Of a stretch of 64,000 bases of DNA, positions 1-64,000 are shown piece by piece; position 1 is the first letter of the stretch, and every line of letters begins with the position of its first letter. Source of the DNA: Herbiconiux sp. A18JL235. GTDB taxonomy: Bacteria; Actinomycetota; Actinomycetes; Actinomycetales; Microbacteriaceae. The notes under the pieces were generated by a model. The model did no database searches, was not told the DNA's origin, and worked only from the letters and a program-made list of their open reading frames with translations. The position numbers and the translations under genes are program-made. The stretch covers positions 1,178,001 to 1,242,000 of the forward strand of contig NZ_CP162511.1 in NCBI RefSeq assembly GCF_040939305.1. Direction: 5' to 3'.

Positions 1-1
1 G

Positions 2-1081
2 AAGCACGCCTTCACGGCGACCGTGCCGGTGAGCCCCGGCACCAACCAGGTCTGCGCCTACGCGGTGAACACGCCGTCGTCGAACGACAACCCGCTCATC
101 GGCTGCCACACCATCGTCATGCCCGCCGGCCAGCCGGTGGGTTCGCTCGACACCGCATCCGGTGTTCCCCGCGGCATCCAGGTCTCGGGCTGGGCGCTCG
201 ACCCCGACACCAAGGGCCCCATCGACGTGGTGTTCTACGTCGACAACGTGTGGACCTCGGCCACCCGCGCCGCAGGCGCCCGCTCCGACATCGCGCGGCT
301 GTACCCCTCCTGGGGCCCGAACCACGCCTTCACGGCGACGGTTCCCGCCATTCCCGGCTCGCACCGCGTCTGCGGCTATGCCGTGAACACGCCGTCGTCG
401 AACGACAACCCGCTCATCGGCTGTCAGACCGTCACGGTTCCGAACCAGGCTCCCGTCGGAAAGCTCGACGGTGCCTCGGCGGCCCGACAATCGATCTCGG
501 TGCGCGGCTGGTCGCTCGACCCCGACACCGCCAACCCCATCGACGTCGTCTTCTACGTCGACGGCGTGTGGACCTCCTCGGCCCGCGCCGACGGCAGCCG
601 CGGCGACGTGGCCGCCGCCTACCCGGGCTACGGCGACAAGCACGGCTTCACCGCATCCGTACCGGCCAAGGCGGGCAGCCGCACCGTCTGCGCCTACGGC
701 GTGAACTGGCCCTCGTCGAACGACAACACCCTGCTCGGCTGCTCGACGGTCAGCATCGCGTCGACCGCGCCCTTCGGCTCGCTCGACTCGGCACGGGGCG
801 TCGACGGAGGCATCCAGGTGAACGGCTGGACGATCGACCCCGACACGAGAGACCCGATCAGCGTCGTGTTCTACGTCGACGACCGGTGGACGAGCAGCGC
901 CAAGGCCGACCAGAGCCGGAACGACGTCGCCGCGCAGTTCCCGGCCTTCGGCGACAAGCACGGCTACTCGGCAACGGTGCCGGCGACGAAGGGCTCGCAC
1001 AAGGTGTGCGCCTACGGGGTGAACACGCCGGCTTCGAACGACAACCCGCAGCTCGGCTGCGCCACCGTCACCGTGCCCTGA
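2..1081 (+). CDS. Secreted GWALDPDT-repeat protein, C-terminal part (5' end outside window)
   Basis: The reading frame is already open at base 2 and ends at TGA 1079-1081, so only the last ~359 codons are present. It shows the tail of one repeat and three full repeats starting near bases 133, 448 and 769, each about 105 residues. Conserved elements are a G-x-L-D start, GWxxDPDTxxPI, VVFYVD, a D-V-A segment, HGF or HAF, VCAYGVN and a C-terminal LGC. The two cysteines per repeat could form a disulfide, which fits an extracellular protein. The same repeat makes up the C-terminal two thirds of the protein at 2311-5145. Function is unknown; adhesion or wall-glycan binding is an inference from context only. 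Confidence 0.85.
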   Translation, partial: KHAFTATVPVSPGTNQVCAYAVNTPSSNDNPLIGCHTIVMPAGQPVGSLDTASGVPRGIQVSGWALDPDTKGPIDVVFYVDNVWTSATRAAGARSDIARLYPSWGPNHAFTATVPAIPGSHRVCGYAVNTPSSNDNPLIGCQTVTVPNQAPVGKLDGASAARQSISVRGWSLDPDTANPIDVVFYVDGVWTSSARADGSRGDVAAAYPGYGDKHGFTASVPAKAGSRTVCAYGVNWPSSNDNTLLGCSTVSIASTAPFGSLDSARGVDGGIQVNGWTIDPDTRDPISVVFYVDDRWTSSAKADQSRNDVAAQFPAFGDKHGYSATVPATKGSHKVCAYGVNTPASNDNPQLGCATVTVP

Positions 1082-1167
1082 GCCCCCACCGAACGACACC
1101 CGACCGAACGAGCGGCGACCGGACGATCCGAGATCGAACGATCCGCGAACGAACGAGGAGGACGACC

Positions 1168-1692
1168 ATGACGAACCGGATGCGCATCCCGGCCACCCCG
1201 GCCCGCCGCGCCACGAGGTGGGGCCTCGCCGCCGCCGCGCTCGCTCTCACCGTCGGGCTCTCCGGCTGCGTCGACCCGGGCGGCGACCCGTCGACGCCGA
1301 GCCCCACGAAGCCCTCGCCCACGCGCACGGCGACCCCCACCCCCACGCCGACTGCGACGCCGACCCCCACGCCGACTCCGACGCCCACGCCGACGCCGGA
1401 ACCCGTCGACACCAGCGGTCCGGTGGTCGCCGCCTGCGAGACCCTCAACGCCAACTACGACGCGGGGCGCGATGCCTGGCTGGCCGCCCGCGACCAGGCC
1501 GCCGCGCAGGCGGCCGAGGCCGCCGCGAACGACGCGCAGTGGGAGGGCGCCGCCGCTGCGTTCGCCGCCTTCGCGGCGACGACGTATCCGGGCGCCGAGT
1601 CGTCGGCCGACGAGATCAACGCGTACCTCGACTCGTATCTGGCGCTCGTCTCGGTGTGCGCCGAGGTGGGGGTCTCGCTCACCACCGAGTAG
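1168..1692 (+). CDS. Small lipoprotein with Thr-Pro linker
   Basis: This is a 174-residue product. ATG 1168 is preceded by GAGGAGG at about 1155. Residues 1-33 form a lipoprotein signal peptide with lipobox LSGC (Cys34), so the protein should be membrane anchored outside the cell. Next comes a low-complexity Ser/Thr/Pro linker (about residues 40-80) made of repeated acg-ccc-acg codons, then a small Ala-rich, probably helical domain with two cysteines. No family was recognised. It sits between two GWALDPDT-repeat genes, and the next gene is a similar lipoprotein, which suggests a cell-surface module. Confidence 0.75.
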   Translation: MTNRMRIPATPARRATRWGLAAAALALTVGLSGCVDPGGDPSTPSPTKPSPTRTATPTPTPTATPTPTPTPTPTPTPEPVDTSGPVVAACETLNANYDAGRDAWLAARDQAAAQAAEAAANDAQWEGAAAAFAAFAATTYPGAESSADEINAYLDSYLALVSVCAEVGVSLTTE

Positions 1693-1768
1693 GCCCGGAG
1701 GGAGCATCCGGCTGCTGTCGCCGGTGTGGGCTCCCCCCAGCTCGCCCCTCCTCGGTTACGGTGGAGCG

Positions 1769-2314
1769 ATGGGGACGCGACGATGGGTGAGTGCCGCTGT
1801 GATCACGGGCGGCCTCGTCGCCGTTCTGCTGACGGGGTGCGTCGATCCAGGGGCGGCTCCGACGCCCGGCGCCACCACGGCATCCTCGACCCCCACGCCG
1901 ACCTCCACCGTCTCCTCGACGCCGAGCCCCGAGCCCACCGAGACGGAGGGGCCCGTGCCCGAGCCCACCTACACCGAGCCGCCCTCGAAGCCCACCACCC
2001 CGCCCGAGCAGCCGGCCACCGAGGCGAGCGTGTCGATCCTCAACTCCTCCTACGACCCGGCCGCGGGCACGGTGCGGGTCGACGCGCTGGTGAGCAACGT
2101 CATCTCGAGCTCGGGCAGCTGCGCGCTGAGCGTCGTGCAGGGCGAGCAGAGCGCCGCGGCGCAGGTCACCAGCACCGCTGACGCCACCGTCACCTACTGC
2201 GCCGAGATGATCGCCACCCTCCCCTCGGGGGCGAGCGGAACCTGGACGGTGACCGTCGTGTTCGACGACGGCACCGCGCAGGGCAGCACGAGCGGAGAGG
2301 TCGTCGTCTCATGA
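1769..2314 (+). CDS. Small lipoprotein with Ser/Thr/Pro/Glu linker
   Basis: This is a 181-residue product with signal peptide and lipobox LTGC (Cys24), giving the same CVDPG mature N-terminus as the preceding lipoprotein. A Pro/Thr/Glu-rich linker (about 28-90) leads to a beta-rich domain of about 90 residues with two cysteines. ATG 1769 is chosen because a TACGGT -10 box (1757-1762) ends only 6 nt before it, typical of a leaderless actinobacterial mRNA. The stop overlaps the next start as ATGA (2311-2314), so it is translationally coupled to the repeat-domain protein. Function is unknown; the domain may be an Ig-like or FxLYD-type fold (inference). Confidence 0.75.
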   Translation: MGTRRWVSAAVITGGLVAVLLTGCVDPGAAPTPGATTASSTPTPTSTVSSTPSPEPTETEGPVPEPTYTEPPSKPTTPPEQPATEASVSILNSSYDPAAGTVRVDALVSNVISSSGSCALSVVQGEQSAAAQVTSTADATVTYCAEMIATLPSGASGTWTVTVVFDDGTAQGSTSGEVVVS

Positions 2315-5145
2315 CCGAGCAGAGCAGCACCGTGCGGGCCCCCGGCCGGCCGCCGCGCCGACGCCGCCCGCCCGCGATCCTCGCCATGATCGCCGCCCTC
2401 GCCGTGATGGGCGGACTGCTCACCGCCTTCCTGCCGCTCAGTGCATCCTCGGCCTCCGCCGCCACGGGTGGCGACTTCCAGGCGGGCAACATCATCTCCG
2501 ACGCGAAGTTCTACAACGGGCAGGCGATGAACGCCCAGGCCGTGCAGAACTTCCTGAACGGACAGGTGCCGAACTGCCGCGCGGGCTACACCTGCCTCAA
2601 GGACTACCGCGTGAACACCTTCTCGCGCGGCGCCGACCCCATGTGCAACGCCTACACCGGCGCGGGGGCCGAGACCGCGGCCCAGATCATCGCGAAGGTC
2701 GGCCAGGCCTGCGGCATCAGCCAGGCGGTGCTGCTCGTGCTGCTGCAGAAGGAGCAGTCGCTCGTCACCGACACCTGGCCCTCCGCCACCCAGTACGAGC
2801 GGGCCACCGGCTTCGCCTGCCCCGACACCGCGCCCTGCGACTCGGAGTACTTCGGCTTCTACAACCAGGTCTACAAGGCGGCCTGGCAGTTCAAGCGCTA
2901 CGGCAACCCGCCCGGCACCAGCAACTTCTTCACCTGGTACCCGGTGGGGGGCTATGCCAACGTGCTCTACAACCCGAACGCCGGCTGCGGCTCGAGCCGG
3001 GTGCTCATTCAGACCCGGGCGACCGCGGCGCTCTACTACTACACCCCCTACCAGCCGAACGCGGCGGCGCTGGCGAACCTGTACGGCACGGGCGACGGAT
3101 GCTCGGCCTACGGCAACCGCAACTTCTGGCGCCTCTACACCGACTGGTTCGGCAGCACCACCGAGATCAACCACAACCCGTTCGGCTCCATCGACGCTGC
3201 GACAGCCGACCTCAAGACCGTCACGCTCCGCGGGTGGGCGCAGGATCTCGACACCCGGAACCCCATCCAGGTCTACGTGTGGTCGGGGGGCAACTACCTC
3301 ACCGGCAGCTATGTCGGAGCCTTCACCGCGAACGGCTCGCGGCCCGACGTCGACAAGGTCTACGGCAACGGCGCGAACCACGGCTTCTCCATCTCCCTCC
3401 CGGCCACCGGCAAACCCACCCAGTACTGCCTCTACGCCATCAACGTGGGCGCGGGCGAGAACGAGCCGCTCGGCTGCCCCACCGTCTCGCCGCCCACCGG
3501 CTCTCCCATCGGCGCCATCGAGTACTACAAGCAGACCGGCGCCTCGCTGCAGATCAGCGGCTGGGCGATCGACCCCGACACGGCCTCCTCGACCAAGGTG
3601 CAGATCTCGGTGAACGGCAAGGACGCGGGCACCTTCGACGCCGACATCGGGCGCGCCGACCTCGGCCAGAAATACCCGAGCTACGGCAGCGCCCACGCCT
3701 GGACGGTGACGAAGCTCGCCGTGCCCATCGGCACGAACAAGGTCTGCGTCACGGCCATCGACCTGAAGGGCGGCAACGGCAACTCCTCGCTCGGCTGCGT
3801 CACGACGACCTCGACCGCCGGCCCGCCGACGGGCGGCTTCGAGCGCGCCGACCCCGCCCCGGGCGGGGTGCGGGTGAGCGGCTGGGCAGTCGACCTCGAC
3901 ACCACCGGACCGGTACAGATCAACATCGCCGTGAACGGTTGGCTCAAGTCGATCACCACGGCCGACAAGAACCGGCCCGACGTCGGGCGGTACCTGCCGG
4001 GCTACGGCGACGCGCACGGCTACGACGTGGTCGCCCCCGCGTCGCCCGGCGTCAACACGATCTGCGTCTACGCGATGGACACGGGCGGTAACGGCAACAC
4101 GCTGCTCGGCTGCTCCACCGTCACCGTGATGGCCGGAAAGCCCATCGGCTACCTCGAGACCGCGCGCAGCGCCGACGGGGGAGTCGCTGTCACCGGGTGG
4201 GCCATCGACCCCGACACCACGGCGCCCATCTCGGTCGTGTTCTACGTCGACGATCGCTGGACCTCGGCCACCAAGGCCGACCAGGTGCGTGGTGACGTCG
4301 CCTACGTCTTCCCGGGCTACGGCGGCGGGCACGGCTTCTCGGTGACGGTTCCGGTGAAGGCGGGCACCCACAAGGTCTGCGCCTACGCGGTGAACACGCC
4401 CTCGTCAGACGACAACCCGCAGATCGGATGCGCGACCCTGGCCGTCGACGGCGGCAAGCCGGTGGGCTCGTTCGACACCGCCTCCGCCGTCGCGGGCGGC
4501 ATCAAAGTGTCGGGCTGGACACTCGACCCCGACACCACCGACCCCATCGACGTCGTGTTCTACGTCGACAACGCGTGGACCTCGCGGATGAAGGCCGACA
4601 AGAGCCGCCCCGACGTCGCCTCGCTCTACCCGGGCTTCGGCGACAAGCACGGCTTCACGGGCACGGTTCCGGCCTCGCCCGGCAGCCACCGCGTCTGCGC
4701 CTACGGCGTGAACGTGCCCTCCTCCGACAACAACCCCGAGCTCGGCTGCTTCACGGTCACCGTGAAGAGCAGCGCGCCGCTCGGCGCCCTCGACTCGGTG
4801 GAGGTCGTCGCGCAGGAGGTCACCGTGGCGGGATGGGCAGCCGAACGCGACAGCGCTGAGCCGGTCGAGGTCGTGTTCTTCGTCGACGACGTCTACACCG
4901 CGAGCACCCGCGCGGAGCTCAGCCGTGCCGACGTCGCCGTGGCGAATCCCGGGCTCGGCGACGCGGTCGGCTACAGCACCACGGTTCCCGTCGCGGCGGG
5001 GGAGCACCAGGTGTGCGCGTACGCGGTGCCGTCATCCGACGACACGCCCGACGACGGTTCGCCGATCGACATCGCATCGCTCGACGACGACGCCCGGCTG
5101 GGCTGCTCCACCGTCAGCGTCTCGCTACCAGGCCCGGGGTACTAA
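2311..5145 (+). CDS. Large secreted protein: lysozyme-like N-domain plus six GWALDPDT repeats
   Basis: This is a 944-residue product. An Arg-rich N-terminus and hydrophobic segment (about 22-48) with AxA-type cleavage near ASA form a signal peptide. Residues about 52-285 are a Cys-, Trp- and Tyr-rich domain (ISDAKFYNG, LLQKEQSLV, WYPVGG, ALYYYTPYQ). I know this architecture from actinobacterial surface proteins often labelled hemagglutinin; the LLQKEQS segment resembles a lysozyme-like catalytic helix, but enzymatic activity is only an inference. Six repeats of 95-105 residues follow, starting near residues 291, 395, 509, 609, 710 and 812, the last with an inserted acidic loop. There is no sortase motif or C-terminal anchor. 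Its start overlaps the upstream lipoprotein stop (ATGA). Confidence 0.85.
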   Translation: MTEQSSTVRAPGRPPRRRRPPAILAMIAALAVMGGLLTAFLPLSASSASAATGGDFQAGNIISDAKFYNGQAMNAQAVQNFLNGQVPNCRAGYTCLKDYRVNTFSRGADPMCNAYTGAGAETAAQIIAKVGQACGISQAVLLVLLQKEQSLVTDTWPSATQYERATGFACPDTAPCDSEYFGFYNQVYKAAWQFKRYGNPPGTSNFFTWYPVGGYANVLYNPNAGCGSSRVLIQTRATAALYYYTPYQPNAAALANLYGTGDGCSAYGNRNFWRLYTDWFGSTTEINHNPFGSIDAATADLKTVTLRGWAQDLDTRNPIQVYVWSGGNYLTGSYVGAFTANGSRPDVDKVYGNGANHGFSISLPATGKPTQYCLYAINVGAGENEPLGCPTVSPPTGSPIGAIEYYKQTGASLQISGWAIDPDTASSTKVQISVNGKDAGTFDADIGRADLGQKYPSYGSAHAWTVTKLAVPIGTNKVCVTAIDLKGGNGNSSLGCVTTTSTAGPPTGGFERADPAPGGVRVSGWAVDLDTTGPVQINIAVNGWLKSITTADKNRPDVGRYLPGYGDAHGYDVVAPASPGVNTICVYAMDTGGNGNTLLGCSTVTVMAGKPIGYLETARSADGGVAVTGWAIDPDTTAPISVVFYVDDRWTSATKADQVRGDVAYVFPGYGGGHGFSVTVPVKAGTHKVCAYAVNTPSSDDNPQIGCATLAVDGGKPVGSFDTASAVAGGIKVSGWTLDPDTTDPIDVVFYVDNAWTSRMKADKSRPDVASLYPGFGDKHGFTGTVPASPGSHRVCAYGVNVPSSDNNPELGCFTVTVKSSAPLGALDSVEVVAQEVTVAGWAAERDSAEPVEVVFFVDDVYTASTRAELSRADVAVANPGLGDAVGYSTTVPVAAGEHQVCAYAVPSSDDTPDDGSPIDIASLDDDARLGCSTVSVSLPGPGY
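3178..5133 (+). repeat. Six GWALDPDT protein repeats (coding)
   Basis: These are six in-frame tandem repeats of about 300-320 bp within the 944-residue secreted protein. Copies 4-6 are closest to the repeats at 133-1078 in the neighbouring gene (shared VVFYVD, WTS, HGF, NTPSSxDNP). Copies 1-3 are more diverged and lack VVFYVD. This graded similarity fits recent duplication or exchange between the two adjacent genes. Confidence 0.8.
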
Positions 5146-5202
5146 GGTGTTCCGGTGGTCTCATCGAGGCCGCGTCACGAAGCAACGAAGGACTCCAATC
5201 GC

Positions 5203-6276
5203 ATGACTGATCTCTCCCGCCAGCGCGTCATCGTCACCGGAGGTGCCGGTTTCATCGGCTGCGCCCTCGCCGAGCGCCTCGCCGCGAAGGCGGAGAAGTG
5301 GGTCGTCGTCGACTCCCTCCACCCCCAGGTTCACCAGGTGCAGGAGCGGCCCGCCGCCCTCGTCGAGGCCGCCGAGCTCATCGTCGGCGACGTCACCGAC
5401 CCCGCCGTCTGGGAGACCGTGCTGGCCGAGATCGAGCCCACCGTCGTCATCCACCTCGCCGCCGAGACCGGCACCGCCCAGTCGCTGAACGAGGCCACCA
5501 GGCACGCGCACGTCAACGTCGTCGGCACCACCGTCATGCTCGACGCGTTGAGCGCCCGCGGCATCGTTCCCGAGCGGTTCCTCCTCTCGTCGAGCCGCGC
5601 CGTCTACGGCGAGGGCGCGTGGGAGAAGAGCAGCGGGGAGGTCTACTACCCCGGCCAGCGCTCGCACGCCCAGTTCGAGGCCGGCCAGTGGGACTTCCCC
5701 GACGCGAAGCCGCTCGCCTCCCGTGCCGCGGTCACCGTTCCGGCGCCCACCAGCGTCTACGGCTCCACCAAGCTCGCGCAGGAGCACGTGCTCTCGGCCT
5801 GGGTGAACGCCCGCGACACCACGCTCACGACGCTCCGCCTGCAGAACGTCTACGGCCCCGGCCAGTCGCTGTCGAACCCCTACACCGGCATCGTGTCACT
5901 GTTCTCGCAGCTCGCCCAGCGCGGTGAGAGCATCCCGATCTATGAAGACGGCCTCATCACGCGCGACTTCGTCTACATCGACGACGTCGCCGACGCCTTC
6001 GTCGCGGCCCTCGCCCTTCCCGCCGAGGAGGCCTCGATCGTCGGTGACGTGGGCTCGGGAGTCGGCACCACCATCATGCAGCTCGCCGAGGCCATCGCCG
6101 CCTATCACCAGGCGCCGGCGCCCCACATCACGGGCAAGTACCGCGACGGCGACGTGCGCCACGCAGAGTGCACCATCGACGACACGCTGCGCATGCTCGA
6201 CTGGGAGCCCCGTTGGCCGGTCGACCGCGGTGTCGCCGGCCTGCAGAGCTGGATCGCCGAGCAGACCGCCCGCTAG
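5203..6276 (+). CDS. NAD-dependent epimerase/dehydratase (extended SDR)
   Basis: This 357-residue enzyme probably acts on a nucleotide-sugar. The N-terminal Rossmann motif is TGGAGFIG (residues about 10-17). The catalytic Tyr-x-x-x-Lys is YGSTK near residue 186, with a Ser-Ser triplet (LLSSSRAVYG) upstream. NVYGPGQ and DFVYIDDVADAF are typical of UDP-glucose 4-epimerase/dTDP-glucose dehydratase relatives. An insert at about residues 140-180 distinguishes it from GalE. ATG 5203 has GAAGGA upstream; an alternative leaderless GTG at 5155 sits 6 nt after TAAGGT (5143-5148). Placement beside glycosyltransferases suggests it supplies an activated sugar for surface glycan. The substrate cannot be read from sequence. 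Confidence 0.88.
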   Translation: MTDLSRQRVIVTGGAGFIGCALAERLAAKAEKWVVVDSLHPQVHQVQERPAALVEAAELIVGDVTDPAVWETVLAEIEPTVVIHLAAETGTAQSLNEATRHAHVNVVGTTVMLDALSARGIVPERFLLSSSRAVYGEGAWEKSSGEVYYPGQRSHAQFEAGQWDFPDAKPLASRAAVTVPAPTSVYGSTKLAQEHVLSAWVNARDTTLTTLRLQNVYGPGQSLSNPYTGIVSLFSQLAQRGESIPIYEDGLITRDFVYIDDVADAFVAALALPAEEASIVGDVGSGVGTTIMQLAEAIAAYHQAPAPHITGKYRDGDVRHAECTIDDTLRMLDWEPRWPVDRGVAGLQSWIAEQTAR

Positions 6277-6337
6277 GCGCGCCGCGCCGTCCCCTCGCCG
6301 GCGTGCACCGTCGGCGCGTGCCCCTGCACCGTACGAC

Positions 6338-6396
6338 CGGTATGAGAATCGCGCCGTCGAGCCCCCTCTAGGCTCGGCGGCGCGATTCTCATACCG
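6338..6396. terminator. Long palindromic hairpin (REP-like), bidirectional terminator candidate
   Basis: A perfect 19-bp inverted repeat (cggtatgagaatcgcgccg at 6338-6356 against 6378-6396) continues through a G-U pair and another 6 bp (6358-6363 with 6371-6376) to a 7-nt loop. It lies between convergent genes, and the leftward gene's stop codon (6389-6391) is inside the right arm. A near-identical copy is at 28067-28125. Confidence 0.8.
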
Positions 6397-7975
6397 TTCC
6401 GACGGTGAGCGGCTCGCGCTCGGGCGCGGCCGGCCCGGTGGGGCGCGGGCGGTCGTCGCGCCCGAGCAGCACGACGGTGAGGCCGAAGGCCGCCGTCACG
6501 AGTGCGTAGAGCGCGATGAGGGTGAACGAGCCGAGCGGCGGCACCCAGGCATCCGGCTCGAGCATCGCCGGCCAGTCGGTGGCGTAGCCCGAGGCGAAGC
6601 GGCGCATGGTGGTGGCGAAGGCGTAGGCGGTGGCGAACGCCCAGCCCGCCGCGCCCACCCACGCCAGCACCGGCAGCACACGAGGTGCGGGCCGGGAGAC
6701 GAAGCGCGGCGAGGTCGCCATCGCCGCCGCCATGCCGACGAGCAGCGCCATCAGCAGCACGAGCGTGTAGCGCCCCTGCCAGATGAAACCGCCCTGCGTC
6801 ACGTAGAACGCCTGCACCACGGGGGGCGCGAAGAAGAACACCAGCGCCAGCGCGATCACGAACACCAGCCGTCGCCCGCGCACCCAGAGCACGACTCCGA
6901 CGATCAACAGGGCGAACAGGGCGTAGCTGATGTAGTAGACCACCGGATGCAGCGTGGTGTCGAGCCAGCCCAGGATGCCGACCATCTGCCTCAGCTGCTG
7001 GTAGAAGTTGCCGATGAGCCCGAAGAACCCCTCGATCGGGCTGAGCCCCACACCCTCGTTCTCGGGCACCACCGAGGGGCCGGCGCTCGGGGCGGTGCCG
7101 AGCGAATTGCTGCGCAGCGTCCACCACGCGCTCACCGCGGCCCCCGCGATGATGACGACGATGCTCACGATCACGGCCGGCCGGCGCAGCAGCGCCAGCA
7201 GCTCGCGACCGGTGAGCAGGAGGAGCGGCACCACGAGCAGCGCCGCCACCCAGAGTGGCGAGATGCCCCTCGTGTTCGACACCAGCACCGCCGCCGTCGT
7301 GAGCAGCGCGAGCCGCGCGGGAAGCCGCCTCGGGTCGGGCTGCAGGGTGATCGAGAGCATGGCCGTGAACAGCGCGAGCCCGCCCGTGTACTCGAGGGCG
7401 TTCGGATTCACAGTGCCCATGAGGTAGATCGCGATGGGGGTGAGCCCCGCCATCACGGCCAGGGTCGGGATGCGGCGCGAGCGCCACGACCCGATCAGGA
7501 AGATCGACGCCGCCACGAAGAAGGAGGTGAGCACCGCGCTCACGATGCGCATCGCGTAGATGCCCGAGGTGTCGGGGAGCACGAGCGAGGGCCAGCCCAC
7601 GAGCCAGTAGTAGACGGGGTTGTACAGGCTGGCCGAGGAGTGGCTCTCGACGACCTGGTCGGGGTCGCCGGTGAACTCCGGCGCGCACGACGCGGGAGTG
7701 TCGGCGTAGAACGCGAAGCATCCCTGCTCGTACTCCCAGTCGAGCGCGGCGGGCACGTCGAGCACACCGCCCGAGGCGATCATGCGCTCGGGCAGCAGCT
7801 CTCCCCGCACCACCGACCCGGCCTTCACCACATGGGCGGGCTCGTCGGGCGAGCCGCCGATGGGGGTGGCGAGCGCCCACAGCGTGCCGAGCAGGGCCAG
7901 CAGCAGCCACGGCAGCAGCAGCCAGCGCAGCACGGATCGGGGGCGGGAGACGGGCGGCGTGGAAACTGCGGTCAT
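6389..7975 (-). CDS. DUF2142 polytopic membrane protein
   Basis: This is a 528-residue integral membrane protein with about 11-12 hydrophobic segments. After the first segment (about 17-38) comes the acidic SPDEPAH signature seen in DUF2142/GT-C-like membrane proteins, where Asp/Glu after TM1 is thought to contact the lipid-linked sugar (family knowledge). YNPVYYWLVGWP and the later RYTLVLLMAL fit that family. Start ATG 7975 overlaps the stop of the DUF2304 gene (ATGA). It is the last gene of a four-gene leftward operon with two family-2 glycosyltransferases, so transfer of a polyprenyl-linked sugar at the outer membrane face is the likely role (inference). Confidence 0.85.
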   Translation of the reverse strand: MTAVSTPPVSRPRSVLRWLLLPWLLLALLGTLWALATPIGGSPDEPAHVVKAGSVVRGELLPERMIASGGVLDVPAALDWEYEQGCFAFYADTPASCAPEFTGDPDQVVESHSSASLYNPVYYWLVGWPSLVLPDTSGIYAMRIVSAVLTSFFVAASIFLIGSWRSRRIPTLAVMAGLTPIAIYLMGTVNPNALEYTGGLALFTAMLSITLQPDPRRLPARLALLTTAAVLVSNTRGISPLWVAALLVVPLLLLTGRELLALLRRPAVIVSIVVIIAGAAVSAWWTLRSNSLGTAPSAGPSVVPENEGVGLSPIEGFFGLIGNFYQQLRQMVGILGWLDTTLHPVVYYISYALFALLIVGVVLWVRGRRLVFVIALALVFFFAPPVVQAFYVTQGGFIWQGRYTLVLLMALLVGMAAAMATSPRFVSRPAPRVLPVLAWVGAAGWAFATAYAFATTMRRFASGYATDWPAMLEPDAWVPPLGSFTLIALYALVTAAFGLTVVLLGRDDRPRPTGPAAPEREPLTVGTV

Positions 7976-8400
7976 GCTCTTCCTGGGTCGGTGCCGGGGG
8001 CTGGGGCGTCAGACCCCGTGTCGTCGACGGAGGCGCGCCGCACCTCGGCGAGAGCGCGCTCCAGCTCCGAGACGCGCAGCTCCTGCAGGGCCACCGCCTC
8101 GGCGAGCGTGCGGGTCTCGCCCTCGAGCTCGGTGAGCTCGCCGCTGTGCTGGATGGAGACGAAGAACAGCACGGCGATGCTGAGGAAGAACACGAGGTTC
8201 GAGGGCACGGTCACCCCGACGAGCCCGGAGAGGAAGCCGAGGATGCCGGGGAAGATGCCGATGACGAGCGCCACGGTGCCGGCCAGCAGCCACCAGATCG
8301 CGTGCCGCTCCCTGAGGTGGCGGCGGCGCAGCGACTCGACGACCACGCCGAGGGTGATGAGGGCGGCGACGATGCCGAGGAGGTAGCTGGCGACGCTCAT
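7972..8400 (-). CDS. DUF2304 small membrane protein
   Basis: This is a 142-residue protein with three hydrophobic segments (about 5-22, 36-56, 68-86) followed by a coiled-coil-like Glu/Leu/Arg stretch (about 90-125) and an acidic Pro-rich tail. WWLLAG, NLVFFLSIAVLF and the length match DUF2304, a family usually coded beside polyprenyl-phosphate glycosyltransferases. It overlaps both neighbours by 4 bp (ATGA at 8397-8400 and 7972-7975), so the three proteins are translated as a coupled set and may form a complex. A GtrA-like accessory role for the upstream glycosyltransferase is inferred. Confidence 0.85.
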   Translation of the reverse strand: MSVASYLLGIVAALITLGVVVESLRRRHLRERHAIWWLLAGTVALVIGIFPGILGFLSGLVGVTVPSNLVFFLSIAVLFFVSIQHSGELTELEGETRTLAEAVALQELRVSELERALAEVRRASVDDTGSDAPAPGTDPGRA

Positions 8401-9164
8401 GCGGTGAGGGCCTCGTCGAGGGGTGCGACGGTTCTCTCGAGCGGCAGCCGCGGCCTGATCAGCGCCACGAACAGGGCCATGCCGGCCCGGCCGAGGTAGA
8501 CGGCAGCCTTGTAGGGGTTGTGCGAGGGCACCCCGCCCGCCCTGGCGCGCATCGCCACCGGCACCTGGGTGACGCTGAGCCCCGAGCGCGAGGCGATGAC
8601 GAGCGACTCGACGGTGTCGCCGAGGTACTCGGAGGGGTAGTGGCGGGCGAACAGCGCGACGGCGCGCGGGCCGGAGGCGCGGAAGCCCGAGGTCGTGTCG
8701 GTGAGGCGTGTGCGGGTGAGCCTGCTCAGGATGCCGGAGAGCACCTGCATCGCCCACTTGCGCGGCCCCCGCACCGTGTAGTCGCCGACGCCGGCGAACC
8801 GGGCGCCGAGCACGAGGTCGTGATCGGCGAGCCGATCGACCAGCTCCGCGATGCCCGCCGGGTCGTGCTGCCCGTCGGAGTCGACCTGCACCACGTTCGC
8901 GAAGCCCTTCGACAGCGCGTACTTGAAGCCCGCGCGCATCGCGCCGCCCACGCCGAGATTGATCGGCAGCCGCAGCACCGTCGCCCCGGCGGCCTCAGCC
9001 ACGCGTGCCGTGGCGTCGCGCGAACCGTCGTCGACGACGAGAACCGACGCCCCGGGCACCTTCGCGAACACCTCGCGCACCACGTCGCCCACGGCCTCCT
9101 CCTCGTTGTACGCGGGCATCACGACGAGCGTACGTTCGAGGGCGGTCGGCATGCGCCCCATCAT
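8397..9164 (-). CDS. Family-2 glycosyltransferase, polyprenyl-phosphate mannosyltransferase-like
   Basis: This is a 255-residue GT-A fold enzyme. Motifs: VVMPAYNEEEAVGD (nucleotide binding), VLVVDDGSRD, and the DXD-like VQVDSDGQHDP near residue 94, typical of DPM1-like enzymes that load a sugar on polyprenyl phosphate. There is no C-terminal membrane pair; the DUF2304 and DUF2142 partners next door may supply membrane functions. ATG 9164 is used; ATG 9152 (MPTALER) is an equally good start. It lies 13 bp downstream of another glycosyltransferase and is part of the same leftward operon. Confidence 0.88.
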   Translation of the reverse strand: MMGRMPTALERTLVVMPAYNEEEAVGDVVREVFAKVPGASVLVVDDGSRDATARVAEAAGATVLRLPINLGVGGAMRAGFKYALSKGFANVVQVDSDGQHDPAGIAELVDRLADHDLVLGARFAGVGDYTVRGPRKWAMQVLSGILSRLTRTRLTDTTSGFRASGPRAVALFARHYPSEYLGDTVESLVIASRSGLSVTQVPVAMRARAGGVPSHNPYKAAVYLGRAGMALFVALIRPRLPLERTVAPLDEALTA

Positions 9165-9177
9165 AGCCGTGGGTGCC

Positions 9178-10104
9178 TCAGCGCTCCCCGGAGACGGCCC
9201 GCTCCAGCGCGTCGGGGATGCGGCCGGTTCGGCCGGCCCAGCCGTCGCGAAGTCCGGCCAGCGCGGCGGCGGCGCGGCGCGAACGCCCGGGCACGAACAG
9301 CTGCACGATCACCACGTGCCGAAGGTCGGCGACCGTCTCGCGAACGCTCCAGGCGAGGCGGCCGTGGCCGTGCATCCGGTTCAGCAGGATGCGGTTGCGC
9401 ACCAGGTAGTAGTAGCGGAAGGGTGCGCTGTAGACCAGCGCCAACGGTTCGCCGCCCACGGTCACGGGCCGGCCGAGGAGCGTGGGCCGGTGCCGGCGGC
9501 CGAGGCTGTGGCCGAGGCGGGTCGCCGGTGACAGCACCACGCGAAGCCCCTGACGGGCGACCCGCAGGGCGAAGTCGGTGTCGACGCCGTCGATGAACAG
9601 CGGCTCGGCGAACAGGCCGACGCGGGAGAGGGTCTCGCGCGGGATGAGCAGACCCGACTGGATGGGGGTGGAGCCGAGCAGGAACCCCTTGCGGTACCCG
9701 GAGACGGGGGAGGGGAGGCCCTCTACTTCGGAGGGGGCGACGAGGCCAACGCCCAGACCCGCGGCCCGCGCCTCGCGGGCGGTGCCGACGAGGCACGACA
9801 CGAAGTCGGGCGAGACCTCCGAGTCCTGGTCGAAGGTGAGGAAGAAGGCCGGAGCCTCGACGGCGTCGGCCTTGGCGGCACGGATGCCGGTGTTCAGCGC
9901 CGCGGCGATGCCCCGGTTGCCGGGGTGGCGCACCACGAGGGCGCCCGCGGCGCGCACCTCGTCGAACACGGGGTCGAAGCGCGGGTCGCTGCCGTCGTCG
10001 ACCACCACCACGCGGGCGACCTGAGGGAGCAGGGAGCGCACCAGGGCGACGAGACCCTCTCCCGGCGCGAAGGCCGTCACGACCGCGGCGACGTCGTCGT
10101 TCAC
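9178..10104 (-). CDS. Family-2 glycosyltransferase, rhamnosyltransferase-like
   Basis: This is a 308-residue product starting at GTG 10104, which has a purine-rich GGAGAGGGAG site just upstream. The GT-A core has VVVVDDGSD, NRGIAAALNTGI and FFLTFDQDSEVSP (DQD as the metal-binding motif), and the acceptor region has LFIDGVDTDFALR. The DGVDTDF element is typical of RfbF/RfbG-type rhamnosyltransferases, hence the tentative specificity. First gene of the leftward glycan operon (10104 to 6389), divergent from the flippase-like gene; the 95 bp between them must hold both promoters. Confidence 0.85.
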   Translation of the reverse strand: MNDDVAAVVTAFAPGEGLVALVRSLLPQVARVVVVDDGSDPRFDPVFDEVRAAGALVVRHPGNRGIAAALNTGIRAAKADAVEAPAFFLTFDQDSEVSPDFVSCLVGTAREARAAGLGVGLVAPSEVEGLPSPVSGYRKGFLLGSTPIQSGLLIPRETLSRVGLFAEPLFIDGVDTDFALRVARQGLRVVLSPATRLGHSLGRRHRPTLLGRPVTVGGEPLALVYSAPFRYYYLVRNRILLNRMHGHGRLAWSVRETVADLRHVVIVQLFVPGRSRRAAAALAGLRDGWAGRTGRIPDALERAVSGER

Positions 10105-10142
10105 AGCTCCCTCTCCGCCCCGGGAGCTCCCGGCGGCCCTAC

Positions 10143-10148
10143 TATGCT
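10143..10148 (+). promoter_or_regulatory. -10 box TATGCT for the flippase-glycosyltransferase unit
   Basis: TATGCT fits the actinobacterial TANNNT -10 and would place transcription at about 10155. There is no convincing -35. Eight bases downstream is ATG 10157. Confidence 0.45.
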
Positions 10149-10156
10149 TGCACTCT

Positions 10157-10207
10157 ATGATCCGAGCCCGTCGCCTGCGCCTGCCGCGCCGAGCGCGTCG
10201 TGGCTGA
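10157..10207 (+). CDS. Possible 16-codon Arg-rich leader ORF
   Basis: ATG 10157 lies 8 nt behind the TATGCT box, the spacing expected for a leaderless start. The frame encodes 16 residues, eight of them Arg, and ends at TGA 10205-10207, overlapping the GTG start (10200) of the flippase-like gene in another frame. It could couple translation to the next gene. It could also be chance; codon content alone cannot decide for so short a frame. Confidence 0.25.
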   Translation: MIRARRLRLPRRARRG

Positions 10208-11498
10208 GGGCCGGGCGACCGGGGGCTCGACCCCCACCATCGGCCGCCGCTCCTTCATCGGCGTCGGGGCCGCCTCGCTGGTGTCGGCCGGTGTCGGCTT
10301 CGCCGTGCTCCTCATCGCACCCCGGGTGCTGCCGAGCGAGGTCGACGTCACCGACTTCCTGGCCTTCTGGTCGTTCCTGTTCCTCTGGTTCGGCATCCTG
10401 GGCGGTCTCTCCGCCGAGTCGACGAGAGCCGTACACGACAGCGACCGGCGCACGGAGGCCGCTCACGAACGACGTGAACCACGGATGCTCGCGGTCGGCC
10501 TCGGGGTGGGCATCGCCCTCGGGGTGGTGCTGAGCGTCTCCAGCCTGTGGTGGGCGCCGCAGGTCCTCGGGCCCGACTACGCCTGGCTCGCGCTCCCGCT
10601 CAGTGCGTCGATCGCCCTGTTCTCGGGCCACGCGGTGATCGTCGGGGTGCTCGGCGGTCGCCTGCAGTGGGCCACCTTCGCGCGGCTCGTCATCGGCGAC
10701 TCGCTGCTGCGCCTCGCGCTCATCGTGGGCGCTGCACTCGTCGCCGCGACGGTCGCGGGGCTCGCGGTGGCGGCCAGCGTCGCCTCCGTCACCTGGCTCA
10801 TCGGGCTGGCGTTCTCGCCCACCCTCCGGCGGGCGGCGGCCGCCCGGTCGGACGTGCCGCTGGTACCGTTCCTCCGCCGGATCGGGCACGCCTGCCTCGC
10901 CTCCGGGTCGAGTGCCGTGCTCGTGGTCGGGTTCCCCGTCATCCTCCGCCTCACCTCGAGTGAGGCCGCCTACGAGGCGGCGGCGGGCCTGCTCATCGCC
11001 GTGACGTTCACGCGGGCCCCGCTGCTCATCCCGCTGAACGCCTACCAGGGTGTGGCCATCGCGCACTTCCTCAACAACCGGCACCTGGGGTTCCGGGCTC
11101 TCCTGCCGATCGCTCGGCTCATCGGCCTGATCGCCGTGGTGGGTGCCGTGCTGGGTGGGCTGCTCGGGCCGCTGCTGCTCGGCTGGTACTACGGGCCGGG
11201 GTACGTCGTCGACGGCTGGGTGGTCGCCGGGCTCGTCGTCGCGGCGGCGGCCATGGCGATGCTCACCGTCACCGGGGCGCTGTGCCTCGCGCTCGATCGC
11301 CACAGTGCCTACTCGGCGGGGTGGCTGGCGGCGACGGCGCTCGCCGTCGTCGTGCTGCTGCTGCCGCTGGACACCGGGGTGCGGTCGGTGCTGGCACTGC
11401 TGCTGGGGCCGCTCCTCGGGCTCGGCATCCACGCGCTGGCGCTCCGTCGGTCGCGCGTCATCGAGAAGCCGCACGTCGTGGAAGGGGAGCAGTCGTGA
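10200..11498 (+). CDS. Polysaccharide flippase-like membrane protein
   Basis: This is a 432-residue protein with about 12 predicted transmembrane segments separated by short Arg-rich loops. It resembles MATE/Wzx-type exporters that flip lipid-linked oligosaccharides, but no diagnostic motif was found, so the family call is by topology and context. GTG 10200 is the first start in frame after a stop at 10158-10160. The gene ends in GTGA shared with the next glycosyltransferase start (11495-11498), so the two are coupled. In this region it would export repeat units for the tandem ligase-like proteins at 15464-18183 (inference). Confidence 0.75.
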   Translation: MAEGRATGGSTPTIGRRSFIGVGAASLVSAGVGFAVLLIAPRVLPSEVDVTDFLAFWSFLFLWFGILGGLSAESTRAVHDSDRRTEAAHERREPRMLAVGLGVGIALGVVLSVSSLWWAPQVLGPDYAWLALPLSASIALFSGHAVIVGVLGGRLQWATFARLVIGDSLLRLALIVGAALVAATVAGLAVAASVASVTWLIGLAFSPTLRRAAAARSDVPLVPFLRRIGHACLASGSSAVLVVGFPVILRLTSSEAAYEAAAGLLIAVTFTRAPLLIPLNAYQGVAIAHFLNNRHLGFRALLPIARLIGLIAVVGAVLGGLLGPLLLGWYYGPGYVVDGWVVAGLVVAAAAMAMLTVTGALCLALDRHSAYSAGWLAATALAVVVLLLPLDTGVRSVLALLLGPLLGLGIHALALRRSRVIEKPHVVEGEQS

Positions 11499-12289
11499 GT
11501 CGGTCGCCTGGTCGTTCCGAGGTGCGGGCGAGTGTCTGCATGGCCACCTACAACGGCTCGGCGTACGTGGCCGAGCAGATCGAGTCGATCGTCGCGCAGC
11601 TCGGCCCCGACGACGAGCTCGTCGTGGTCGACGACTGCTCCACCGACGACACCGCCTCCGTCGTGGTGGCGACGGCGGAGCGCCTCGGTGAGTCGCGCAT
11701 CCTGCTCACCAAGACCGACTCGAACGTGGGGTACGTGCGGGCGTTCGAGGCCGCCATCAGGCGGTCCCGCGGCACGTACGTCTTCCTCTCCGACCAGGAC
11801 GACGTCTGGACGGCCGGGCGGCACGAGGCCATGATCGCCGGGCTCTCGCGCTCGCTCGTCGTCGCCGCGAACCACTCCATCCTCGGCCGCAACGGTGCAC
11901 GACTCTGGTATCCGCCGCTGCGGGCCGCGCAGTCGCAGCGGCGGTTCGCGAACCTGTTCGCCCTGCTCGTCGGCTACCGGCCCTACTTCGGCTGCGCGAT
12001 GGGCTTCCGGCGCGAGGCGATCGACGGGGGCATCCTGCCCATCCCGCCGTACGTCAGCGAGTCGCACGACGTCTGGATCGCCATCACGGGCAACGTGCGG
12101 GGGAGCATCCGTCATCTCGACGAGGTCGTCGTCGAGCGCCGTCTGCACGGCTCGAACCAGACCCCCCTCGGCATCCGGGGGCTCCCCACCATCCTCCGCG
12201 CCCGCGTCATGTTCCTCCGCCTCATCGCCGAGGCCACCCGCCGCGCCACCGCAGCCCGTCGCGCTCGGCGCGCGGCGTCGCTACGATGA
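11495..12289 (+). CDS. Family-2 glycosyltransferase
   Basis: This is a 264-residue product; start GTG 11495 with AAGGGGAG about 6 nt upstream and a 4-bp overlap with the flippase-like gene. Motifs: VCMATYNGSAYVAEQI, LVVVDDCSTDD, and FLSDQDDVW (DQDD metal-binding motif), the usual signature of bacterial GT2 enzymes acting on O-antigen or capsule repeat units. Later, CAMGFRREA and SHDVWIA mark the acceptor side. The last codons overlap the promoter of the erm leader (TACGAT at 12282-12287). Confidence 0.87.
   Translation: MSRSPGRSEVRASVCMATYNGSAYVAEQIESIVAQLGPDDELVVVDDCSTDDTASVVVATAERLGESRILLTKTDSNVGYVRAFEAAIRRSRGTYVFLSDQDDVWTAGRHEAMIAGLSRSLVVAANHSILGRNGARLWYPPLRAAQSQRRFANLFALLVGYRPYFGCAMGFRREAIDGGILPIPPYVSESHDVWIAITGNVRGSIRHLDEVVVERRLHGSNQTPLGIRGLPTILRARVMFLRLIAEATRRATAARRARRAASLR
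12282..12287 (+). promoter_or_regulatory. -10 box TACGAT for the erm leader transcript
   Basis: TACGAT fits TANNNT and ends 6 nt before the GTG start of the leader peptide, the arrangement of a leaderless actinobacterial transcript. It overlaps the final codons of the upstream glycosyltransferase. No clear -35 hexamer is visible. Confidence 0.5.
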
Positions 12290-12293
12290 GGGC

Positions 12294-12359
12294 GTGGGAA
12301 CTCTCTACAGCGCAGCCGTGACGGGGCGCTTCTTCACCTTCCGCGACCGCCGCGCCTGA
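12294..12359 (+). CDS. Putative erm leader peptide with R-D-R stall motif
   Basis: GTG 12294 to TGA 12357-12359 encodes 21 residues beginning MGTLYSAAV and ending FTFRDRRA. The Arg-Asp-Arg triplet (residues 17-19) fits the +X+ (Arg-x-Arg/Lys) sequence at which macrolide-bound ribosomes are known to stall, as in the RLR leaders of other erm genes. The start is 6 nt behind a TACGAT box. Downstream come alternative hairpins and then the erm gene. What is seen is the peptide, promoter spacing and hairpins; induction by macrolides is inferred. Confidence 0.6.
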   Translation: MGTLYSAAVTGRFFTFRDRRA

Positions 12360-12484
12360 CGGCGCGCCGCCGCTCGCTCGCCTCAGCGCGCCGTCCTCCG
12401 AGACGTCATCTGCACCTCGGACGGGCGCTTCCTCGTGCCACGACATCGCCCCGCGGGGTGCTCCACCCTCTTCCCAGGAGCACC
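12360..12484 (+). promoter_or_regulatory. Putative translational attenuator of erm
   Basis: Three stems can be drawn. Stem 1 is 12360-12367 with 12386-12393 (8 bp, cggcgcgc/gcgcgccg), right after the leader stop. Stem 2 is 12391-12402 with 12416-12424 (a 9-bp match with a 3-nt bulge), mutually exclusive with stem 1. Stem 3 is 12457-12464 with 12477-12484 (8 bp perfect, ggtgctcc/ggagcacc), which buries the AGGAG ribosome-binding site (12476-12480) of erm. This is the layout of Erm translational attenuators. A sequence resembling leader codons (gacgggcgcttc) recurs at about 12420. Confidence 0.5.
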
Positions 12485-12488
12485 GCTC

Positions 12489-13247
12489 ATGCCTCGATCC
12501 CTCCATGGTGGCCGCCACGAACTCGGCCAGAACTTCCTCACCCACACGCCGTCGATCGACCTCATCCTCGCGCTGGTGGATGCGACCCGCGGGCCCATCC
12601 TCGAACTCGGCGCCGGTGACGGCGCGCTCACCCGCCCTCTCGCCACCAGACGGCGGCCCCTCACCGCCATCGACATCGACGAACACCGCGTCCGCCGCCT
12701 CCGGAGGGCGCTGCCGCACGCCGACGTGCTGCAGGCCGACGCGCTGCACCATCCGCTCCGCGCCCCCACGGTCGTCGGCAACATCCCGTTCCACCTCACC
12801 ACGCCCATCCTCCGTCGCCTGCTGGCGGAGCCAGGCTGGGAGCGCGCGATCCTCCTGACCCAGTGGGAGGTCGCCCGCAAGCGTGCGGGGGTGGGCGGCG
12901 GCACGATGATGACGGCGCAGCACGCGCCCTGGTTCGAGTTCGCGCTGCACGGGCGGGTGCCCCGATGGGGATTCAGGCCGGCCCCGGGCGTCGACGGCGG
13001 CATCCTGTCGATCACCCGCCGCGAGCATCCGCTTCTCCCCGGGGCCGAGCGACGCGCTTACGAGGGCTTCGTGCGCGCGGTGTTCTCGGGGCGGGGTGCG
13101 ACTCTCGAACGCATCGTCGCCGGTGCCGGGAAGGCCCCTCCGTCGGTCGCGCGCGACGCGGTGGCTCGGGCCGACGCCCGGGGCGCTCTTGCCCGCGACC
13201 TCGACGCAGAGCAGTGGGCCGCTCTGTGGCGCACCCTCCGGGGGTGA
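12489..13247 (+). CDS. erm: Erm-type 23S rRNA (adenine-N6) methyltransferase
   Basis: This 252-residue enzyme is predicted to transfer methyl groups from S-adenosylmethionine to A2058 of 23S rRNA, giving macrolide-lincosamide-streptogramin B resistance (family knowledge). Motifs in order: HELGQNFLT near the N-terminus (motif X), LELGAGDGALT (motif I, from about 38), AIDIDEHRV (motif II), DVLQADAL (motif III) and NIPFHLTTPILRRLL (motif IV, Asn98-Ile-Pro-Phe). Related KsgA enzymes carry NLPY at that place, so NIPF supports Erm rather than KsgA. ATG 12489 has AGGAG 8 nt upstream, inside a hairpin. It has its own attenuator-like leader, and codon use is like its neighbours, so it may be a resident gene rather than a recent import. 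Confidence 0.88.
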   Translation: MPRSLHGGRHELGQNFLTHTPSIDLILALVDATRGPILELGAGDGALTRPLATRRRPLTAIDIDEHRVRRLRRALPHADVLQADALHHPLRAPTVVGNIPFHLTTPILRRLLAEPGWERAILLTQWEVARKRAGVGGGTMMTAQHAPWFEFALHGRVPRWGFRPAPGVDGGILSITRREHPLLPGAERRAYEGFVRAVFSGRGATLERIVAGAGKAPPSVARDAVARADARGALARDLDAEQWAALWRTLRG

Positions 13248-13313
13248 GACCTGTGCGCCAACGCTCAGTTTCGATCGGTAGCTTGCCAAGCTGCGGGCCG
13301 AGACAGGAGATGC

Positions 13314-14528
13314 ATGCAGGCGCAGGAACGACACGGGCGAAAGCACACCCCCTCGGCGGCGGCGCTCGTGCTGCGCACGCTCGGCGTGGCGGTGGCCGTG
13401 GTGGTCGTGTCGACGCTCCTGGTGGTGGGGTACGCGGTATCGAGCATCTCGTCGACGTTCCAGGAGGCGGCAGTCGACATCGGCGGCGACGCACCGCCGC
13501 CCGCGCCGCCGTTCCTCGGCGCCATCGAGGGCGGGTTCAACCTGCTCATCGTCGGCAGCGACAACGACGAGAACCAGGGCGACGAGTACGGCGAGCGCGA
13601 TGCGGTGCTGAACGACGTGAACATCCTCATCCACGTCGCAGCAGATCACCGCAACGCCGTGGTCGTGAGCCTGCCCCGCGACCTCGTCATCCCCCAGCCC
13701 GCCTGCGACGCCTCGGATGCGGTCGACGCCCAGCCCCTCAACGACGCCTGGGAGAGGGGCGGCGAGAACGGCCTGGGGTGCGTGGTGGCGACCGTGCGAT
13801 CGCTCACCGGCCTCGACATCCCGTACGCCATGGAGACCTCGTTCAACGGTGTGATCGAGATGAGCAACGCCGTCGGCGGCGTCGACGTCTGCGTCACCGA
13901 CGTCATGCAAGACGACTTCACCGGCCTGTACCTCACGCCCGGACATCACCTCCTTGCCGGCGCCGACGCCCTCGCCTTCCTGCGCAACCGCCACGGCGTG
14001 GGAGACGGCAGCGACCTGGCGCGCATCGGCTCGCAGCAGCAGTACCTGTCGTCGCTCTTGCGCACGATCAAGAGCTCGAGCACCCTCTCCGACCCCACGA
14101 AGGTCTACGGGCTCGCGCAAGCCGTGGCGCAGAACATCACGCCGTCGACGAGCATCAGCGGCACCGACACCCTCGTCTCGCTCGCCCTCGCGATGAAGGA
14201 CATCGACCTGTCGAAGGTCGTCTTCGTCTCCTACCCCGTCACCGCCTACGTCGACGACCCGAACAAGGTGCAGCCCGTCGACGACCTCGCCGCACAGCTC
14301 GTCGAGCGCATCACCACCGACCAGCCGTTCACGCTAGACGCGGGCGCCACCACCACCGGTTCGACCGTCGAGGGCGAGGCCGGCGCCGACCCCGCCGACC
14401 CCGCCACGCCGGCCGCACCTCCCGCGAGCGAGGCGCCGACCGACTCGCCCGAGACCCCCGACGTCATCGAGGGCCTCCAGGGCCAGACCGCTGCCGAGCA
14501 GACCTGCGCCAGCCCGTTCAGCGAGTAG
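13314..14528 (+). CDS. LytR-CpsA-Psr (LCP) family glycopolymer transferase
   Basis: This 404-residue protein has a cytoplasmic N-terminus, one membrane anchor (about 20-45) and an extracellular LCP domain (about 70-330). Visible family residues: NLLIVGSD at the start of the domain, LNDVNILIHV, SLPRDLVI (the PRD motif) and LAFLRNRHGVGDGSDLARI, whose Arg residues bind the pyrophosphate of the polyprenyl-linked donor. The tail after about 335 is Ala/Pro/Thr-rich and ends near a lone Cys. LCP enzymes attach secondary polymers to peptidoglycan, which fits the surrounding glycan genes. ATG 13314 follows AGGAGA. A TAGCTT box lies at 13279-13284. Confidence 0.9.
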   Translation: MQAQERHGRKHTPSAAALVLRTLGVAVAVVVVSTLLVVGYAVSSISSTFQEAAVDIGGDAPPPAPPFLGAIEGGFNLLIVGSDNDENQGDEYGERDAVLNDVNILIHVAADHRNAVVVSLPRDLVIPQPACDASDAVDAQPLNDAWERGGENGLGCVVATVRSLTGLDIPYAMETSFNGVIEMSNAVGGVDVCVTDVMQDDFTGLYLTPGHHLLAGADALAFLRNRHGVGDGSDLARIGSQQQYLSSLLRTIKSSSTLSDPTKVYGLAQAVAQNITPSTSISGTDTLVSLALAMKDIDLSKVVFVSYPVTAYVDDPNKVQPVDDLAAQLVERITTDQPFTLDAGATTTGSTVEGEAGADPADPATPAAPPASEAPTDSPETPDVIEGLQGQTAAEQTCASPFSE

Positions 14529-14578
14529 GCGCCTCGCGGACGGCCGGGCGGGCGCGCGCCGCGCTGCGCGAGGGCGCC
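14528..14578. terminator. Hairpin between convergent genes
   Basis: ggcgcctcgcg (14528-14538) pairs with cgcgagggcgcc (14567-14578) with one bulged G. The element covers the end of the LCP gene and the gap before the stop of the leftward glycosyltransferase, so it could terminate from either side. No T-run follows. Confidence 0.45.
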
Positions 14579-14585
14579 ACGCCGC

Positions 14586-15467
14586 TCAGCCGAGGGCGTG
14601 GCGCAGGAGCGCGCGGCGGGAGGCCGGGTCGTGGGCGCGGAGCGCGGCGGGCAGCTCGGTGAGCGCGTTGAGGCGCGAGGTGAGGTGCAGGGTCGCGGCG
14701 CGCGCGGCGCGCGACCACCCCCGGGCGGCGGCGCGCGAGGCGAGCTCGGCGAACAGCGCCGACTCCTCGGCGAACTTCGCCCCGTCGGGCCCCTTCAGCG
14801 ACGACACGCTGCCGGAGTGCCTGCGGTACGAGAACACCACCTCGTTGTCGAGCAGCAGCGCACCCCCGTCGAGCACGATGTCGGCGATGAGGGCGAGGTC
14901 TTGCACCACGTCGAAACCCGGCCGGAAGCCGAAGCGCCTGAGGTCGTCGGCCCGCCACACGAGCGACGGGAAGTACGCCCAGTTCCCGTGCATGAGGCTC
15001 GTGAGCAGCTGCTCGCCGCCGAACATCCGCGTTCCCGTCCCGCCGAAACGCACGAGCTCCTTCACCCGATCGGCGAGTGGATGCGCGACCCGGCCCTCCG
15101 AGTCGATCACCTCCACCCCGGGCTGCACGATCGCCGCCCACGGATGCGCGGCCACGAGCTCGGCGACCCGCTCGACGTAACCGGGGTGCATCCGGTCGTC
15201 GCAGCCCATCAGCACGGCCCGCTCGTTCTCGACCAGCCGCACGCACTCCCGGAAGTTCCCGCCCACGCCGAGGTTCGTCCCGTTGCGGCGGTACACCACG
15301 CGCGGGTCGCCGAGCGACGCGGCCCAGCGCCCGGGCTCCTCGTCGGGGTACACGTCGTCGACGATCACCAGGCGCCAGTCGGAGACCGTCTGCGCGAGCA
15401 CGCTCCGCACCGCCTCGCGGAAGTGGTCGGGGCGACCCCAGAACGGCATCATGATGTCGAGGGTCAC
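14586..15467 (-). CDS. Family-2 glycosyltransferase
   Basis: This is a 293-residue product. GTG 15467 overlaps the stop of the upstream ligase-like gene (GTGA), so it is the third gene of a coupled leftward operon. GT-A motifs: DIMMPFWGRPDHFREAV, LVIVDDVYPDEE, NGTNLGVGGNFREC and VLMGCDDRMHPGYV (DD metal-binding site); YRRHSGSVSS near the C-terminal third is common in GT2 enzymes of surface glycan clusters. The donor and acceptor sugars cannot be deduced. Confidence 0.87.
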   Translation of the reverse strand: MTLDIMMPFWGRPDHFREAVRSVLAQTVSDWRLVIVDDVYPDEEPGRWAASLGDPRVVYRRNGTNLGVGGNFRECVRLVENERAVLMGCDDRMHPGYVERVAELVAAHPWAAIVQPGVEVIDSEGRVAHPLADRVKELVRFGGTGTRMFGGEQLLTSLMHGNWAYFPSLVWRADDLRRFGFRPGFDVVQDLALIADIVLDGGALLLDNEVVFSYRRHSGSVSSLKGPDGAKFAEESALFAELASRAAARGWSRAARAATLHLTSRLNALTELPAALRAHDPASRRALLRHALG

Positions 15468-16795
15468 GGGGTCTCCATCCTCTCGTGCCGCGGCTCGGGC
15501 GGCGGTTCGTCTGCCGGCCGGAGCCTCCGGCGCCAGCTGAGGTCGCGGGCGGCCTTCACCGAGCAGATCACGAGCAGCAGCCAGCCGTACTCGACCAGCA
15601 CGATGCTCTCGGCCATGGAGGTGGCGAGGAGCACCACGAGCACCAGCGCCGTCCAGAGGAAGACGATGCTCTTGCGTGAGGAGGCCACCACCCAGGCCCT
15701 CCCGAAGGCGAGCAACGCGAACACGGTGAACACGGCGAAGCCGATGAGGCCGGCCTGGAAGTAGACGTCGACGAACGCGTTGAGCGCCGAGGTGTGCGCC
15801 CGGCCGCCCACGACGTCGAGGGCGAAGAAGGGCGACACGTTCGACCGCCAGTACCCCACCCACCCCCAGCCCTCGATGGGGTTGAGGTCGATGAGGCGGC
15901 CGAGCTCGCGCCAGATCTCGAGCCGGTAGGTGAACTCGCGCCGGGTCGACAGGAGGTCGAGGATGCGCCCCCGCAGCAGGAAGGCCAGGAGCGCCGCCGC
16001 CACGGCCACGGCCAGCAGTGCCACGTGCCAGGTGCGCCTGGTCTCGGGAGCGGCCCGGCGCAACAGCAGCAGTACGCCCGCGGCGACGGCGGTCACCAGC
16101 GCGACCCCCGCGGTGACGGGCGACCCCGAGAGCACCGCTGCGCCGGCGGCGATGATGACGCTGTAGACGCCGACCCCGCGCCGCACCGACCGCGTGGCGA
16201 GCTCCACGGCGAAGGTGACGAGCGCGATCAGCGCCACGAACCCCACCATGTTGCGCGAGCCGAGCACGCCCTGGATGGGCCCGCCCGACGCCAGCGCGCC
16301 CGTGATGCCGAGGAAGCGCAGGGGCACGTCGAGCAGCACGCCCGACAGCACCTCGAGCGCCAGCGAGAGGGTGATCACCACCCGCAGCACGTCGCCCACT
16401 GCGCGCACGATCTGGATGAGGTCGCGCACCACGGCGACGTACACCCCGAGGAAGGCGTAGGCGAGCAGGTACGCGATGCCGTTGAGGCTCGACGGCACGT
16501 ACGAGCTCCAGAAGATGGTGAGGGTGCACCAGGCCAGGAAGATCAGCAGCGAGATGGGCAGCAGTCCGTGCCAGTCGAGCTGCTTCCAGCGCCCGGCGAA
16601 GGAGAGCGCCGCGAACGCGACGAGCGCGCAGACGATGGCCACGAGGCCCGGCCAGCCGATCGTCGACCGCAGGAAGTGCGACAGGAACGCGGTCGCGACG
16701 ACGGCGATGGTGAGCGCCTTCGCGAAGCGGGTGGCGCCGAAGAAGACGAGCACCCCCGCCATCACCGGATGCTGCTGCCGCCCGGCCGCGCTCAT
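15464..16795 (-). CDS. O-antigen ligase/polymerase-like membrane protein 1
   Basis: This 443-residue protein has about 10-12 transmembrane segments and a large extracellular loop (about 270-350) containing GWGWVGYWRS and a His (AHTSALNAFVDVYFQ). GGPIQGVLGSRNMVGFVALIAL is a typical Wzy_C/WaaL-type motif. Such proteins polymerise or transfer undecaprenyl-linked glycans outside the cell (family knowledge). It overlaps its neighbours at both ends (ATGA 16792-16795; GTGA 15464-15467). The closest relative in the window is the next gene upstream, with the same PIQG-V-G-RN and GWGWV-YW motifs, implying tandem duplication. Confidence 0.85.
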   Translation of the reverse strand: MSAAGRQQHPVMAGVLVFFGATRFAKALTIAVVATAFLSHFLRSTIGWPGLVAIVCALVAFAALSFAGRWKQLDWHGLLPISLLIFLAWCTLTIFWSSYVPSSLNGIAYLLAYAFLGVYVAVVRDLIQIVRAVGDVLRVVITLSLALEVLSGVLLDVPLRFLGITGALASGGPIQGVLGSRNMVGFVALIALVTFAVELATRSVRRGVGVYSVIIAAGAAVLSGSPVTAGVALVTAVAAGVLLLLRRAAPETRRTWHVALLAVAVAAALLAFLLRGRILDLLSTRREFTYRLEIWRELGRLIDLNPIEGWGWVGYWRSNVSPFFALDVVGGRAHTSALNAFVDVYFQAGLIGFAVFTVFALLAFGRAWVVASSRKSIVFLWTALVLVVLLATSMAESIVLVEYGWLLLVICSVKAARDLSWRRRLRPADEPPPEPRHERMETP

Positions 16796-18183
16796 CGGGG
16801 GGCGGCTGCCCGAAAGGTCGATGCGGCCCTGCCCGGCCGCGCATCCGTCGTCTCACCGGCACCGGCACCGGCAGCGCCGAGCTCGAGCGCGACGTCGGAG
16901 TTCTCGAGCTTGGTCTTCACGGCGATGACGATGAGCAGCACCCAGCCGCCCTCCACGAGGAGCCTGCTCTCGACGAGACTCTGCGCGACGAGCGCGGCGA
17001 GGATGAGCGCCGGCGCGAGCGTGAGCGCCACGCGGGGGAGCGGCCGGCCGAGGGAGTCGAGCGGATGATCGACCGCCAGCCACCAGGCCCGGTACGAGGT
17101 TCCCAGCACGAGCGCGATGAAGAGCACGAGCCCGACGACGCCGAGCTGCAGCCACACGTCGAGCCACGCGTCGTGCGCCTGCAGGTAGGTCACCCCGTTG
17201 CGCACGGCCAGACCGTCGAACGGCTCCACCCAGGGCACCCAGTAGCTCACCCAACCCCAGCCGAAGGCGGGGCGCTGGGCGGCGAGCTCGGCGACGGAGG
17301 TCCAGATGTCGACCCGGCCGGTGAGGTCGTCCGACTTGCCGAACAGCTGCAGCAGTGCGCCCCAGAACGTGCTCACCGCGACGATGGCGAGCACGGTCAC
17401 CACGGCGACGCCGCCCATCAGCCACAGCCGACGGCCGGGCCCCGCGCGCCGGGCGAGCACGAGCACCCCCAGCATGGCCGCGACGATCACGGCGGCGGCG
17501 ATGGCCGTGGCGGAGCGGGTGAGCGCGAGCACGACGACGGCGGTCACGAGCCACGCCACCGCGGGCCGGGTGCGCACGAGCCCCTGCGCCAGCTGCACCC
17601 CCACGGTGATGAGCGCGAGCAGTGCGAGGAAGGCGAGGATGTTGCGGTTGCCCACGATGCCCTGGATGGGTCCGCCGTGGAACAGATCGGCTTGCGACCA
17701 GTAGAACGCGGCCGGCACCTTCTGCCCCGAGTAGTCGGTGAAGAACGGCAGCACGGGCTGACGCACGAACACCGCGACGACCAGCTCGAACACGATCGAC
17801 AGACCCAGGATGAGCGTGAGGGCTCTGGAGGCAGCGGCGATCAGCTGCGGCCAGCTGAGCGCGACCGCGAGGAAGAGCGCGGCGAGCGTGGTCGCCGCCT
17901 GGGCCAGGATGCCGAGCACCGTCGCACCCGGGTAGAACGACCACGCCAGCGAGAGCACGGCGAGGGCGCCGAAGAGCACCAGGGTGCGCGGCAGCTTCGA
18001 CGGCCGGAGGCGCTTCCACAGCCGGCGCCTCGTCATCGTCACCGCGACCGTCACCGTGATGGCGAGCACGACGGCGAGGTAGCCCCACCAGCCGATGAGG
18101 TCGCGCCAGAACTCGCCGGCGAAGACCGTGAAGAACACGAGCACGGCGAGCCACCGGGCGGCGGCGTCGGTGGGGTAGCGCAT
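16792..18183 (-). CDS. O-antigen ligase/polymerase-like membrane protein 2
   Basis: This is a 463-residue paralogue of the downstream ligase-like protein with the same layout: about 10-12 membrane segments, GGPIQGIVGNRNILAFLALLAL in the middle and FGWGWVSYW followed by YLQAHDAWLDVWLQLG in the large periplasm-equivalent loop, then a hydrophilic Ala-rich C-terminus. ATG 18183 is used; on the minus strand TAGGCT ends 7 nt before it, suggesting a leaderless start and making this the first gene of the three-gene operon. Keeping two ligases may allow separate polymerase and ligase roles (inference). Confidence 0.85.
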   Translation of the reverse strand: MRYPTDAAARWLAVLVFFTVFAGEFWRDLIGWWGYLAVVLAITVTVAVTMTRRRLWKRLRPSKLPRTLVLFGALAVLSLAWSFYPGATVLGILAQAATTLAALFLAVALSWPQLIAAASRALTLILGLSIVFELVVAVFVRQPVLPFFTDYSGQKVPAAFYWSQADLFHGGPIQGIVGNRNILAFLALLALITVGVQLAQGLVRTRPAVAWLVTAVVVLALTRSATAIAAAVIVAAMLGVLVLARRAGPGRRLWLMGGVAVVTVLAIVAVSTFWGALLQLFGKSDDLTGRVDIWTSVAELAAQRPAFGWGWVSYWVPWVEPFDGLAVRNGVTYLQAHDAWLDVWLQLGVVGLVLFIALVLGTSYRAWWLAVDHPLDSLGRPLPRVALTLAPALILAALVAQSLVESRLLVEGGWVLLIVIAVKTKLENSDVALELGAAGAGAGETTDARPGRAASTFRAAAPR

Positions 18184-18215
18184 AGCGAGAAGCCTACTTA
18201 CCCCGCGGGGCGGGC

Positions 18216-19394
18216 TCAGACGAACGCGGCGAATCCGGTGAGACTGCGCCCGACGATGAGGGTGTTCATCTCGCGCGTGCCCTCGTAGGAGTACAGCGCC
18301 TCGGCGTCGGCGAAGTGGCGCGCGACGTCGTAGTCGAGCACGATGCCGTTGCCGCCCAGCACCTCGCGGCTCCACGAGACGGTCTCGCGCATCCGTGCCG
18401 TGGTGAAGGCCTTGGCGAGAGCCGAGTGGTCGTCTTTCTGGGTGCCGTCATCGAGCATCTGCGACACCCGCACCACCATGCCGAGGCTCGCGGTGATATT
18501 GCCCATCGACTTCACGAGCAGGTCTTGGATGAGCTGGTGGCTCGCGATCGGCTTGCCGAACTGCACCCGCTCCTTGGCGTACCGGAGGGCGGCCTCGTAG
18601 GCGCCGACGGAATTCCCGACAGCCGCCCAGGCGACCTCGGCGCGGGTGAGGCGCAGCACCTTGGCGGTGTCGCGGAAGGAGTTCGCGTTCTGCAGTCTGA
18701 GGCTGTCGGGCACCCGCACGTCTTCGAGCGTGATGTCGGCGTTCTGCACGATGCGGAGGCTCTGCTTGCCCTCGATCTTGGTGGCGGTGTAGCCCGGGGT
18801 GGAGGTGGGGACGATGAAGCCCTTCACCTGGCCGTCTGCGGCGTCTTTGGCCCAGATGACGGTGATGTCGCTGAAGGTGGCGTTGCCGATCCAGCGCTTC
18901 GAGCCGTTCAGCACCCACTCGTCGCCGTCGCGGGTGGCGACGGTGCGGAGCCCCTGGGCGCTGTCGGAGCCCGACTGCGGCTCGGTGAGGCCGAAGGCCC
19001 CGACGACCTCGCCCGCCGCCATCCTCGGCAGCCACTCGGCGCGCTGCTCGGCGGAGCCGGCGACGCTGATCGAGCCCATGGCGAGACCGTTCTGCACCCC
19101 GACGAGGGTGGCCACCGAGGCGTCGACGCGGGCGAGCTCGAGAGCCACGAAGCCGCGGAACACGGCGGAGTTCTCGAACGGCTTCGTCTCCTCCCAGGCG
19201 AACGAGAAGGCACCGGTCGCCGCGAGGCCCTTCATGATGCCCTCGGGCATCGTCGCCTTCTCCCAGTGCGCGTTCACGACCGGCTTCACCTCGGTCTCGA
19301 GGTAGTCGCGCAGGCGGGCGAGCGCTACCCGCTCCTCGCCCGTGAGGAGGGAGGCGTAGTCGTAGAAGTCGCTGACGAGGGGCTCGAAGGTCAT
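18216..19394 (-). CDS. Acyl-CoA dehydrogenase, glutaryl-CoA dehydrogenase-like
   Basis: This is a 392-residue FAD enzyme. Features: GAFGLTEPQSGSD (FAD/substrate loop), WVLNGSKRWIGN, RVQFGKPIASHQLIQ, and the C-terminal YEGTREMNTLIVGRSLTG, where Glu371 is the expected catalytic base. That last motif is closer to the GcdH/GCDH group (YEGT-x-x-x-x-LI-GR) than to medium-chain enzymes, but the substrate is not proven. ATG 19394 has GGAG 6-7 nt upstream. Transcribed alone, divergent from manA. Ends with tctgagcccgccccgcgg, an 18-bp sequence also found at the end of the gene at 59599. Confidence 0.9.
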   Translation of the reverse strand: MTFEPLVSDFYDYASLLTGEERVALARLRDYLETEVKPVVNAHWEKATMPEGIMKGLAATGAFSFAWEETKPFENSAVFRGFVALELARVDASVATLVGVQNGLAMGSISVAGSAEQRAEWLPRMAAGEVVGAFGLTEPQSGSDSAQGLRTVATRDGDEWVLNGSKRWIGNATFSDITVIWAKDAADGQVKGFIVPTSTPGYTATKIEGKQSLRIVQNADITLEDVRVPDSLRLQNANSFRDTAKVLRLTRAEVAWAAVGNSVGAYEAALRYAKERVQFGKPIASHQLIQDLLVKSMGNITASLGMVVRVSQMLDDGTQKDDHSALAKAFTTARMRETVSWSREVLGGNGIVLDYDVARHFADAEALYSYEGTREMNTLIVGRSLTGFAAFV

Positions 19395-19565
19395 GTCTGC
19401 TCCGTTGCGGTGGGGTTGCGGCGCCCAGAGCTTAACCGCTCGTTCGTGGGGCGCACGCGGGGCTTGGTAGTTTGGACCAACGGGCCGACTCGGGCCGTCG
19501 CCAGGGATTGTAGGTCGCTCATAACCGGCTTCGGCCGCCACGGGGCGCAGAGTGAGATCAGGATC

Positions 19566-20846
19566 ATGTTCGTACCGATTGCCAACACGCCCCGCCCCTA
19601 CGCCTGGGGTTCGGTCACCGACATCCCGGAGCTCCTCGGCACCCCCGTCACCGGGGAGCCGCAGGCCGAGCTCTGGCTGGGCGCGCATCCCGGCAGCCCC
19701 AGCCGCATCCTCGAACCCTCGCTCACGGGCGGCGCCCACGACCTCGCCGAGTGGATCGCTGCCGACCCCACCCGCATCGTCGGGCGCGACGGCTCGCTGC
19801 CGTTCCTGCTCAAGATCCTCGCCGCCGCGGCTCCGCTGTCGCTCCAGGCCCACCCCACCCTCGAGCGCGCCCGCGAGGGCTTCCGCCGCGAGAACGAGCA
19901 GGGCATCCCGCTCGACGCGCCTCACCGCAACTACAAAGACCCGCTGCACAAGCCCGAGCTCGTGGTGGCGCTGAGCGAGCGCTACGAGGCGCTGTGCGGC
20001 TTCCGCCCGCTCGACGAGGTGCGCGAGATCGTCGACCTGCTGGTCACCATCGACAACGCGCAGACCGCACCGCGCTGGGAGCTGTACGGCCCCATCGTGC
20101 ACCTGCTCGAAGACTCCGTCACGCTCACCGAGACCGACGCCGAGGTGCTGCGCTCGGTCGTGGCGTGGCTGCTCGAAGGGGGAGAGGCGGTCGAGGCTCT
20201 GGTGGGGCACCTCGTGCGCACGGCCGAGAAGGCGCTCCACCCCGCCCACGCCCACCTCACCGACCCGTACACGCCCTCGCTCGAGACGGTGGTGCGGCTG
20301 AACGAGGAGTACCCGGGCGACCCCGGTGTGATCATCTCACTGCTGCTGAACCGGGTGACCCTGAAGAAGGGCGAGGCGCTGTTCCTCCCGGCGGGCAACA
20401 TCCACGCCTATCTCTCGGGGCTCGGCGTCGAGCTCATGTCGGCCTCCGACAACGTGCTGCGCGGCGGCCTCACGCCGAAGTACATCGACGTGCCGGAGCT
20501 CCTCGAGGTGCTCGACTTCGACCCGCTGCCGGTGCCCTTCCTCGAGGCGAGCTCGCCCGAGCCGGGGCTGCAGCTGTTCACCCCCGCGGTTCCCGACTTC
20601 GTGCTCGCCCGCATCGAGCCGGGGGTGGCAGCGGATGCGCCGGCCACCGTCGACTACACCCCGCTGGGGGCGGCGATCGCCATCTGCCTCTCGGGCTCGG
20701 TGACCCTCTCCGGCGCGTCGGGCTCGCACACCCTGGTGCGTGGCGACTCGGTCTTCATCACCCCCGACGAGGGGGCGCTCTCGGCTGCGGGCACCGGAAC
20801 GGTGTTCCTCGCCGCGCCGGGTGCCCCGGCCCACGAGCTGCCGTAG
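19566..20846 (+). CDS. manA: Mannose-6-phosphate isomerase, type I
   Basis: This 426-residue zinc enzyme interconverts fructose-6-P and mannose-6-P, feeding GDP-mannose for mannolipids and glycans. Motifs: PRPYAWGS at the N-terminus, LSLQAHPT (Gln94 and His96, zinc ligands), HKPEL (His128, Glu131) and AGNIHAYLSGLGVELMSASDN. ATG 19566 follows a short AGGATC element. The gene lies near ahcY, mtrAB and secA as in other actinobacteria, but the phosphomannomutase that usually accompanies it is not in the window. Ends before a 14-bp hairpin. Confidence 0.93.
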   Translation: MFVPIANTPRPYAWGSVTDIPELLGTPVTGEPQAELWLGAHPGSPSRILEPSLTGGAHDLAEWIAADPTRIVGRDGSLPFLLKILAAAAPLSLQAHPTLERAREGFRRENEQGIPLDAPHRNYKDPLHKPELVVALSERYEALCGFRPLDEVREIVDLLVTIDNAQTAPRWELYGPIVHLLEDSVTLTETDAEVLRSVVAWLLEGGEAVEALVGHLVRTAEKALHPAHAHLTDPYTPSLETVVRLNEEYPGDPGVIISLLLNRVTLKKGEALFLPAGNIHAYLSGLGVELMSASDNVLRGGLTPKYIDVPELLEVLDFDPLPVPFLEASSPEPGLQLFTPAVPDFVLARIEPGVAADAPATVDYTPLGAAIAICLSGSVTLSGASGSHTLVRGDSVFITPDEGALSAAGTGTVFLAAPGAPAHELP

Positions 20847-20854
20847 ATCGCACA

Positions 20855-20895
20855 GGCCTGAGGCGCGCCCCGCCCCTCGGAGCGCGCCTCAGGCC
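20855..20895. terminator. 14-bp perfect hairpin, bidirectional terminator
   Basis: ggcctgaggcgcgc (20855-20868) pairs perfectly with 20882-20895 around a 13-nt loop. It sits between convergent manA and the AraC-type gene, whose stop codon (20889-20891) lies in the right arm. Confidence 0.75.
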
Positions 20896-21845
20896 GAGGC
20901 GCGCACCGAGAAGGCGCGGCGGTAGGCCGCAGGGGTCGTGCTGAGCGTCTTGGCGAAGTGGTGACGCATGACCGCCGCGGTGCCGAAGCCGCTTTCGGCG
21001 GCGATGGCGTCGAGTGCCAGGTCGCTCTCCTCGAGCAACTGCTGGGCGCGGAGCAGCCGCTGCCGGTTGAGCCACGCCCCCGGTGTGGCCCCGAGGACGG
21101 CCTTGAAGCGCCGGGCGAAGGTGCGCGACGACATCAGCGCCCTGCGGGCGAGTTCGTCGACGGTGAGCTCCTCGTCGAGGTGGGCGAGCATCCACTCGGT
21201 CACCTCGGCGAACGAGTCGCTGCGCGAGATCGGCACCGGTGTGGCGATGTACTGCGACTGGCCGCCCGCGCGCTGCGGAGGCACCACCATGCGGCGGGCG
21301 ACGACGTTCGCGGCCGAGGCCCCGAGCTCGGTGCGGATGAGGTGGAGGCAGGCATCGATGCCGGCCGCCGTTCCCGCGCTGGTGATGATGCGCCCGTCTT
21401 CGACGAAGAGCACATCGGGGTCGACGTCGATGTCGGGGAACTCACGCGCGAGCCGCTCGGCGTGCATCCAGTGCGTCGTCGCCGAGCGACCTGAGAGCAC
21501 CCCGGTCTTGGCCAGGGTGAAGGCGCCGCTGCAGATGCTGAGCACCCAGGCGCCGCGGTCGACGGCGTCGCGGATGACGCGGGCGATGGCGGGGTCGACG
21601 TCTGCGTCGATGTCGTGGGCGGGAACGGCGACGAGGTCGGCGTCGGCGGCGGCGGAGAGGTCGCCGGAGATGACCATGTCGTAGCCGAGGCTCGTCGGCA
21701 CGGGGCCCGGCTGCGCGGCGGCGATGGCGAACTCGAACGCCGGACCGCCGTGGGCGGTGCGGTCGATGCCGAACGCCTCGCAGACGACTCCGAACTCGAA
21801 CGGGGCGACGCCGGGGAGGGCGAGCAGCACGACTTTCTTCAGCAT
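20889..21845 (-). CDS. GlxA-type transcription regulator (DJ-1/PfpI domain plus AraC HTH)
   Basis: This is a 318-residue product. Residues 1-175 are a class-I glutamine-amidotransferase-like domain with the nucleophile-elbow Cys in SICSGAF (Cys105); residues about 215-315 are an AraC/XylS double helix-turn-helix (LARRALMSSRTFARRFKAV and AAESGFGTAAVMRHHF). Such proteins sense small ligands and activate metabolic genes. Start ATG 21845 (MLKKVV) is chosen because TATCCT lies 6 nt upstream on the minus strand; further upstream ATGs lack support. It is divergent from whiB2. Target genes are unknown. Confidence 0.88.
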   Translation of the reverse strand: MLKKVVLLALPGVAPFEFGVVCEAFGIDRTAHGGPAFEFAIAAAQPGPVPTSLGYDMVISGDLSAAADADLVAVPAHDIDADVDPAIARVIRDAVDRGAWVLSICSGAFTLAKTGVLSGRSATTHWMHAERLAREFPDIDVDPDVLFVEDGRIITSAGTAAGIDACLHLIRTELGASAANVVARRMVVPPQRAGGQSQYIATPVPISRSDSFAEVTEWMLAHLDEELTVDELARRALMSSRTFARRFKAVLGATPGAWLNRQRLLRAQQLLEESDLALDAIAAESGFGTAAVMRHHFAKTLSTTPAAYRRAFSVRASA

Positions 21846-21949
21846 GATGGCAGGATATCGATGTGCGACCAGAAAGCGCGACAGCTGCTGCGCCACGCCG
21901 TGCGGGGCGCTAACCCTCCAGAAGCGGTTGAGGGTTTACCATCCGCGAC

Positions 21950-21979
21950 TTGACTGAAACGAATTACAGTTATGTAATT
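21950..21979 (+). promoter_or_regulatory. whiB2 promoter with inverted repeat over the -10
   Basis: TTGACT (21950-21955), 17-nt spacer, TGTAAT (21973-21978). An inverted repeat AATTAC-N6-GTAATT (21962-21967/21974-21979) covers the downstream spacer and -10. This is AT-rich and stands out from the GC-rich surroundings. It is a possible operator for WhiB2 itself or another regulator (inference). The 5' leader would be about 50 nt. Confidence 0.5.
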
Positions 21980-22035
21980 AGCCAACGGGGTTTTTGTCGG
22001 CAGGTCGCAGACTGGTTCAGAGGGTGGAGCGTGAT

Positions 22036-22356
22036 ATGGCCATGTCAGAGTATCGCTCGGGTGTTCCCGACGACTGGTACGTCGACCCCATCAACCTCGG
22101 CGTTCCCGGAGTCAGGCAGAACATCGGCGACGAGAACCCGCTCGCCTGGCAGGCAGACTCGCTCTGCGCCCAGACCGACCCCGAGGCCTTCTTCCCGGAG
22201 AAGGGCGGCTCCACCCGCGACGCGAAGCGCATCTGCACCTCGTGCGAGGTGAAGGCGCAGTGCCTCGACTACGCGCTCGAGAACGACGAACGCTTCGGCA
22301 TCTGGGGCGGGCTCTCCGAGCGCGAGCGCCGCAAGCTCCGCAAGCGCGCCGGCTGA
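22036..22356 (+). CDS. whiB2: WhiB2/WhmD-type Fe-S regulator
   Basis: This is a 106-residue product. The four iron-sulfur Cys are C44, C67, C70 and C76 (C-x22-C-x2-C-x5-C), followed by GIWGGLSERERRKLRKR, the beta-turn and basic DNA-binding tail. CAQTDPEAFFPEKGGSTRDA is close to WhiB2/WhmD, a regulator tied to septation in mycobacteria and Streptomyces (family knowledge). The N-terminal extension (residues 1-35) lacks features. ATG 22036 has GGAG at 22025-22028. Neighbouring gene order (large glycosyltransferase, DUF5719, metallopeptidase, DUF3499) is the usual whiB2 context. Confidence 0.9.
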   Translation: MAMSEYRSGVPDDWYVDPINLGVPGVRQNIGDENPLAWQADSLCAQTDPEAFFPEKGGSTRDAKRICTSCEVKAQCLDYALENDERFGIWGGLSERERRKLRKRAG

Positions 22357-22447
22357 AGCCGTCGGCCGGCATTCCGCGGTCTTCACATCGGATTCATATA
22401 AAGGCGGCACGCCGCACAGCCCGAGCTGGTTAGGCCGGGGCTGAGCT

Positions 22448-22453
22448 TAGAGT
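22448..22453 (+). promoter_or_regulatory. -10 box TAGAGT, leaderless start of the large glycosyltransferase
   Basis: TAGAGT is followed by exactly 7 nt and then ATG 22461, with no Shine-Dalgarno, matching the leaderless pattern repeated through this window. Confidence 0.45.
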
Positions 22454-22460
22454 CAGTGCG

Positions 22461-25400
22461 ATGCACGCTCGAGTCACTGCCGTCCTCGTCTCCTCGAACG
22501 GAGCCGAACACCTTCCGCGAACCCTGGAAGCCATCGCGGCGCAGACCCGAGCACCCGACGCCCTGGTCGTCGTCGACTGCGCCTCCACCGACGCGACGGC
22601 CACCCTGTTGGCGAACGCGCATCCGACCCGCTTCATCTCCGCTTCGAGTCGTCTGGCTTTCGGCACCGCCGTGAGCCATGCGCTCGGCGTCGCCCCGCCG
22701 CCCGAGAACGAGAACGAGTGGCTCTGGCTGCTCGCCCACGACACCGCCCCCGAGCCCGACGCCCTCGCGGCGCTGCTCGCCGCGGTCGAGGTGAACCCCT
22801 CCGTCGCCGCCGCAGGCCCGAAGCAGGTGGAGTGGGGCGACGCCGCCTACATCAGCGAGTTCGGCGAGACGATCACGGCCCTCGGGGCGAGTGTGCCGCT
22901 CGTCGAGACCGAGCTCGACCAGGCCCAGCACGACACGATGAGCGACGTGCTCGGCATGGGCGCGGCCGGGCTGCTCGTACGCCACACGGTGTGGAACCAG
23001 GTCGGCGGCTTCGACCCGGCGTTGCCCACGGCCGACAACGCGCTCGACTTCTCGATCAGGGTGCGACTCGCGGGGCACCGGGTCATCGCGGTGCCGGCGG
23101 CCAAGGTCGCCACCGACGGCGACGGCTTCTCGGGGCCGGGTCGTTCACCCCGCGGCTCGGCGAGGCGCAAGCGGCAGACCGCCCGCCGCGCGGCGCAGCT
23201 GCACCGCAGGCTCGTCTACGCCCCCGCCTTCGCCGTGCTGTTCCACTGGCTCTCGCTCGTGCCGCTCGCCGTGGTGCGCTCCCTGTTCCAGCTGGTGCGC
23301 AAGCAGCCGGGCGCCATCGGCGGTGAGTTCGCCGCCGCCTTCAAGACCGCGTTCGGATCGCGCATCGGTGAGGCCCGATCACGGTTCAAGGCGTCCCGCA
23401 CCGTGGGGTGGAAGGCGATCGCGCCGCTGCGCATGCCGGGCGACGAGATCAGGCGCCGGCGCTCGCTGCAACGGGAGATCGCCCTCACCTACCTCCGCGG
23501 CGACCGTGACCGCATCCAGTTCATCGCGAGCGGTGGAGTGGCGACGGTGCTCATCGTCGCCCTCGTCGGCTTCGTCGTCTTCCTGCCGGTGTTCGGCGCC
23601 GCGGCCATCACAGGGGGCGGGGCGCTTCCCCTCGCCGACAGCGTCGGCGGCCTGTGGTCGCAGATCGGCACGGGCTTCCGCGACGTCGGCCTCGGTTTCA
23701 TCGGGGCGGCCGATCCGTTCGCCTCCGTGCTCGCGGTGCTCGGCTCGCTCACCTTCTGGTCTCCGTCGTTCGCCGTGGTCTGCCTCTACCTCGTGGCGCT
23801 GCCGCTGGCCGCGCTCGCCGCCTGGCTGTGCGCCGCTCGCCTCACCGATCGCCCCGTGCTGCGCGCGCTCGCCGCCGTGCTCTGGGTGATCGCACCGCCC
23901 TTCCTCGCGGCGCTCGACGCCGGCATGATCGCGCCGATCATCGCTCACCTGCTCCTCCCGTGGCTCATGCTCGCGGGGCTCGCCGCGCGCAAGTCGTGGT
24001 CGGCGTCGGCGATGGCGTCGATCCTGGCGGCGGCGGTGCTCGCCGTCGCGCCCTCGCTCTGGCCCGCGCTGGCCGTCGTGTGGCTCATCGCCACCATCGC
24101 CAGCCGCCGTGACGTCGCCCGCCTCATCGGCATCCCCATCCCGGCCCTGGTGCTGTTCGGCCCGCTCGCCTGGGATCAGGTGCAGCGCGGCACGCCGCTC
24201 GCGCTCCTCGCCGACCCCGGCCTGCCGGTGTGGCGAGACCCGGTTCAGGTGGTCGACCTGCTGATCGGGCTGCCTACGGCCGGGCTCGGACGGTGGGAGT
24301 CGATCGCCGCCGGCTTCGGCATCGACTCCTCGCTCGTGCTCGTGGTGCTGCTCGTGCTCGCGGCGCCGCTGGTGCTGATCGCGCTCGCTGCCCTGTTCCT
24401 GCCCGGCTCCTACCGCGCCGTCGTCCCTGTCGTCATCGCGGTGCTCGGCTTCGCCACCGCCGTCGCCTCGACTCAGCTGGCGCTCAGCACCTCGGGCTCC
24501 CAGTCCGTCGCACTCTGGGCGGGCTCCGGGCTCAGCCTGTTCTGGCTCGGCCTCATCGGCGCCGCCGTCATCGGTCTGTCGTCGCTGCCGCGGTTCTCGG
24601 GCGTTCCGGCCGTGGTCGCCGCCGTCGCGGTCGCCGTGATCGTGGCGCCGACCGGGCTCGGTGTTCTGCTCAGCACCGCCGAGATCACGGCGGGCAGCGG
24701 TCGTCAGCTCCCCGCCTACGTCACCGCGGAGGCTTCGACGACACCGCGGGTCGGCACCCTCATGCTCGCACCGCAGTCGAACGGAGGGCTCGGGGCCGAG
24801 GTCGTGCACGGCGCCGGCCCGGTGCTCGTTGAGCAGTCGACGCTCGCCGCCACCGCCGACCTCGCCGACGGCACCGCCTCGGGCGACGACGGGGCCGAGC
24901 TCTCGGAGCTCGTCGGCAACCTCGCCTCCATCTCCGGCGCCGACGTCGCCGACCGCCTCACCGCGCTCGGCATCGAGTTCGTGCTGCTCACGCCCGCCGC
25001 GCCGGCGGAGTCGGGTGCAGCCGCAGACGACGTGAGCGGGCGCGCAGCGAACGCGCTGAACAGCAACGCGCAGTTCACCTTCGTGGGCGACACCTCGGTG
25101 GGCGAGCTGTGGCAGGTCGCGGGCGACGGCGAGGTCGCGTCGCTGCCCGCTCCCGAGCCCACGAACACCGGCACCCCGTACGGCGTGCTCGTGCTCGTGG
25201 TGCAGGGCTTCGTCTTCCTCATCGCACTGCTGCTGGCGCTCCCGGCCGGCCGCCTGCAGACGCAGGGCACCCGTGCGGTGAGCGCCACGGCCCATGTCGC
25301 CGCCGCCGACTCCGTCGAGGAGCGCCTCGCCGAGGAGAAGACCCACGAGTACGACGACGAGGTGCCGGTGGGGGAAGACCCCGAGGCCCTCGAGACCGTC

Positions 25401-26525
25401 GAGGAGCGCGACCTGGCGCCCGACGGCTCCGTCGCCGCCCACCACGGGGGTGCACAGGCGCCCTCGGGCGACGCGGTCGCCGCGGGGGCTGCCTCCGGCC
25501 TCACGGTCGCCGCGGGGGCCATCGCGCTGCCCGCCGCCGAGCGCGATCGCGACGAGGGCGTCTCCAGCGGTGCCGAGTCAGGTGCCGCCCCTGGTGCCGA
25601 GCCGGCCACCGGATCGGCCGAAGCGGATGCGCGTGACGAGAACGCACCGCGCGTCACGGTCACCGACCTCCCGGCCGCCGAGCCGGCTTCCGCGACTCCT
25701 GCCGCCGGGGCTTCCGATGCTGCTGACGGGCAGGCCCCAGGAGCATCGGGGTCGCTTCCCGAAGCCCGGCACGAGACGGCTGCCGCATCGTCCGCTCCGC
25801 CGTTTGCGGAGACGGCTCCCGCGTCGCGGTTCAGCGGGTCTGGCGACCTGAGCGAAGCCGGTGATCCGGGTGCGACCGATGACGCGGTCGACGAGCAGGT
25901 CGATCTGTCGCCGGTGCACGCCTCGGCGCACGTCAACGCCCACGCTCCCGAACCGGGCGATCCTGAGGAGTCCACCGAGCATCCGGTGACCCAGGCCGCG
26001 GCGCCCGCCGACGCTGCCGCCGCCGACGCTGCCGCCGCGCCTGCTGACGCTGCCGCGCCCGCCGCGCCTGCCGCCGCCGACGCTGCCGCCGCGCCTGCTG
26101 ACGCTGCCGCGCCCGCCGCGCCTGCCGACGCCGACGCTGCTGCGCCCGCCGCCGCCGACGCTGCCGCCGCGCCTGCTGACGCTGCCGCGCCCGCCGCGCC
26201 TGCCGACGCCGACGCTGCCGCCGCCCGCCGACGCTGCCGCTGCCGCGCCCGCCGACGCTGCCGCGCCCGCCGCGCCTGCCGACGCCGACGCCGCCGTACC
26301 CGCCGACGCTGCCGCACCCGCCGCGCCTGCGGACTCCAGCACCGCGACCGACGCCGCCGGGCCCGCCGAGAGCGCCGCGCTCGCCGAACCCGCCGCGCCG
26401 GCCGGGCCGGCGACGGCAGGCCTGCCGGCCTTCCCCGTCTTCCCGCAGGCCGAGCCGGCGGTTCCGGCCGATTACGACCCCAACGACGAGACCGTCGTGA
26501 GCGTGCGCGACGCCGTGGAGCGTGA
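22461..26525 (+). CDS. Giant glycosyltransferase-2/membrane fusion protein (frame disrupted near 26220)
   Basis: As sequenced this is 1354 residues. Residues 1-240 are a GT2 domain (VLVSSNGAEHLPRTLEAI, LVVVDCASTDAT, and a final GGFDPALPTADNALDFSIR). About 15 hydrophobic segments follow, then an extracytoplasmic domain (about 750-895), one more membrane segment (about 900-925) and a long acidic Ala/Pro/Asp tail. From about residue 1256 the tail switches abruptly to an Arg/Cys-rich sequence, the signature of reading the wrong frame. The +1 frame continues the Ala/Pro/Asp pattern to TAA 26608-26610, overlapping the DUF5719 start. Repaired length would be about 1382 residues. Homologous loci pair such a protein with DUF5719 and WhiB2; wall-glycan assembly is inferred. 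Confidence 0.85.
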   Translation: MHARVTAVLVSSNGAEHLPRTLEAIAAQTRAPDALVVVDCASTDATATLLANAHPTRFISASSRLAFGTAVSHALGVAPPPENENEWLWLLAHDTAPEPDALAALLAAVEVNPSVAAAGPKQVEWGDAAYISEFGETITALGASVPLVETELDQAQHDTMSDVLGMGAAGLLVRHTVWNQVGGFDPALPTADNALDFSIRVRLAGHRVIAVPAAKVATDGDGFSGPGRSPRGSARRKRQTARRAAQLHRRLVYAPAFAVLFHWLSLVPLAVVRSLFQLVRKQPGAIGGEFAAAFKTAFGSRIGEARSRFKASRTVGWKAIAPLRMPGDEIRRRRSLQREIALTYLRGDRDRIQFIASGGVATVLIVALVGFVVFLPVFGAAAITGGGALPLADSVGGLWSQIGTGFRDVGLGFIGAADPFASVLAVLGSLTFWSPSFAVVCLYLVALPLAALAAWLCAARLTDRPVLRALAAVLWVIAPPFLAALDAGMIAPIIAHLLLPWLMLAGLAARKSWSASAMASILAAAVLAVAPSLWPALAVVWLIATIASRRDVARLIGIPIPALVLFGPLAWDQVQRGTPLALLADPGLPVWRDPVQVVDLLIGLPTAGLGRWESIAAGFGIDSSLVLVVLLVLAAPLVLIALAALFLPGSYRAVVPVVIAVLGFATAVASTQLALSTSGSQSVALWAGSGLSLFWLGLIGAAVIGLSSLPRFSGVPAVVAAVAVAVIVAPTGLGVLLSTAEITAGSGRQLPAYVTAEASTTPRVGTLMLAPQSNGGLGAEVVHGAGPVLVEQSTLAATADLADGTASGDDGAELSELVGNLASISGADVADRLTALGIEFVLLTPAAPAESGAAADDVSGRAANALNSNAQFTFVGDTSVGELWQVAGDGEVASLPAPEPTNTGTPYGVLVLVVQGFVFLIALLLALPAGRLQTQGTRAVSATAHVAAADSVEERLAEEKTHEYDDEVPVGEDPEALETVEERDLAPDGSVAAHHGGAQAPSGDAVAAGAASGLTVAAGAIALPAAERDRDEGVSSGAESGAAPGAEPATGSAEADARDENAPRVTVTDLPAAEPASATPAAGASDAADGQAPGASGSLPEARHETAAASSAPPFAETAPASRFSGSGDLSEAGDPGATDDAVDEQVDLSPVHASAHVNAHAPEPGDPEESTEHPVTQAAAPADAAAADAAAAPADAAAPAAPAAADAAAAPADAAAPAAPADADAAAPAAADAAAAPADAAAPAAPADADAAAARRRCRCRARRRCRARRACRRRRRRTRRRCRTRRACGLQHRDRRRRARRERRARRTRRAGRAGDGRPAGLPRLPAGRAGGSGRLRPQRRDRRERARRRGA
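25994..26335 (+). repeat. Ala/Asp/Pro low-complexity coding repeat
   Basis: About 340 bp of gctgac/gccgac-gctgcc-gcgccc codon blocks. A unit of roughly 48-78 bp (gacgctgccgccgcgcctg and onward) recurs near 26028, 26079 and 26157, followed by decayed copies. The apparent frameshift in the glycosyltransferase lies inside this tract, where slippage or assembly error is most likely. Confidence 0.75.
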
Positions 26526-26610
26526 GCGCCACGAGCAGGACGCCGACTGGCACCGCTCCGGCGAACCCACCCCGACCGACCCTGAGGAGCGTGACAACGA
26601 TGGCCGCTAA
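26227..26610 (+). pseudogene. Out-of-frame C-terminal tail of the glycosyltransferase
   Basis: From 26227 the +1 frame reads as the expected continuation: more Ala-Asp-Ala-Pro blocks, then PAGPATAGLPAFPVFPQAEP, ADYDPNDETVVSVRDAVERE and a hydrophilic end at TAA 26608. GC3 is high and Asp/Glu-rich helical character returns. Against the local repeats, gctgccgccgcccgcc at 26214-26229 has one base too many (or lacks two). So either the gene is truncated with a scrambled tail, or the base count here is wrong, or the tract is phase-variable. Confidence 0.65.
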
Positions 26611-28033
26611 AGGCATCGCCACGGGCGCGAGGATCGCGACCGGCGTGGTCACCCTGGCCGTGGCCGGGGGAGTCGCCGCGGCGGCACTCCTGCTGCCCCT
26701 CCCTGGCGTCACCGCGACCCCCGCCTCGTTCACCGTCGAGCCCCAGGCCGCCGAGCAGGTGCGCGCCTGCGCCGGCCCGTTGGTGCGCCTCTCCGACGAC
26801 AGCGGTCAGGATGCGACGGCGATCTCGCACGTCGGCACCGCCGACGTGGTCTCCGGCACCTCGCCCGAGACGCAGCTCGACATCACGCCCCTGGCCTCGC
26901 CCGACGACCGCACCAGCACCGAAGACGCAGCCCCCTCGCGCATCGCACTGCCGGTGCCCGACGCGGGGTCGGCCGACGCCACCCTCTTCGCCGCCGCCCA
27001 GTCGCAGACCATCGCCTCGGGCGAGCTCGTCGGCCTTGCCGCGAGCTCGTGCGGCGAGGCGTCGTCCGAGAGCTGGATGGTAGCCGGCTCCACCACCGTG
27101 GGCCGCACCAGCTTCGTGGTGCTGGCGAACCCCGGCGACGTGCCCGCCGTCGTCGACCTCACGGTGTACGGCGATCTCGGCGCCGTGGAGGCGCCGGGAG
27201 GCCGCAACATCGACGTGCCCGCCCGCAGCACGCGCATCCTGTCGCTGGCGGGTCTCGCTCCCGATCTCGCCACCCCCGTCATCCACGTCGAGGCGAGCGT
27301 CGGTGCGGTGAGCGCCGCGGTGCAGCAGAGCGTGGTGCGCGGGCTCGAGCCCGGCGGCGTCGAGCTCGTCGGCCCCTCGGCACCGCCTGCCACGGTGCAG
27401 CGCGTGGCCGGGGTGCAGATCTCGGGCACCTCGTCGATCGCCGAGCGGCTGAGCGACTCCGACAACTCCGACCTGCAGAGCGTGCTGCGGCTGTTCGTGC
27501 CGGGCACCGAGCCCGCCTCGGTCACCCTCCGGGTCGCCGAGGAGCGCAACGGCGGCGCCAGCACCGACTACCAGGTCGGTCTCACGCCGGGCATCGTCAC
27601 CGAGTTCCCGCTGCAGGACATCCCCGACGGCACCTACTCGGTCGAGGCCGAGTCCGACCAGCCGATCGTCATGGGTGCGCGCACCTCGACCCTCGTGAAC
27701 GGCGTCACCGACTTCGCCTGGTACCAGACCCTCGACGAGCTCGGCACCGACTTCGTGGTCGCCACCGCCGACGGGCCCAACCCGCGCCTGCACCTTGTGA
27801 ACACGACGGATGCTGACGTCGAGGTGACGGTCGCCGAGAACGGCGGCGAGACGCAGAGCTACACCTTCGTTCCCGGCGCCCGCTCGGTGGCGCTGAAGCC
27901 CGGCAGCAGCTACGTCGTGTCGTCGTCGGGCCCGGTGTCGGCGATGGTGGACTACCTGGGCGAGGGCCGCTCCTCGGCGTTCGCCATCGCCCCGCCGAGC
28001 CCCGACGCATCACCCCTCGTCATCTACCCCTGA
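26600..28033 (+). CDS. DUF5719 family extracytoplasmic protein
   Basis: This is a 477-residue product with an N-terminal signal-anchor (about 10-38) and a long beta-rich extracellular part. Repeated short elements such as VLANPGDVPAVVDLTVYG, LHLVNTTDADVEVTV and VPARSTRILSLAGLA resemble the beta-sandwich modules of DUF5719. ATG 26600 overlaps the restored stop of the upstream glycosyltransferase by 11 nt (ATGGCCGCTAA), which supports coupling. Function is unknown; conserved pairing with the glycosyltransferase suggests it helps assemble or present a wall glycan. Confidence 0.85.
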   Translation: MAAKGIATGARIATGVVTLAVAGGVAAAALLLPLPGVTATPASFTVEPQAAEQVRACAGPLVRLSDDSGQDATAISHVGTADVVSGTSPETQLDITPLASPDDRTSTEDAAPSRIALPVPDAGSADATLFAAAQSQTIASGELVGLAASSCGEASSESWMVAGSTTVGRTSFVVLANPGDVPAVVDLTVYGDLGAVEAPGGRNIDVPARSTRILSLAGLAPDLATPVIHVEASVGAVSAAVQQSVVRGLEPGGVELVGPSAPPATVQRVAGVQISGTSSIAERLSDSDNSDLQSVLRLFVPGTEPASVTLRVAEERNGGASTDYQVGLTPGIVTEFPLQDIPDGTYSVEAESDQPIVMGARTSTLVNGVTDFAWYQTLDELGTDFVVATADGPNPRLHLVNTTDADVEVTVAENGGETQSYTFVPGARSVALKPGSSYVVSSSGPVSAMVDYLGEGRSSAFAIAPPSPDASPLVIYP

Positions 28034-28066
28034 GCCGGGGCCGCGACCCGCGCTGCCGCGCACGAG

Positions 28067-28125
28067 CGGTATGAGAATCGCGCCATCGAGCTCCCTCCAG
28101 CCTCGGCGGCGCGATTCTCATACCG
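28067..28125. terminator. Second copy of the long palindromic hairpin
   Basis: An 18-bp perfect inverted repeat (28067-28084 with 28108-28125, cggtatgagaatcgcgcc) with a partly paired 23-nt centre. It is nearly the same as 6338-6396, including the atcgag/cctcgg inner part. It again lies between convergent genes (DUF5719 and metallopeptidase). Confidence 0.8.
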
Positions 28126-28155
28126 TTCGCGCATCCCCGTTCGCGCATCCGGGGC

Positions 28156-28599
28156 TCAGAAGTGGTGGAACCTGTCGGGCGCGAGGTCCCACGGGTCTTT
28201 GCCGAGCAGCTCGGCGACGGCCCGGAACACGCAGGCCTCGATGGCGAGCCTGCGGTGCACCTCGTCGTCGCGATGAAGGCGCGACATGCGCTCGATCGGC
28301 AGCCGGAACAGGATGACCCGGTTCTTCGTGACCGACCAGCGGTCGACGTGGTCGGGCGAGCCGAACTCGCCGAACGGCATCGTGGCGACCTCGAACGACA
28401 CCTGCGCCAGCTCGTTCGGCCACAGACTCCGCAGGTATTCCGCCGTGGAGGCGACGGTCATGTCGAACAGGTCGATGCGCGAACGCAGGAAGGGCAGGTG
28501 CGGCCCTGCCACCGAGGAACGCAGATCGCGACCGTGCCTGTTGCGGGTGCGTGCGCGGATGGTGGCGGCACGTGCCGGCTGTCTACGCGATCGAGCCAT
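28156..28599 (-). CDS. Metallopeptidase-family (zincin_1-like) protein without HExxH
   Basis: This is a 147-residue product. A basic N-terminus of about 35 residues precedes a domain with VSFEVATMPFGEF, TKNRVILFRLPIERM and, where active members have HExxH, the sequence IEACVFRAVAELLGKDP. The position and partners (whiB2, DUF3499) match the actinobacterial family annotated as metallopeptidase (PF06262-like), but the zinc site is absent, so catalysis is doubtful. Start ATG 28599. Divergent from DUF3499. A structural or regulatory role is possible; nothing in the sequence shows which. Confidence 0.8.
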   Translation of the reverse strand: MARSRRQPARAATIRARTRNRHGRDLRSSVAGPHLPFLRSRIDLFDMTVASTAEYLRSLWPNELAQVSFEVATMPFGEFGSPDHVDRWSVTKNRVILFRLPIERMSRLHRDDEVHRRLAIEACVFRAVAELLGKDPWDLAPDRFHHF

Positions 28600-28691
28600 G
28601 CCGCAAGTCTACGGGCGCGAGCGCGACACGGCGCGGCGTCACCGGCGCGGCCTCACGGGGGCGACGGATGCGCGGGCCTAGTCTTGAGGCG

Positions 28692-28895
28692 ATGACGAAC
28701 CGGGAATGCTCGCGGCCCTCCTGCCGCGGTGAGGCGACCACGACCCTCACCTACGACTACGCCGACTCCCTCGTCGTCGTCGGCCCCTTGAGTCCCGTCG
28801 TGCAGCCCCACGGGTACGACCTGTGCGCCCGGCACATCGAGCGCTTCTCCGCCCCGCAGGGATGGCAGGTCATGCGCTACGTCACCGCGCAGTAG
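28692..28895 (+). CDS. DUF3499 small Cys protein
   Basis: This is a 67-residue product with CSRPSC near the N-terminus, TLTYDYADSLVVVGPL in the middle and YDLCARHIERFSAPQGW near the end. The three Cys and one His could bind a metal. This family sits between the metallopeptidase-like gene and phosphomannomutase in most actinobacteria. TAGTCT at 28679-28684 ends 7 nt before ATG 28692, so the mRNA is probably leaderless. No function is known. Confidence 0.88.
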   Translation: MTNRECSRPSCRGEATTTLTYDYADSLVVVGPLSPVVQPHGYDLCARHIERFSAPQGWQVMRYVTAQ

Positions 28896-28961
28896 CCGCT
28901 CTTCGCCCCCGATCTCGCGGCTCGGAGCCTCCTCGCGGCGAGGACCTGCGAGAATCGATGC

Positions 28962-30467
28962 ATGACCATCGCACCCCCCGCATCCGTCACCGCCCTGCCT
29001 TATAAGGTCGCCGACCTCACGCTCGCCGAGGCGGGCCGGCACCAGATCAGGCTCGCCGAGAACGAGATGCCCGGCCTCATGGCGCTGCGCGCGGAGTTCG
29101 GCGAGTCGAAGCCGCTCGCGGGGGCGCGCATCATGGGGTCGCTGCACATGACCGTGCAGACGGCGGTGCTCATCGAGACGCTCGTGGCGCTCGGCGCCCG
29201 GGTGCGCTGGGTGAGCTGCAACATCTTCTCGACGCAGAACGAGGCGGCTGCCGCCATCGTGGTCGGCCCCACCGGCACCGTCGAGGCGCCGGCCGGGTCG
29301 CCGGTGTTCGCCTGGAAGGGCGAGACGCTCGACGAATACTGGTGGTGCACCGAGCGCGCCTTCGACTGGTCGGCGGAGGCCGCCGCCGAGGAGGCGGCGA
29401 CGGGGAGCGCGGTGTCGTGGATCGGGCCGAACATGATCCTCGACGACGGCGGAGACGCCACCCTGCTCGTGCACAAGGGCCGCGAGTTCGAGGCGGCCGG
29501 GCGCGTGCCCGACACCACGGCCGACGACAGCGAGGAATACGGCGTGGTGCTGGAGCTCCTGCGCGGCAGCCTCGCCGCGAGCGGAGACCGGTGGACGAGG
29601 ATCGCCGCTGAGATCCGAGGCGTGTCGGAGGAGACCACCACCGGTGTGCACCGGCTCTACGAACTGGCGGCGGCGGGGGAGCTGCTGTTCCCGGCGATCA
29701 ACGTGAACGATTCGGTGACGAAGTCGAAGTTCGACAACAAGTACGGCATCAGGCACTCGCTGCCCGACGGGCTGAACCGCGCCACCGACGTGCTGATGGG
29801 CGGCAAGGTGGCGTTCGTGGTGGGCTACGGCGACGTGGGTAAGGGCGCCGCCGAGGCGCTGCGCGGCCAGGGTGCGCGGGTGATCGTGTCGGAGATCGAC
29901 CCGATCTGCGCGCTGCAGGCGGCGATGGACGGCTTCCAGGTGTCGCGCCTCGAGTCGGTGGTCGAGGAGGTCGACATCTTCGTCACGGGCACCGGCAACG
30001 TGAACGTCATCGGGGTCGACGACATGCTGAGGATGAAGCACCTCGCCATCGTGGCGAACGTGGGCCACTTCGACAACGAGATCGACATGGCGGGACTCGC
30101 CAAGGTGCCGGGCGCCGAGCGGGTGGAGATCAAGCCGCAGGTGCACGAGTGGCGGCTGCCGACGGGGCGCAGCATCCTGGTGCTGTCGGAGGGTCGGCTG
30201 ATGAACCTCGGCAACGCCACCGGCCACCCGAGCTTCGTCATGAGCAACTCCTTCACCAACCAGGTGCTGGCCCAGATCGAGCTCTACGCCACCCCGGAGA
30301 AGTACCCGGTGGGCGTGTACGTGCTGCCGAAGCACCTCGACGAGAAGGTCGCTCGCCTCCACCTCGACGCCCTCGGGGTGGAGCTCACCACCCTCCGGCC
30401 CGAGCAGTCCGCCTACATCGGCGTTCCGGTGGAGGGGCCGTACAAGGTCGACCACTACCGCTACTAG
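28962..30467 (+). CDS. ahcY: S-adenosylhomocysteine hydrolase
   Basis: This 501-residue NAD+-dependent enzyme splits S-adenosylhomocysteine into adenosine and homocysteine, keeping the methyl cycle running. Motifs: [10 protein letters not shown] and [15 protein letters not shown] at the N-terminus, the NAD site [14 protein letters not shown] from about residue 288, [33 protein letters not shown] and the C-terminal PYKVDHYRY with the cofactor-contacting Lys and Tyr. Length and an insert at about 160-200 match the long bacterial form. ATG 28962 follows gagaat by 6 nt. Just upstream is DUF3499, without the usual manB between them. Confidence 0.95.
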
Positions 30468-30496
30468 AGCGGCGGCTCAGCCGTCAGCGCGGCGGC

Positions 30497-31324
30497 TCAG
30501 CGGTCCGGGAAGCCGTTCGGCAGACCGTGCAGGATGGGCTCGACCTGGTCGAGCCTGCGCTTTTCGAGCATGAGCGCGGTGTACTCGCGGTCGCGGCGGA
30601 TGGCGGCGACGCCGAGCAGGAAGGCGTGCGGGTGCACGTCGGGGAGCGGCGACACGTAGGGCGCCGTCTCGCCGGCGAGTTCGAAGGCGAGGCGTTCGCG
30701 GGTGGCGGGCGTCATGCGGCTCGCCTGGGTGAGGAATTGCACGATGCGGCGGGAGAGCCGGTCGGGCAGCTTCGCGACGTCGGCGGTGAGCGCCCACATG
30801 GTGAGCTCAGGCGGAACCTGGGTGGTGAAGGGCAGGGGGCGGGGAACCCGCTCGTGCTGGCTGTAACTGCCGGCGAGCAGGTCGCCGAGGCGCTTGGAGC
30901 GCCCGTTGAGCATCGAGGTGACGAAGGCGATGACCCCGAAGGTGGTGTAGATCTCGAGGAAGCCGACGAGGCCCCTGATGATGGAGTGCCGGAGCGTGAT
31001 GGCGCCACCGTCGTCGCGCACGATCCTCGCGCCGATGGCGAGCTTGCCGAGCGACCTGCCGCGGCTGGCGACCTCGACCGTGATGGGCGCGACGACGAGG
31101 CACACGACGATGAGCATGATGAACAGGGCCTGGGCGAGCGCGGGGTCGAAGGCGGTGCCGCTGGCGGCGAAGATGCTGTAGAGGTAGACGCCCGCGAACA
31201 GGGCGCCGACATAGACGGCGAGGTCGATGGCGCCGCTGGCGCTCCGCAGGAGGAAGCTCGCCGGTCTCACGTCGAGGGCGACGGCCTCGCCGGTGAGCAG
31301 CTCGTCGTCGCGTGCGCCGGTCAT
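30497..31324 (-). CDS. RDD family membrane protein
   Basis: This is a 275-residue product. The RDD domain (about 20-165) has the expected motifs PASFLLRSASGAIDLAVY (Arg, then Asp in TM1), SLGKLAIGARIVRDDGG and a further Arg in LRHSIIRGLVG. Residues 165-275 form a soluble tail with charged helices. ATG 31324 (MTGARDD) is favoured because TTAGAT ends 7 nt before it on the minus strand; ATG 31333 is an alternative. It is divergent from the SpoIIM-like gene by 17 bp, a pairing that recurs next to DUF58/MoxR genes in actinobacteria. Role unknown. Confidence 0.85.
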   Translation of the reverse strand: MTGARDDELLTGEAVALDVRPASFLLRSASGAIDLAVYVGALFAGVYLYSIFAASGTAFDPALAQALFIMLIVVCLVVAPITVEVASRGRSLGKLAIGARIVRDDGGAITLRHSIIRGLVGFLEIYTTFGVIAFVTSMLNGRSKRLGDLLAGSYSQHERVPRPLPFTTQVPPELTMWALTADVAKLPDRLSRRIVQFLTQASRMTPATRERLAFELAGETAPYVSPLPDVHPHAFLLGVAAIRRDREYTALMLEKRRLDQVEPILHGLPNGFPDR

Positions 31325-31341
31325 GGATATCATCTAAGCAG
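31325..31341. promoter_or_regulatory. 17-bp divergent promoter with overlapping -10 boxes
   Basis: On the plus strand TATCAT (31328-31333) ends 8 nt before ATG 31342. On the minus strand TTAGAT (31337-31332) ends 7 nt before ATG 31324. The -10 boxes overlap, so the two leaderless promoters probably exclude each other. Confidence 0.5.
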
Positions 31342-32337
31342 ATGGACCTCGACGCCTACTCCGCCGCGCATCGAGACGAATGGGATCGTCTCGACGAACT
31401 GGGGCGCCGCCGCGGCTACTCGGGCCGCGAGGCCGACGAGCTCATCGAGCGCTACCAGTCGGGATCCACGCAGCTCTCGGCGATCAAGACCGTCGCGGGC
31501 TCGACTGCCTACGGCGACCGGCTCTCGGTCTCGCTGTCGCGGGCGCGCCTGCGCTTCACGGGTGCGGGGGCGAACGTGTTCCGCCAGATCCCGGTCTTCT
31601 TCGCCGTGCAGCTCCCGGCGGCCCTGTACCGCCTTCGCTGGCTGACCCTCGCGGTCGCGCTCGCGACGGTGGTCATCGCCGCCCTCTACGCCGTCTGGAT
31701 CTCGCAGAACCCGTCCGTGCTCGCCGCGATCGGCGACAACGCCTACCTCAAGCAGATCGCGGAGGAGGACTTCGTCGACTACTACTCCGAGAACCCGGCG
31801 GCCTCGTTCACGGGCCTGGTGTGGACGAACAACGCCTGGATCGCGGCGCAGTGCATCGCCTTCGGGGTACTCGGCGTCTTCGTGCCGTACGTCATCATCC
31901 AGAACGCCCAGAACCTCGGCGTGAACGCCGCGGTCATGTTCGAGTTCGGTCACGGCGACGTGTTCTTCCTCTACATCATGCCGCACGGGCTGCTCGAGCT
32001 GACCGCCATCTTCGTGGCGGCGGCGGCGGGCCTGCGCATCTTCTGGGCGTGGGTGGCGCCGGGGGCGCTCACCCGCGGCCGCTCCCTCGCCGAGAACGGC
32101 CGGGCCCTCTTCACCGTCGCCATCGGGCTGGTGTTCGTGCTGTTCGTCTCCGGCGTCATCGAGGGCTTCGTCACCCCGTCGCCGCTGCCGTGGTGGCTGA
32201 AGATCGGCATCGGCGTGCTGGCGCTCGCGGCATTCCTGTTCTACATGCTGTTCGTCGGCGGCCGGGCGTACCGCGCAGGCCAGACGGGTGACCTCGAGGA
32301 GTTCGAGGCCGGCGCCACCCAGCTCGTCGCAGGCTAG
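31342..32337 (+). CDS. Stage II sporulation protein M (SpoIIM)-like membrane protein
   Basis: This is a 331-residue product. A soluble helical N-terminus (about 1-90) with LIERYQSGSTQLSAIK precedes five to six membrane segments; FVPYVIIQNAQNLGVNAAVMFEFGHGDVFFLYIMPHGLLEL carries the conserved Asn/Gly/His residues typical of the family. In non-sporulating actinobacteria this family lies beside RDD, DUF58 and MoxR genes. Leaderless start at ATG 31342. It converges on the DUF58 gene with a hairpin between. Function outside sporulation is unknown. Confidence 0.87.
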   Translation: MDLDAYSAAHRDEWDRLDELGRRRGYSGREADELIERYQSGSTQLSAIKTVAGSTAYGDRLSVSLSRARLRFTGAGANVFRQIPVFFAVQLPAALYRLRWLTLAVALATVVIAALYAVWISQNPSVLAAIGDNAYLKQIAEEDFVDYYSENPAASFTGLVWTNNAWIAAQCIAFGVLGVFVPYVIIQNAQNLGVNAAVMFEFGHGDVFFLYIMPHGLLELTAIFVAAAAGLRIFWAWVAPGALTRGRSLAENGRALFTVAIGLVFVLFVSGVIEGFVTPSPLPWWLKIGIGVLALAAFLFYMLFVGGRAYRAGQTGDLEEFEAGATQLVAG

Positions 32338-32342
32338 CGCGA

Positions 32343-32374
32343 GCCGGGCGGCCCCACCCTCAGAGCCGCCCGGC
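32343..32374. terminator. 10-bp hairpin between convergent genes
   Basis: gccgggcggc (32343-32352) pairs perfectly with 32365-32374; the 12-nt loop contains the DUF58 stop codon (32360-32362). Likely bidirectional terminator. Confidence 0.65.
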
Positions 32375-33667
32375 GGCCTTCAGCGCGATGTACCGATCGG
32401 CGAGGGCCGGGGGCAGGTCGGCGGGCGCCCCGGTGATCACATCGGCGCCGAACCGCTTGAGCACGGTGGTCACCCGCGCCACGTCGAGGAGTGCACGCTC
32501 GGCGGCCGCCGCACGGTACACCTCCTCACGGTCGGATCGCCTCATCACCCCGGCGGCCACATCCGGATCGGTCACCGAGCTCACCACCACCATGTGGTCG
32601 CGGGTGAGCTGCGGCACGATGGCCATCAGCTCGCGCGAGATGCCCGGCGCGTCGATGGCGGTGGCGAGCACGACGAGCGAACGCTGGGTGGTGACCTGCC
32701 GCACGAGCGACGGAACCGCGGTCCAGTCCATCTCGATGAGGTCGGGTTCGACGGGCGCCATGGCGTCGACCATGCGCGAGAGGAGCTCCGGCCCGGATGC
32801 TCCGTGCACGCGACCCCGCAGCCGGCGATCGTACATCACCAGGTCGACCCGGTCGCCCGCTCGGGTGGCGAGGGCGGCGAGCAGCAGGGCGCTCTCGAAC
32901 GCGGTGTCGATGCGCGTCTCGTCGCCGATGCGCGCGGCCTGCGTGCGCCCGGTGTCGATGACGATCACGACGCGGCGGTCGCGCTCGGGCCGCCAGGTGC
33001 GCACCATCACGTCGCTGTGGCGGGCGGTGGCGCGCCAGTCGATCGACCTCACGTCGTCGCCGCGCACGTACTCCCTGAGGCTGTCGAACTCGGTGCCCTG
33101 CCCGCGGATCATCACGCTCGCCCGCCCGTCGAGCTCGCGCAGGCGCGCCAGTCGCGACGGCAGATGCTTGCGCGCGTTGAACGGAGGCAGCACCCGGATG
33201 TGCCCGGCCGAGCGCAGCGTCGCCTGTCGCGCGGCGAGCCCGAGCGGGCCGGTCGCGCGGATCGTGACCCGCTCGGTGCGCCGCTCCCCGCGCCGGAAAG
33301 GGGTGAGCGCCACCGTCACGGCACGGCGCTCACCGGCGGGCACCTCCACCCGCGAGCGGTTCGTGCTCGGCCCCGCCGAGGGCTGCCAGGCGTCGCGCAC
33401 GACGGCTCGCAGCATCCGTCGCCCGGTGTTGGTGAGGTACAGCGTGCTCGTCGCCGTCTCGCCGAGACGCACCCGGCCGGGCAGGGTGCGGTCGAGTGAG
33501 ACCCTGCGCGGCGAGGCCGCGAGCAGCAGGTCGACCACCACGAGCAGCACGATGAGGGCGAGCCAGCCCAGCAGCGCCAAGGCGGCCCTGCCGTAGAGCT
33601 CGCCGAGGAGCACCACCGGCACGATGCCGACGGCCAGGAGCGCGACCAGCCGGCCGGTGAGCGCCAT
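32360..33667 (-). CDS. DUF58 protein (vWA-like), MoxR partner
   Basis: This is a 435-residue product. Two N-terminal membrane segments (about 5-50), a beta-sandwich region, then the DUF58 signature FDSLREYVRGDDVRSIDWRATAR (about 215-237), and a vWA-like half starting VVIVIDTGRTQAARIGDETR. The MIDAS-type D-x-G/T-x-S is degenerate (DTGRT). DUF58 proteins are coded with MoxR ATPases and are thought to act as their partners or substrates (family knowledge). It lies 13 bp downstream of moxR as the last gene of the leftward operon. Confidence 0.9.
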   Translation of the reverse strand: MALTGRLVALLAVGIVPVVLLGELYGRAALALLGWLALIVLLVVVDLLLAASPRRVSLDRTLPGRVRLGETATSTLYLTNTGRRMLRAVVRDAWQPSAGPSTNRSRVEVPAGERRAVTVALTPFRRGERRTERVTIRATGPLGLAARQATLRSAGHIRVLPPFNARKHLPSRLARLRELDGRASVMIRGQGTEFDSLREYVRGDDVRSIDWRATARHSDVMVRTWRPERDRRVVIVIDTGRTQAARIGDETRIDTAFESALLLAALATRAGDRVDLVMYDRRLRGRVHGASGPELLSRMVDAMAPVEPDLIEMDWTAVPSLVRQVTTQRSLVVLATAIDAPGISRELMAIVPQLTRDHMVVVSSVTDPDVAAGVMRRSDREEVYRAAAAERALLDVARVTTVLKRFGADVITGAPADLPPALADRYIALKAAGRL

Positions 33668-33680
33668 CAGCGGGCCGCCG

Positions 33681-34667
33681 TCACAGCGGAACCCGCACCT
33701 GGGTGAGGATCGAGCGCAGGATGGCGTCGACCGACACGCCCTCGAGCTCCGCCTCGGGTCGCAGCTGGATGCGGTGGCGCAGCACCGGCAGCACCATCGC
33801 CTGCACGTGGTCGGGGGTGATGCCGGGGGAGGCGTTCAGCCACGCCCAGGCCTTCGCGGCGGCGAGGAGGGCTGTCGAGCCACGGGGGCTCACGCCGAGC
33901 TTCACCGAGGGGCTCTGCCTGGTCGCCCTCGCGAGGTCGACGACGTAGGCGAGCACGTCGGGGGAGGCCTGCACGGTGGCAACAGCGGCCTGCGCGCGAC
34001 GCAGCTGGTCGGCGTCGAGAACGGGGGTGACGCCGGCGGCGACGAGGTCGCGCGGGTTGAAGCCCTCCGCGTGCCGCGTGAGCACGGCGACCTCCACGTC
34101 GCGCTCGGGCAGGTCGAGCACGAGCTTCAGCAGGAAGCGGTCGAGTTGCGCCTCGGGCAACGTGTAGGTGCCCTCGTACTCGATCGGGTTCTGCGTGGCC
34201 GCCACGAGGAACGGGTCGGGGAGCTTGCGGGTGACGCCGTCGGCGCTCACCTGGCGCTCCTCCATCGCCTCGAGCAGCGACGACTGCGTCTTCGGCGGTG
34301 TGCGGTTGATCTCGTCGGCGAGCAGGATGTTGGTGAACACGGGGCCCTCGCGGAACGAGAACTCGCCCGCCTTCGCGTCGTAGATGAGCGACCCGGTGAC
34401 GTCGCCCGGCATGAGGTCGGGGGTGAACTGCACGCGCTTGGTGTCGAGGCTCAGGGTCTGACTGAGGGTGCGCACGAGCAGCGTCTTCGCCACGCCGGGC
34501 ACGCCCTCGAGCAGCACGTGGCCGCGGGCGAGCAGCGCGATGATGAGCCCGGTGACCGCGCCCTCCTGGCCGACGACCGCCTTGCCGACCTCGCTGCGCA
34601 CGCGCGACAGGGCGGCGCGCAGCTCGCCGGATTCCGCGGGGGAGGGGGCGGGGGTGGTGTCGGTCAT
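33681..34667 (-). CDS. MoxR-family AAA+ ATPase
   Basis: This is a 328-residue product. Walker A is GVPGVAKT (55-62), Walker B is NILLADEINRTPPKTQ, with sensor residues in VAATQNPIEYEGTYTLPEAQLDRF. These match MoxR/RavA-type AAA_3 proteins that work as chaperones with vWA/DUF58 proteins. Start ATG 34667. A 9-bp hairpin lies in the 111-bp gap to the upstream DUF4350 gene, possibly lowering read-through. Codon use is as in neighbours. Confidence 0.93.
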   Translation of the reverse strand: MTDTTPAPSPAESGELRAALSRVRSEVGKAVVGQEGAVTGLIIALLARGHVLLEGVPGVAKTLLVRTLSQTLSLDTKRVQFTPDLMPGDVTGSLIYDAKAGEFSFREGPVFTNILLADEINRTPPKTQSSLLEAMEERQVSADGVTRKLPDPFLVAATQNPIEYEGTYTLPEAQLDRFLLKLVLDLPERDVEVAVLTRHAEGFNPRDLVAAGVTPVLDADQLRRAQAAVATVQASPDVLAYVVDLARATRQSPSVKLGVSPRGSTALLAAAKAWAWLNASPGITPDHVQAMVLPVLRHRIQLRPEAELEGVSVDAILRSILTQVRVPL

Positions 34668-34738
34668 CCGGGGGTCCTATCTGTACGGAGGAACGGAGGT
34701 CGTGCGGGGTGTGTTCGTTCTGGAGCGGAGCGGGGCCG

Positions 34739-34771
34739 ACGGATGCGCGGGGCCGGGCCGTACGCATCCGT
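34739..34771 (-). terminator. Intra-operon hairpin between DUF4350 and moxR
   Basis: acggatgcg (34739-34747) pairs with cgcatccgt (34763-34771) around a GC-rich 15-nt loop. As both flanking genes run leftward, it would act as partial terminator or mRNA stabiliser. Confidence 0.4.
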
Positions 34772-34778
34772 TCGGGGG

Positions 34779-36050
34779 TCAGAGCAGGCGGGTGGCACGC
34801 GTCACCTCCTGTTCGAGGGCGAGCAGGCGGTCGGAGAGCTGCAGCAGCTCGGCCTCGCTGGTCGGCACCGACGCGACGAGCACAGCGTGCACCTCGTCGA
34901 CGTGCCGCCCGGTGACGGCGGCGACGGCGCGGCTCACCTCCACCACGGTGGCGTGGCGGGGCAGGTTCAGCAGCGTCGCCAGGCGCGACACCGTGCCGAT
35001 GCGCAGGGCGTCGAGCGCCCGCCCGTGGGCCGCCTGCTTGGCGTAGAGCCGGGCGCGGCCCTCCATGGTCTCGCTGGCGCGCACGGTCACCGGCAGATTC
35101 TCGACGACGACCGGCCCGAAGCGCCGCCCGCGCCAGATGCCGGCGGCGATCACCACGACGATGAGCAGCAGCATCACGGGGGTCACCCAGTCGGGAGTGA
35201 GGGAGCCCAGGGTCTCGGGGGCACCGCCCTCGAGGTCGTCGTAGCCCGGGAGGTACCAGACGAGGGTGGGGTTCTCGCCGAGCACGCCGAGCGCGAGGGC
35301 GGCGTTGCCGTACTGCGGCGCGTACTCGTTGGTGAGCGCGTCGCCCGCGCCGAACACCGTGACGACGCCGTCGTCGGTGTCGAGGGCGACAACCCCGTAG
35401 GCGTCGTCGTAGGAGGGGAAGCAGGTGAACGCGTCTGCGCCTTCGCCTTCGCCTTCGCCGACCAGCCGGTAGGTGGCCGTGGGGCGGGAGATCTCGACGG
35501 CGCGCTCGGCTGCCGGGAGGGCGCAGGCCGCCTCGACCGGATCGGTCTCCTCGGCCGAGCCCGCGTTGCGCACGCCGGGGGCGAACTCCTCGAGCTCGGT
35601 CGCGCCCGGTTCGAGCAGCACCAGGCGGGTGCCGAGTCCGGCCACCTGGGCGAGCTTGTCGCCCTCGAGGTAGCCGTAGGGGTCGGCGAACAGCACGGTG
35701 ATGTCGCCGCCCGCGGAGGCGGCTGCTGCCCGGGCTTCGGAGAGCGAGGCGGCGGCGACGACGTCGACACCCTGCTGCCGCAGCACCTCGGCGACGGCAC
35801 GGCTGCCGCTCGGCCCGGCGTTCTCGATCGAGTAGCGGTCGGTGTCGGGCACGGCACTCGAGGTGAGCAGCACCGAGACAACGGCGAAGGCGAGGGCGGC
35901 GACGGCGGCGACGACCCAGAACACCGAGCGCCGGAGGCCCGAGCGCAGGCGCGGGGTCTCGACGGTGCCGTCGGGCGGCGGTGCCTCGGCCGGCGCGGCG
36001 GGGGGAAGTGCGCCGGAGGGGGCGGGGCCGGATGCGGTGGCCTTCGTCAT
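34779..36050 (-). CDS. DUF4350 membrane protein
   Basis: This is a 423-residue product. An Ala/Pro-rich cytoplasmic start, one membrane segment (about 44-66), an extracytoplasmic domain with NAGPSGSRAVAEVLRQQGVDV and VTVFGAGDALTNEYA (DUF4350), a second segment (about 290-310) and a cytoplasmic helical tail. A GEGEGEG stretch comes from a (gccttc)3 microsatellite near 35440. Its start overlaps the stop of the DUF4129 gene (ATGA 36047-36050). Typical member of MoxR-DUF58-DUF4350-DUF4129 operons; function unknown. Confidence 0.87.
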   Translation of the reverse strand: MTKATASGPAPSGALPPAAPAEAPPPDGTVETPRLRSGLRRSVFWVVAAVAALAFAVVSVLLTSSAVPDTDRYSIENAGPSGSRAVAEVLRQQGVDVVAAASLSEARAAAASAGGDITVLFADPYGYLEGDKLAQVAGLGTRLVLLEPGATELEEFAPGVRNAGSAEETDPVEAACALPAAERAVEISRPTATYRLVGEGEGEGADAFTCFPSYDDAYGVVALDTDDGVVTVFGAGDALTNEYAPQYGNAALALGVLGENPTLVWYLPGYDDLEGGAPETLGSLTPDWVTPVMLLLIVVVIAAGIWRGRRFGPVVVENLPVTVRASETMEGRARLYAKQAAHGRALDALRIGTVSRLATLLNLPRHATVVEVSRAVAAVTGRHVDEVHAVLVASVPTSEAELLQLSDRLLALEQEVTRATRLL

Positions 36051-36727
36051 CGAACCACCTCGGCCTCGACGGCGTCGAGAGCGGCGGGGCGCTCGGCGCG
36101 CACGCGGTCGTCGAGAGCGCGCACGCGGTCGTAGCCGGCGCGGGTGCCGGGCACGTCGAGGTAGCGCACCTCGTCGAACAGGCCGGCGCAGGCCTCGAGC
36201 TCGCTCGCCGAAGCAGGGAAGGCCCGGCTCGCCCGCGCCGCGAAGTCCTGGGCGGTGGTGCCCGGCGCCGTGAAGACCACGGTGCGTTCGGCCAGCTGCC
36301 GGGCAAGCGCCCGGAACGCCTCCTCGATCGCCGTGTCGAAGTCGCCCTCGGCGGCGGCCCGGTGGGCTGCGGCCCGCAGTTCGGCAGCGCTCCTGGTGTC
36401 GTCGGCGCCGAACAGCGCGCCCGCCTCGAAGCGGCTGCGGCGGTTCAGTCGTGGCCTCCCGAACACCAGGAAGGCGACGACGATGAGCACCACCACCACG
36501 ATCACGACGATGAGCGGCACCAGCCCGCCGAGGCCCGATCCGTCGGGAACACGCAGGGAGCCCAGCCAGTCGCCGATCGCCTTCGAGACCTGGTCGAACC
36601 AGGTCGGCCGCGCCGCCTGGTAGGGCGGCTTGCCGAGCTCGGTGACGATCCAGTCGCGCGCCTGGTCGGCGTCGGGCTCGACCGGGGGAGCGGCGACCAG
36701 ACGCGTCACGAGGGCGAGCGGCGTCAC
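36047..36727 (-). CDS. DUF4129 domain membrane protein
   Basis: This is a 226-residue product starting at GTG 36727, whose GTGA overlaps the stop of the upstream gene. One membrane segment (about 70-93) is followed by AAHRAAAEGDFDTAIEEAFRALARQLAER and APGTTAQDFAARASRAFP, the usual DUF4129 C-terminal helices. The family often accompanies DUF4350 and transglutaminase-like proteins. Translational overlap on both sides indicates one coupled operon from 38214 to 32360. Confidence 0.87.
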   Translation of the reverse strand: MTPLALVTRLVAAPPVEPDADQARDWIVTELGKPPYQAARPTWFDQVSKAIGDWLGSLRVPDGSGLGGLVPLIVVIVVVVLIVVAFLVFGRPRLNRRSRFEAGALFGADDTRSAAELRAAAHRAAAEGDFDTAIEEAFRALARQLAERTVVFTAPGTTAQDFAARASRAFPASASELEACAGLFDEVRYLDVPGTRAGYDRVRALDDRVRAERPAALDAVEAEVVR

Positions 36728-38214
36728 GCCTGCCGTCCGGGCTGGTACGGGTCGGGCCAGGTCTCGGAACCCTCGTCGTGGCGCGACTCCACGAAGCGCA
36801 CCAGCTCGATGTCCAGACCCTCCTTGCGCATCCTGAGGTCGATGTAGATGACCGCGACCGTAGCCGCCTGCACGACCGAGGCCAGCGCGCCCATCACCAC
36901 CGAGACCGCCACCAGCAAGAGGTACACCGCCACCACGGCCCCGATTCCCGCACCCGAGTTGTTCGGGTCGACGAGCGTGAGCACGATCGGCAGGAGGAAC
37001 GAGAACGGGGTGGTGATGAGCTGCGTGGCGAGGTTGAGGATGAGGTACACCAGCACGATCACGCCGAGCGTGCGCCAGAAGTTCGCCATGCCCGCGGTGA
37101 GCCCCCAGGAGCGTCGCATCGCCGCGAACACGCCCACGCGCTCGAGTACGATGACGCTCGGCACGACCGAGAACTTGGTGCCGAGCCACGCGAACAGCAC
37201 GAGGAAGCCGAGGCCGAGCAGCACGGCGACGAGGATGCCGACGGCGAGCGCGGCGTCGCCGATGGTCGCCCCGAGCACGATGACGAGCACGAGCACGCCG
37301 AGGGCGATCACGATCGCGACGCCCGAGAGCAGCAGCCAGCCGGTGAGCGGGAGGATGCGCCGGAACGCCGCCTTCCAGAGCTCGCCGAGGCGCCGCTTCT
37401 CACCGAGGGTTCCGCGGGCGACTTCGAGCACGAGCACCCCCTGCAGGAGCGCCGAGGCGAACACGCTGAGCACGAGCGGGATGAGCGCCGAGATGACGAT
37501 CACCGCGACGTTGCCGGCCTCGATGGAGTCGTAGTCGGCGCTCGAGACGCTCACCGAGCGCCCGATCGCCCAAGCCGCCGCGGCACCCACGAGGAGCGCG
37601 GTCACCACCACGATGATGAGCTGGATGAGCAGGCCGCTGCCGAAGGTCGCCTTGGGGTTACGGCGCACCACCTGGAACGGCGCCCCCATCAGCGTGCCGA
37701 AGCCGAGGGGCCGCAGGGGGATGAGTCCGGGCTTCGGCGGCGGCGCCCACCCCTGGGGCGCGGGGGCGGCGTAGCCCTGCTGCGCGTAGGCGGGGACGCC
37801 GGTGGGGGCCGCGTACTGCCCGTAGGCGGGCGGGGCCTGCGGCGGGGCGTACTGCCCGTAGGCGGGTGGAGCCGGTGGGGGCGCGTAGTGACCGTACGCG
37901 GGCTGGGCTTGCGGGGCCGGCGGGGGCGCGTATTGACCGTACGCGGGCTGGGCTTGCGGGGCCGGCGGGGGCGCGTACTGACCGTACGCGGGCTGCGCGG
38001 GCGACACCGTGGGCGGCCCCCACTGCGCGGGCGCGGGCTGCGCGGGCGGCACCGTGGGCGGCCCCCACTGCGCGGGCGCGGGCTGCGTGGGCGTAGGCGC
38101 TGCAGGCGCGGGAGGGGTAGCCGGTGCGGGCTCCTGCGCTCCCGGCGTGGGCTCCTGCGGCCCCTGCGCCGGCCGCTCGGCACCCGGTGCAGTCCAGCTG
38201 TCGTTCTCGCTCAT
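36724..38214 (-). CDS. GPDP-type polytopic membrane protein with Pro/Gln/Tyr repeats
   Basis: This is a 496-residue product. Residues 1-150 are low-complexity: two PAQWGPPTV units and five or more PAYGQYAPP units, cytoplasmic by context. The remainder has six membrane segments and FGTLMGAPFQVVRRNPKATFG plus VIYIDLRMRKEGLDIEL, features of membrane domains seen in glycerophosphodiester phosphodiesterase-like proteins; no catalytic domain is present. ATG 38214 has GGAGG about 8 nt upstream. First gene of the MoxR operon, divergent from mtrA. Confidence 0.82.
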   Translation of the reverse strand: MSENDSWTAPGAERPAQGPQEPTPGAQEPAPATPPAPAAPTPTQPAPAQWGPPTVPPAQPAPAQWGPPTVSPAQPAYGQYAPPPAPQAQPAYGQYAPPPAPQAQPAYGHYAPPPAPPAYGQYAPPQAPPAYGQYAAPTGVPAYAQQGYAAPAPQGWAPPPKPGLIPLRPLGFGTLMGAPFQVVRRNPKATFGSGLLIQLIIVVVTALLVGAAAAWAIGRSVSVSSADYDSIEAGNVAVIVISALIPLVLSVFASALLQGVLVLEVARGTLGEKRRLGELWKAAFRRILPLTGWLLLSGVAIVIALGVLVLVIVLGATIGDAALAVGILVAVLLGLGFLVLFAWLGTKFSVVPSVIVLERVGVFAAMRRSWGLTAGMANFWRTLGVIVLVYLILNLATQLITTPFSFLLPIVLTLVDPNNSGAGIGAVVAVYLLLVAVSVVMGALASVVQAATVAVIYIDLRMRKEGLDIELVRFVESRHDEGSETWPDPYQPGRQA

Positions 38215-38331
38215 CGGTGATCCTCCGAACCCCCACCGCCTGTTCCGACCCGCCGGTGTTTCCCGACCATGCTTTCACACTCCCTCAGACTTTTCCCGGC
38301 ATGTGTCGAGAGGGCCCACGAACGGCTCGAC

Positions 38332-38337
38332 TACTCT
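38332..38337 (+). promoter_or_regulatory. -10 box TACTCT upstream of mtrA
   Basis: TACTCT (TANNNT) about 84 nt before the mtrA start, with TGTCGA at 38304-38309 as a weak -35. The 206-bp gap also serves the leftward operon. Confidence 0.35.
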
Positions 38338-38420
38338 TGTCGCAACAGCAGCCCCGACGGCGGGCCAAGGGCGACGGAGCCCGGGCCGGCCCCGCGAAAG
38401 AATGTGAGCGAGAACGGCCC

Positions 38421-39098
38421 ATGGATCCTCGCATCCTCGTCGTCGACGACGACACCGCCCTGGCGGAGATGATCGGCATCGTGCTGCGCTCCGAGGGCTT
38501 CGACCCGCACTTCTGCGCCGACGGGGGCGAGGCGCTCGCCGCGTTCCGCGACGTCAAACCCGACCTCGTGCTGCTCGACCTCATGCTCCCCGGCCTCGAC
38601 GGCATCGAGGTGTGCGGCCTCATCCGTGCCGAGTCGGGCACCCCCATCATCATGCTCACCGCCCGCACCGACACCTCCGACGTCGTGAAGGGTCTCGAGT
38701 CGGGGGCCGACGACTACGTCGTGAAGCCGTTCAACCCGAAGGAACTGGTGGCGCGCATCCGCACGCGCCTGCGGCCCACACCGGAGGCCTCGCCCGACCT
38801 GCTGCAGATCGGCGACCTGCGGCTCGACGTCGCCGGCCACGAGGTGCGCCGCGGCGACGAGCGCATCAACCTCACGCCGCTCGAGTTCGACCTGCTGCTC
38901 GCGCTCGCCTCGAAGCCGCAGCAGGTGTTCACCCGCGAGATGCTGCTCGAGCAGGTGTGGGGCTACCACTACAAGGCCGACACGCGCCTGGTGAACGTGC
39001 ACGTGCAGCGGCTGCGCGCCAAGGTCGAGGAAGACCCCGACAACCCCACCATCGTCATGACGGTGCGCGGCGTGGGCTACCGCGCCGGCAGCGCCTGA
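38421..39098 (+). CDS. mtrA: Response regulator MtrA
   Basis: This is a 225-residue OmpR-type regulator. Receiver residues D9-D10, phospho-acceptor D53 (LLDLMLPG), T80 and K102 are intact; the winged helix (about 130-225) ends MTVRGVGYRAG. MtrA controls cell division, wall hydrolases and replication genes in actinobacteria (family knowledge). ATG 38421 has only a weak purine-rich upstream site. Followed 10 bp later by mtrB and then lpqB, the conserved order. Confidence 0.95.
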   Translation: MDPRILVVDDDTALAEMIGIVLRSEGFDPHFCADGGEALAAFRDVKPDLVLLDLMLPGLDGIEVCGLIRAESGTPIIMLTARTDTSDVVKGLESGADDYVVKPFNPKELVARIRTRLRPTPEASPDLLQIGDLRLDVAGHEVRRGDERINLTPLEFDLLLALASKPQQVFTREMLLEQVWGYHYKADTRLVNVHVQRLRAKVEEDPDNPTIVMTVRGVGYRAGSA

Positions 39099-39108
39099 AC
39101 GCCCCCGC

Positions 39109-40793
<1,685 letters not shown>

Positions 40794-40797
<4 letters not shown>

Positions 40798-42506
40798 CCG
40801 GAACTCTGAGACGCCTCCTGCGCGGCATCCTGTCGCTCGCCGGCGTCGGGCTGCTGCTCGTCGCGGTGGTCGCCTGCAGCGGCATCCCGCGGTCGGGGCC
40901 GGTGGAGGCGGGCGACGCCGTCGGCACCGACGACGACATCGACGTCATCTTCCTCGCAGCCGACCCGACGGCGGGGGCGACGCAGGAGCAGATCCTGAGC
41001 GGCTTCATCCTCGCCGCCAAGAGCCCCCAGGACGACTACGCCATCGCGCGCCGCTACCTCACCGACGAGGCTGCCGCGCTCTGGAAACCGAACGTCGAGA
41101 CCACGGTCGACAGTGGCAACCGCAGCACCTCCGAGGTCAACGACAGCACGCTCGAACTCACCATCGCCCCGGTCGCCCAGGTCGACCAGAACGGCAGCTA
41201 CACCCCGACCCTCTCCACCGCGCCCGCCCGCCTGCAGTTCAGCTTCCGGCAGGTCGACGGCGAGTGGCGCATCAGCGGACTCGACGACGGCATCGTCATC
41301 GAAGACGTCTTCTTCGAGCAGGTGTTCAGCTCGCACGCCCTCTACTTCTACGACCCGACCTTCACCTACCTGGTTCCCGACCTGCGCTGGTTCCCGTCGT
41401 CGACCTCGGTCGGCACCCGGGTCGTCAAGGCCCTGCTCGCAGGACCCACCGCGTGGCTCGGCGAGGGCGCCGTGGTCACCGCGTTCCCCGACGGCACCAA
41501 CACCACGGCCGTGGTGACCTCAGGCGGCCAGACCCAGGTCGAGCTCTCCTCCAACGTGCTCCAGGCCGACGTGAACGACCTGCAGCGCATGCAGTACCAG
41601 CTGAGCGAGAGCCTCCGCGACCTCGCCTCGGCCTCGAACGTCACCATCACCGTCGACCAGAACACCGTCGCCATCCCGGGCTCGACGGTGAAACGACCGG
41701 ATGCCGCACCGCGCGTCGACGCCCGTCCGCTGGTGCTCCGCGACGGCGTGTTCGGCTACCTCGGCGGAGATTCCGTGTCCCCGGTCGACGGCATCAGCGA
41801 CGCGGTGGAGTCGCTCTCACCGGTCTCGGCCGCGTACTCCGAGACCTCCGGCACCGCTGCGGTGAAGGGTGCGACCGGTGCCGTGTTCGCCGTGAGGGCC
41901 GGCGCGGGCGGGGCGAACACAGCGGCGCTCTCGCCGCTCGATCAGCGGGCCGGGCTCATCGCACCCGCTGTCGACCCGTTCGGCTACGTGTGGTCGGTGC
42001 CGGCCGACGACCCGGCGGCGCTCGTGGCCTACGGCCCCGACTCGCAGGCGATCGACATCGCGACGGCCTGGGACGGTGCATCGGGTGTCACCTCGTTCGA
42101 GGTGTCGCGCGACGGCACCAGGGCGGTGGCGTCGCTCTCGCTCGACGGGGTGCCGAAGCTCGTGGTCGCCGCCGTCATCCGCAACGCCGAGGGGGTGCCC
42201 GAGCGGCTCGGCCAGGCCGTCGAGCTGATGAGCGCCCCTGGCGCCCCCGTGGGCGCCACCTGGGTCGACCAGTTCAGCGTCGCGGCGGCGAACGCGCTCC
42301 CCTCGGGGGAGGTGAGGGCCACGGCACAGCGGCTCGGGGGGAGGATGACCGCGCTCGGCTCCCCGGCCGACGCCGTCGGCCTCGCAGGCGGGAACGACAT
42401 CGACGGACTGCGGGCCCTCACGGCCACGGGCGACATCCTGCAGCAGCAGGGGAGCGCCTGGCAGGTGACGGCGAGCGGGGTCACCAGGCTCGCGGTGCAG
42501 AACTGA
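40794..42506 (+). CDS. lpqB: Lipoprotein LpqB, MtrAB accessory
   Basis: This is a 570-residue product with lipobox VVAC (Cys28) and the family start SGIPRSGPVEAG. Then a GerMN-type domain region (LVPDLRWFPSSTSVGTRVVKALLAGP) and a C-terminal beta-propeller-like part. In mycobacteria LpqB binds MtrB outside the membrane and tunes its signal (family knowledge). ATGA overlap with mtrB. No internal disruption. Confidence 0.95.
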
Positions 42507-42593
42507 CTCCTCCCCAGGAGCGGGCGTGGTGGATTCGTCCACAGATGAGGTGCCGCCCCGCGCCGGGGCGGAGCGGTCGCGAAGGATCGAGGC

Positions 42594-43250
42594 ATGACGC
42601 CACTCCTCACTTCCTGGCTGCTCGACGCGGCGGCCGTGCTCGCCCCGGTGTCGTGCGCTGGCTGCGGCCTCGACGGCCGCAGCGTCTGCACCCGATGCCG
42701 GGGAGCGCTCGACCCGTCGCTCCGGGTGGTCGACGTCGGCGGCCTCAAGGTCACGGCGGCCCTCGACTACGGCGGGGTGGTGTCGGCGTTGCTCGGCGCG
42801 GCGAAAGAGCACGGCAGGCCCGGCGTGCTGCGAGCGCTGGCGCCGCCGTTCCGTGCGGCCGTCGAGTCGGTGCTCAGCCAGACGACGGCGCCGGTGCTTG
42901 TGGTCGCGATCCCCTCGTCGGCGCAGGCGCGACGGGCACGCGGGTACCGCCCCGTCGAGACCCTGGTGCGCCTCGCCGGCCTGCGCCCCGCCGCGTCGGG
43001 ATCGCTCCGCCAGACCCGCGAGGTCGACGACCAGGCGGGCCTGTCGGTCAGTGCCCGTCGGCGCAATCTGAGCGGTGCCCTCCGGGCCGGCGCGGCACTC
43101 CGGGAGCGCCGCGTACTGCTCGTCGACGACGTCGTCACGACCGGTTCGACGCTCCGCGAGGCGGCGCGGGCGGTCTCCGCGGCCGAGGGCCAAGTGGTCG
43201 GGGCGGCGTGTCTGGCACACACGGTCAAACGCAAGACGACGCCCAGGTGA
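42594..43250 (+). CDS. ComF-family phosphoribosyltransferase-like protein
   Basis: This is a 218-residue product. A small zinc finger with Cys21, Cys24, Cys32 and Cys35 (CAGC, CTRC), then a phosphoribosyltransferase fold ending with the PRPP loop LLVDDVVTTGSTLREA. IPSSAQARRARGYRP matches the ComFC linker. In competent bacteria ComFC works with a ComFA helicase; no comFA or other competence gene is here. Position after lpqB is conserved among actinobacteria. Confidence 0.92.
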   Translation: MTPLLTSWLLDAAAVLAPVSCAGCGLDGRSVCTRCRGALDPSLRVVDVGGLKVTAALDYGGVVSALLGAAKEHGRPGVLRALAPPFRAAVESVLSQTTAPVLVVAIPSSAQARRARGYRPVETLVRLAGLRPAASGSLRQTREVDDQAGLSVSARRRNLSGALRAGAALRERRVLLVDDVVTTGSTLREAARAVSAAEGQVVGAACLAHTVKRKTTPR

Positions 43251-43257
43251 TTAATCG

Positions 43258-43287
43258 GTGACACTGCGGTGCAGGTCGCGGTAGCGT
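43258..43287 (+). promoter_or_regulatory. hpf promoter
   Basis: GTGACA (43258-43263), 18 nt, TAGCGT (43282-43287). The 5' leader would be about 65 nt and ends with a strong TAGGAGG ribosome-binding site. Confidence 0.5.
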
Positions 43288-43358
43288 GAACGGCACAAGG
43301 CGCGAACGTTCCCGCCGCGTGCAGGATCCGCGTCATCACAACTGGCTAGGAGGTCTCC

Positions 43359-44066
43359 ATGGAAATCAACATCACCGGAAGAAACCTAGGCATCACGGAT
43401 CGCTTCCGCGAGTACGCGGGCGAGAAAGCGGAAAAGGTCGGTCATCTCGCCGACAAGGCACTCGCCCTCGAGATCAAGGTGAGCCGCCACAACACCTCGA
43501 CGGGCTCGCAGAGCGGAGACGATCGCGTCGAGCTCACCCTCATCGGCCCCGGCCCCCTCGTGCGTGCTGAGAGCTCCGCGAGCGACAAGTACGCCGCGTT
43601 CGACCTCGCACTCGCCAAGCTGATGCAGCGGGTGCGGCGGGCCAAGGACCGCAAGAAGGTGCACCGCGGTCAGCACCGGCCGCTCTCCCTGCACGAGGCC
43701 AGCACCGACGGCTTCAGCGCGCTCGACGTGAGGCCCGCCGACGTGGAGGTGCTCACGGGCTCGCTCTCCGTCGTCGACGACGCGCCTGCCGACGCCGAAA
43801 CGGGCGACGCCGCCGAGACCGACGAGTACTGCCCCGTCGTCATCCGCACGAAGGTCTTCGGAGCCACGCCCATGACCGTCGACGACGCGCTCTACCACAT
43901 GGAGCTCGTCGGTCACGACTTCTACCTCTTCCTCGACGCGGAGTCCGGCCGGCCGAGCGTCGTCTACCGGCGCAAGGGCTGGGACTACGGGGTCATCGCC
44001 CTCGACGAGAACGCCGCCGCCTTCGCCGAGATCACGAACGAGACCGTCGAGGCCGCGGCGCGCTGA
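43359..44066 (+). CDS. hpf: Ribosome hibernation promoting factor, long form
   Basis: This is a 235-residue product. The N-terminal RaiA/YfiA domain (1-105: MEINITGRNLGITDRFREYA) binds the decoding centre; the C-terminal domain (about 165-230: VVIRTKVFGATPMTVDDALYHMELVGHDFYLFLD) dimerises to make 100S ribosomes. Between them is an acidic linker. AGGAGG at about 43348-43353, 5 nt before ATG. Typical neighbour of secA in actinobacteria; expected to rise in stationary phase. Confidence 0.95.
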   Translation: MEINITGRNLGITDRFREYAGEKAEKVGHLADKALALEIKVSRHNTSTGSQSGDDRVELTLIGPGPLVRAESSASDKYAAFDLALAKLMQRVRRAKDRKKVHRGQHRPLSLHEASTDGFSALDVRPADVEVLTGSLSVVDDAPADAETGDAAETDEYCPVVIRTKVFGATPMTVDDALYHMELVGHDFYLFLDAESGRPSVVYRRKGWDYGVIALDENAAAFAEITNETVEAAAR

Positions 44067-44139
44067 CGCCGGCACGGGTGCTCTCCCGCTACGGTCGGAG
44101 CCTCGGCGAACGCCCCGCCGATGCCCAGGCACGAGCAAC

Positions 44140-44145
44140 TAGTAT
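44140..44145 (+). promoter_or_regulatory. -10 box TAGTAT upstream of secA
   Basis: TAGTAT, predicted transcription start about 44152, giving a leader of about 45 nt with GGGAGAGAC before the GTG start. Confidence 0.4.
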
Positions 44146-44196
44146 GGTCATCGCCTGTGCGACGCGCCCAGGTACGACTGCAGTGGGAGAGACTCC

Positions 44197-47079
<2,883 letters not shown>

Positions 47080-47081
47080 GT

Positions 47082-47110
47082 CTGTGCGGCCGTGAACAGC
47101 GGCCGAACAG
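47082..47110 (+). terminator. secA terminator hairpin
   Basis: ctgtgcggccg (47082-47092) pairs with cggccgaacag (47100-47110) with one mismatch around tgaacag. Lies between convergent secA and the Rv3235-family gene. Confidence 0.55.
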
Positions 47111-47143
47111 TCGTTCCTCCTCGCGATCCGCGTCGACCGCGAC

Positions 47144-47563
47144 TCAGAGCACGTGGACGGCGCACGCCCTCCAGCGCGTGTCGAGCGCCTCGAGCCGCAG
47201 CGCGATGGCGCGGGAGCGTGCCCGCCCGTGGATGATGACGACCGCCTCGACGATTCCGCTCTCGGGTTCGCAGATGACCGTGCTGCCCATGGTGAAGATC
47301 GGCCGGCTGGGCGACTCGGCTCGCACACGCCTGGCACGTTGCGACAGCACCACGCGCTTCAGCAGATGCGAATACACCTCTGCCGTCAGCCAGCGGGCGA
47401 TCTGATCGAGATCGCGGGTGCCCGCGAGGATCTCGACCACGCACCGGGCGAGGGCCTCCGCCAGCGGACGCGGGTCGGGCAGCCGCCGCGGGGGCGGTGG
47501 CGACTGCGGCGGACTCTCGACGAACGAAGGCGTAGGTGCGAGGACTGTCGCGTGCGAGGGCAT
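47144..47563 (-). CDS. Rv3235-family (DUF6459) protein
   Basis: This is a 139-residue product. A Pro-rich start (PPQSPPPPRRLPDPRP) precedes LARCVVEILAGTRDLDQIARWLTAEVYSHLLKR and a beta-strand part ending WRACAVHVL. This family is typically coded between secA and pdtaS/whiB1-like genes in actinobacteria, as here. ATG 47563 has AAGGAG 6 nt upstream. Function unknown. Confidence 0.87.
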   Translation of the reverse strand: MPSHATVLAPTPSFVESPPQSPPPPRRLPDPRPLAEALARCVVEILAGTRDLDQIARWLTAEVYSHLLKRVVLSQRARRVRAESPSRPIFTMGSTVICEPESGIVEAVVIIHGRARSRAIALRLEALDTRWRACAVHVL

Positions 47564-47983
47564 GGAGCTCCTTCGTGCTGATGAGCTCCCGCCGCGGCGA
47601 AGCTCGACGTCGATCGGCGAGTCACCCCATGTGTTCTCGCCCTCCGACCTCGCAGTCGAGCTTTCGATGAGAAAAGCTCGACTCGGTGTCGGAGGTTGTC
47701 ACTCAACCAGGGTCGACAGACGTTGTCCAGAAGCGTTTGTGCCCTGTGGACGGCGCTGCCGGACCGACCCGATGAGTGGAAACTGCTCATACCGACGGGC
47801 GACTCGCGAATGGTGGAATCTCTTGTGCGAGCGCACGAAGCTTCCGGCCGGGAACCCGTCCCCGACCTGCCGAGTCCCGGCCGGAGCCACGCGACTCCCG
47901 TGGCCGGTTCGTAGGGAAACTCGGCCACGGGAGTCTTCGCCCCGGAGTCTTCGGCTCTGATCTCTCCGTCAGTCGGGTCATCG
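47564..47983 (+). other. Gene-free structured intergenic region
   Basis: No convincing gene is seen. It contains a hairpin agtcgagcttt (47654-47664 with 47673-47683), a small ggttg-tcact-caacc hairpin (47694-47708), palindromic site A (47773-47789) and a strong 14-bp perfect hairpin (gactcccgtggccg, 47893-47906 with 47922-47935). GC is locally lower. Short frames such as ATG 47810 to TAG 47914 (34 codons) use codons unlike the neighbours and lack a ribosome site. An RNA starting after site A and ending at the last hairpin is possible (inference). Confidence 0.5.
47773..47789 (+). promoter_or_regulatory. Palindromic site A (TGAGTGGAAACTGCTCA)
   Basis: First of four copies of a 17-bp near-palindrome with consensus TGAGTAGAAACTACTCA; differs from it at two positions. 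Lies 208 bp before pdtaS, with a strong hairpin between, so its target may be the intervening RNA rather than pdtaS. Confidence 0.6.
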
Positions 47984-47996
47984 TAGGCTAGGGGTC

Positions 47997-49490
47997 GTGT
48001 CAACACTCAGCGACCTCGTCTCCACGCACGGCAGCTCCACCGAGGCCGATGTCGACTGGTTGCACCTCCTGGTCAGCGACTGCCAGCTCCTCGCCGACCT
48101 GGCCTTCGCCGACATCGTGCTGTGGGTGCCCACGAACGACGGCACCTTCGTGGCCGTCGCGCACTCCCGCCCGTCGAGCTCGGCGACGCTGTTCTACCGC
48201 GACTTCGTGGGGCAGACCATCAAGCCCGAATGGCGCAAGCAGGTCACCGACGCCTTCGAGAGCGCCCAGATCGTCGACACCGCGGCACCCGACTGGTACG
48301 AGGAGACGCCCACCCGCGTGCGTGCGGTTCCGGTGCTCCGGCGACTGTCGGCGTCGGAGCAGACCACCACCGACAGGCCGATCGCCGTCATCACGCGGCA
48401 CACCAACCTCAGCGAGGCCCGCACGCCGAGCCGCCAGGAGCTCACCTTCAACGAGTGCGCGAACGACCTCTTCGCCATGATCGCGGCGGGCGACTTCCCC
48501 GACCTCGGTGCACCGACAGGCCCTCGCCGTGGAGCCCCCCGCGCATCCGACGGTCTGATGCGGCTCGACGTCGACGGAATCGTCACCTTCGCGAGCCCCA
48601 ACGGCCTCTCGGCCTTCAACCGCATGGGCTTCGCGGGCGAGCTCGAAGGTCAGTCGCTGGCCGAGGTGACGACGGGTCTGCTGAGCGGGAGGCTCATCGT
48701 CGACGAGTCGCTGCCCCTCGTGGTCACCGGCCGGGCTCCGTGGCGAACCGACATCGAGGCGAGGGGCGTGACGGTGTCGCTCCGCGCGATCCCGCTCCGC
48801 ACCCGCGGGCACCGCTTCGGGGCGATCGTGCTGAGCCGCGACGTCACCGAGCTGCGGCACCAGGAGCGCGAGCTCATCACCAAAGACGCGACGATTCGCG
48901 AGATCCACCATCGGGTGAAGAACAACCTGCAGACGGTGGCGTCGCTGCTGCGCATCCAGGCGCGACGCACGCATTCCGACGAGGCTCGGGATGCGCTCAC
49001 CCAGGCCATGCGCCGCGTCGCCGCGATCGCCGTGGTGCACGACACCCTCTCGGAGGGGCTCAATCAGCGGGTCGACTTCGACACGGTGTTCGATCGGGTG
49101 CTGCTGCTCGTCGCGGAGGTGGCGTCGGCGCACAACACCACCGTGCATCCGAAGTCGTCGGGGAGCTTCGGGGTGCTGCCGAGCGAGTACGCCACGCCGC
49201 TCGCGCTCGCGCTCACCGAACTCGTCACGAACGCCGTGGAGCACGGGCTCGCCGGGCAGGAGGGCGAGGTCGAGATCGTCGCCACCCGTTCGGAGGAAAC
49301 GCTGACGGTCGAGGTGAAGGACAGCGGAACCGGTTTGCCTGAGGGCAAGGTCGGCTCCGGGCTCGGAACCCAGATCGTGCGCACGCTCATTCAGGGGGAG
49401 CTCGGCGGCACGATCGACTGGCACACGATGGTGGGCAGCGGAACGGTCGTGACGATCGAGATCCCGTTCAGGTGGCTGAAGAAGCCCTGA
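47997..49490 (+). CDS. pdtaS: PdtaS-type sensor histidine kinase
   Basis: This is a 497-residue soluble kinase: GAF-like domain (about 1-165), PAS-like domain (about 180-285), then HisKA_2 with REIHHRVKNNLQTVASLL (His304 as phospho-acceptor) and HATPase with LALTELVTNAVEHG and KDSGTGLPEG. This layout and the adjacent whiB1 match mycobacterial PdtaS, whose partner PdtaR is an RNA-binding ANTAR regulator; no pdtaR is in the window. GTG 47997 lies 7 nt after TAGGCT (47984-47989): probable leaderless mRNA. Confidence 0.93.
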   Translation: MSTLSDLVSTHGSSTEADVDWLHLLVSDCQLLADLAFADIVLWVPTNDGTFVAVAHSRPSSSATLFYRDFVGQTIKPEWRKQVTDAFESAQIVDTAAPDWYEETPTRVRAVPVLRRLSASEQTTTDRPIAVITRHTNLSEARTPSRQELTFNECANDLFAMIAAGDFPDLGAPTGPRRGAPRASDGLMRLDVDGIVTFASPNGLSAFNRMGFAGELEGQSLAEVTTGLLSGRLIVDESLPLVVTGRAPWRTDIEARGVTVSLRAIPLRTRGHRFGAIVLSRDVTELRHQERELITKDATIREIHHRVKNNLQTVASLLRIQARRTHSDEARDALTQAMRRVAAIAVVHDTLSEGLNQRVDFDTVFDRVLLLVAEVASAHNTTVHPKSSGSFGVLPSEYATPLALALTELVTNAVEHGLAGQEGEVEIVATRSEETLTVEVKDSGTGLPEGKVGSGLGTQIVRTLIQGELGGTIDWHTMVGSGTVVTIEIPFRWLKKP

Positions 49491-49510
49491 CCCTCAGGTG
49501 GCGCGGCGGC

Positions 49511-49946
49511 TCAGGAGGCGCGGCGCGCCCTCGCGGCGTGCGAAGCGGCAGCTTCGCGGCGGGCGCGGTAGCGCCTGCACGATCAGGAGGCGCGGCGCGC
49601 CCTTGCGGCGTGCGCGAAGTGCCAGGTTCGCGGCGGGCGCGGTAGCGCCTGCACGATCAGGAGGCGCGGCGCGCCCTCGCGGCGTGCGAAGCGGCAGCTT
49701 CGCGGCGGGCGCGGTAGCGCCTGCACGATCAGGAGGCGCGGCGCGCCCTCGCGGCGTGCGAAGCGGCAGCTTCGCGGCGGGCGCGGTAGCGCCTGCACGA
49801 TCAGGAGGCGCGGCGCGCCCTCGCGGCGTGCGAAGCGGCAGCTTCGCGGCGGGCGCGGTAGCGCCTGCACGATCAGGAGGCGCGGCGCGCCCTTGCGGCG
49901 TGCGCGAAGTGCCAGGTTCGCGGCGGGCGCGGTAGCGCCTGCACGA
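49511..49946 (-). repeat. Tandem array of six copies of the whiB1 3' end
   Basis: Six units start at 49511, 49583, 49657, 49729, 49801 and 49873 with lengths 72, 74, 72, 72, 72 and 74 bp; a seventh, partial unit is the end of whiB1 itself (from 49947). Read leftward, each unit carries the last codons of WhiB1 (ARARRAS-stop) and a downstream hairpin (gcgaagc-tgcc-gcttcgc in the 72-bp type). The two 74-bp units keep ccttgcgg as in the gene; the four 72-bp units have cctcgcgg. Order from pdtaS: A-B-A-A-A-B. This fills the gap between pdtaS and whiB1. Confidence 0.9.
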
Positions 49947-50195
49947 TCAGGAGGCGCGGCGCGCCCTTGCGGCGCGACGCTTCAGCGCGCGGCGCTCGTC
50001 TTCGCTGAGGCCACCCCAGACTCCGGAGTCCTGACCGGTCTCGAGGGCGTACTGGAGGCAGACCTCGGTGACGGAGCAGCGGGCGCAGACGGCTTTGGCC
50101 TTGTCGATCTGGTCGACGGCAGGCCCGGTGTTCCCGACGGGGAAGAACAGTTCGGGGTCTGCGGTCAGGCAGGCGGCTTTGTCGCGCCAATCCAT
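49947..50195 (-). CDS. whiB1: WhiB1-type Fe-S regulator
   Basis: This is an 82-residue product. Cluster ligands C9, C37, C40 and C46 have the WhiB1 spacing; GVWGGLSEDERRALKRRAARARRAS is the G-x-W-G-G turn and basic DNA-binding tail. WhiB1 is an essential, nitric-oxide-sensitive regulator that binds the primary sigma factor in mycobacteria (family knowledge). ATG 50195 has AAGGAG 10 nt upstream. The 3' end is amplified in the adjoining array. Confidence 0.93.
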   Translation of the reverse strand: MDWRDKAACLTADPELFFPVGNTGPAVDQIDKAKAVCARCSVTEVCLQYALETGQDSGVWGGLSEDERRALKRRAARARRAS

Positions 50196-50300
50196 AAGCG
50201 GGTGCTCCTTATAGCCAGGGTGCATCGGTCGAATGACCAGGTGATTCGGGTGAGAAGGTCAATGGCACGGTGGACGCTGCAGCCAGAGGAGGCTGCACCC

Positions 50301-50318
50301 GCTCACGTCACTGTGAGC
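50301..50318. promoter_or_regulatory. Inverted repeat GCTCAC-N6-GTGAGC upstream of whiB1
   Basis: Perfect 6-bp arms around gtcact, in the 191-bp gap between divergent whiB1 and the membrane-protein gene. TTGACC boxes occur on both strands nearby (50323-50328 plus; about 50258-50263 minus). Likely operator; the binding protein is unknown. Confidence 0.4.
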
Positions 50319-50386
50319 AACATTGACCTCGAATATGGTCGCATACTGGTATTTGCAAAATCAAGGCTTTTCTATGGAGTACGGGC

Positions 50387-50833
50387 ATGACCGACGAGAT
50401 GAACGACACTCCGACATCGGATGAATCTTCGGTGTCATCAGGTGCTCGACCGGCGCGTCGGCCGGTGCTGCTGGTGCTCCTCGCGATCATCGTCGGTGCC
50501 GAGGCACTCGTGATGGCGGGGGTCGTGCTGTGGCTCGTCGTCGAGCTTCTCACCGATAGACCGGCGTCGTACGAGACCGCGATGGCCATCCTCGTGCTGG
50601 CGGCGATCGCCGCCGTCTTCCTGGCGTTCGTCGCTGTTCACACGCTCCGTGCCAGGCCGTGGACGAGGGCGGCCACCCTGGTCTGGCAGCTCCTCCAGAT
50701 CGTGATCGCGATCGGGTGCTTCCAGGGTCTCGTGGCGTCACCCGAGGTGGGCTGGTACCTGCTCGTCCCTGCGGTGCTCAGCCTGGTGTTGCTGTTCTCG
50801 CCGACCGTCGTCGCGGCGACCCGGCGGCTCTGA
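50387..50833 (+). CDS. Four-helix membrane protein of unknown function
   Basis: This is a 148-residue product. A Ser/Thr/Asp-rich N-terminus (1-25) is followed by four membrane segments (about 27-50, 60-85, 92-112, 118-142) and a short basic end. No family recognised. ATG 50387 has GGAG 8 nt upstream; TTGACC at 50323 may be its -35. It converges on bcp. Confidence 0.75.
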   Translation: MTDEMNDTPTSDESSVSSGARPARRPVLLVLLAIIVGAEALVMAGVVLWLVVELLTDRPASYETAMAILVLAAIAAVFLAFVAVHTLRARPWTRAATLVWQLLQIVIAIGCFQGLVASPEVGWYLLVPAVLSLVLLFSPTVVAATRRL

Positions 50834-50890
50834 CCAGCCCCGCGCATCCTTCTGCAGCGGAAGGGCGGCGGTGCCGCCGGGCTCCCGCCC

Positions 50891-50905
50891 GACGCCTCAG
50901 GCGTC
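50891..50905. terminator. Short hairpin centred on the bcp stop codon
   Basis: gacgcc-tca-ggcgtc; the central tca is the reverse complement of the bcp TGA. Upstream ggcggtgccgcc adds a second small stem. Likely marks the end of both convergent genes. Confidence 0.45.
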
Positions 50906-51379
50906 GATGCCGAGCTTCTTACGCAGCGACGCCACGTGGCCGGTCGCCTTCACGTTGTAGAGAGCGAGCGTCACGACGCCCTGCTCGTCGATGACGAAGG
51001 TCGAGCGGATGACGCCCACCACCGTCTTGCCGTAGAGCGACTTCTCTCCCCAGGCGCTGTAGAGCTCGTGCACGGCCGAGTCGGGGTCGGAGAGGAGGGT
51101 GAAGTTCAGCCCCTGCTCGTCGACGAAGCCGCGGAGCTTCGCGGGCTTGTCGCGCGATACCCCGAGCACGGTGTACCCGGCGCTCTTCAGCGAGTTGAGG
51201 TTGTCACGGAAGTCGCAGGCCTCGGTGGTGCACCCGGGGGTGCCGGCCTCGGGGTAGAAGTACAGGATGACCCGCTGGCCGCGGTAGTCGGCGAGCGATC
51301 GCGAGACGCCGTCTTCGTCGACGAGGGTGAACTCGGGGGCGGTGTCGCCGGCCTGGAGGCGCGCTGTCGTGTCGGTCAT
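50897..51379 (-). CDS. bcp: Thioredoxin-dependent thiol peroxidase (Bcp/PrxQ)
   Basis: This 160-residue peroxiredoxin reduces hydrogen and organic peroxides in the cytoplasm. Peroxidatic Cys50 and resolving Cys55 lie in PGCTTEACDFRD, the 5-residue spacing typical of Bcp/PrxQ; RSTFVIDEQG is the later conserved strand. ATG 51379 follows ctGGAGGc. A GATACT element lies just upstream on the minus strand, so the leader is very short. Confidence 0.94.
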   Translation of the reverse strand: MTDTTARLQAGDTAPEFTLVDEDGVSRSLADYRGQRVILYFYPEAGTPGCTTEACDFRDNLNSLKSAGYTVLGVSRDKPAKLRGFVDEQGLNFTLLSDPDSAVHELYSAWGEKSLYGKTVVGVIRSTFVIDEQGVVTLALYNVKATGHVASLRKKLGIDA

Positions 51380-51439
51380 GCCTCCAGTATCCCAGGGCTC
51401 GGCAGTCGCGATGGACGATCCCCGTCCGGGAAGATCCCT

Positions 51440-51456
51440 TGAGTAGAAATTGCTCA
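51440..51456 (+). promoter_or_regulatory. Palindromic site B (TGAGTAGAAATTGCTCA)
   Basis: Second copy of the 17-bp motif, two differences from consensus, 36 bp before the lipoprotein start at 51493. The position directly ahead of a gene makes it a credible activator or repressor site. Confidence 0.65.
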
Positions 51457-51492
51457 GAACCCACCCCGTCCGATCCCTGGGAACCTACCCCC

Positions 51493-52017
51493 ATGACCCT
51501 CCATTCCCTGCACCGCACCCTCCGCACAGCGGCCCTCACCAGCCTCACCGGCGTCGTTCTCGTCGCCCTCGCCGGCTGCATCACACTGCCCACCCCGTCG
51601 AGCGACGACGGCCCCGGCTCTCCCGCGACCTCAGACTCCGCGCCGGCCGGCTCGGAGACCACCGACGTCTTCCTGCTCTCCGTCGGCGACTGCTTCGACG
51701 AGGGGGAGTCGCAGTCGGTGCAAGACGTGCAGAAGGTCGACTGCGCGGCCGCGCACGACTACGAGGTCTACGAGGCTTTCGACATCCCGGGCGACGACTA
51801 CCCCGGCGACGAGGCGGTCGACGAGGCGGCCACGAACGGCTGCGGTGCCTCCTTCGCGACGTTCATCGGCATTCCCTACGAGCAGTCCGCGTACGACTTC
51901 AACCACCTCACCCCGACCGCGGATTCGTGGACGAAGGGCGGAGACCACGAGGTGCTCTGCCTCGTCTACGACCCTTCCAACAAGGTCTCCGGCTCGCTCG
52001 AGGGCGCCGCATCCTGA
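51493..52017 (+). CDS. Septum-formation-domain lipoprotein
   Basis: This is a 174-residue product. Signal peptide with lipobox ALAGC (Cys29), a Ser/Pro/Asp linker, then DVFLLSVGDCFDEGE, VDCAAAHDYEVYEAF and a later Cys pair, the pattern of the Septum_form domain of actinobacterial membrane proteins. ATG 51493 lacks a Shine-Dalgarno. Preceded by palindromic site B, so probably under the same control as the LAL regulator. Confidence 0.8.
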   Translation: MTLHSLHRTLRTAALTSLTGVVLVALAGCITLPTPSSDDGPGSPATSDSAPAGSETTDVFLLSVGDCFDEGESQSVQDVQKVDCAAAHDYEVYEAFDIPGDDYPGDEAVDEAATNGCGASFATFIGIPYEQSAYDFNHLTPTADSWTKGGDHEVLCLVYDPSNKVSGSLEGAAS

Positions 52018-52075
52018 CCGGTTCGCGCACCCCGCCCGAGCATGCTAATGTTGACGACTGGCCCGCTCGGGCCAC

Positions 52076-52151
52076 GCACCTCTAGCTCAATCGGCAGAGC
52101 AACTGACTCTTAATCAGTGGGTTCAGGGTTCAAGTCCCTGGGGGTGCACCA
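52076..52151 (+). tRNA. tRNA-Lys (CTT)
   Basis: Full cloverleaf: acceptor GCACCTC/GGGGTGC, D-arm with AGCTCAATCGGCAGAGC, anticodon loop CTCTTAA with anticodon CTT at 52109-52111, T-arm CAGGG-TTCAAGT-CCCTG, and an encoded CCA (52149-52151). TAATGT at 52046-52051 is a possible -10. Confidence 0.97.
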
Positions 52152-52157
52152 CACGAC

Positions 52158-52198
52158 AAAGGCCCCGATTCTCTGCACGTGCAGGGATCGGGGCCTTT
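52158..52198 (+). terminator. Terminator of tRNA-Lys
   Basis: aaaggccccgat (52158-52169) pairs perfectly with 52187-52198, with an inner ctgcac/gtgcag stem. Typical strong hairpin directly after the tRNA. Confidence 0.85.
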
Positions 52199-52357
52199 CG
52201 CGTTCTCGCCCGCCATTCCGCCGCGTGTAGAAGCCTGCATCCTTTTTGACGGAGTGGCGCACCGCAGTGATCCGGGACTTCTTGCGCCCGACTCGTCGTC
52301 ACTCCTCGCAGCCAGTGGCGGGTGGGTGCTCGTGGACATCGGCACCCTCTGACGTGC

Positions 52358-52849
52358 TCAGGCTGTCCGCAGAGTTCTCACGAACGCGCGGGTGGGCAGC
52401 CTCCACAGCGGATGCTCGTAGACCTCGCCGCTGGGCACCCAGCCTTCGCTCTCGTAGAGATGGACAGCGATCGCGTTGTCGAGGCGGGCGTGAAGCACGG
52501 CCCGCCCGTAGCCGAGAGCGGCGAGGTCGCGGCTCGCAGCGCGCAGGAGCGCACGGCCGAGGCCGCGGCCTTGTCTCTCTGGTTCTGTTGCGATCAGTCC
52601 GAGTACCGCTGCGTCGTACGGATCGGCCCCTCGGCCGCTGCGCAGCCTGGTGGAGAGGGCGAACCCGTCGACCCGATCGCGGTCGCCTGCGATCAGCCAG
52701 CTGACGCATTCGTCGAACTTGGGCCTCGCCCGGTCGGCCACCCCCTCCACGGCGCGACCGTCGCGCGCGGCGCACGCGGCCACCCAGAGGGCGAGGCACT
52801 GTTCCCTGTCGCCGGTCGTGCCCTGCCGCAGTCGGATGCTCATGGTCAT
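52358..52849 (-). CDS. GNAT family N-acetyltransferase
   Basis: This is a 163-residue product. The acetyl-CoA loop is ATEPERQGRGLGRALLRAA (Q-x-x-G-x-G/A), followed by AVLHARLDNAIAVHLYESEGW, usual motif B of GNAT enzymes. ATG 52849 follows TACAGT by 5 nt on the minus strand; ATG 52843 is an alternative. Substrate unknown. The 190-bp gap upstream is shared with the small gene at 53042. Confidence 0.87.
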   Translation of the reverse strand: MTMSIRLRQGTTGDREQCLALWVAACAARDGRAVEGVADRARPKFDECVSWLIAGDRDRVDGFALSTRLRSGRGADPYDAAVLGLIATEPERQGRGLGRALLRAASRDLAALGYGRAVLHARLDNAIAVHLYESEGWVPSGEVYEHPLWRLPTRAFVRTLRTA

Positions 52850-53041
52850 CCCGCACTGTAAGGCGTCGGTTGCGACGATCCGCCGCGCACCGCTGGCGGG
52901 CCGTCTCGCTCTGCTCGTTGTCCTGTAAGCGCACACTCGCACACCGGGCGCGCCCGCGACGGCCGCGGGAAGCACGGCTCCCGGATATGCTGCGAGGAAC
53001 GTCGTGGCCGTCTCGGTCTCTTCTGAGAGACAGGAATCGCT

Positions 53042-53272
53042 TTGCCCTATCGCAACCTCCCCGGAACCCGATTCACGGTGATCGCCACCGGCCTCCAGGG
53101 TGTCATCGTGGGCTCCACGAGCGACGACTACCTGCGTGTCATCCTCGACGGCGTCGACGCGGTCACCGAGTTCCCGCTGCACGAACTCGACATCGGCGAT
53201 CAGCTCAGCGTGCGGCAATCGAAGAGATGGGTGTCACAGCATGCCGAACGGTCCGAGCCGCCCCAGCGGTGA
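53042..53272 (+). CDS. Small beta-rich hypothetical protein
   Basis: This is a 76-residue product with an unusual TTG start at 53042; CAGGAA lies 5-6 nt upstream next to a small hairpin (53016-53031). Codons are strongly GC3-rich, so the frame looks real. FTVIATGLQGVIVGST and LRVILDGVDAVTEFPLHEL suggest a small barrel of the KOW/SH3 kind (inference). TATGCT at 52986-52991 may be the -10. Followed 4 bp later by a small membrane protein. Confidence 0.65.
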   Translation: MPYRNLPGTRFTVIATGLQGVIVGSTSDDYLRVILDGVDAVTEFPLHELDIGDQLSVRQSKRWVSQHAERSEPPQR

Positions 53273-53276
53273 CGGA

Positions 53277-53492
53277 ATGACCGTCGATCGGTGGCTCCTC
53301 GTGTTCGGGGTGCTCTCGATCGCGCTTCTGGTCGTCGGTGCGGTCTGTCTCGTCTCGTCGTCAGCCCGTCTCGTAGGTGGTGCCCTGGTGCTCGTGGGTG
53401 TCGGAGTGGGAGCGTTCTGCGCCGGATTCGCGGCGTCGCGACGTCGCGGGGTGCGCTGGACAGACGCACCCCCGAGGAAGCCCTCTCGGTGA
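53277..53492 (+). CDS. Small two-helix membrane protein
   Basis: This is a 71-residue product with two hydrophobic segments (about 5-27 and 31-52) and a basic tail. ATG 53277 lies 4 bp after the previous stop, so likely coupled; ATG 53241 would add 12 hydrophilic residues and overlap the upstream gene. No family recognised. Confidence 0.65.
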   Translation: MTVDRWLLVFGVLSIALLVVGAVCLVSSSARLVGGALVLVGVGVGAFCAGFAASRRRGVRWTDAPPRKPSR

Positions 53493-53549
53493 GCCACCCC
53501 CAGGGGCGTGCCGGCCCCGCTGCCGTGCGCCGCGATCGCGAGCGGTCGG

Positions 53550-54230
53550 CTACTTCCTCACGACGAGCTCGTGCACGGCACGGGTGTGGTGAACGTCCCA
53601 ATAGAGCGGCGCGATGTCGTCGGCCGGGAGGAAGTCCACGCCCGGGGCCGGCGCCTCCTCGGCGATCATCAGCGCGATCGCGACATGGGCGACGTGGACT
53701 CCCGTTCCTGCCAGAGCCTCGGCAAGGTTGAGCGCCCAGTTGCGCAGCGCCGCCCCGCCCGCCGTCACGTTGCCGTAGCGGGCGACCGGGTAGATCGACC
53801 CCGCCCCGGTGGTGAACAGCAGGGTGCCCGCACCGGCGGCCAGCAGCTCGGGCAGCACCACATCTGCCGCGGTCATCGCCCCGTACAGGTAGTACTCGAT
53901 CTGCGGCTGCACGTTCTCGGGGGTGGCCTCGCGGATGTCGACCGGAGCCAGCGGCCCCGCTGAAGCGTCGGCGGGCGAATACTCGAGCACGTCGATTCCG
54001 CCGAAGTGCTCCTTCGCCGCCATCAGAGCTGCGCGGAGCCCAGGGCGGTCGAGCACGTCGGCGGGAAAGCCCGCCGCGTTGATGCCGTCGGCGGCGAGAT
54101 CGCTGACGAGCGCGTCGAGCTTCTTGGCGTTCCGAGAGACGAGGGCGACGTCGAACCCTTTCGATCCGAAGGTGCGGGCGAGTGCCGCCCCCAGACCGGG
54201 GCCGGCGCCGATGATGGCGATGGTGGGCAT
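53550..54230 (-). CDS. Atypical short-chain dehydrogenase/reductase
   Basis: This is a 226-residue product. Cofactor loop GAGPGLGAALA (residues about 8-18) and SRN after the second strand suggest NADP(H). The region that normally holds Tyr-x-x-x-Lys reads YGNVTAGGAALRNW: aligned on AALRNW the Lys position is Gly and the Tyr position Val, so standard SDR catalysis is doubtful. GGGAG lies 6 nt before ATG 54230. Upstream DNA has a candidate repressor site and a 14-bp palindrome. Confidence 0.82.
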   Translation of the reverse strand: MPTIAIIGAGPGLGAALARTFGSKGFDVALVSRNAKKLDALVSDLAADGINAAGFPADVLDRPGLRAALMAAKEHFGGIDVLEYSPADASAGPLAPVDIREATPENVQPQIEYYLYGAMTAADVVLPELLAAGAGTLLFTTGAGSIYPVARYGNVTAGGAALRNWALNLAEALAGTGVHVAHVAIALMIAEEAPAPGVDFLPADDIAPLYWDVHHTRAVHELVVRK

Positions 54231-54338
54231 GATGCTCCCGTGTTCTCGATGTCGATGTGTGAAATGCGATCACCGAACGGATGCGGGCGTGGGAATCGCC
54301 CAACCGCACGATGAGTGCGTAGCAACATGATGAGTCCG

Positions 54339-54372
54339 TTGGAAAGCGGTTACAAAAGGCACCTCGAGGTGC
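54339..54372 (-). promoter_or_regulatory. Operator/promoter region of the SDR gene
   Basis: On the minus strand TTGTAA (within 54339-54355) is followed after 17 nt by CATCAT, a plausible promoter. The -35 lies in ttggaaagcggttacaa, resembling LacI-family operators. Directly upstream is the perfect palindrome gcacctcgaggtgc (54359-54372). Together they suggest a regulated catabolic or resistance gene. Confidence 0.45.
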
Positions 54373-54462
54373 GTGCCTCGCTCAGAACGGCGTCAGCCCG
54401 ACCGCCTCGGGTGTTCCCGACGACCGGGAGTCCACGGTGAGGGCGGAGCGTGCATCCGGAAC

Positions 54463-54747
54463 TCAGTGCCGCTCGAGCTCGAACGAGTCGCCCCCCGACT
54501 CCCGGGTGAGCTCCGAGGTGGCCACCACGGTGGCGATCGCTCCCAGTGCCGCGAACATGAAGGCCACGATGGCGATCCAGTCCATCGCGGTGAAGATGGG
54601 GCCGCTCGCCTCGGTGAACGACACCACCTCGGCGGCGATCAGGATGCGCAGCCCCACGTTGATGAGCACGTCGACAAGGAAGAGGGCAGCGCCTGTGACG
54701 TAGGCGATGCGGAGCAGCACGATGAGTCTGCGGGTGCCACTGGTCAC
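54463..54747 (-). CDS. Small membrane protein of unknown function
   Basis: This is a 94-residue product with two hydrophobic segments (about 7-40 and 55-78) and an acidic end. GTG 54747 sits 6 nt after TATCGT on the minus strand, so a leaderless mRNA is likely. No family recognised. Divergent from the LAL regulator. Confidence 0.7.
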   Translation of the reverse strand: MTSGTRRLIVLLRIAYVTGAALFLVDVLINVGLRILIAAEVVSFTEASGPIFTAMDWIAIVAFMFAALGAIATVVATSELTRESGGDSFELERH

Positions 54748-54863
54748 GCGACAACGATAGGCGCTCGCCGGGCCGTCGCGCGACCTGGCCTGCGCAGTGC
54801 TACGTATCTCTGTCGCCGCGACTACGTAACACCGGAGGAGAAGGCCACGCGGGCGCCGATCGG

Positions 54864-54880
54864 TGAGTAAAACCTACTCA
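54864..54880 (+). promoter_or_regulatory. Palindromic site C (TGAGTAAAACCTACTCA)
   Basis: Third copy of the 17-bp motif with perfect TGAGTA/TACTCA arms, 83 bp before the LAL regulator. Its symmetry fits a dimeric HTH protein; autoregulation by the LAL regulator is an inference. Confidence 0.7.
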
Positions 54881-54963
54881 TACCCGAGCGATTCAGACCG
54901 AATCCGACGCACATCCGCTCCGCCGGCCACCCACCGGTACGACCGAGAAAGCACACCGCACCC

Positions 54964-57729
54964 ATGGCATCAACGAAGAACGCCGTGCTCACCGCCGGCA
55001 CCACCCGCCTGCACGGCCGCGACCGTGCGCTCACGCAGGTCTCCACAGCCCTCGCCCCGGCGAAGGCACCGACCGTCGCCGCCGTGACGGGCGCGCCCGG
55101 CGTGGGGCGCACCGCCGTGGTCGACGCCGCGGCGGCCGCCGTCACGGACGGCCGTCGAGTCGTCGTCGTGCGAGGGCGCGCCGAGCTGACCGCCGTGCCG
55201 CTCGGGGCGCTCGCTCCGGCCATCGCCGAGTTCACCCCCACGCCGACGGATGCGGTGGCGTCGATCGGCGAGACGGATGCGGTGGGCAGGTCGAGCAGCG
55301 AACTCATGATCGCGCTGCACCGGGCCGCCGCGGCCCACGGGCTGATCGTGGTCGCCGACGACGCGCACCTGCTCGACTCCTCGACCCTGTGCGTGCTCGA
55401 GCAGCTCGCCGACTCCGGGGTGACGCTGCTGCTGTCCTACCCGTCGTCGACGGGCATGCCGGCCGCAGCGGGCCGCCTCGCCGCCCGGGCGCGGCACGTC
55501 GTCGAGCTCGCCCCGCTCTCCGTGCCTGAGGCGCACTCGGTGGTCAACGACATCCTCGGCCCGAGTGCCGGGCCCACCGCCGCCGAGGAGATGCACCGGC
55601 TCGCCGCCGGCAGCACGCGCACCCTCGTCGCGCTCGCCGAGGCGGCGATCGGCGCCGACGACCTCCGGGACCCCGGTGCTCCGTGGCGCACGAGTTGGCC
55701 GCATCTCTCGGGCGAGGTGGTGGCGTCGCTCCCCGCCGACCCGCTCGCCGTCGACGATCTCGTGGGCGACCTGCTCACGCTGCTCGCCGTCGCCGGCGAG
55801 CTCCCGGTCGAGCAGGCCGGCACCTCGGGCGCCTCCGAGAGGGCGGCGGCGCTCGCGGAGCAGCAGGGCTTCGTGACCACGCGGTCGGCCGACGGGCGTA
55901 TCTGGGTGTCGCTCGCGCATCCGCTCTTCGCCCCCGTCGTGCTGAGCACGGTCTCGGAGTTCTGGCGCACCGGCTTCTGTGCGGCCGGGGCCGACATGCT
56001 CGACGGCTACCCCGATCACCGGGTGCGGCGCACCCTGCTGCAGCTCTCGGCCCGTCAGCCCGTCGACGCCCGCCGGTTGCTCGACCTCGCCCATGGTGAA
56101 CTCGCTGCTCAGCGCTACACGACGGCGATCACGCTCGGCGAGCACGCGGTCACCGGCGCCGGCGGCGACCCGTTGCTGCGGGCGAGCGGTGAGTACGTGC
56201 AGGCGCAGGCCCACTCGCAGATCGGACAACTCGAGTCGGCAGGCGAGCGGTTCGCCGCGGCCTGGGCGGCGCTCGACACGGGGGGTGCTGCGGGCGAAGA
56301 GCTCGACGGGTTCACCGCGCGGCTGGCGCTCGCCGAGGGCAACCACCTCGCCTTCAGAACCCTGCGTCCCGACCTCGCACTCCAGCGGGCCGACGAGGCA
56401 CTGCGCCGCCTCCAGGCAGGCGAGCCGCGTGAGCTCGTCGAAGCCGAGGCGGCACGGTGGCGGCTCATGGCAGGCATCCCGGGCACGCCGGGTCTCCCGG
56501 GCGCGGCTTCAGGTGCCGGTAGGGGCGTGGGGGAGGCCGTGCCGCCTCCTCTCCACCCGCTCGGCGAGGTGGCGACGCCGGCCGACCTCAACCTGCTCCT
56601 GCTCACGGCCATGCTGCAGACCATGGGCGGCGATCTGCGGCTCGCCGACCGCGCGATCGATCGCGGCCTCGAGGCCTGCGACCGCTTCGCCGTCGACTTG
56701 CCGAACGCCCGTGACCAGCTGCAGCTCTCGCGCGTGCTCGTCCTGTCATTCACGGGGCGGTTCCCCGAGGCGCGGCAGGCTGCGCTCGCCCACCTGGCGC
56801 ATGCGGAGGAGGGCAACCCGAGCGCCCGCGGGCTGTGGAAGTTCGTGCTCGCGATGATCGAGCTGCACACCGGATCTCCCGCCCGCGCCTGGGAGCACAT
56901 CTCCTCGGGGCGCCGCGACCTCGTCTGGCGCGACATCGCGGGCCTGCTCCCCGTCGCCGACGCACTCTCGGCGGCGATCGCGGCTCGCACGGGCCGTTTC
57001 GCCATCGCCCGCAGCTGGCTCGACCAGGTGGGTTCGGCAGGGTTCCGCGACGCGAAGGTCGAGCTCTACGCGGCCCTGGCGCGCGCCTGGGTGGCCTCGG
57101 CGTCGGGCAGACCAGGCTTCGCCGCCCGAAGCGTCGTGCCGGCTCTTGCCGCCGCGGAAGCCGGCGGCTACCGCTACCTCGCCGCCCTCGTCGCCTACGA
57201 GGCGGTGCGCATCGACCCCGTGGTGGGCGCGACGGTCACCCTCCCGTACCTCTCGGCGGTGCGCGACGCGCTGCCCCTCTGCGAGGCCCACGCCCGTGCC
57301 GTGCTCAGCCGGAACGACGTGCTTCCGGTGGCCGAGGCGCTCGCCGAGCGCGGGCTGCTCGGGCCGGCGATCGACGCGGCACGGTGGGTGGCGGAGGGCA
57401 CGGGCGACGCGGCGCGTGCATCGCACGCCATCCGTCTGGCCGACGGCTGGACGGTGAGCGCCGGCGTGGCGATCGCCCAGCACCGTCGACTGCTGCATCC
57501 GCGGGTGATGCCACTCACCGACCGGGAGTGGCAGCTCGCCTCGGGCGCGGCGGCCCTCCGCACCAGCGCCGAACTCGCCGAGCAGTACGGCATCTCGGTG
57601 CGCACCGTCGACAACCACTTGAGCCGCATCTACAAGAAGCTCGGCATCTCGGGTCGTCGCGAGCTCGCCGGCGAGCTACGGGCCCTGCAGGTCGAGAGCC
57701 CGTACGAGACGAGCCCGGTGGGACGGTGA
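54964..57729 (+). CDS. LAL-type LuxR regulator (AAA-like ATPase plus C-terminal HTH)
   Basis: This is a 921-residue product. N-terminal P-loop-like GAPGVGRT (43-50) has Arg49 where Walker A Lys is expected; Walker B is VVADDAHLLD (Asp132, Asp133). The middle (about 340-830) is TPR/MalT-like helical repeats. The C-terminal LuxR HTH (about 845-910) reads LTDREWQLA, TSAELAEQYGISVRTVDNHL and YKKLGI. ATG 54964 has no clear Shine-Dalgarno. Palindromic sites lie 83 bp upstream (C) and 112 bp downstream (D) of the gene. ATP binding may be altered by the Lys-to-Arg change. Confidence 0.9.
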   Translation: MASTKNAVLTAGTTRLHGRDRALTQVSTALAPAKAPTVAAVTGAPGVGRTAVVDAAAAAVTDGRRVVVVRGRAELTAVPLGALAPAIAEFTPTPTDAVASIGETDAVGRSSSELMIALHRAAAAHGLIVVADDAHLLDSSTLCVLEQLADSGVTLLLSYPSSTGMPAAAGRLAARARHVVELAPLSVPEAHSVVNDILGPSAGPTAAEEMHRLAAGSTRTLVALAEAAIGADDLRDPGAPWRTSWPHLSGEVVASLPADPLAVDDLVGDLLTLLAVAGELPVEQAGTSGASERAAALAEQQGFVTTRSADGRIWVSLAHPLFAPVVLSTVSEFWRTGFCAAGADMLDGYPDHRVRRTLLQLSARQPVDARRLLDLAHGELAAQRYTTAITLGEHAVTGAGGDPLLRASGEYVQAQAHSQIGQLESAGERFAAAWAALDTGGAAGEELDGFTARLALAEGNHLAFRTLRPDLALQRADEALRRLQAGEPRELVEAEAARWRLMAGIPGTPGLPGAASGAGRGVGEAVPPPLHPLGEVATPADLNLLLLTAMLQTMGGDLRLADRAIDRGLEACDRFAVDLPNARDQLQLSRVLVLSFTGRFPEARQAALAHLAHAEEGNPSARGLWKFVLAMIELHTGSPARAWEHISSGRRDLVWRDIAGLLPVADALSAAIAARTGRFAIARSWLDQVGSAGFRDAKVELYAALARAWVASASGRPGFAARSVVPALAAAEAGGYRYLAALVAYEAVRIDPVVGATVTLPYLSAVRDALPLCEAHARAVLSRNDVLPVAEALAERGLLGPAIDAARWVAEGTGDAARASHAIRLADGWTVSAGVAIAQHRRLLHPRVMPLTDREWQLASGAAALRTSAELAEQYGISVRTVDNHLSRIYKKLGISGRRELAGELRALQVESPYETSPVGR

Positions 57730-57823
57730 GCCACCGAGCCACCGAGCCACCGAGCCACCGGGCCACCGAGCCACCGAGGCGTCGAGCCACAGAGCATCCG
57801 AGGCGTCGAGCCGCCGAGCCGTC
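57728..57823 (+). repeat. 8-bp tandem repeat (gagccacc)12
   Basis: Twelve 8-bp units start in the LAL stop codon: four gagccacc, one gggccacc, one gagccacc, then degenerate gaggcgtc, gagccaca, gagcatcc, gaggcgtc, gagccgcc and gagccgtc. It ends 18 bp before site D. Not coding. Confidence 0.85.
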
Positions 57824-57841
57824 GATCAGGGATGCGTCGAT

Positions 57842-57858
57842 CGGGTAGAAACTACTCA
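57842..57858 (+). promoter_or_regulatory. Palindromic site D (CGGGTAGAAACTACTCA)
   Basis: Fourth copy of the motif, two differences from consensus, both in the left arm. It heads a gene-free stretch that ends in a terminator at 58011-58049. Confidence 0.65.
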
Positions 57859-57864
57859 TCACAC

Positions 57865-58049
57865 CCCGGGGCGTGGGGCGGCGAGAATCGTGTCAGGCGC
57901 TGAGCGGGTCATCCATCAGCGCGGGTTCTCGCGCCGATCGTCGGCCGTTCCTGGTTCACTCGTCAGCTCCAGGTCTCGAGGCTCGCGTGATGATCGCAGC
58001 CGGCGTCCGTGAGCAGGGGCGGCCTTCGGGTGGTCGCCCCTGCTCTTTT
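57865..58049 (+). ncRNA. Candidate small RNA between site D and a terminator
   Basis: About 185 nt without a credible gene lie between site D and a textbook intrinsic terminator. A 40-codon frame (GTG 57890 to TGA 58012) ends at the terminator but uses many codons rare in this genome. The stretch 57730-58152 otherwise holds only the 8-bp repeat and the zwf promoter. The RNA is an inference from regulatory site plus terminator. Confidence 0.35.
58011..58049 (+). terminator. Intrinsic terminator with T-run
   Basis: gagcaggggcg (58011-58021) pairs perfectly with cgcccctgctc (58035-58045), followed by TTTT. One of the few hairpins in the window with a T-run, 278 bp after the nearest upstream gene. 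Confidence 0.85.
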
Positions 58050-58152
58050 CATTCGGGCCCACACGGCACCTGGTCCGGGCCGCGCCCGGCACGCTGAGCA
58101 GTACAGCGGATGCTCGGCCGCTCCGCGCGGGGGAGTCGCTACTGTGAGACAC

Positions 58153-59538
58153 ATGACGGCTTCCACGCAACGTGTCGACACCCTCCTCATCTTCGGCGCC
58201 AGCGGCGACCTCACGGCCCGCCTGCTGCTGCCCGGCCTGGCCCAGCTGCTCACCGATCAGCCCCGGCGCCGGCTCGAACTCATCGGCGCCGGTGGAGTCG
58301 AGTGGAGCGACGAGGAGTGGCGCGACGTGGTGAAGAAGTCGTTCGCCGAGGTCGACGCCTCGGGTGCCGCCGTCGACTCCGTACTCGCCTCGACCCGCTA
58401 CGTGAAGGCCGATGTCACCGACCCCGACGAGCTCAGCAAGGTTCTCGGCATGGCGAAGGGCACGCCCGCCATCTACTTCGCCCTCCCGCCGGCGGTCGCC
58501 GCGGCCGTCGTGACGACCCTGCACCAGATCCCGTTCCCCGCCGGCCTCACCCTCGCGCTCGAGAAGCCCTTCGGTATGGACGTCGCCAGCGCCGTCGCAC
58601 TCAACGCAGAGCTCGCGAAACTGGTGCCCGAGAACCAGATCCACCGCGTCGACCACTTCCTGGGCCGCTCGACGGTGTTCAACATCCTGGGCCTTCGCTT
58701 CGCCAACCGCATCTTCGAGCCGCTGTGGAACTCCGACCACATCGCCTCGGTCGACATCGTCTACGACGAGCAGCTCGGCCTCGAGGGGCGTGCGGGCTAC
58801 TACGACAAGGCCGGTGCCCTCGATGACATGATCCAGAGCCACCTGCTGCAGGTGATGGCCGTGCTGGCCATGGAGCCTCCGTCGACGCTCGGTTCCGACG
58901 ACCTGCGCGACGCCAAGGAGCTCGTGCTGCGGGCGACCCACCTCCTCGGCGACGACCCCGTGGCATCGAGCCGCCGCGCCCGCTACACGGCGGGCACCAT
59001 CGACGGTCGGCAGCTGCCCGACTACGTCGCCGAGCAGGGCGTCGATCCGGCACGCGAGACCGAGACCCTCGCCGAGGTCGCCCTCGAGGTGCGCACCTGG
59101 CGCTGGGCGGGGGTGCCCATCACCTTGCGCTCGGGCAAGGCGCTCGGCGAGCGTCGGCGCGAGATCGTCATCACTTTCAAGCCCGCCCAGCAGGTGCCGC
59201 AAGGGCTCACCGGCGTCAACTCGCCGACGGTGCTGCGCATCTACCTCGCTCCCGACGCGATGTCGCTCGAGATCGACATCAACGGCCCCGGCGACCCCTA
59301 CGAACTCGAGCGGGCGAGCCTCGACGCGACCTTCGGAGACGGCCAGCTGCTGGCTTACCGCGAGGTGCTCGCGGGGATCCTCGACGGAGACCCCACGCTC
59401 AGCGTGCGCGGGGACTCGGCGGTGGAGGGCTGGCGCATCCTCGCCCCGGTCATCGCGGCGTGGAAGGCCGACGAGGTTCCGCTCGACGAGTACCCGGCGG
59501 GCAGCGCGGGACCGGCCGGCTGGGCTCAAATCGGCTGA
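58153..59538 (+). CDS. zwf: Glucose-6-phosphate dehydrogenase
   Basis: This is a 461-residue product that oxidises glucose-6-P to the lactone with NADP+, the first step of the pentose phosphate path. Motifs: GASGDLTARL (15-24, cofactor loop), LALEKPFGMD, the active-site RVDHFLGRSTVFN and RSGKALGERR. It is shorter than the usual 480-515 residues, and HFLGR differs from HYLGKE of canonical Zwf, so it may be a second, divergent paralogue. TACTGT (58140-58145) ends 7 nt before ATG 58153: leaderless. Next genes are unrelated in function. Confidence 0.87.
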   Translation: MTASTQRVDTLLIFGASGDLTARLLLPGLAQLLTDQPRRRLELIGAGGVEWSDEEWRDVVKKSFAEVDASGAAVDSVLASTRYVKADVTDPDELSKVLGMAKGTPAIYFALPPAVAAAVVTTLHQIPFPAGLTLALEKPFGMDVASAVALNAELAKLVPENQIHRVDHFLGRSTVFNILGLRFANRIFEPLWNSDHIASVDIVYDEQLGLEGRAGYYDKAGALDDMIQSHLLQVMAVLAMEPPSTLGSDDLRDAKELVLRATHLLGDDPVASSRRARYTAGTIDGRQLPDYVAEQGVDPARETETLAEVALEVRTWRWAGVPITLRSGKALGERRREIVITFKPAQQVPQGLTGVNSPTVLRIYLAPDAMSLEIDINGPGDPYELERASLDATFGDGQLLAYREVLAGILDGDPTLSVRGDSAVEGWRILAPVIAAWKADEVPLDEYPAGSAGPAGWAQIG

Positions 59539-59549
59539 ATGGCCGGGGT

Positions 59550-59572
59550 GGCGGGGTATCCGTCACCCCGCC
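59550..59572 (+). terminator. zwf terminator hairpin
   Basis: ggcggggt (59550-59557) pairs with accccgcc (59565-59572) around atccgtc. Lies between convergent genes. Confidence 0.55.
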
Positions 59573-59598
59573 TCACCGCTCGCGGCCGCGGGGCGGGC

Positions 59599-60237
59599 TC
59601 AGATCGCGATGGTGCGGGCCGCCTTCTCGGCGACCGCTGCCTCGACGTCGTGGTGGTGGGCGACGAGGGAGCGCATCGCGTCGTCGTCGAGCGGGTCGGG
59701 GCCGTCGATCAGCGGGCGCTCGCCGATGACGACACCGTGCGCGGTGGTGGGGTAGGCGGGGATCTCCGTGGCCGGAGCGGGACGGGCGGTCGCGGAGACA
59801 CGGGCGGCAGGCTCCAGCGACGTCTCGGAGCGGGTCGCCGCCGACACCGCCCTGGCGAGGTCGCGGTGAACCGGAACCGACTCGACGGGCGCGAGCCACG
59901 GCCTCGTGGAACGAGTCGAACCCGTCGCGGCGAAGGAGGCACCGGCCCGGGGCGCCGAGGCGGCGGCGACCGCCGCGGCTGCGGCAGCGCGCTCACCCGC
60001 CGCCGTGCTCACCACGATGCCGTGCTCGGCCAGGTTCGCCACGATGTCGTGGGCGACCGAGCGGGCGAGCGCGGTGTGGAAGATGTCGTCGGTGTCGACG
60101 GCAGTGCGACGGGTGATGGCGAAGGAGCCCAGAGGGCCGAAGTTCTCCATGAGGGTCTGATTGACCAGCTCGTACAGCCGCTCCTGGCTGACGGCGCTCT
60201 CGCGAACCGCCTTGGCCTTCCGGCGCCATCCGATCAT
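59599..60237 (-). CDS. Hypothetical Ala-rich protein
   Basis: This is a 212-residue product. The first 75 residues are ordered (WRRKAKAVRESAVSQERLYELVNQTL, FGPLGSFAITRRTAVDTDDIF); then comes an Ala/Arg/Pro-rich linker and a helical end. ATG 60237 has GGGAG 5-6 nt upstream. No family recognised. Its last codon and 3' flank share 18 bp with the end of the acyl-CoA dehydrogenase gene. Confidence 0.7.
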   Translation of the reverse strand: MIGWRRKAKAVRESAVSQERLYELVNQTLMENFGPLGSFAITRRTAVDTDDIFHTALARSVAHDIVANLAEHGIVVSTAAGERAAAAAAVAAASAPRAGASFAATGSTRSTRPWLAPVESVPVHRDLARAVSAATRSETSLEPAARVSATARPAPATEIPAYPTTAHGVVIGERPLIDGPDPLDDDAMRSLVAHHHDVEAAVAEKAARTIAI

Positions 60238-60351
60238 CGCAACTCCCTCTCCGCCACCTGTGAACAGTGTGCGCCGCGCCGGTGACATCGGCGGGGTCGA
60301 CACGCCGCACCGGGCGAGCGAATCGCAGGTGGGGAACGGATTTCGGTGGGG

Positions 60352-60546
60352 TCAGCGCTGTTCGAGCTCGCGAGCGTCCTCGTCCTGCTCCATCACGCTG
60401 CCGATGGCGAGAGCGACGGTGATGGCCCAGCTGACCCACATGAGCACGAGCCTCCAGTCGCGCGGACCTTTGCGGGTGGTCTGCACGGCCGACACGGCGC
60501 CGATGACCGAACTGATGATGCTCGTGTTCAGGATGTACTTGCGCAC
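60352..60546 (-). CDS. Small membrane protein of unknown function
   Basis: This is a 64-residue product with two hydrophobic segments (about 5-22 and 33-52) and an acidic tail. GTG 60546 has GAGAGGAC about 6 nt upstream. No family recognised; it is divergent from otsA. Confidence 0.65.
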   Translation of the reverse strand: MRKYILNTSIISSVIGAVSAVQTTRKGPRDWRLVLMWVSWAITVALAIGSVMEQDEDARELEQR

Positions 60547-60613
60547 GGCCGTCCTCTCTCGTCGATGCCACCAAACTACCCCGACCCGACCCCGGGTAGA
60601 CTCGCGAGGAGAC

Positions 60614-62215
60614 ATGGCTTCTTCAGACAGCTCCTCAGCGTCCACCTCCGGCGATGACCTCGCCGGGGAGTTCACCTTCGTCGTGGTCTCGAACCGGCTC
60701 CCCGTCGATCGCATCTCCGACGGAGCGGGCGAACCCGCGTTCCGCACCTCCCCGGGCGGGCTGGTCACCGCCCTCGAGCCCGTGATGCAGCAGGCCGACG
60801 GCGCCTGGATCGGATGGACCGGTCAGCCCGACGATCATGTCGAGCCCTTCGAGCACGACGGCATCCACCTGGTTCCGGTCGTGCTCTCACCGGAGGAGGT
60901 CGAGGAGTACTACGAGGGCTTCTCGAACGACACCCTGTGGCCGCTCTACCACGACGTCATCGCGCCGCCCGCCTACCACCGCGAGTGGTGGGAGAGCTAC
61001 GTCGCCGTCAACCAGCGCTTCGCCGACCGGGCGGCCGAGGTCACCGCCGAGGGCGGCACGGTCTGGGTGCAGGACTATCAGCTCCAGCTCGTGCCGACGA
61101 TGCTCCGGCGGCTGCGACCTGACCTCACCATCGGCTTCTTCAACCACATTCCCTTTCCGGCATACGGCATCTACTCCCAGCTGCCGTGGCGCCGACAGAT
61201 CATCGAGGGCCTGCTCGGTGCCGATGTCATCGGCTTCCAGCGCAGCGCCGATGCGGGCAATTTCACCCGCGCCGTGCGGCGACTGCTCGGGTACCAGACC
61301 AAGGGCTCGGTCATCGACGTGCCGCTCGTCGCCGAGGAAGAGGTGGCGAGCGCGAAGCACCGCATCTCGAACGTTCAGGGCGACCAGCCGGTGCGCGCCG
61401 TGGTCGCGAAGGCCTTCCCCATCTCCATCGACGCCGCCCGCTTCGAGGAGCTCGCCCGCCGCCCCGACATCCAGGCCAGGGCGAAGGAGATCCGTGAGGG
61501 TCTCGGCAACCCCTCCGTCGTCATGCTCGGGGTCGATCGTCTCGACTACACCAAGGGCATCGGCCACCGGCTGAAGGCGTTCGGAGAGCTGCTCGCCGAC
61601 GGTGAGCTCGACGTCGAAGACGTCACCCTGGTGCAGGTCGCGAGCCCGAGCCGGGAGCGGGTGCGCACCTACCAGATGCTGCGCGACGAGATCGAGCTGA
61701 CGGTCGGCCGCATCAATGGCGACTACTCCACCATCAGTCACACCGCGATCAGCTACCTCCACCACGGGTACCCGCGGGAGGAGATGGTGGCGCTCTACCT
61801 CGCCGCCGACGTCATGCTGGTCACCGCGCTCCGCGACGGCATGAACCTGGTCGCGAAGGAGTACGTGGCGACCCGCTTCGACAACGACGGAGTGCTCGTG
61901 CTGAGCGAGTTCGCCGGTGCCTCCGACGAGTTGCGCACCGCCCTCCGCGTGAACCCCCACGACATCGAGGGGCTCAAGGAGGCGATGATGCAGGCCGCGG
62001 GCATGCCGCAGGCCGAACGGGCACGACGGATGCGCGCCTTGCGCAAGCGCGTGCAGGAGTTCGATGTCGCCCGCTGGTCGTCGTCGTTCCTCGAGACCCT
62101 CACCACCCCGTCCGAGCGTCTCGCCCTCCCGAAGGCGAACCGGGGAGCGGGCAAGGCGGCCCGCTCAGGTCCACCGACCGATCTCGACGACGGTAGCGAA
62201 GGAGACGGCGCATGA
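60614..62215 (+). CDS. otsA: Trehalose-6-phosphate synthase
   Basis: This 533-residue GT20 enzyme joins UDP- or GDP-glucose to glucose-6-P. Motifs: VVSNRLPVDR and SPGGLVTALEP (donor loop), VWVQDYQLQLVPTMLRR, FFNHIPFPAYGIY, GVDRLDYTKGI and ALRDGMNLVAKEYVA. The tail beyond about 490 is low-complexity. ATG 60614 has GAGGAG just upstream; TAGACT at 60597-60602 is the likely -10. ATGA overlap with otsB (62212-62215). Trehalose protects against osmotic and drying stress. Confidence 0.95.
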   Translation: MASSDSSSASTSGDDLAGEFTFVVVSNRLPVDRISDGAGEPAFRTSPGGLVTALEPVMQQADGAWIGWTGQPDDHVEPFEHDGIHLVPVVLSPEEVEEYYEGFSNDTLWPLYHDVIAPPAYHREWWESYVAVNQRFADRAAEVTAEGGTVWVQDYQLQLVPTMLRRLRPDLTIGFFNHIPFPAYGIYSQLPWRRQIIEGLLGADVIGFQRSADAGNFTRAVRRLLGYQTKGSVIDVPLVAEEEVASAKHRISNVQGDQPVRAVVAKAFPISIDAARFEELARRPDIQARAKEIREGLGNPSVVMLGVDRLDYTKGIGHRLKAFGELLADGELDVEDVTLVQVASPSRERVRTYQMLRDEIELTVGRINGDYSTISHTAISYLHHGYPREEMVALYLAADVMLVTALRDGMNLVAKEYVATRFDNDGVLVLSEFAGASDELRTALRVNPHDIEGLKEAMMQAAGMPQAERARRMRALRKRVQEFDVARWSSSFLETLTTPSERLALPKANRGAGKAARSGPPTDLDDGSEGDGA

Positions 62216-63012
62216 GCGGGAACCCGCTCGCCGCAGCAGGCGGTGACCCGGCGACCGAGGCGACCGAGTCGGCGCTCGAGCACCTCGCATCCGTGCCCCG
62301 CCTGCTCGTGGCGCTCGACTTCGACGGCACCCTGGCCCCCGAGGTCGACCGGCCCGACGACGCGCGGGCGCTGCCCGAGGCGCACGAGGCCGTGCTGCGC
62401 CTGCTCGAGCTGCCAGGGACCAGCGTGGCGATGATCTCGGGTCGCGCCATGGAGAGCCTCGAGCACGTGACCCGGCTGCCTGGATCGGCGCTCCTGGTCG
62501 GTTCGCACGGGGTCGAGGTGCGGCACGACGGCGTGACCGAGCTCGCCCTCGACGACGAGGAGCAGCGAAAGGTCGCCCGACTCGGCGAAGCTCTACGGGC
62601 CGTCGCGGAGCCGATCGAGGGCGCCTGGGTCGAGGCGAAACCCGCTGGGTTCGCGCTGCACACGAGGCTCGCCGGCGAGTCCGACAGTGCGGAGGCCGAG
62701 CGCGCCGCGCTCGCTGCCGTGGGCGTCGAGGAGAACGGGCTCACGGTGCGTCGCGGCAAGAACGTCATCGAGTTCGCGGTGCGCTCCACCACCAAGGGCG
62801 ACGCCGTGCGGAGGCTGCGCGAGCTGGTCGGTGCCGACGCGGTGCTCTTCGCCGGAGACGACGTGACCGACGAAGACGGCTTCCGGGCGCTCGGCCCGGG
62901 AGACCTGGGGCTGAAGAGCGGGGAGGGCGAGACGGTCGCCCGGCACCGCGTGGCCGGCCCGGCCGAGGTCGCTGCCGTTCTGGCGCGACTCGCGGAGCTG
63001 CGCGCCCACTAA
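62212..63012 (+). CDS. otsB: Trehalose-6-phosphate phosphatase
   Basis: This is a 266-residue HAD phosphatase. Motif I is LDFDGTLAP (Asp36 nucleophile, Asp38), motif II MISGR, and motif IV GDDVTDEDGF. It removes phosphate from trehalose-6-P made by OtsA, with which it is translationally coupled. The stop TAA (63010-63012) is also the first three bases of the ilvD -10 box. Confidence 0.94.
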   Translation: MSGNPLAAAGGDPATEATESALEHLASVPRLLVALDFDGTLAPEVDRPDDARALPEAHEAVLRLLELPGTSVAMISGRAMESLEHVTRLPGSALLVGSHGVEVRHDGVTELALDDEEQRKVARLGEALRAVAEPIEGAWVEAKPAGFALHTRLAGESDSAEAERAALAAVGVEENGLTVRRGKNVIEFAVRSTTKGDAVRRLRELVGADAVLFAGDDVTDEDGFRALGPGDLGLKSGEGETVARHRVAGPAEVAAVLARLAELRAH

Positions 63013-63015
63013 ACT
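63010..63015 (+). promoter_or_regulatory. -10 box TAAACT of ilvD
   Basis: TAAACT begins with the otsB stop codon and ends 6 nt before ATG 63022: leaderless arrangement, giving ilvD its own promoter. Confidence 0.5.
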
Positions 63016-63021
63016 CGTCAC

Positions 63022-64000
63022 ATGCCCGAAACAGACATGAAACCGCGGAGCCGTACCGTCACCGACGGAATCGAAGCCCTCACCTCGCGCGGGATGCTGC
63101 GCGGCGTCGGCATGGGCGACGGCGACTGGGAGAAGCCGCAGATCGGCATCGCCAGCTCGTGGAACGAGATCACCCCCTGCAACCTCTCGCTCGAGCGCCT
63201 GGCCCGCGCCAGCAAGGAGGGCGTGCACGCCGGCGGCGGCTACCCGCTGCAGTTCGGCACCATCTCCGTCTCCGACGGCATCTCCATGGGTCACGAGGGC
63301 ATGCACTTCTCCCTGGTCTCCCGCGAGGTCATCGCCGACTCCGTCGAGACCGTCATGATGGCCGAGCGCCTCGACGGCTCGGTGCTGCTCGCGGGCTGCG
63401 ACAAGTCGCTGCCCGGGATGCTCATGGCAGCCGCCCGACTCGACCTGGCCTCGGTGTTCCTCTACGCGGGCTCGATCGCCCCGGGCTGGGTGAAGCTCTC
63501 CGACGGCACCGAGAAGGACATCACGATCATCGACTCCTTCGAGGCCGTCGGCGCCGTGCGCGCCGGCCGTATGTCGATGGAGGACGCACACCGCATCGAG
63601 TGCGCCTTCGCCCCGGGTGAGGGCTCGTGCGGCGGCATGTACACCGCCAACACGATGGCGAGCGCCGCCGAGGCGATGGGCATGAGCCTCCCCGGCTCGG
63701 CGAGCCCCGCCGCCGCCGACCGCCGTCGTGACTACTTCGCCCACCGTTCGGGCGAGGCCGTCGTCAACATGCTGCGTCTCGGGCTCACCGCGCGTGACAT
63801 CATCACGAAGAAGTCGCTCGAGAACGCGATCGCCGTGGGCATGGCCTTCGGCGGCTCCACCAACCTCGTGCTGCACCTGCTGGCCATCGCCAACGAGGCC
63901 GAGGTCGAGCTCACGCTCGCCGACTTCAACAAGATCGGCGACAAGGTGCCCCACATCGGCGACCTCAAGCCCTTCGGCCGCTTCGTCATGAACGACGTCG
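63022..64000 (+). CDS. ilvD: Dihydroxy-acid dehydratase, N-terminal part (3' end outside window)
   Basis: The frame is open from ATG 63022 to the end of the window (326 codons). Fe-S and substrate motifs: [42 protein letters not shown] (cluster Cys) and [20 protein letters not shown] (second Cys). The enzyme makes 2-oxo acids for branched-chain amino acids. The full protein is usually about 560-570 residues, so roughly 40 % is missing. Confidence 0.95.

Follow-up and report, generated by a model that had tools for sequence, protein, structure and literature searches.

The window, a stretch of 64,000 nucleotides of Herbiconiux sp. A18JL235 DNA, contains on its forward strand an erm gene (12489..13247) whose 252-residue product belongs to the 23S rRNA A2058 methyltransferase family. 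The protein scores 224.1 bits against the NCBIfam model NF000499, for which the curated cut-off is 212; the top named models are those for Erm(46), the best, and Erm(55), and with neither does the score come near the cut-off of that model. A short reading frame 5' of erm (12294..12359, forward strand) starts with GTG and specifies in 21 codons the leader peptide VGTLYSAAVTGRFFTFRDRRA, which ends in RDRRA directly before the stop. Codons 17-19 (12342..12350, forward strand) encode Arg-Asp-Arg, a +X+ arrest-type motif placed two codons before the stop; the exact sequence R-L-R is absent from the peptide. Frame and motif agree with the initial annotation, which had described a 21-residue peptide with R-D-R near its end. 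A glycosyltransferase-like gene lies 5' of the peptide, and a gene for an LCP-family glycopolymer transferase lies 3' of erm.

A -10-like box, TACGAT (12282..12287, forward strand), precedes the peptide GTG by 12 nt and overlaps the end of the upstream glycosyltransferase frame. There is no recognisable -35 element, and a two-hexamer sigma-70 search of the leader promoter gave no match. The spacing of the box from the GTG makes it plausible that the 5' end of the transcript is at or adjacent to the GTG. The peptide is probably leaderless, as a -10 box 12-14 nt before a peptide start leaves no room for a Shine-Dalgarno sequence of its own if transcription begins there. Position 12282, which had been annotated as the start of the element, is in fact the first base of the TACGAT box; the leaderless start annotated with it is plausible at the GTG 12 nt later. 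Leaders of the R-L-R class, such as ErmDL, have their own Shine-Dalgarno sequence, as does the ErmC leader, which has a different arrest motif. The ermA gene has a second leader peptide; no second conserved leader peptide was evident by eye across the leaders studied here, and an ATG seen in some of them is ACG in the window. No curated Rfam model matched the interval 12200-12560 at E 1.

Conservation of the peptide was assessed in 111 loci with a tblastn match to Erm at 1e-20, drawn from the loci fetched by then. One of these, L086, has 85 nt of upstream sequence ended by a contig end and was left out, and the remaining 110 have 280 nt or more. In 102 of the 110 loci the upstream DNA encodes a peptide of 8-30 residues that carries R-x-R no more than five residues from its end and has a TANNNT box 11-14 nt before its start; the count is 90 of 98 when identical upstream sequences are collapsed. 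Twenty rounds of dinucleotide shuffles of the same regions gave 0.5 of 110 on average and never more than 2, and the reverse strand gave none. Among the 102 loci the TANNNT box is offset by 13 nt in 68, by 12 in 28 and by 14 in 6, and the motif is RDR in 75, RLR in nine, RER in five, RPR in four, RIR in three and another form in six. Of 90 distinct leaders, 88 have exactly two residues between the R-x-R and the stop, and this fixed distance would set the position of a stalled ribosome relative to the RNA segments. Elsewhere, RDR peptides occur without a TANNNT box (L113, L117), or the frame, read by eye, contains an in-frame stop inside the peptide (L114), passes from ATG directly to TGA (L123) or gives a short peptide without R-x-R (L032). 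In L104 an ABC-F gene lies directly 5' of erm, and in L059 and L068 no peptide adjoins erm, an insertion sequence (IS) being inside the leader and the peptide-bearing part beyond it.

Wider genome sets were searched for the leader and for Erm. When one mismatch was allowed, a 25-base DNA motif spanning the stop codon was found in 11 of 398 genomes of the family, in all 11 beside erm; an Erm match (E 1e-30) occurs in 37 of the 398, and loci were obtained for 30 of the 37. Erm-bearing genomes of the family outside the 11 would have another leader form or none. In a scan of named genomes that gave 294 candidate loci, 45 of the best 80 of these 294, which were kept, are titled Microbacterium, and others include Kocuria, Brevibacterium, Leucobacter, Mumia, Isoptericola and Nocardioides. 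A model of the leader class, R1, run under strict filters on 396 genomes of the phylum, matched four times: at the window leader, at two Erm loci (G119 and G176) and, weakly (28.9 bits), at a site with no Erm nearby, which was taken as chance. The leader peptide of G176 is identical to that of Microbacterium suaedae, and the family is on this ground taken to be Microbacteriaceae.

Downstream of the motif the RNA, read on the forward strand, contains in order the segments q (at the peptide end), a (past the stop), a', b, b', d, c and c' (with the Shine-Dalgarno sequence), which can pair in alternative combinations. The q:a hairpin (12351-12356 with 12361-12366), proposed from folding, encloses the stop codon and is paired in 382 of 408 alignment cells with no double change; a ribosome stalled at RDR is likely to block it. 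The a:a' hairpin (12358-12367 with 12386-12395) is nearly invariant, with 593 of 611 cells paired. In the b:b' hairpin of the off state (12397-12402 with 12416-12421) an AU/GC double change is found in 20 of 68 rows, arising from few events on the tree. The alternative b':c helix of the on state (12412-12419 with 12454-12461) has two double-change pairs, in 11 and 22 of 68 rows, and can be extended by pairing 12423-12427 with 12447-12451; this key helix went unnamed in the initial annotation.

The last hairpin, c:c', joins 12457-12464 (GGUGCUCC) to 12477-12484 (GGAGCACC) in eight perfect base pairs and is paired in 474 of 476 cells, the outermost pair of the window being unpaired in 21 of 34 rows. 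As had been annotated, it holds the erm Shine-Dalgarno sequence, GGAG (12477..12480, forward strand), 8 nt 5' of the ATG at 12489. Among 74 distinct leaders whose Erm is at least 58% identical, a helix of at least five pairs covers the whole GGAG in 71; the helices of L107 and L094 touch only its last G, and L116 has none by the rule used, which in L072, L073, L115 and L118 chose a more distant partner. A search of related genomes, suggested at the outset as a check, thus finds the peptide (102/110), the R-x-R (88/90) and the Shine-Dalgarno stem (71/74) retained. Two leaders are interrupted by IS elements, whose sites were placed against the uninterrupted leaders of L055 and L022. The element in L059, with a transposase of rve and HTH_21 domains, lies between b and b', and that in L068, with a different transposase, lies between c and c'. 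Both insertions part off-state partners, a coincidence that is suggestive in the two cases.

The pairing of these segments was followed through an alignment of 34 chosen leaders, with long or odd leaders and unoriented loci left out. The off structure is 94.3% paired, with 13 double-changed cells against 5.7 in shuffles, and the on structure is 97.5% paired, with 17 against 3.5; for both, none of 500 shuffles was as high. Counted as pairs, double changes in these 34 rows were not above the shuffles (off, 1 against 1.3; on, 2 against 1.1, matched by 99 of 500). In the larger alignment of 68 distinct rows, sliding the helix arms lowered pairing from 0.97-1.00 to 0.20-0.65.

A matched-partner test compared the binding of each leader's own partners with that of partners dealt between leaders, in 71 leaders and in a less redundant 41. 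The b':c helix gave z of -10.1 (n=71) and -8.3 (n=41), and b:b' gave -6.4 and -5.0; the values were -3.6 and -3.1 for c:c' and -3.3 and -2.8 for a:a'. There was no clear signal of covariation in this test for the relay helices q:a (0.4 and -0.7) and a':d (-1.7 and -0.8), and q:c, b:c and a:b' gave either no signal or one of opposite sign. L029 had been lost from the leader set before, and L030 was dropped at the matched-partner test. At the scan of column pairs L107 and L094 were also removed, leaving 69 leaders for local energies and 68 distinct rows for pair counts.

The column-pair scan was restricted to kept columns and to pairs at least 75% pairable, and its ranking, which carries no significance test, places 69-84 (b:b') first, 81-129 (b':c) second and 84-126 (b':c) fourth. 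The third-ranked pair, 90-129, falls outside the proposed helix model. Over the 68 rows, 69-84 is AU in 46, GC in 20 and other in two, and 81-129 is AU in 56, GC in 11 and GU in one. The pair 84-126 is UA in 30, CG in 22, UG in 12 and other in four, and 129-152, of c:c', is UG in 42, UA in 14, CG in 11 and other in one. Mapped onto the Erm protein tree, column 81 changes seven times and column 129 six times, and the two jointly seven times, so that about six changes are paired. Columns 69 and 84 change two and three times, and jointly three; columns 84 and 126 change three and 12 times, and jointly 13, so that at most two coincide, with many G-U wobbles; columns 129 and 152 change six and eight times, and jointly 12. 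Many independent paired events are therefore seen at 81-129 only, those at the other pairs being few.

Bases 84 and 129 each keep two partners, as mutually exclusive helices require. With b' covarying with both b and c, and a base of c with both b' and c', the comparative evidence indicates that the off and on helices would exclude one another. The mutually exclusive hairpins of the initial annotation accordingly gain covariation support in the form of alternative helices, and compensatory changes, whose absence had been named there as grounds for rejection, are present in both b:b' and b':c.

By itself the folding energy of the window leader stands out only slightly (z -1.70; 9 of 200 shuffles reach the same stability), and for this reason the evidence for a switch is comparative. 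In the window, the off set (q:a -11.4, a'b:b'd -21.6 and c:c' -15.2 kcal/mol; sum -48.2) and the on set (a:a' -22.8 and b'd:c -25.6 kcal/mol; sum -48.4) are nearly balanced. By local energies the on set is the stabler one in 61 of the 69 leaders, and only in 11 do b:b' and c:c' together outweigh b'd:c. On these energies the off state would not form by default, and kinetics or long-range pairing would be needed to hold it. Folding of whole leaders favours the off state, with means of 0.70 for pairing of the Shine-Dalgarno sequence with c (SD:c) and 0.17 for c:b'd.

Ribosome masks placed on full leaders brought the Shine-Dalgarno sequence to more than 0.5 unpaired in none of 71 at any position tried. 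With the mask at the stall, SD:c went from 0.70 to 0.64 and c:b'd from 0.17 to 0.19; with the ribosome front at stop+8 the values were 0.52 and 0.28. In the window sequence a stall-site mask changes nothing, and SD:c and c:b'd shift only when b itself is masked. When the RNAs were cut before c', c:b'd exceeded 0.5 in 38 of 71 unmasked, in 35 with the stall mask (34-38 at or near the stall), in 47 with q alone masked and in 51 with everything up to the stop masked. The window RNA cut in this way responds only to the last of these masks, c:b'd rising from 0 to 0.35. The relay from the stalled ribosome to the helices is put forward as a proposal, and is probably kinetic.

Peptide and helices together suggest a conserved switch that would keep erm off until the ribosome is stalled by a macrolide-type antibiotic. 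Judged from sequence, the window erm is very probably under macrolide-induced translational attenuation with a leaderless R-x-R leader. Transcription would start at the GTG of the 21-codon leader. Without drug, the leader would be read through, the comparatively supported b:b' and c:c' helices would form, and the erm Shine-Dalgarno sequence would be hidden. By analogy with the R-L-R of ErmDL, a macrolide- or ketolide-bound ribosome is expected to arrest at Arg17-Asp18-Arg19; Asp18 would occupy the P site, and the leading edge of the ribosome would lie close to the stop codon, so that q is covered. The arrest would block the q:a hairpin, so that a:a' is favoured and a' is taken from d. The b'd thus presumably freed would pair with c, as the covariation of b':c supports, and the Shine-Dalgarno sequence would become exposed and Erm be made. 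The relay would then run from q:a, a'b:b'd and c:c' in the off state to a:a', b'd:c and a free Shine-Dalgarno sequence in the on state.

A stalled leader ribosome could serve erm in other ways. If the hairpins were intrinsic or Rho-dependent terminators, stalling would let RNA polymerase reach the gene. The strong GC hairpin a:a' starts at the stop codon, and the distance from peptide start to erm (169-286 nt in the 74 leaders) could load Rho; moreover, transcription attenuation is known for mef/mel macrolide resistance (PMC4335068). Against this, no stem followed by a T tract occurs in 12200-13400, and both c:c' and the best-covarying helix, b':c, would act directly on the Shine-Dalgarno sequence, for which a pure terminator has no need, making transcriptional attenuation an unlikely explanation. 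The b'/c covariation and the conserved Shine-Dalgarno hairpin would likewise go unexplained if the stalled ribosome shielded the transcript and the helices were secondary; such stabilisation of the mRNA, which has a precedent in another Erm whose expression tracks mRNA stability independently of stalling (PMC5118997), is quite improbable here.

The signal might also be another ribosome drug or the supply of arginine, as the C-terminal Arg codons (RDRR) could sense arginyl-tRNA. This reading appears very improbable indeed, given that the downstream gene encodes a macrolide-target methylase, that R-x-R persists in leaders where the residue following it is S, T or N, and that R-x-R is a known ketolide/macrolide arrest motif (PMC8298421).

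Translational attenuation in response to macrolides, the preferred reading, is not in itself new, having been proposed for erm(X) and erm(56); what would be new here is the apparently leaderless R-x-R variant. The closest counterpart is ErmDL, compared here at the level of the peptide; it has 14 residues, the window peptide 21. Both are short +X+ leader peptides before an Erm gene, and the arrest of ErmDL is reported to be drug-dependent and to activate erm (PMC8298421). With erythromycin and telithromycin alike, ErmDL is described as arresting at Arg-Leu-Arg when Leu occupies the P site (PMC8298421). The window peptide differs in having R-D-R for R-L-R, two codons before the stop, and in being apparently leaderless. 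Two points from ErmDL count against the preferred reading: arrest with telithromycin is described as depending critically on R-x-R, that with erythromycin far less (PMC8298421), and X is Asp here and Leu in the published motif. Set beside the ErmC attenuator by description, the window leader would share leader arrest, alternative RNA structure and release of the Shine-Dalgarno sequence (PMC6685928).

Among actinobacterial genes, erm(X) of Corynebacterium plasmids (L143) has the leader MLISGTAFLRLRSNR, which is shorter, carries R-L-R and begins 13 nt after a -10 box; leader-peptide attenuation has been suggested for it (PMC3350403), and model R1 makes no match in this locus at E 0.1. The erm(36), erm(46) and erm(55) loci (L140-L142), whose proteins are 51-53% identical to the window Erm, likewise encode short peptides whose start follows a -10 box by 12-13 nt, as here. 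Their peptides are of 14 residues and end in TRFRRF, TEFRRF and IRIRRF, respectively, that of erm(46) being without R-x-R; R1 scores them at 16-19 bits, within noise (the chance match elsewhere has 28.9). For erm(56) of Trueperella, actinobacterial like the window gene and likened to it by description, the authors suggest a role of inverted repeats in translational attenuation, and their account as available mentions no leader peptide (PMC10470526). A 2024 survey of erm upstream regions reports upstream ORFs in many erm genes that are highly divergent and follow no universal pattern (PMC11264731); in contrast, the actinobacterial branch covered by the present sample shows strong conservation of the pattern. 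No report of a leaderless R-D-R class in Microbacteriaceae was found in the literature searched, which consisted mostly of titles and abstract starts, with subscription journals mostly outside it, so that older work may exist.

A more specific reading is offered tentatively, and on balance is somewhat doubtful. The leaders may form a distinct class of actinomycete Erm switches, in which a leaderless sensor peptide is translated starting with the very first base of the mRNA, exactly two codons separate the R-x-R from the stop, and the helices make up a three-step relay (q:a / a'b:b'd / c:c' versus a:a' / b'd:c). From the R-x-R, a response to natural ketolides as well as to cladinose macrolides is predicted, so that the switch would act as a soil sensor of producer neighbours and would also have been carried onto plasmids.

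Where Erm is inducible, a strain tested without drug can appear susceptible. As a conserved actinobacterial class in which covariation names the likely switching bases, these leaders are a ready experimental system, and they raise a question absent from the classical systems, namely by what means a ribosome carrying a macrolide initiates on a leaderless message and then stalls within it.

The module carrying erm has probably entered its present locus by insertion. The segment holding promoter, leader and erm (12262..13360) has no DNA match in the most similar relative of the genus, G012, chosen by its LCP gene (90%). G012, the only genome in which both flanks were seen, has the glycosyltransferase (94.7% over 244 residues) and the LCP gene, with a gap of 132 bp between the matched flank DNA versus 1099 bp here, and its flank locus gave no erm match. 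Insertion is made likelier by the lack of a close Erm in 14 of 16 genomes of the genus. The two with a close Erm are G000 and one other (74% identity); the remaining matches in the genus, about 27-35% identical, were regarded as different methyltransferases, for example the housekeeping 16S enzyme. The initial annotation had placed the attenuator on the chromosome and not on a mobile element; the locus is indeed chromosomal, whereas the probable insertion and the existence of plasmid relatives speak against the second part. These relatives of the Erm protein are found in Dietzia (63.7% identity) and Kocuria (71.3% over 86% of the protein), and the leaders on both plasmids have RDRR and score 112 and 132 bits, respectively, with model R1.

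Among the best 80 of the 294 candidate loci, seven carry an identical leader peptide (L055-L061), and their Erms share 67% identity with the query Erm encoded in the window. The hosts of these seven include Homoserinimonas, Kocuria, Brevibacterium and Propioniciclava, among others. This pattern suggests that a relative of the window's erm module has recently spread by horizontal transfer.

At 12282-12289 in the window, the module's -10 box overlaps the last codons and the stop codon of the upstream glycosyltransferase gene. The match of that glycosyltransferase to its counterpart in G012, a relative in the genus that has both flanking genes with no erm match between them, stops 20 residues short of the window gene's stop codon. 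The sole Rfam match at the gathering threshold within the window is a tRNA gene (52076-52148).

Several of the Erm loci have altered leaders. In two of them the erm leader is split by an IS element, the two elements being different: the insertion lies between segments b and b' at L059 (1552-2999) and between c and c', the latter holding the erm Shine-Dalgarno, at L068 (813-2273). At L123 (2844-2999, Auraticoccus), inspection by eye shows a leader peptide shrunk to ATG followed immediately by TGA, although a -10 box can still be made out, as can inverted repeats downstream; this leader matches R1, the model of the class, at only 21.4 bits. At L114 (159-330), an in-frame stop, also seen by eye, breaks the peptide frame, and the leader nevertheless scores 86.7 bits against the model. 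At L104 (1248-3756, Desertihabitans), the Erm gene starts directly after the end of an ABC-F gene, 5' of which a six-residue, leaderless-looking frame, MGALVL, stands in place of the R-x-R peptide.
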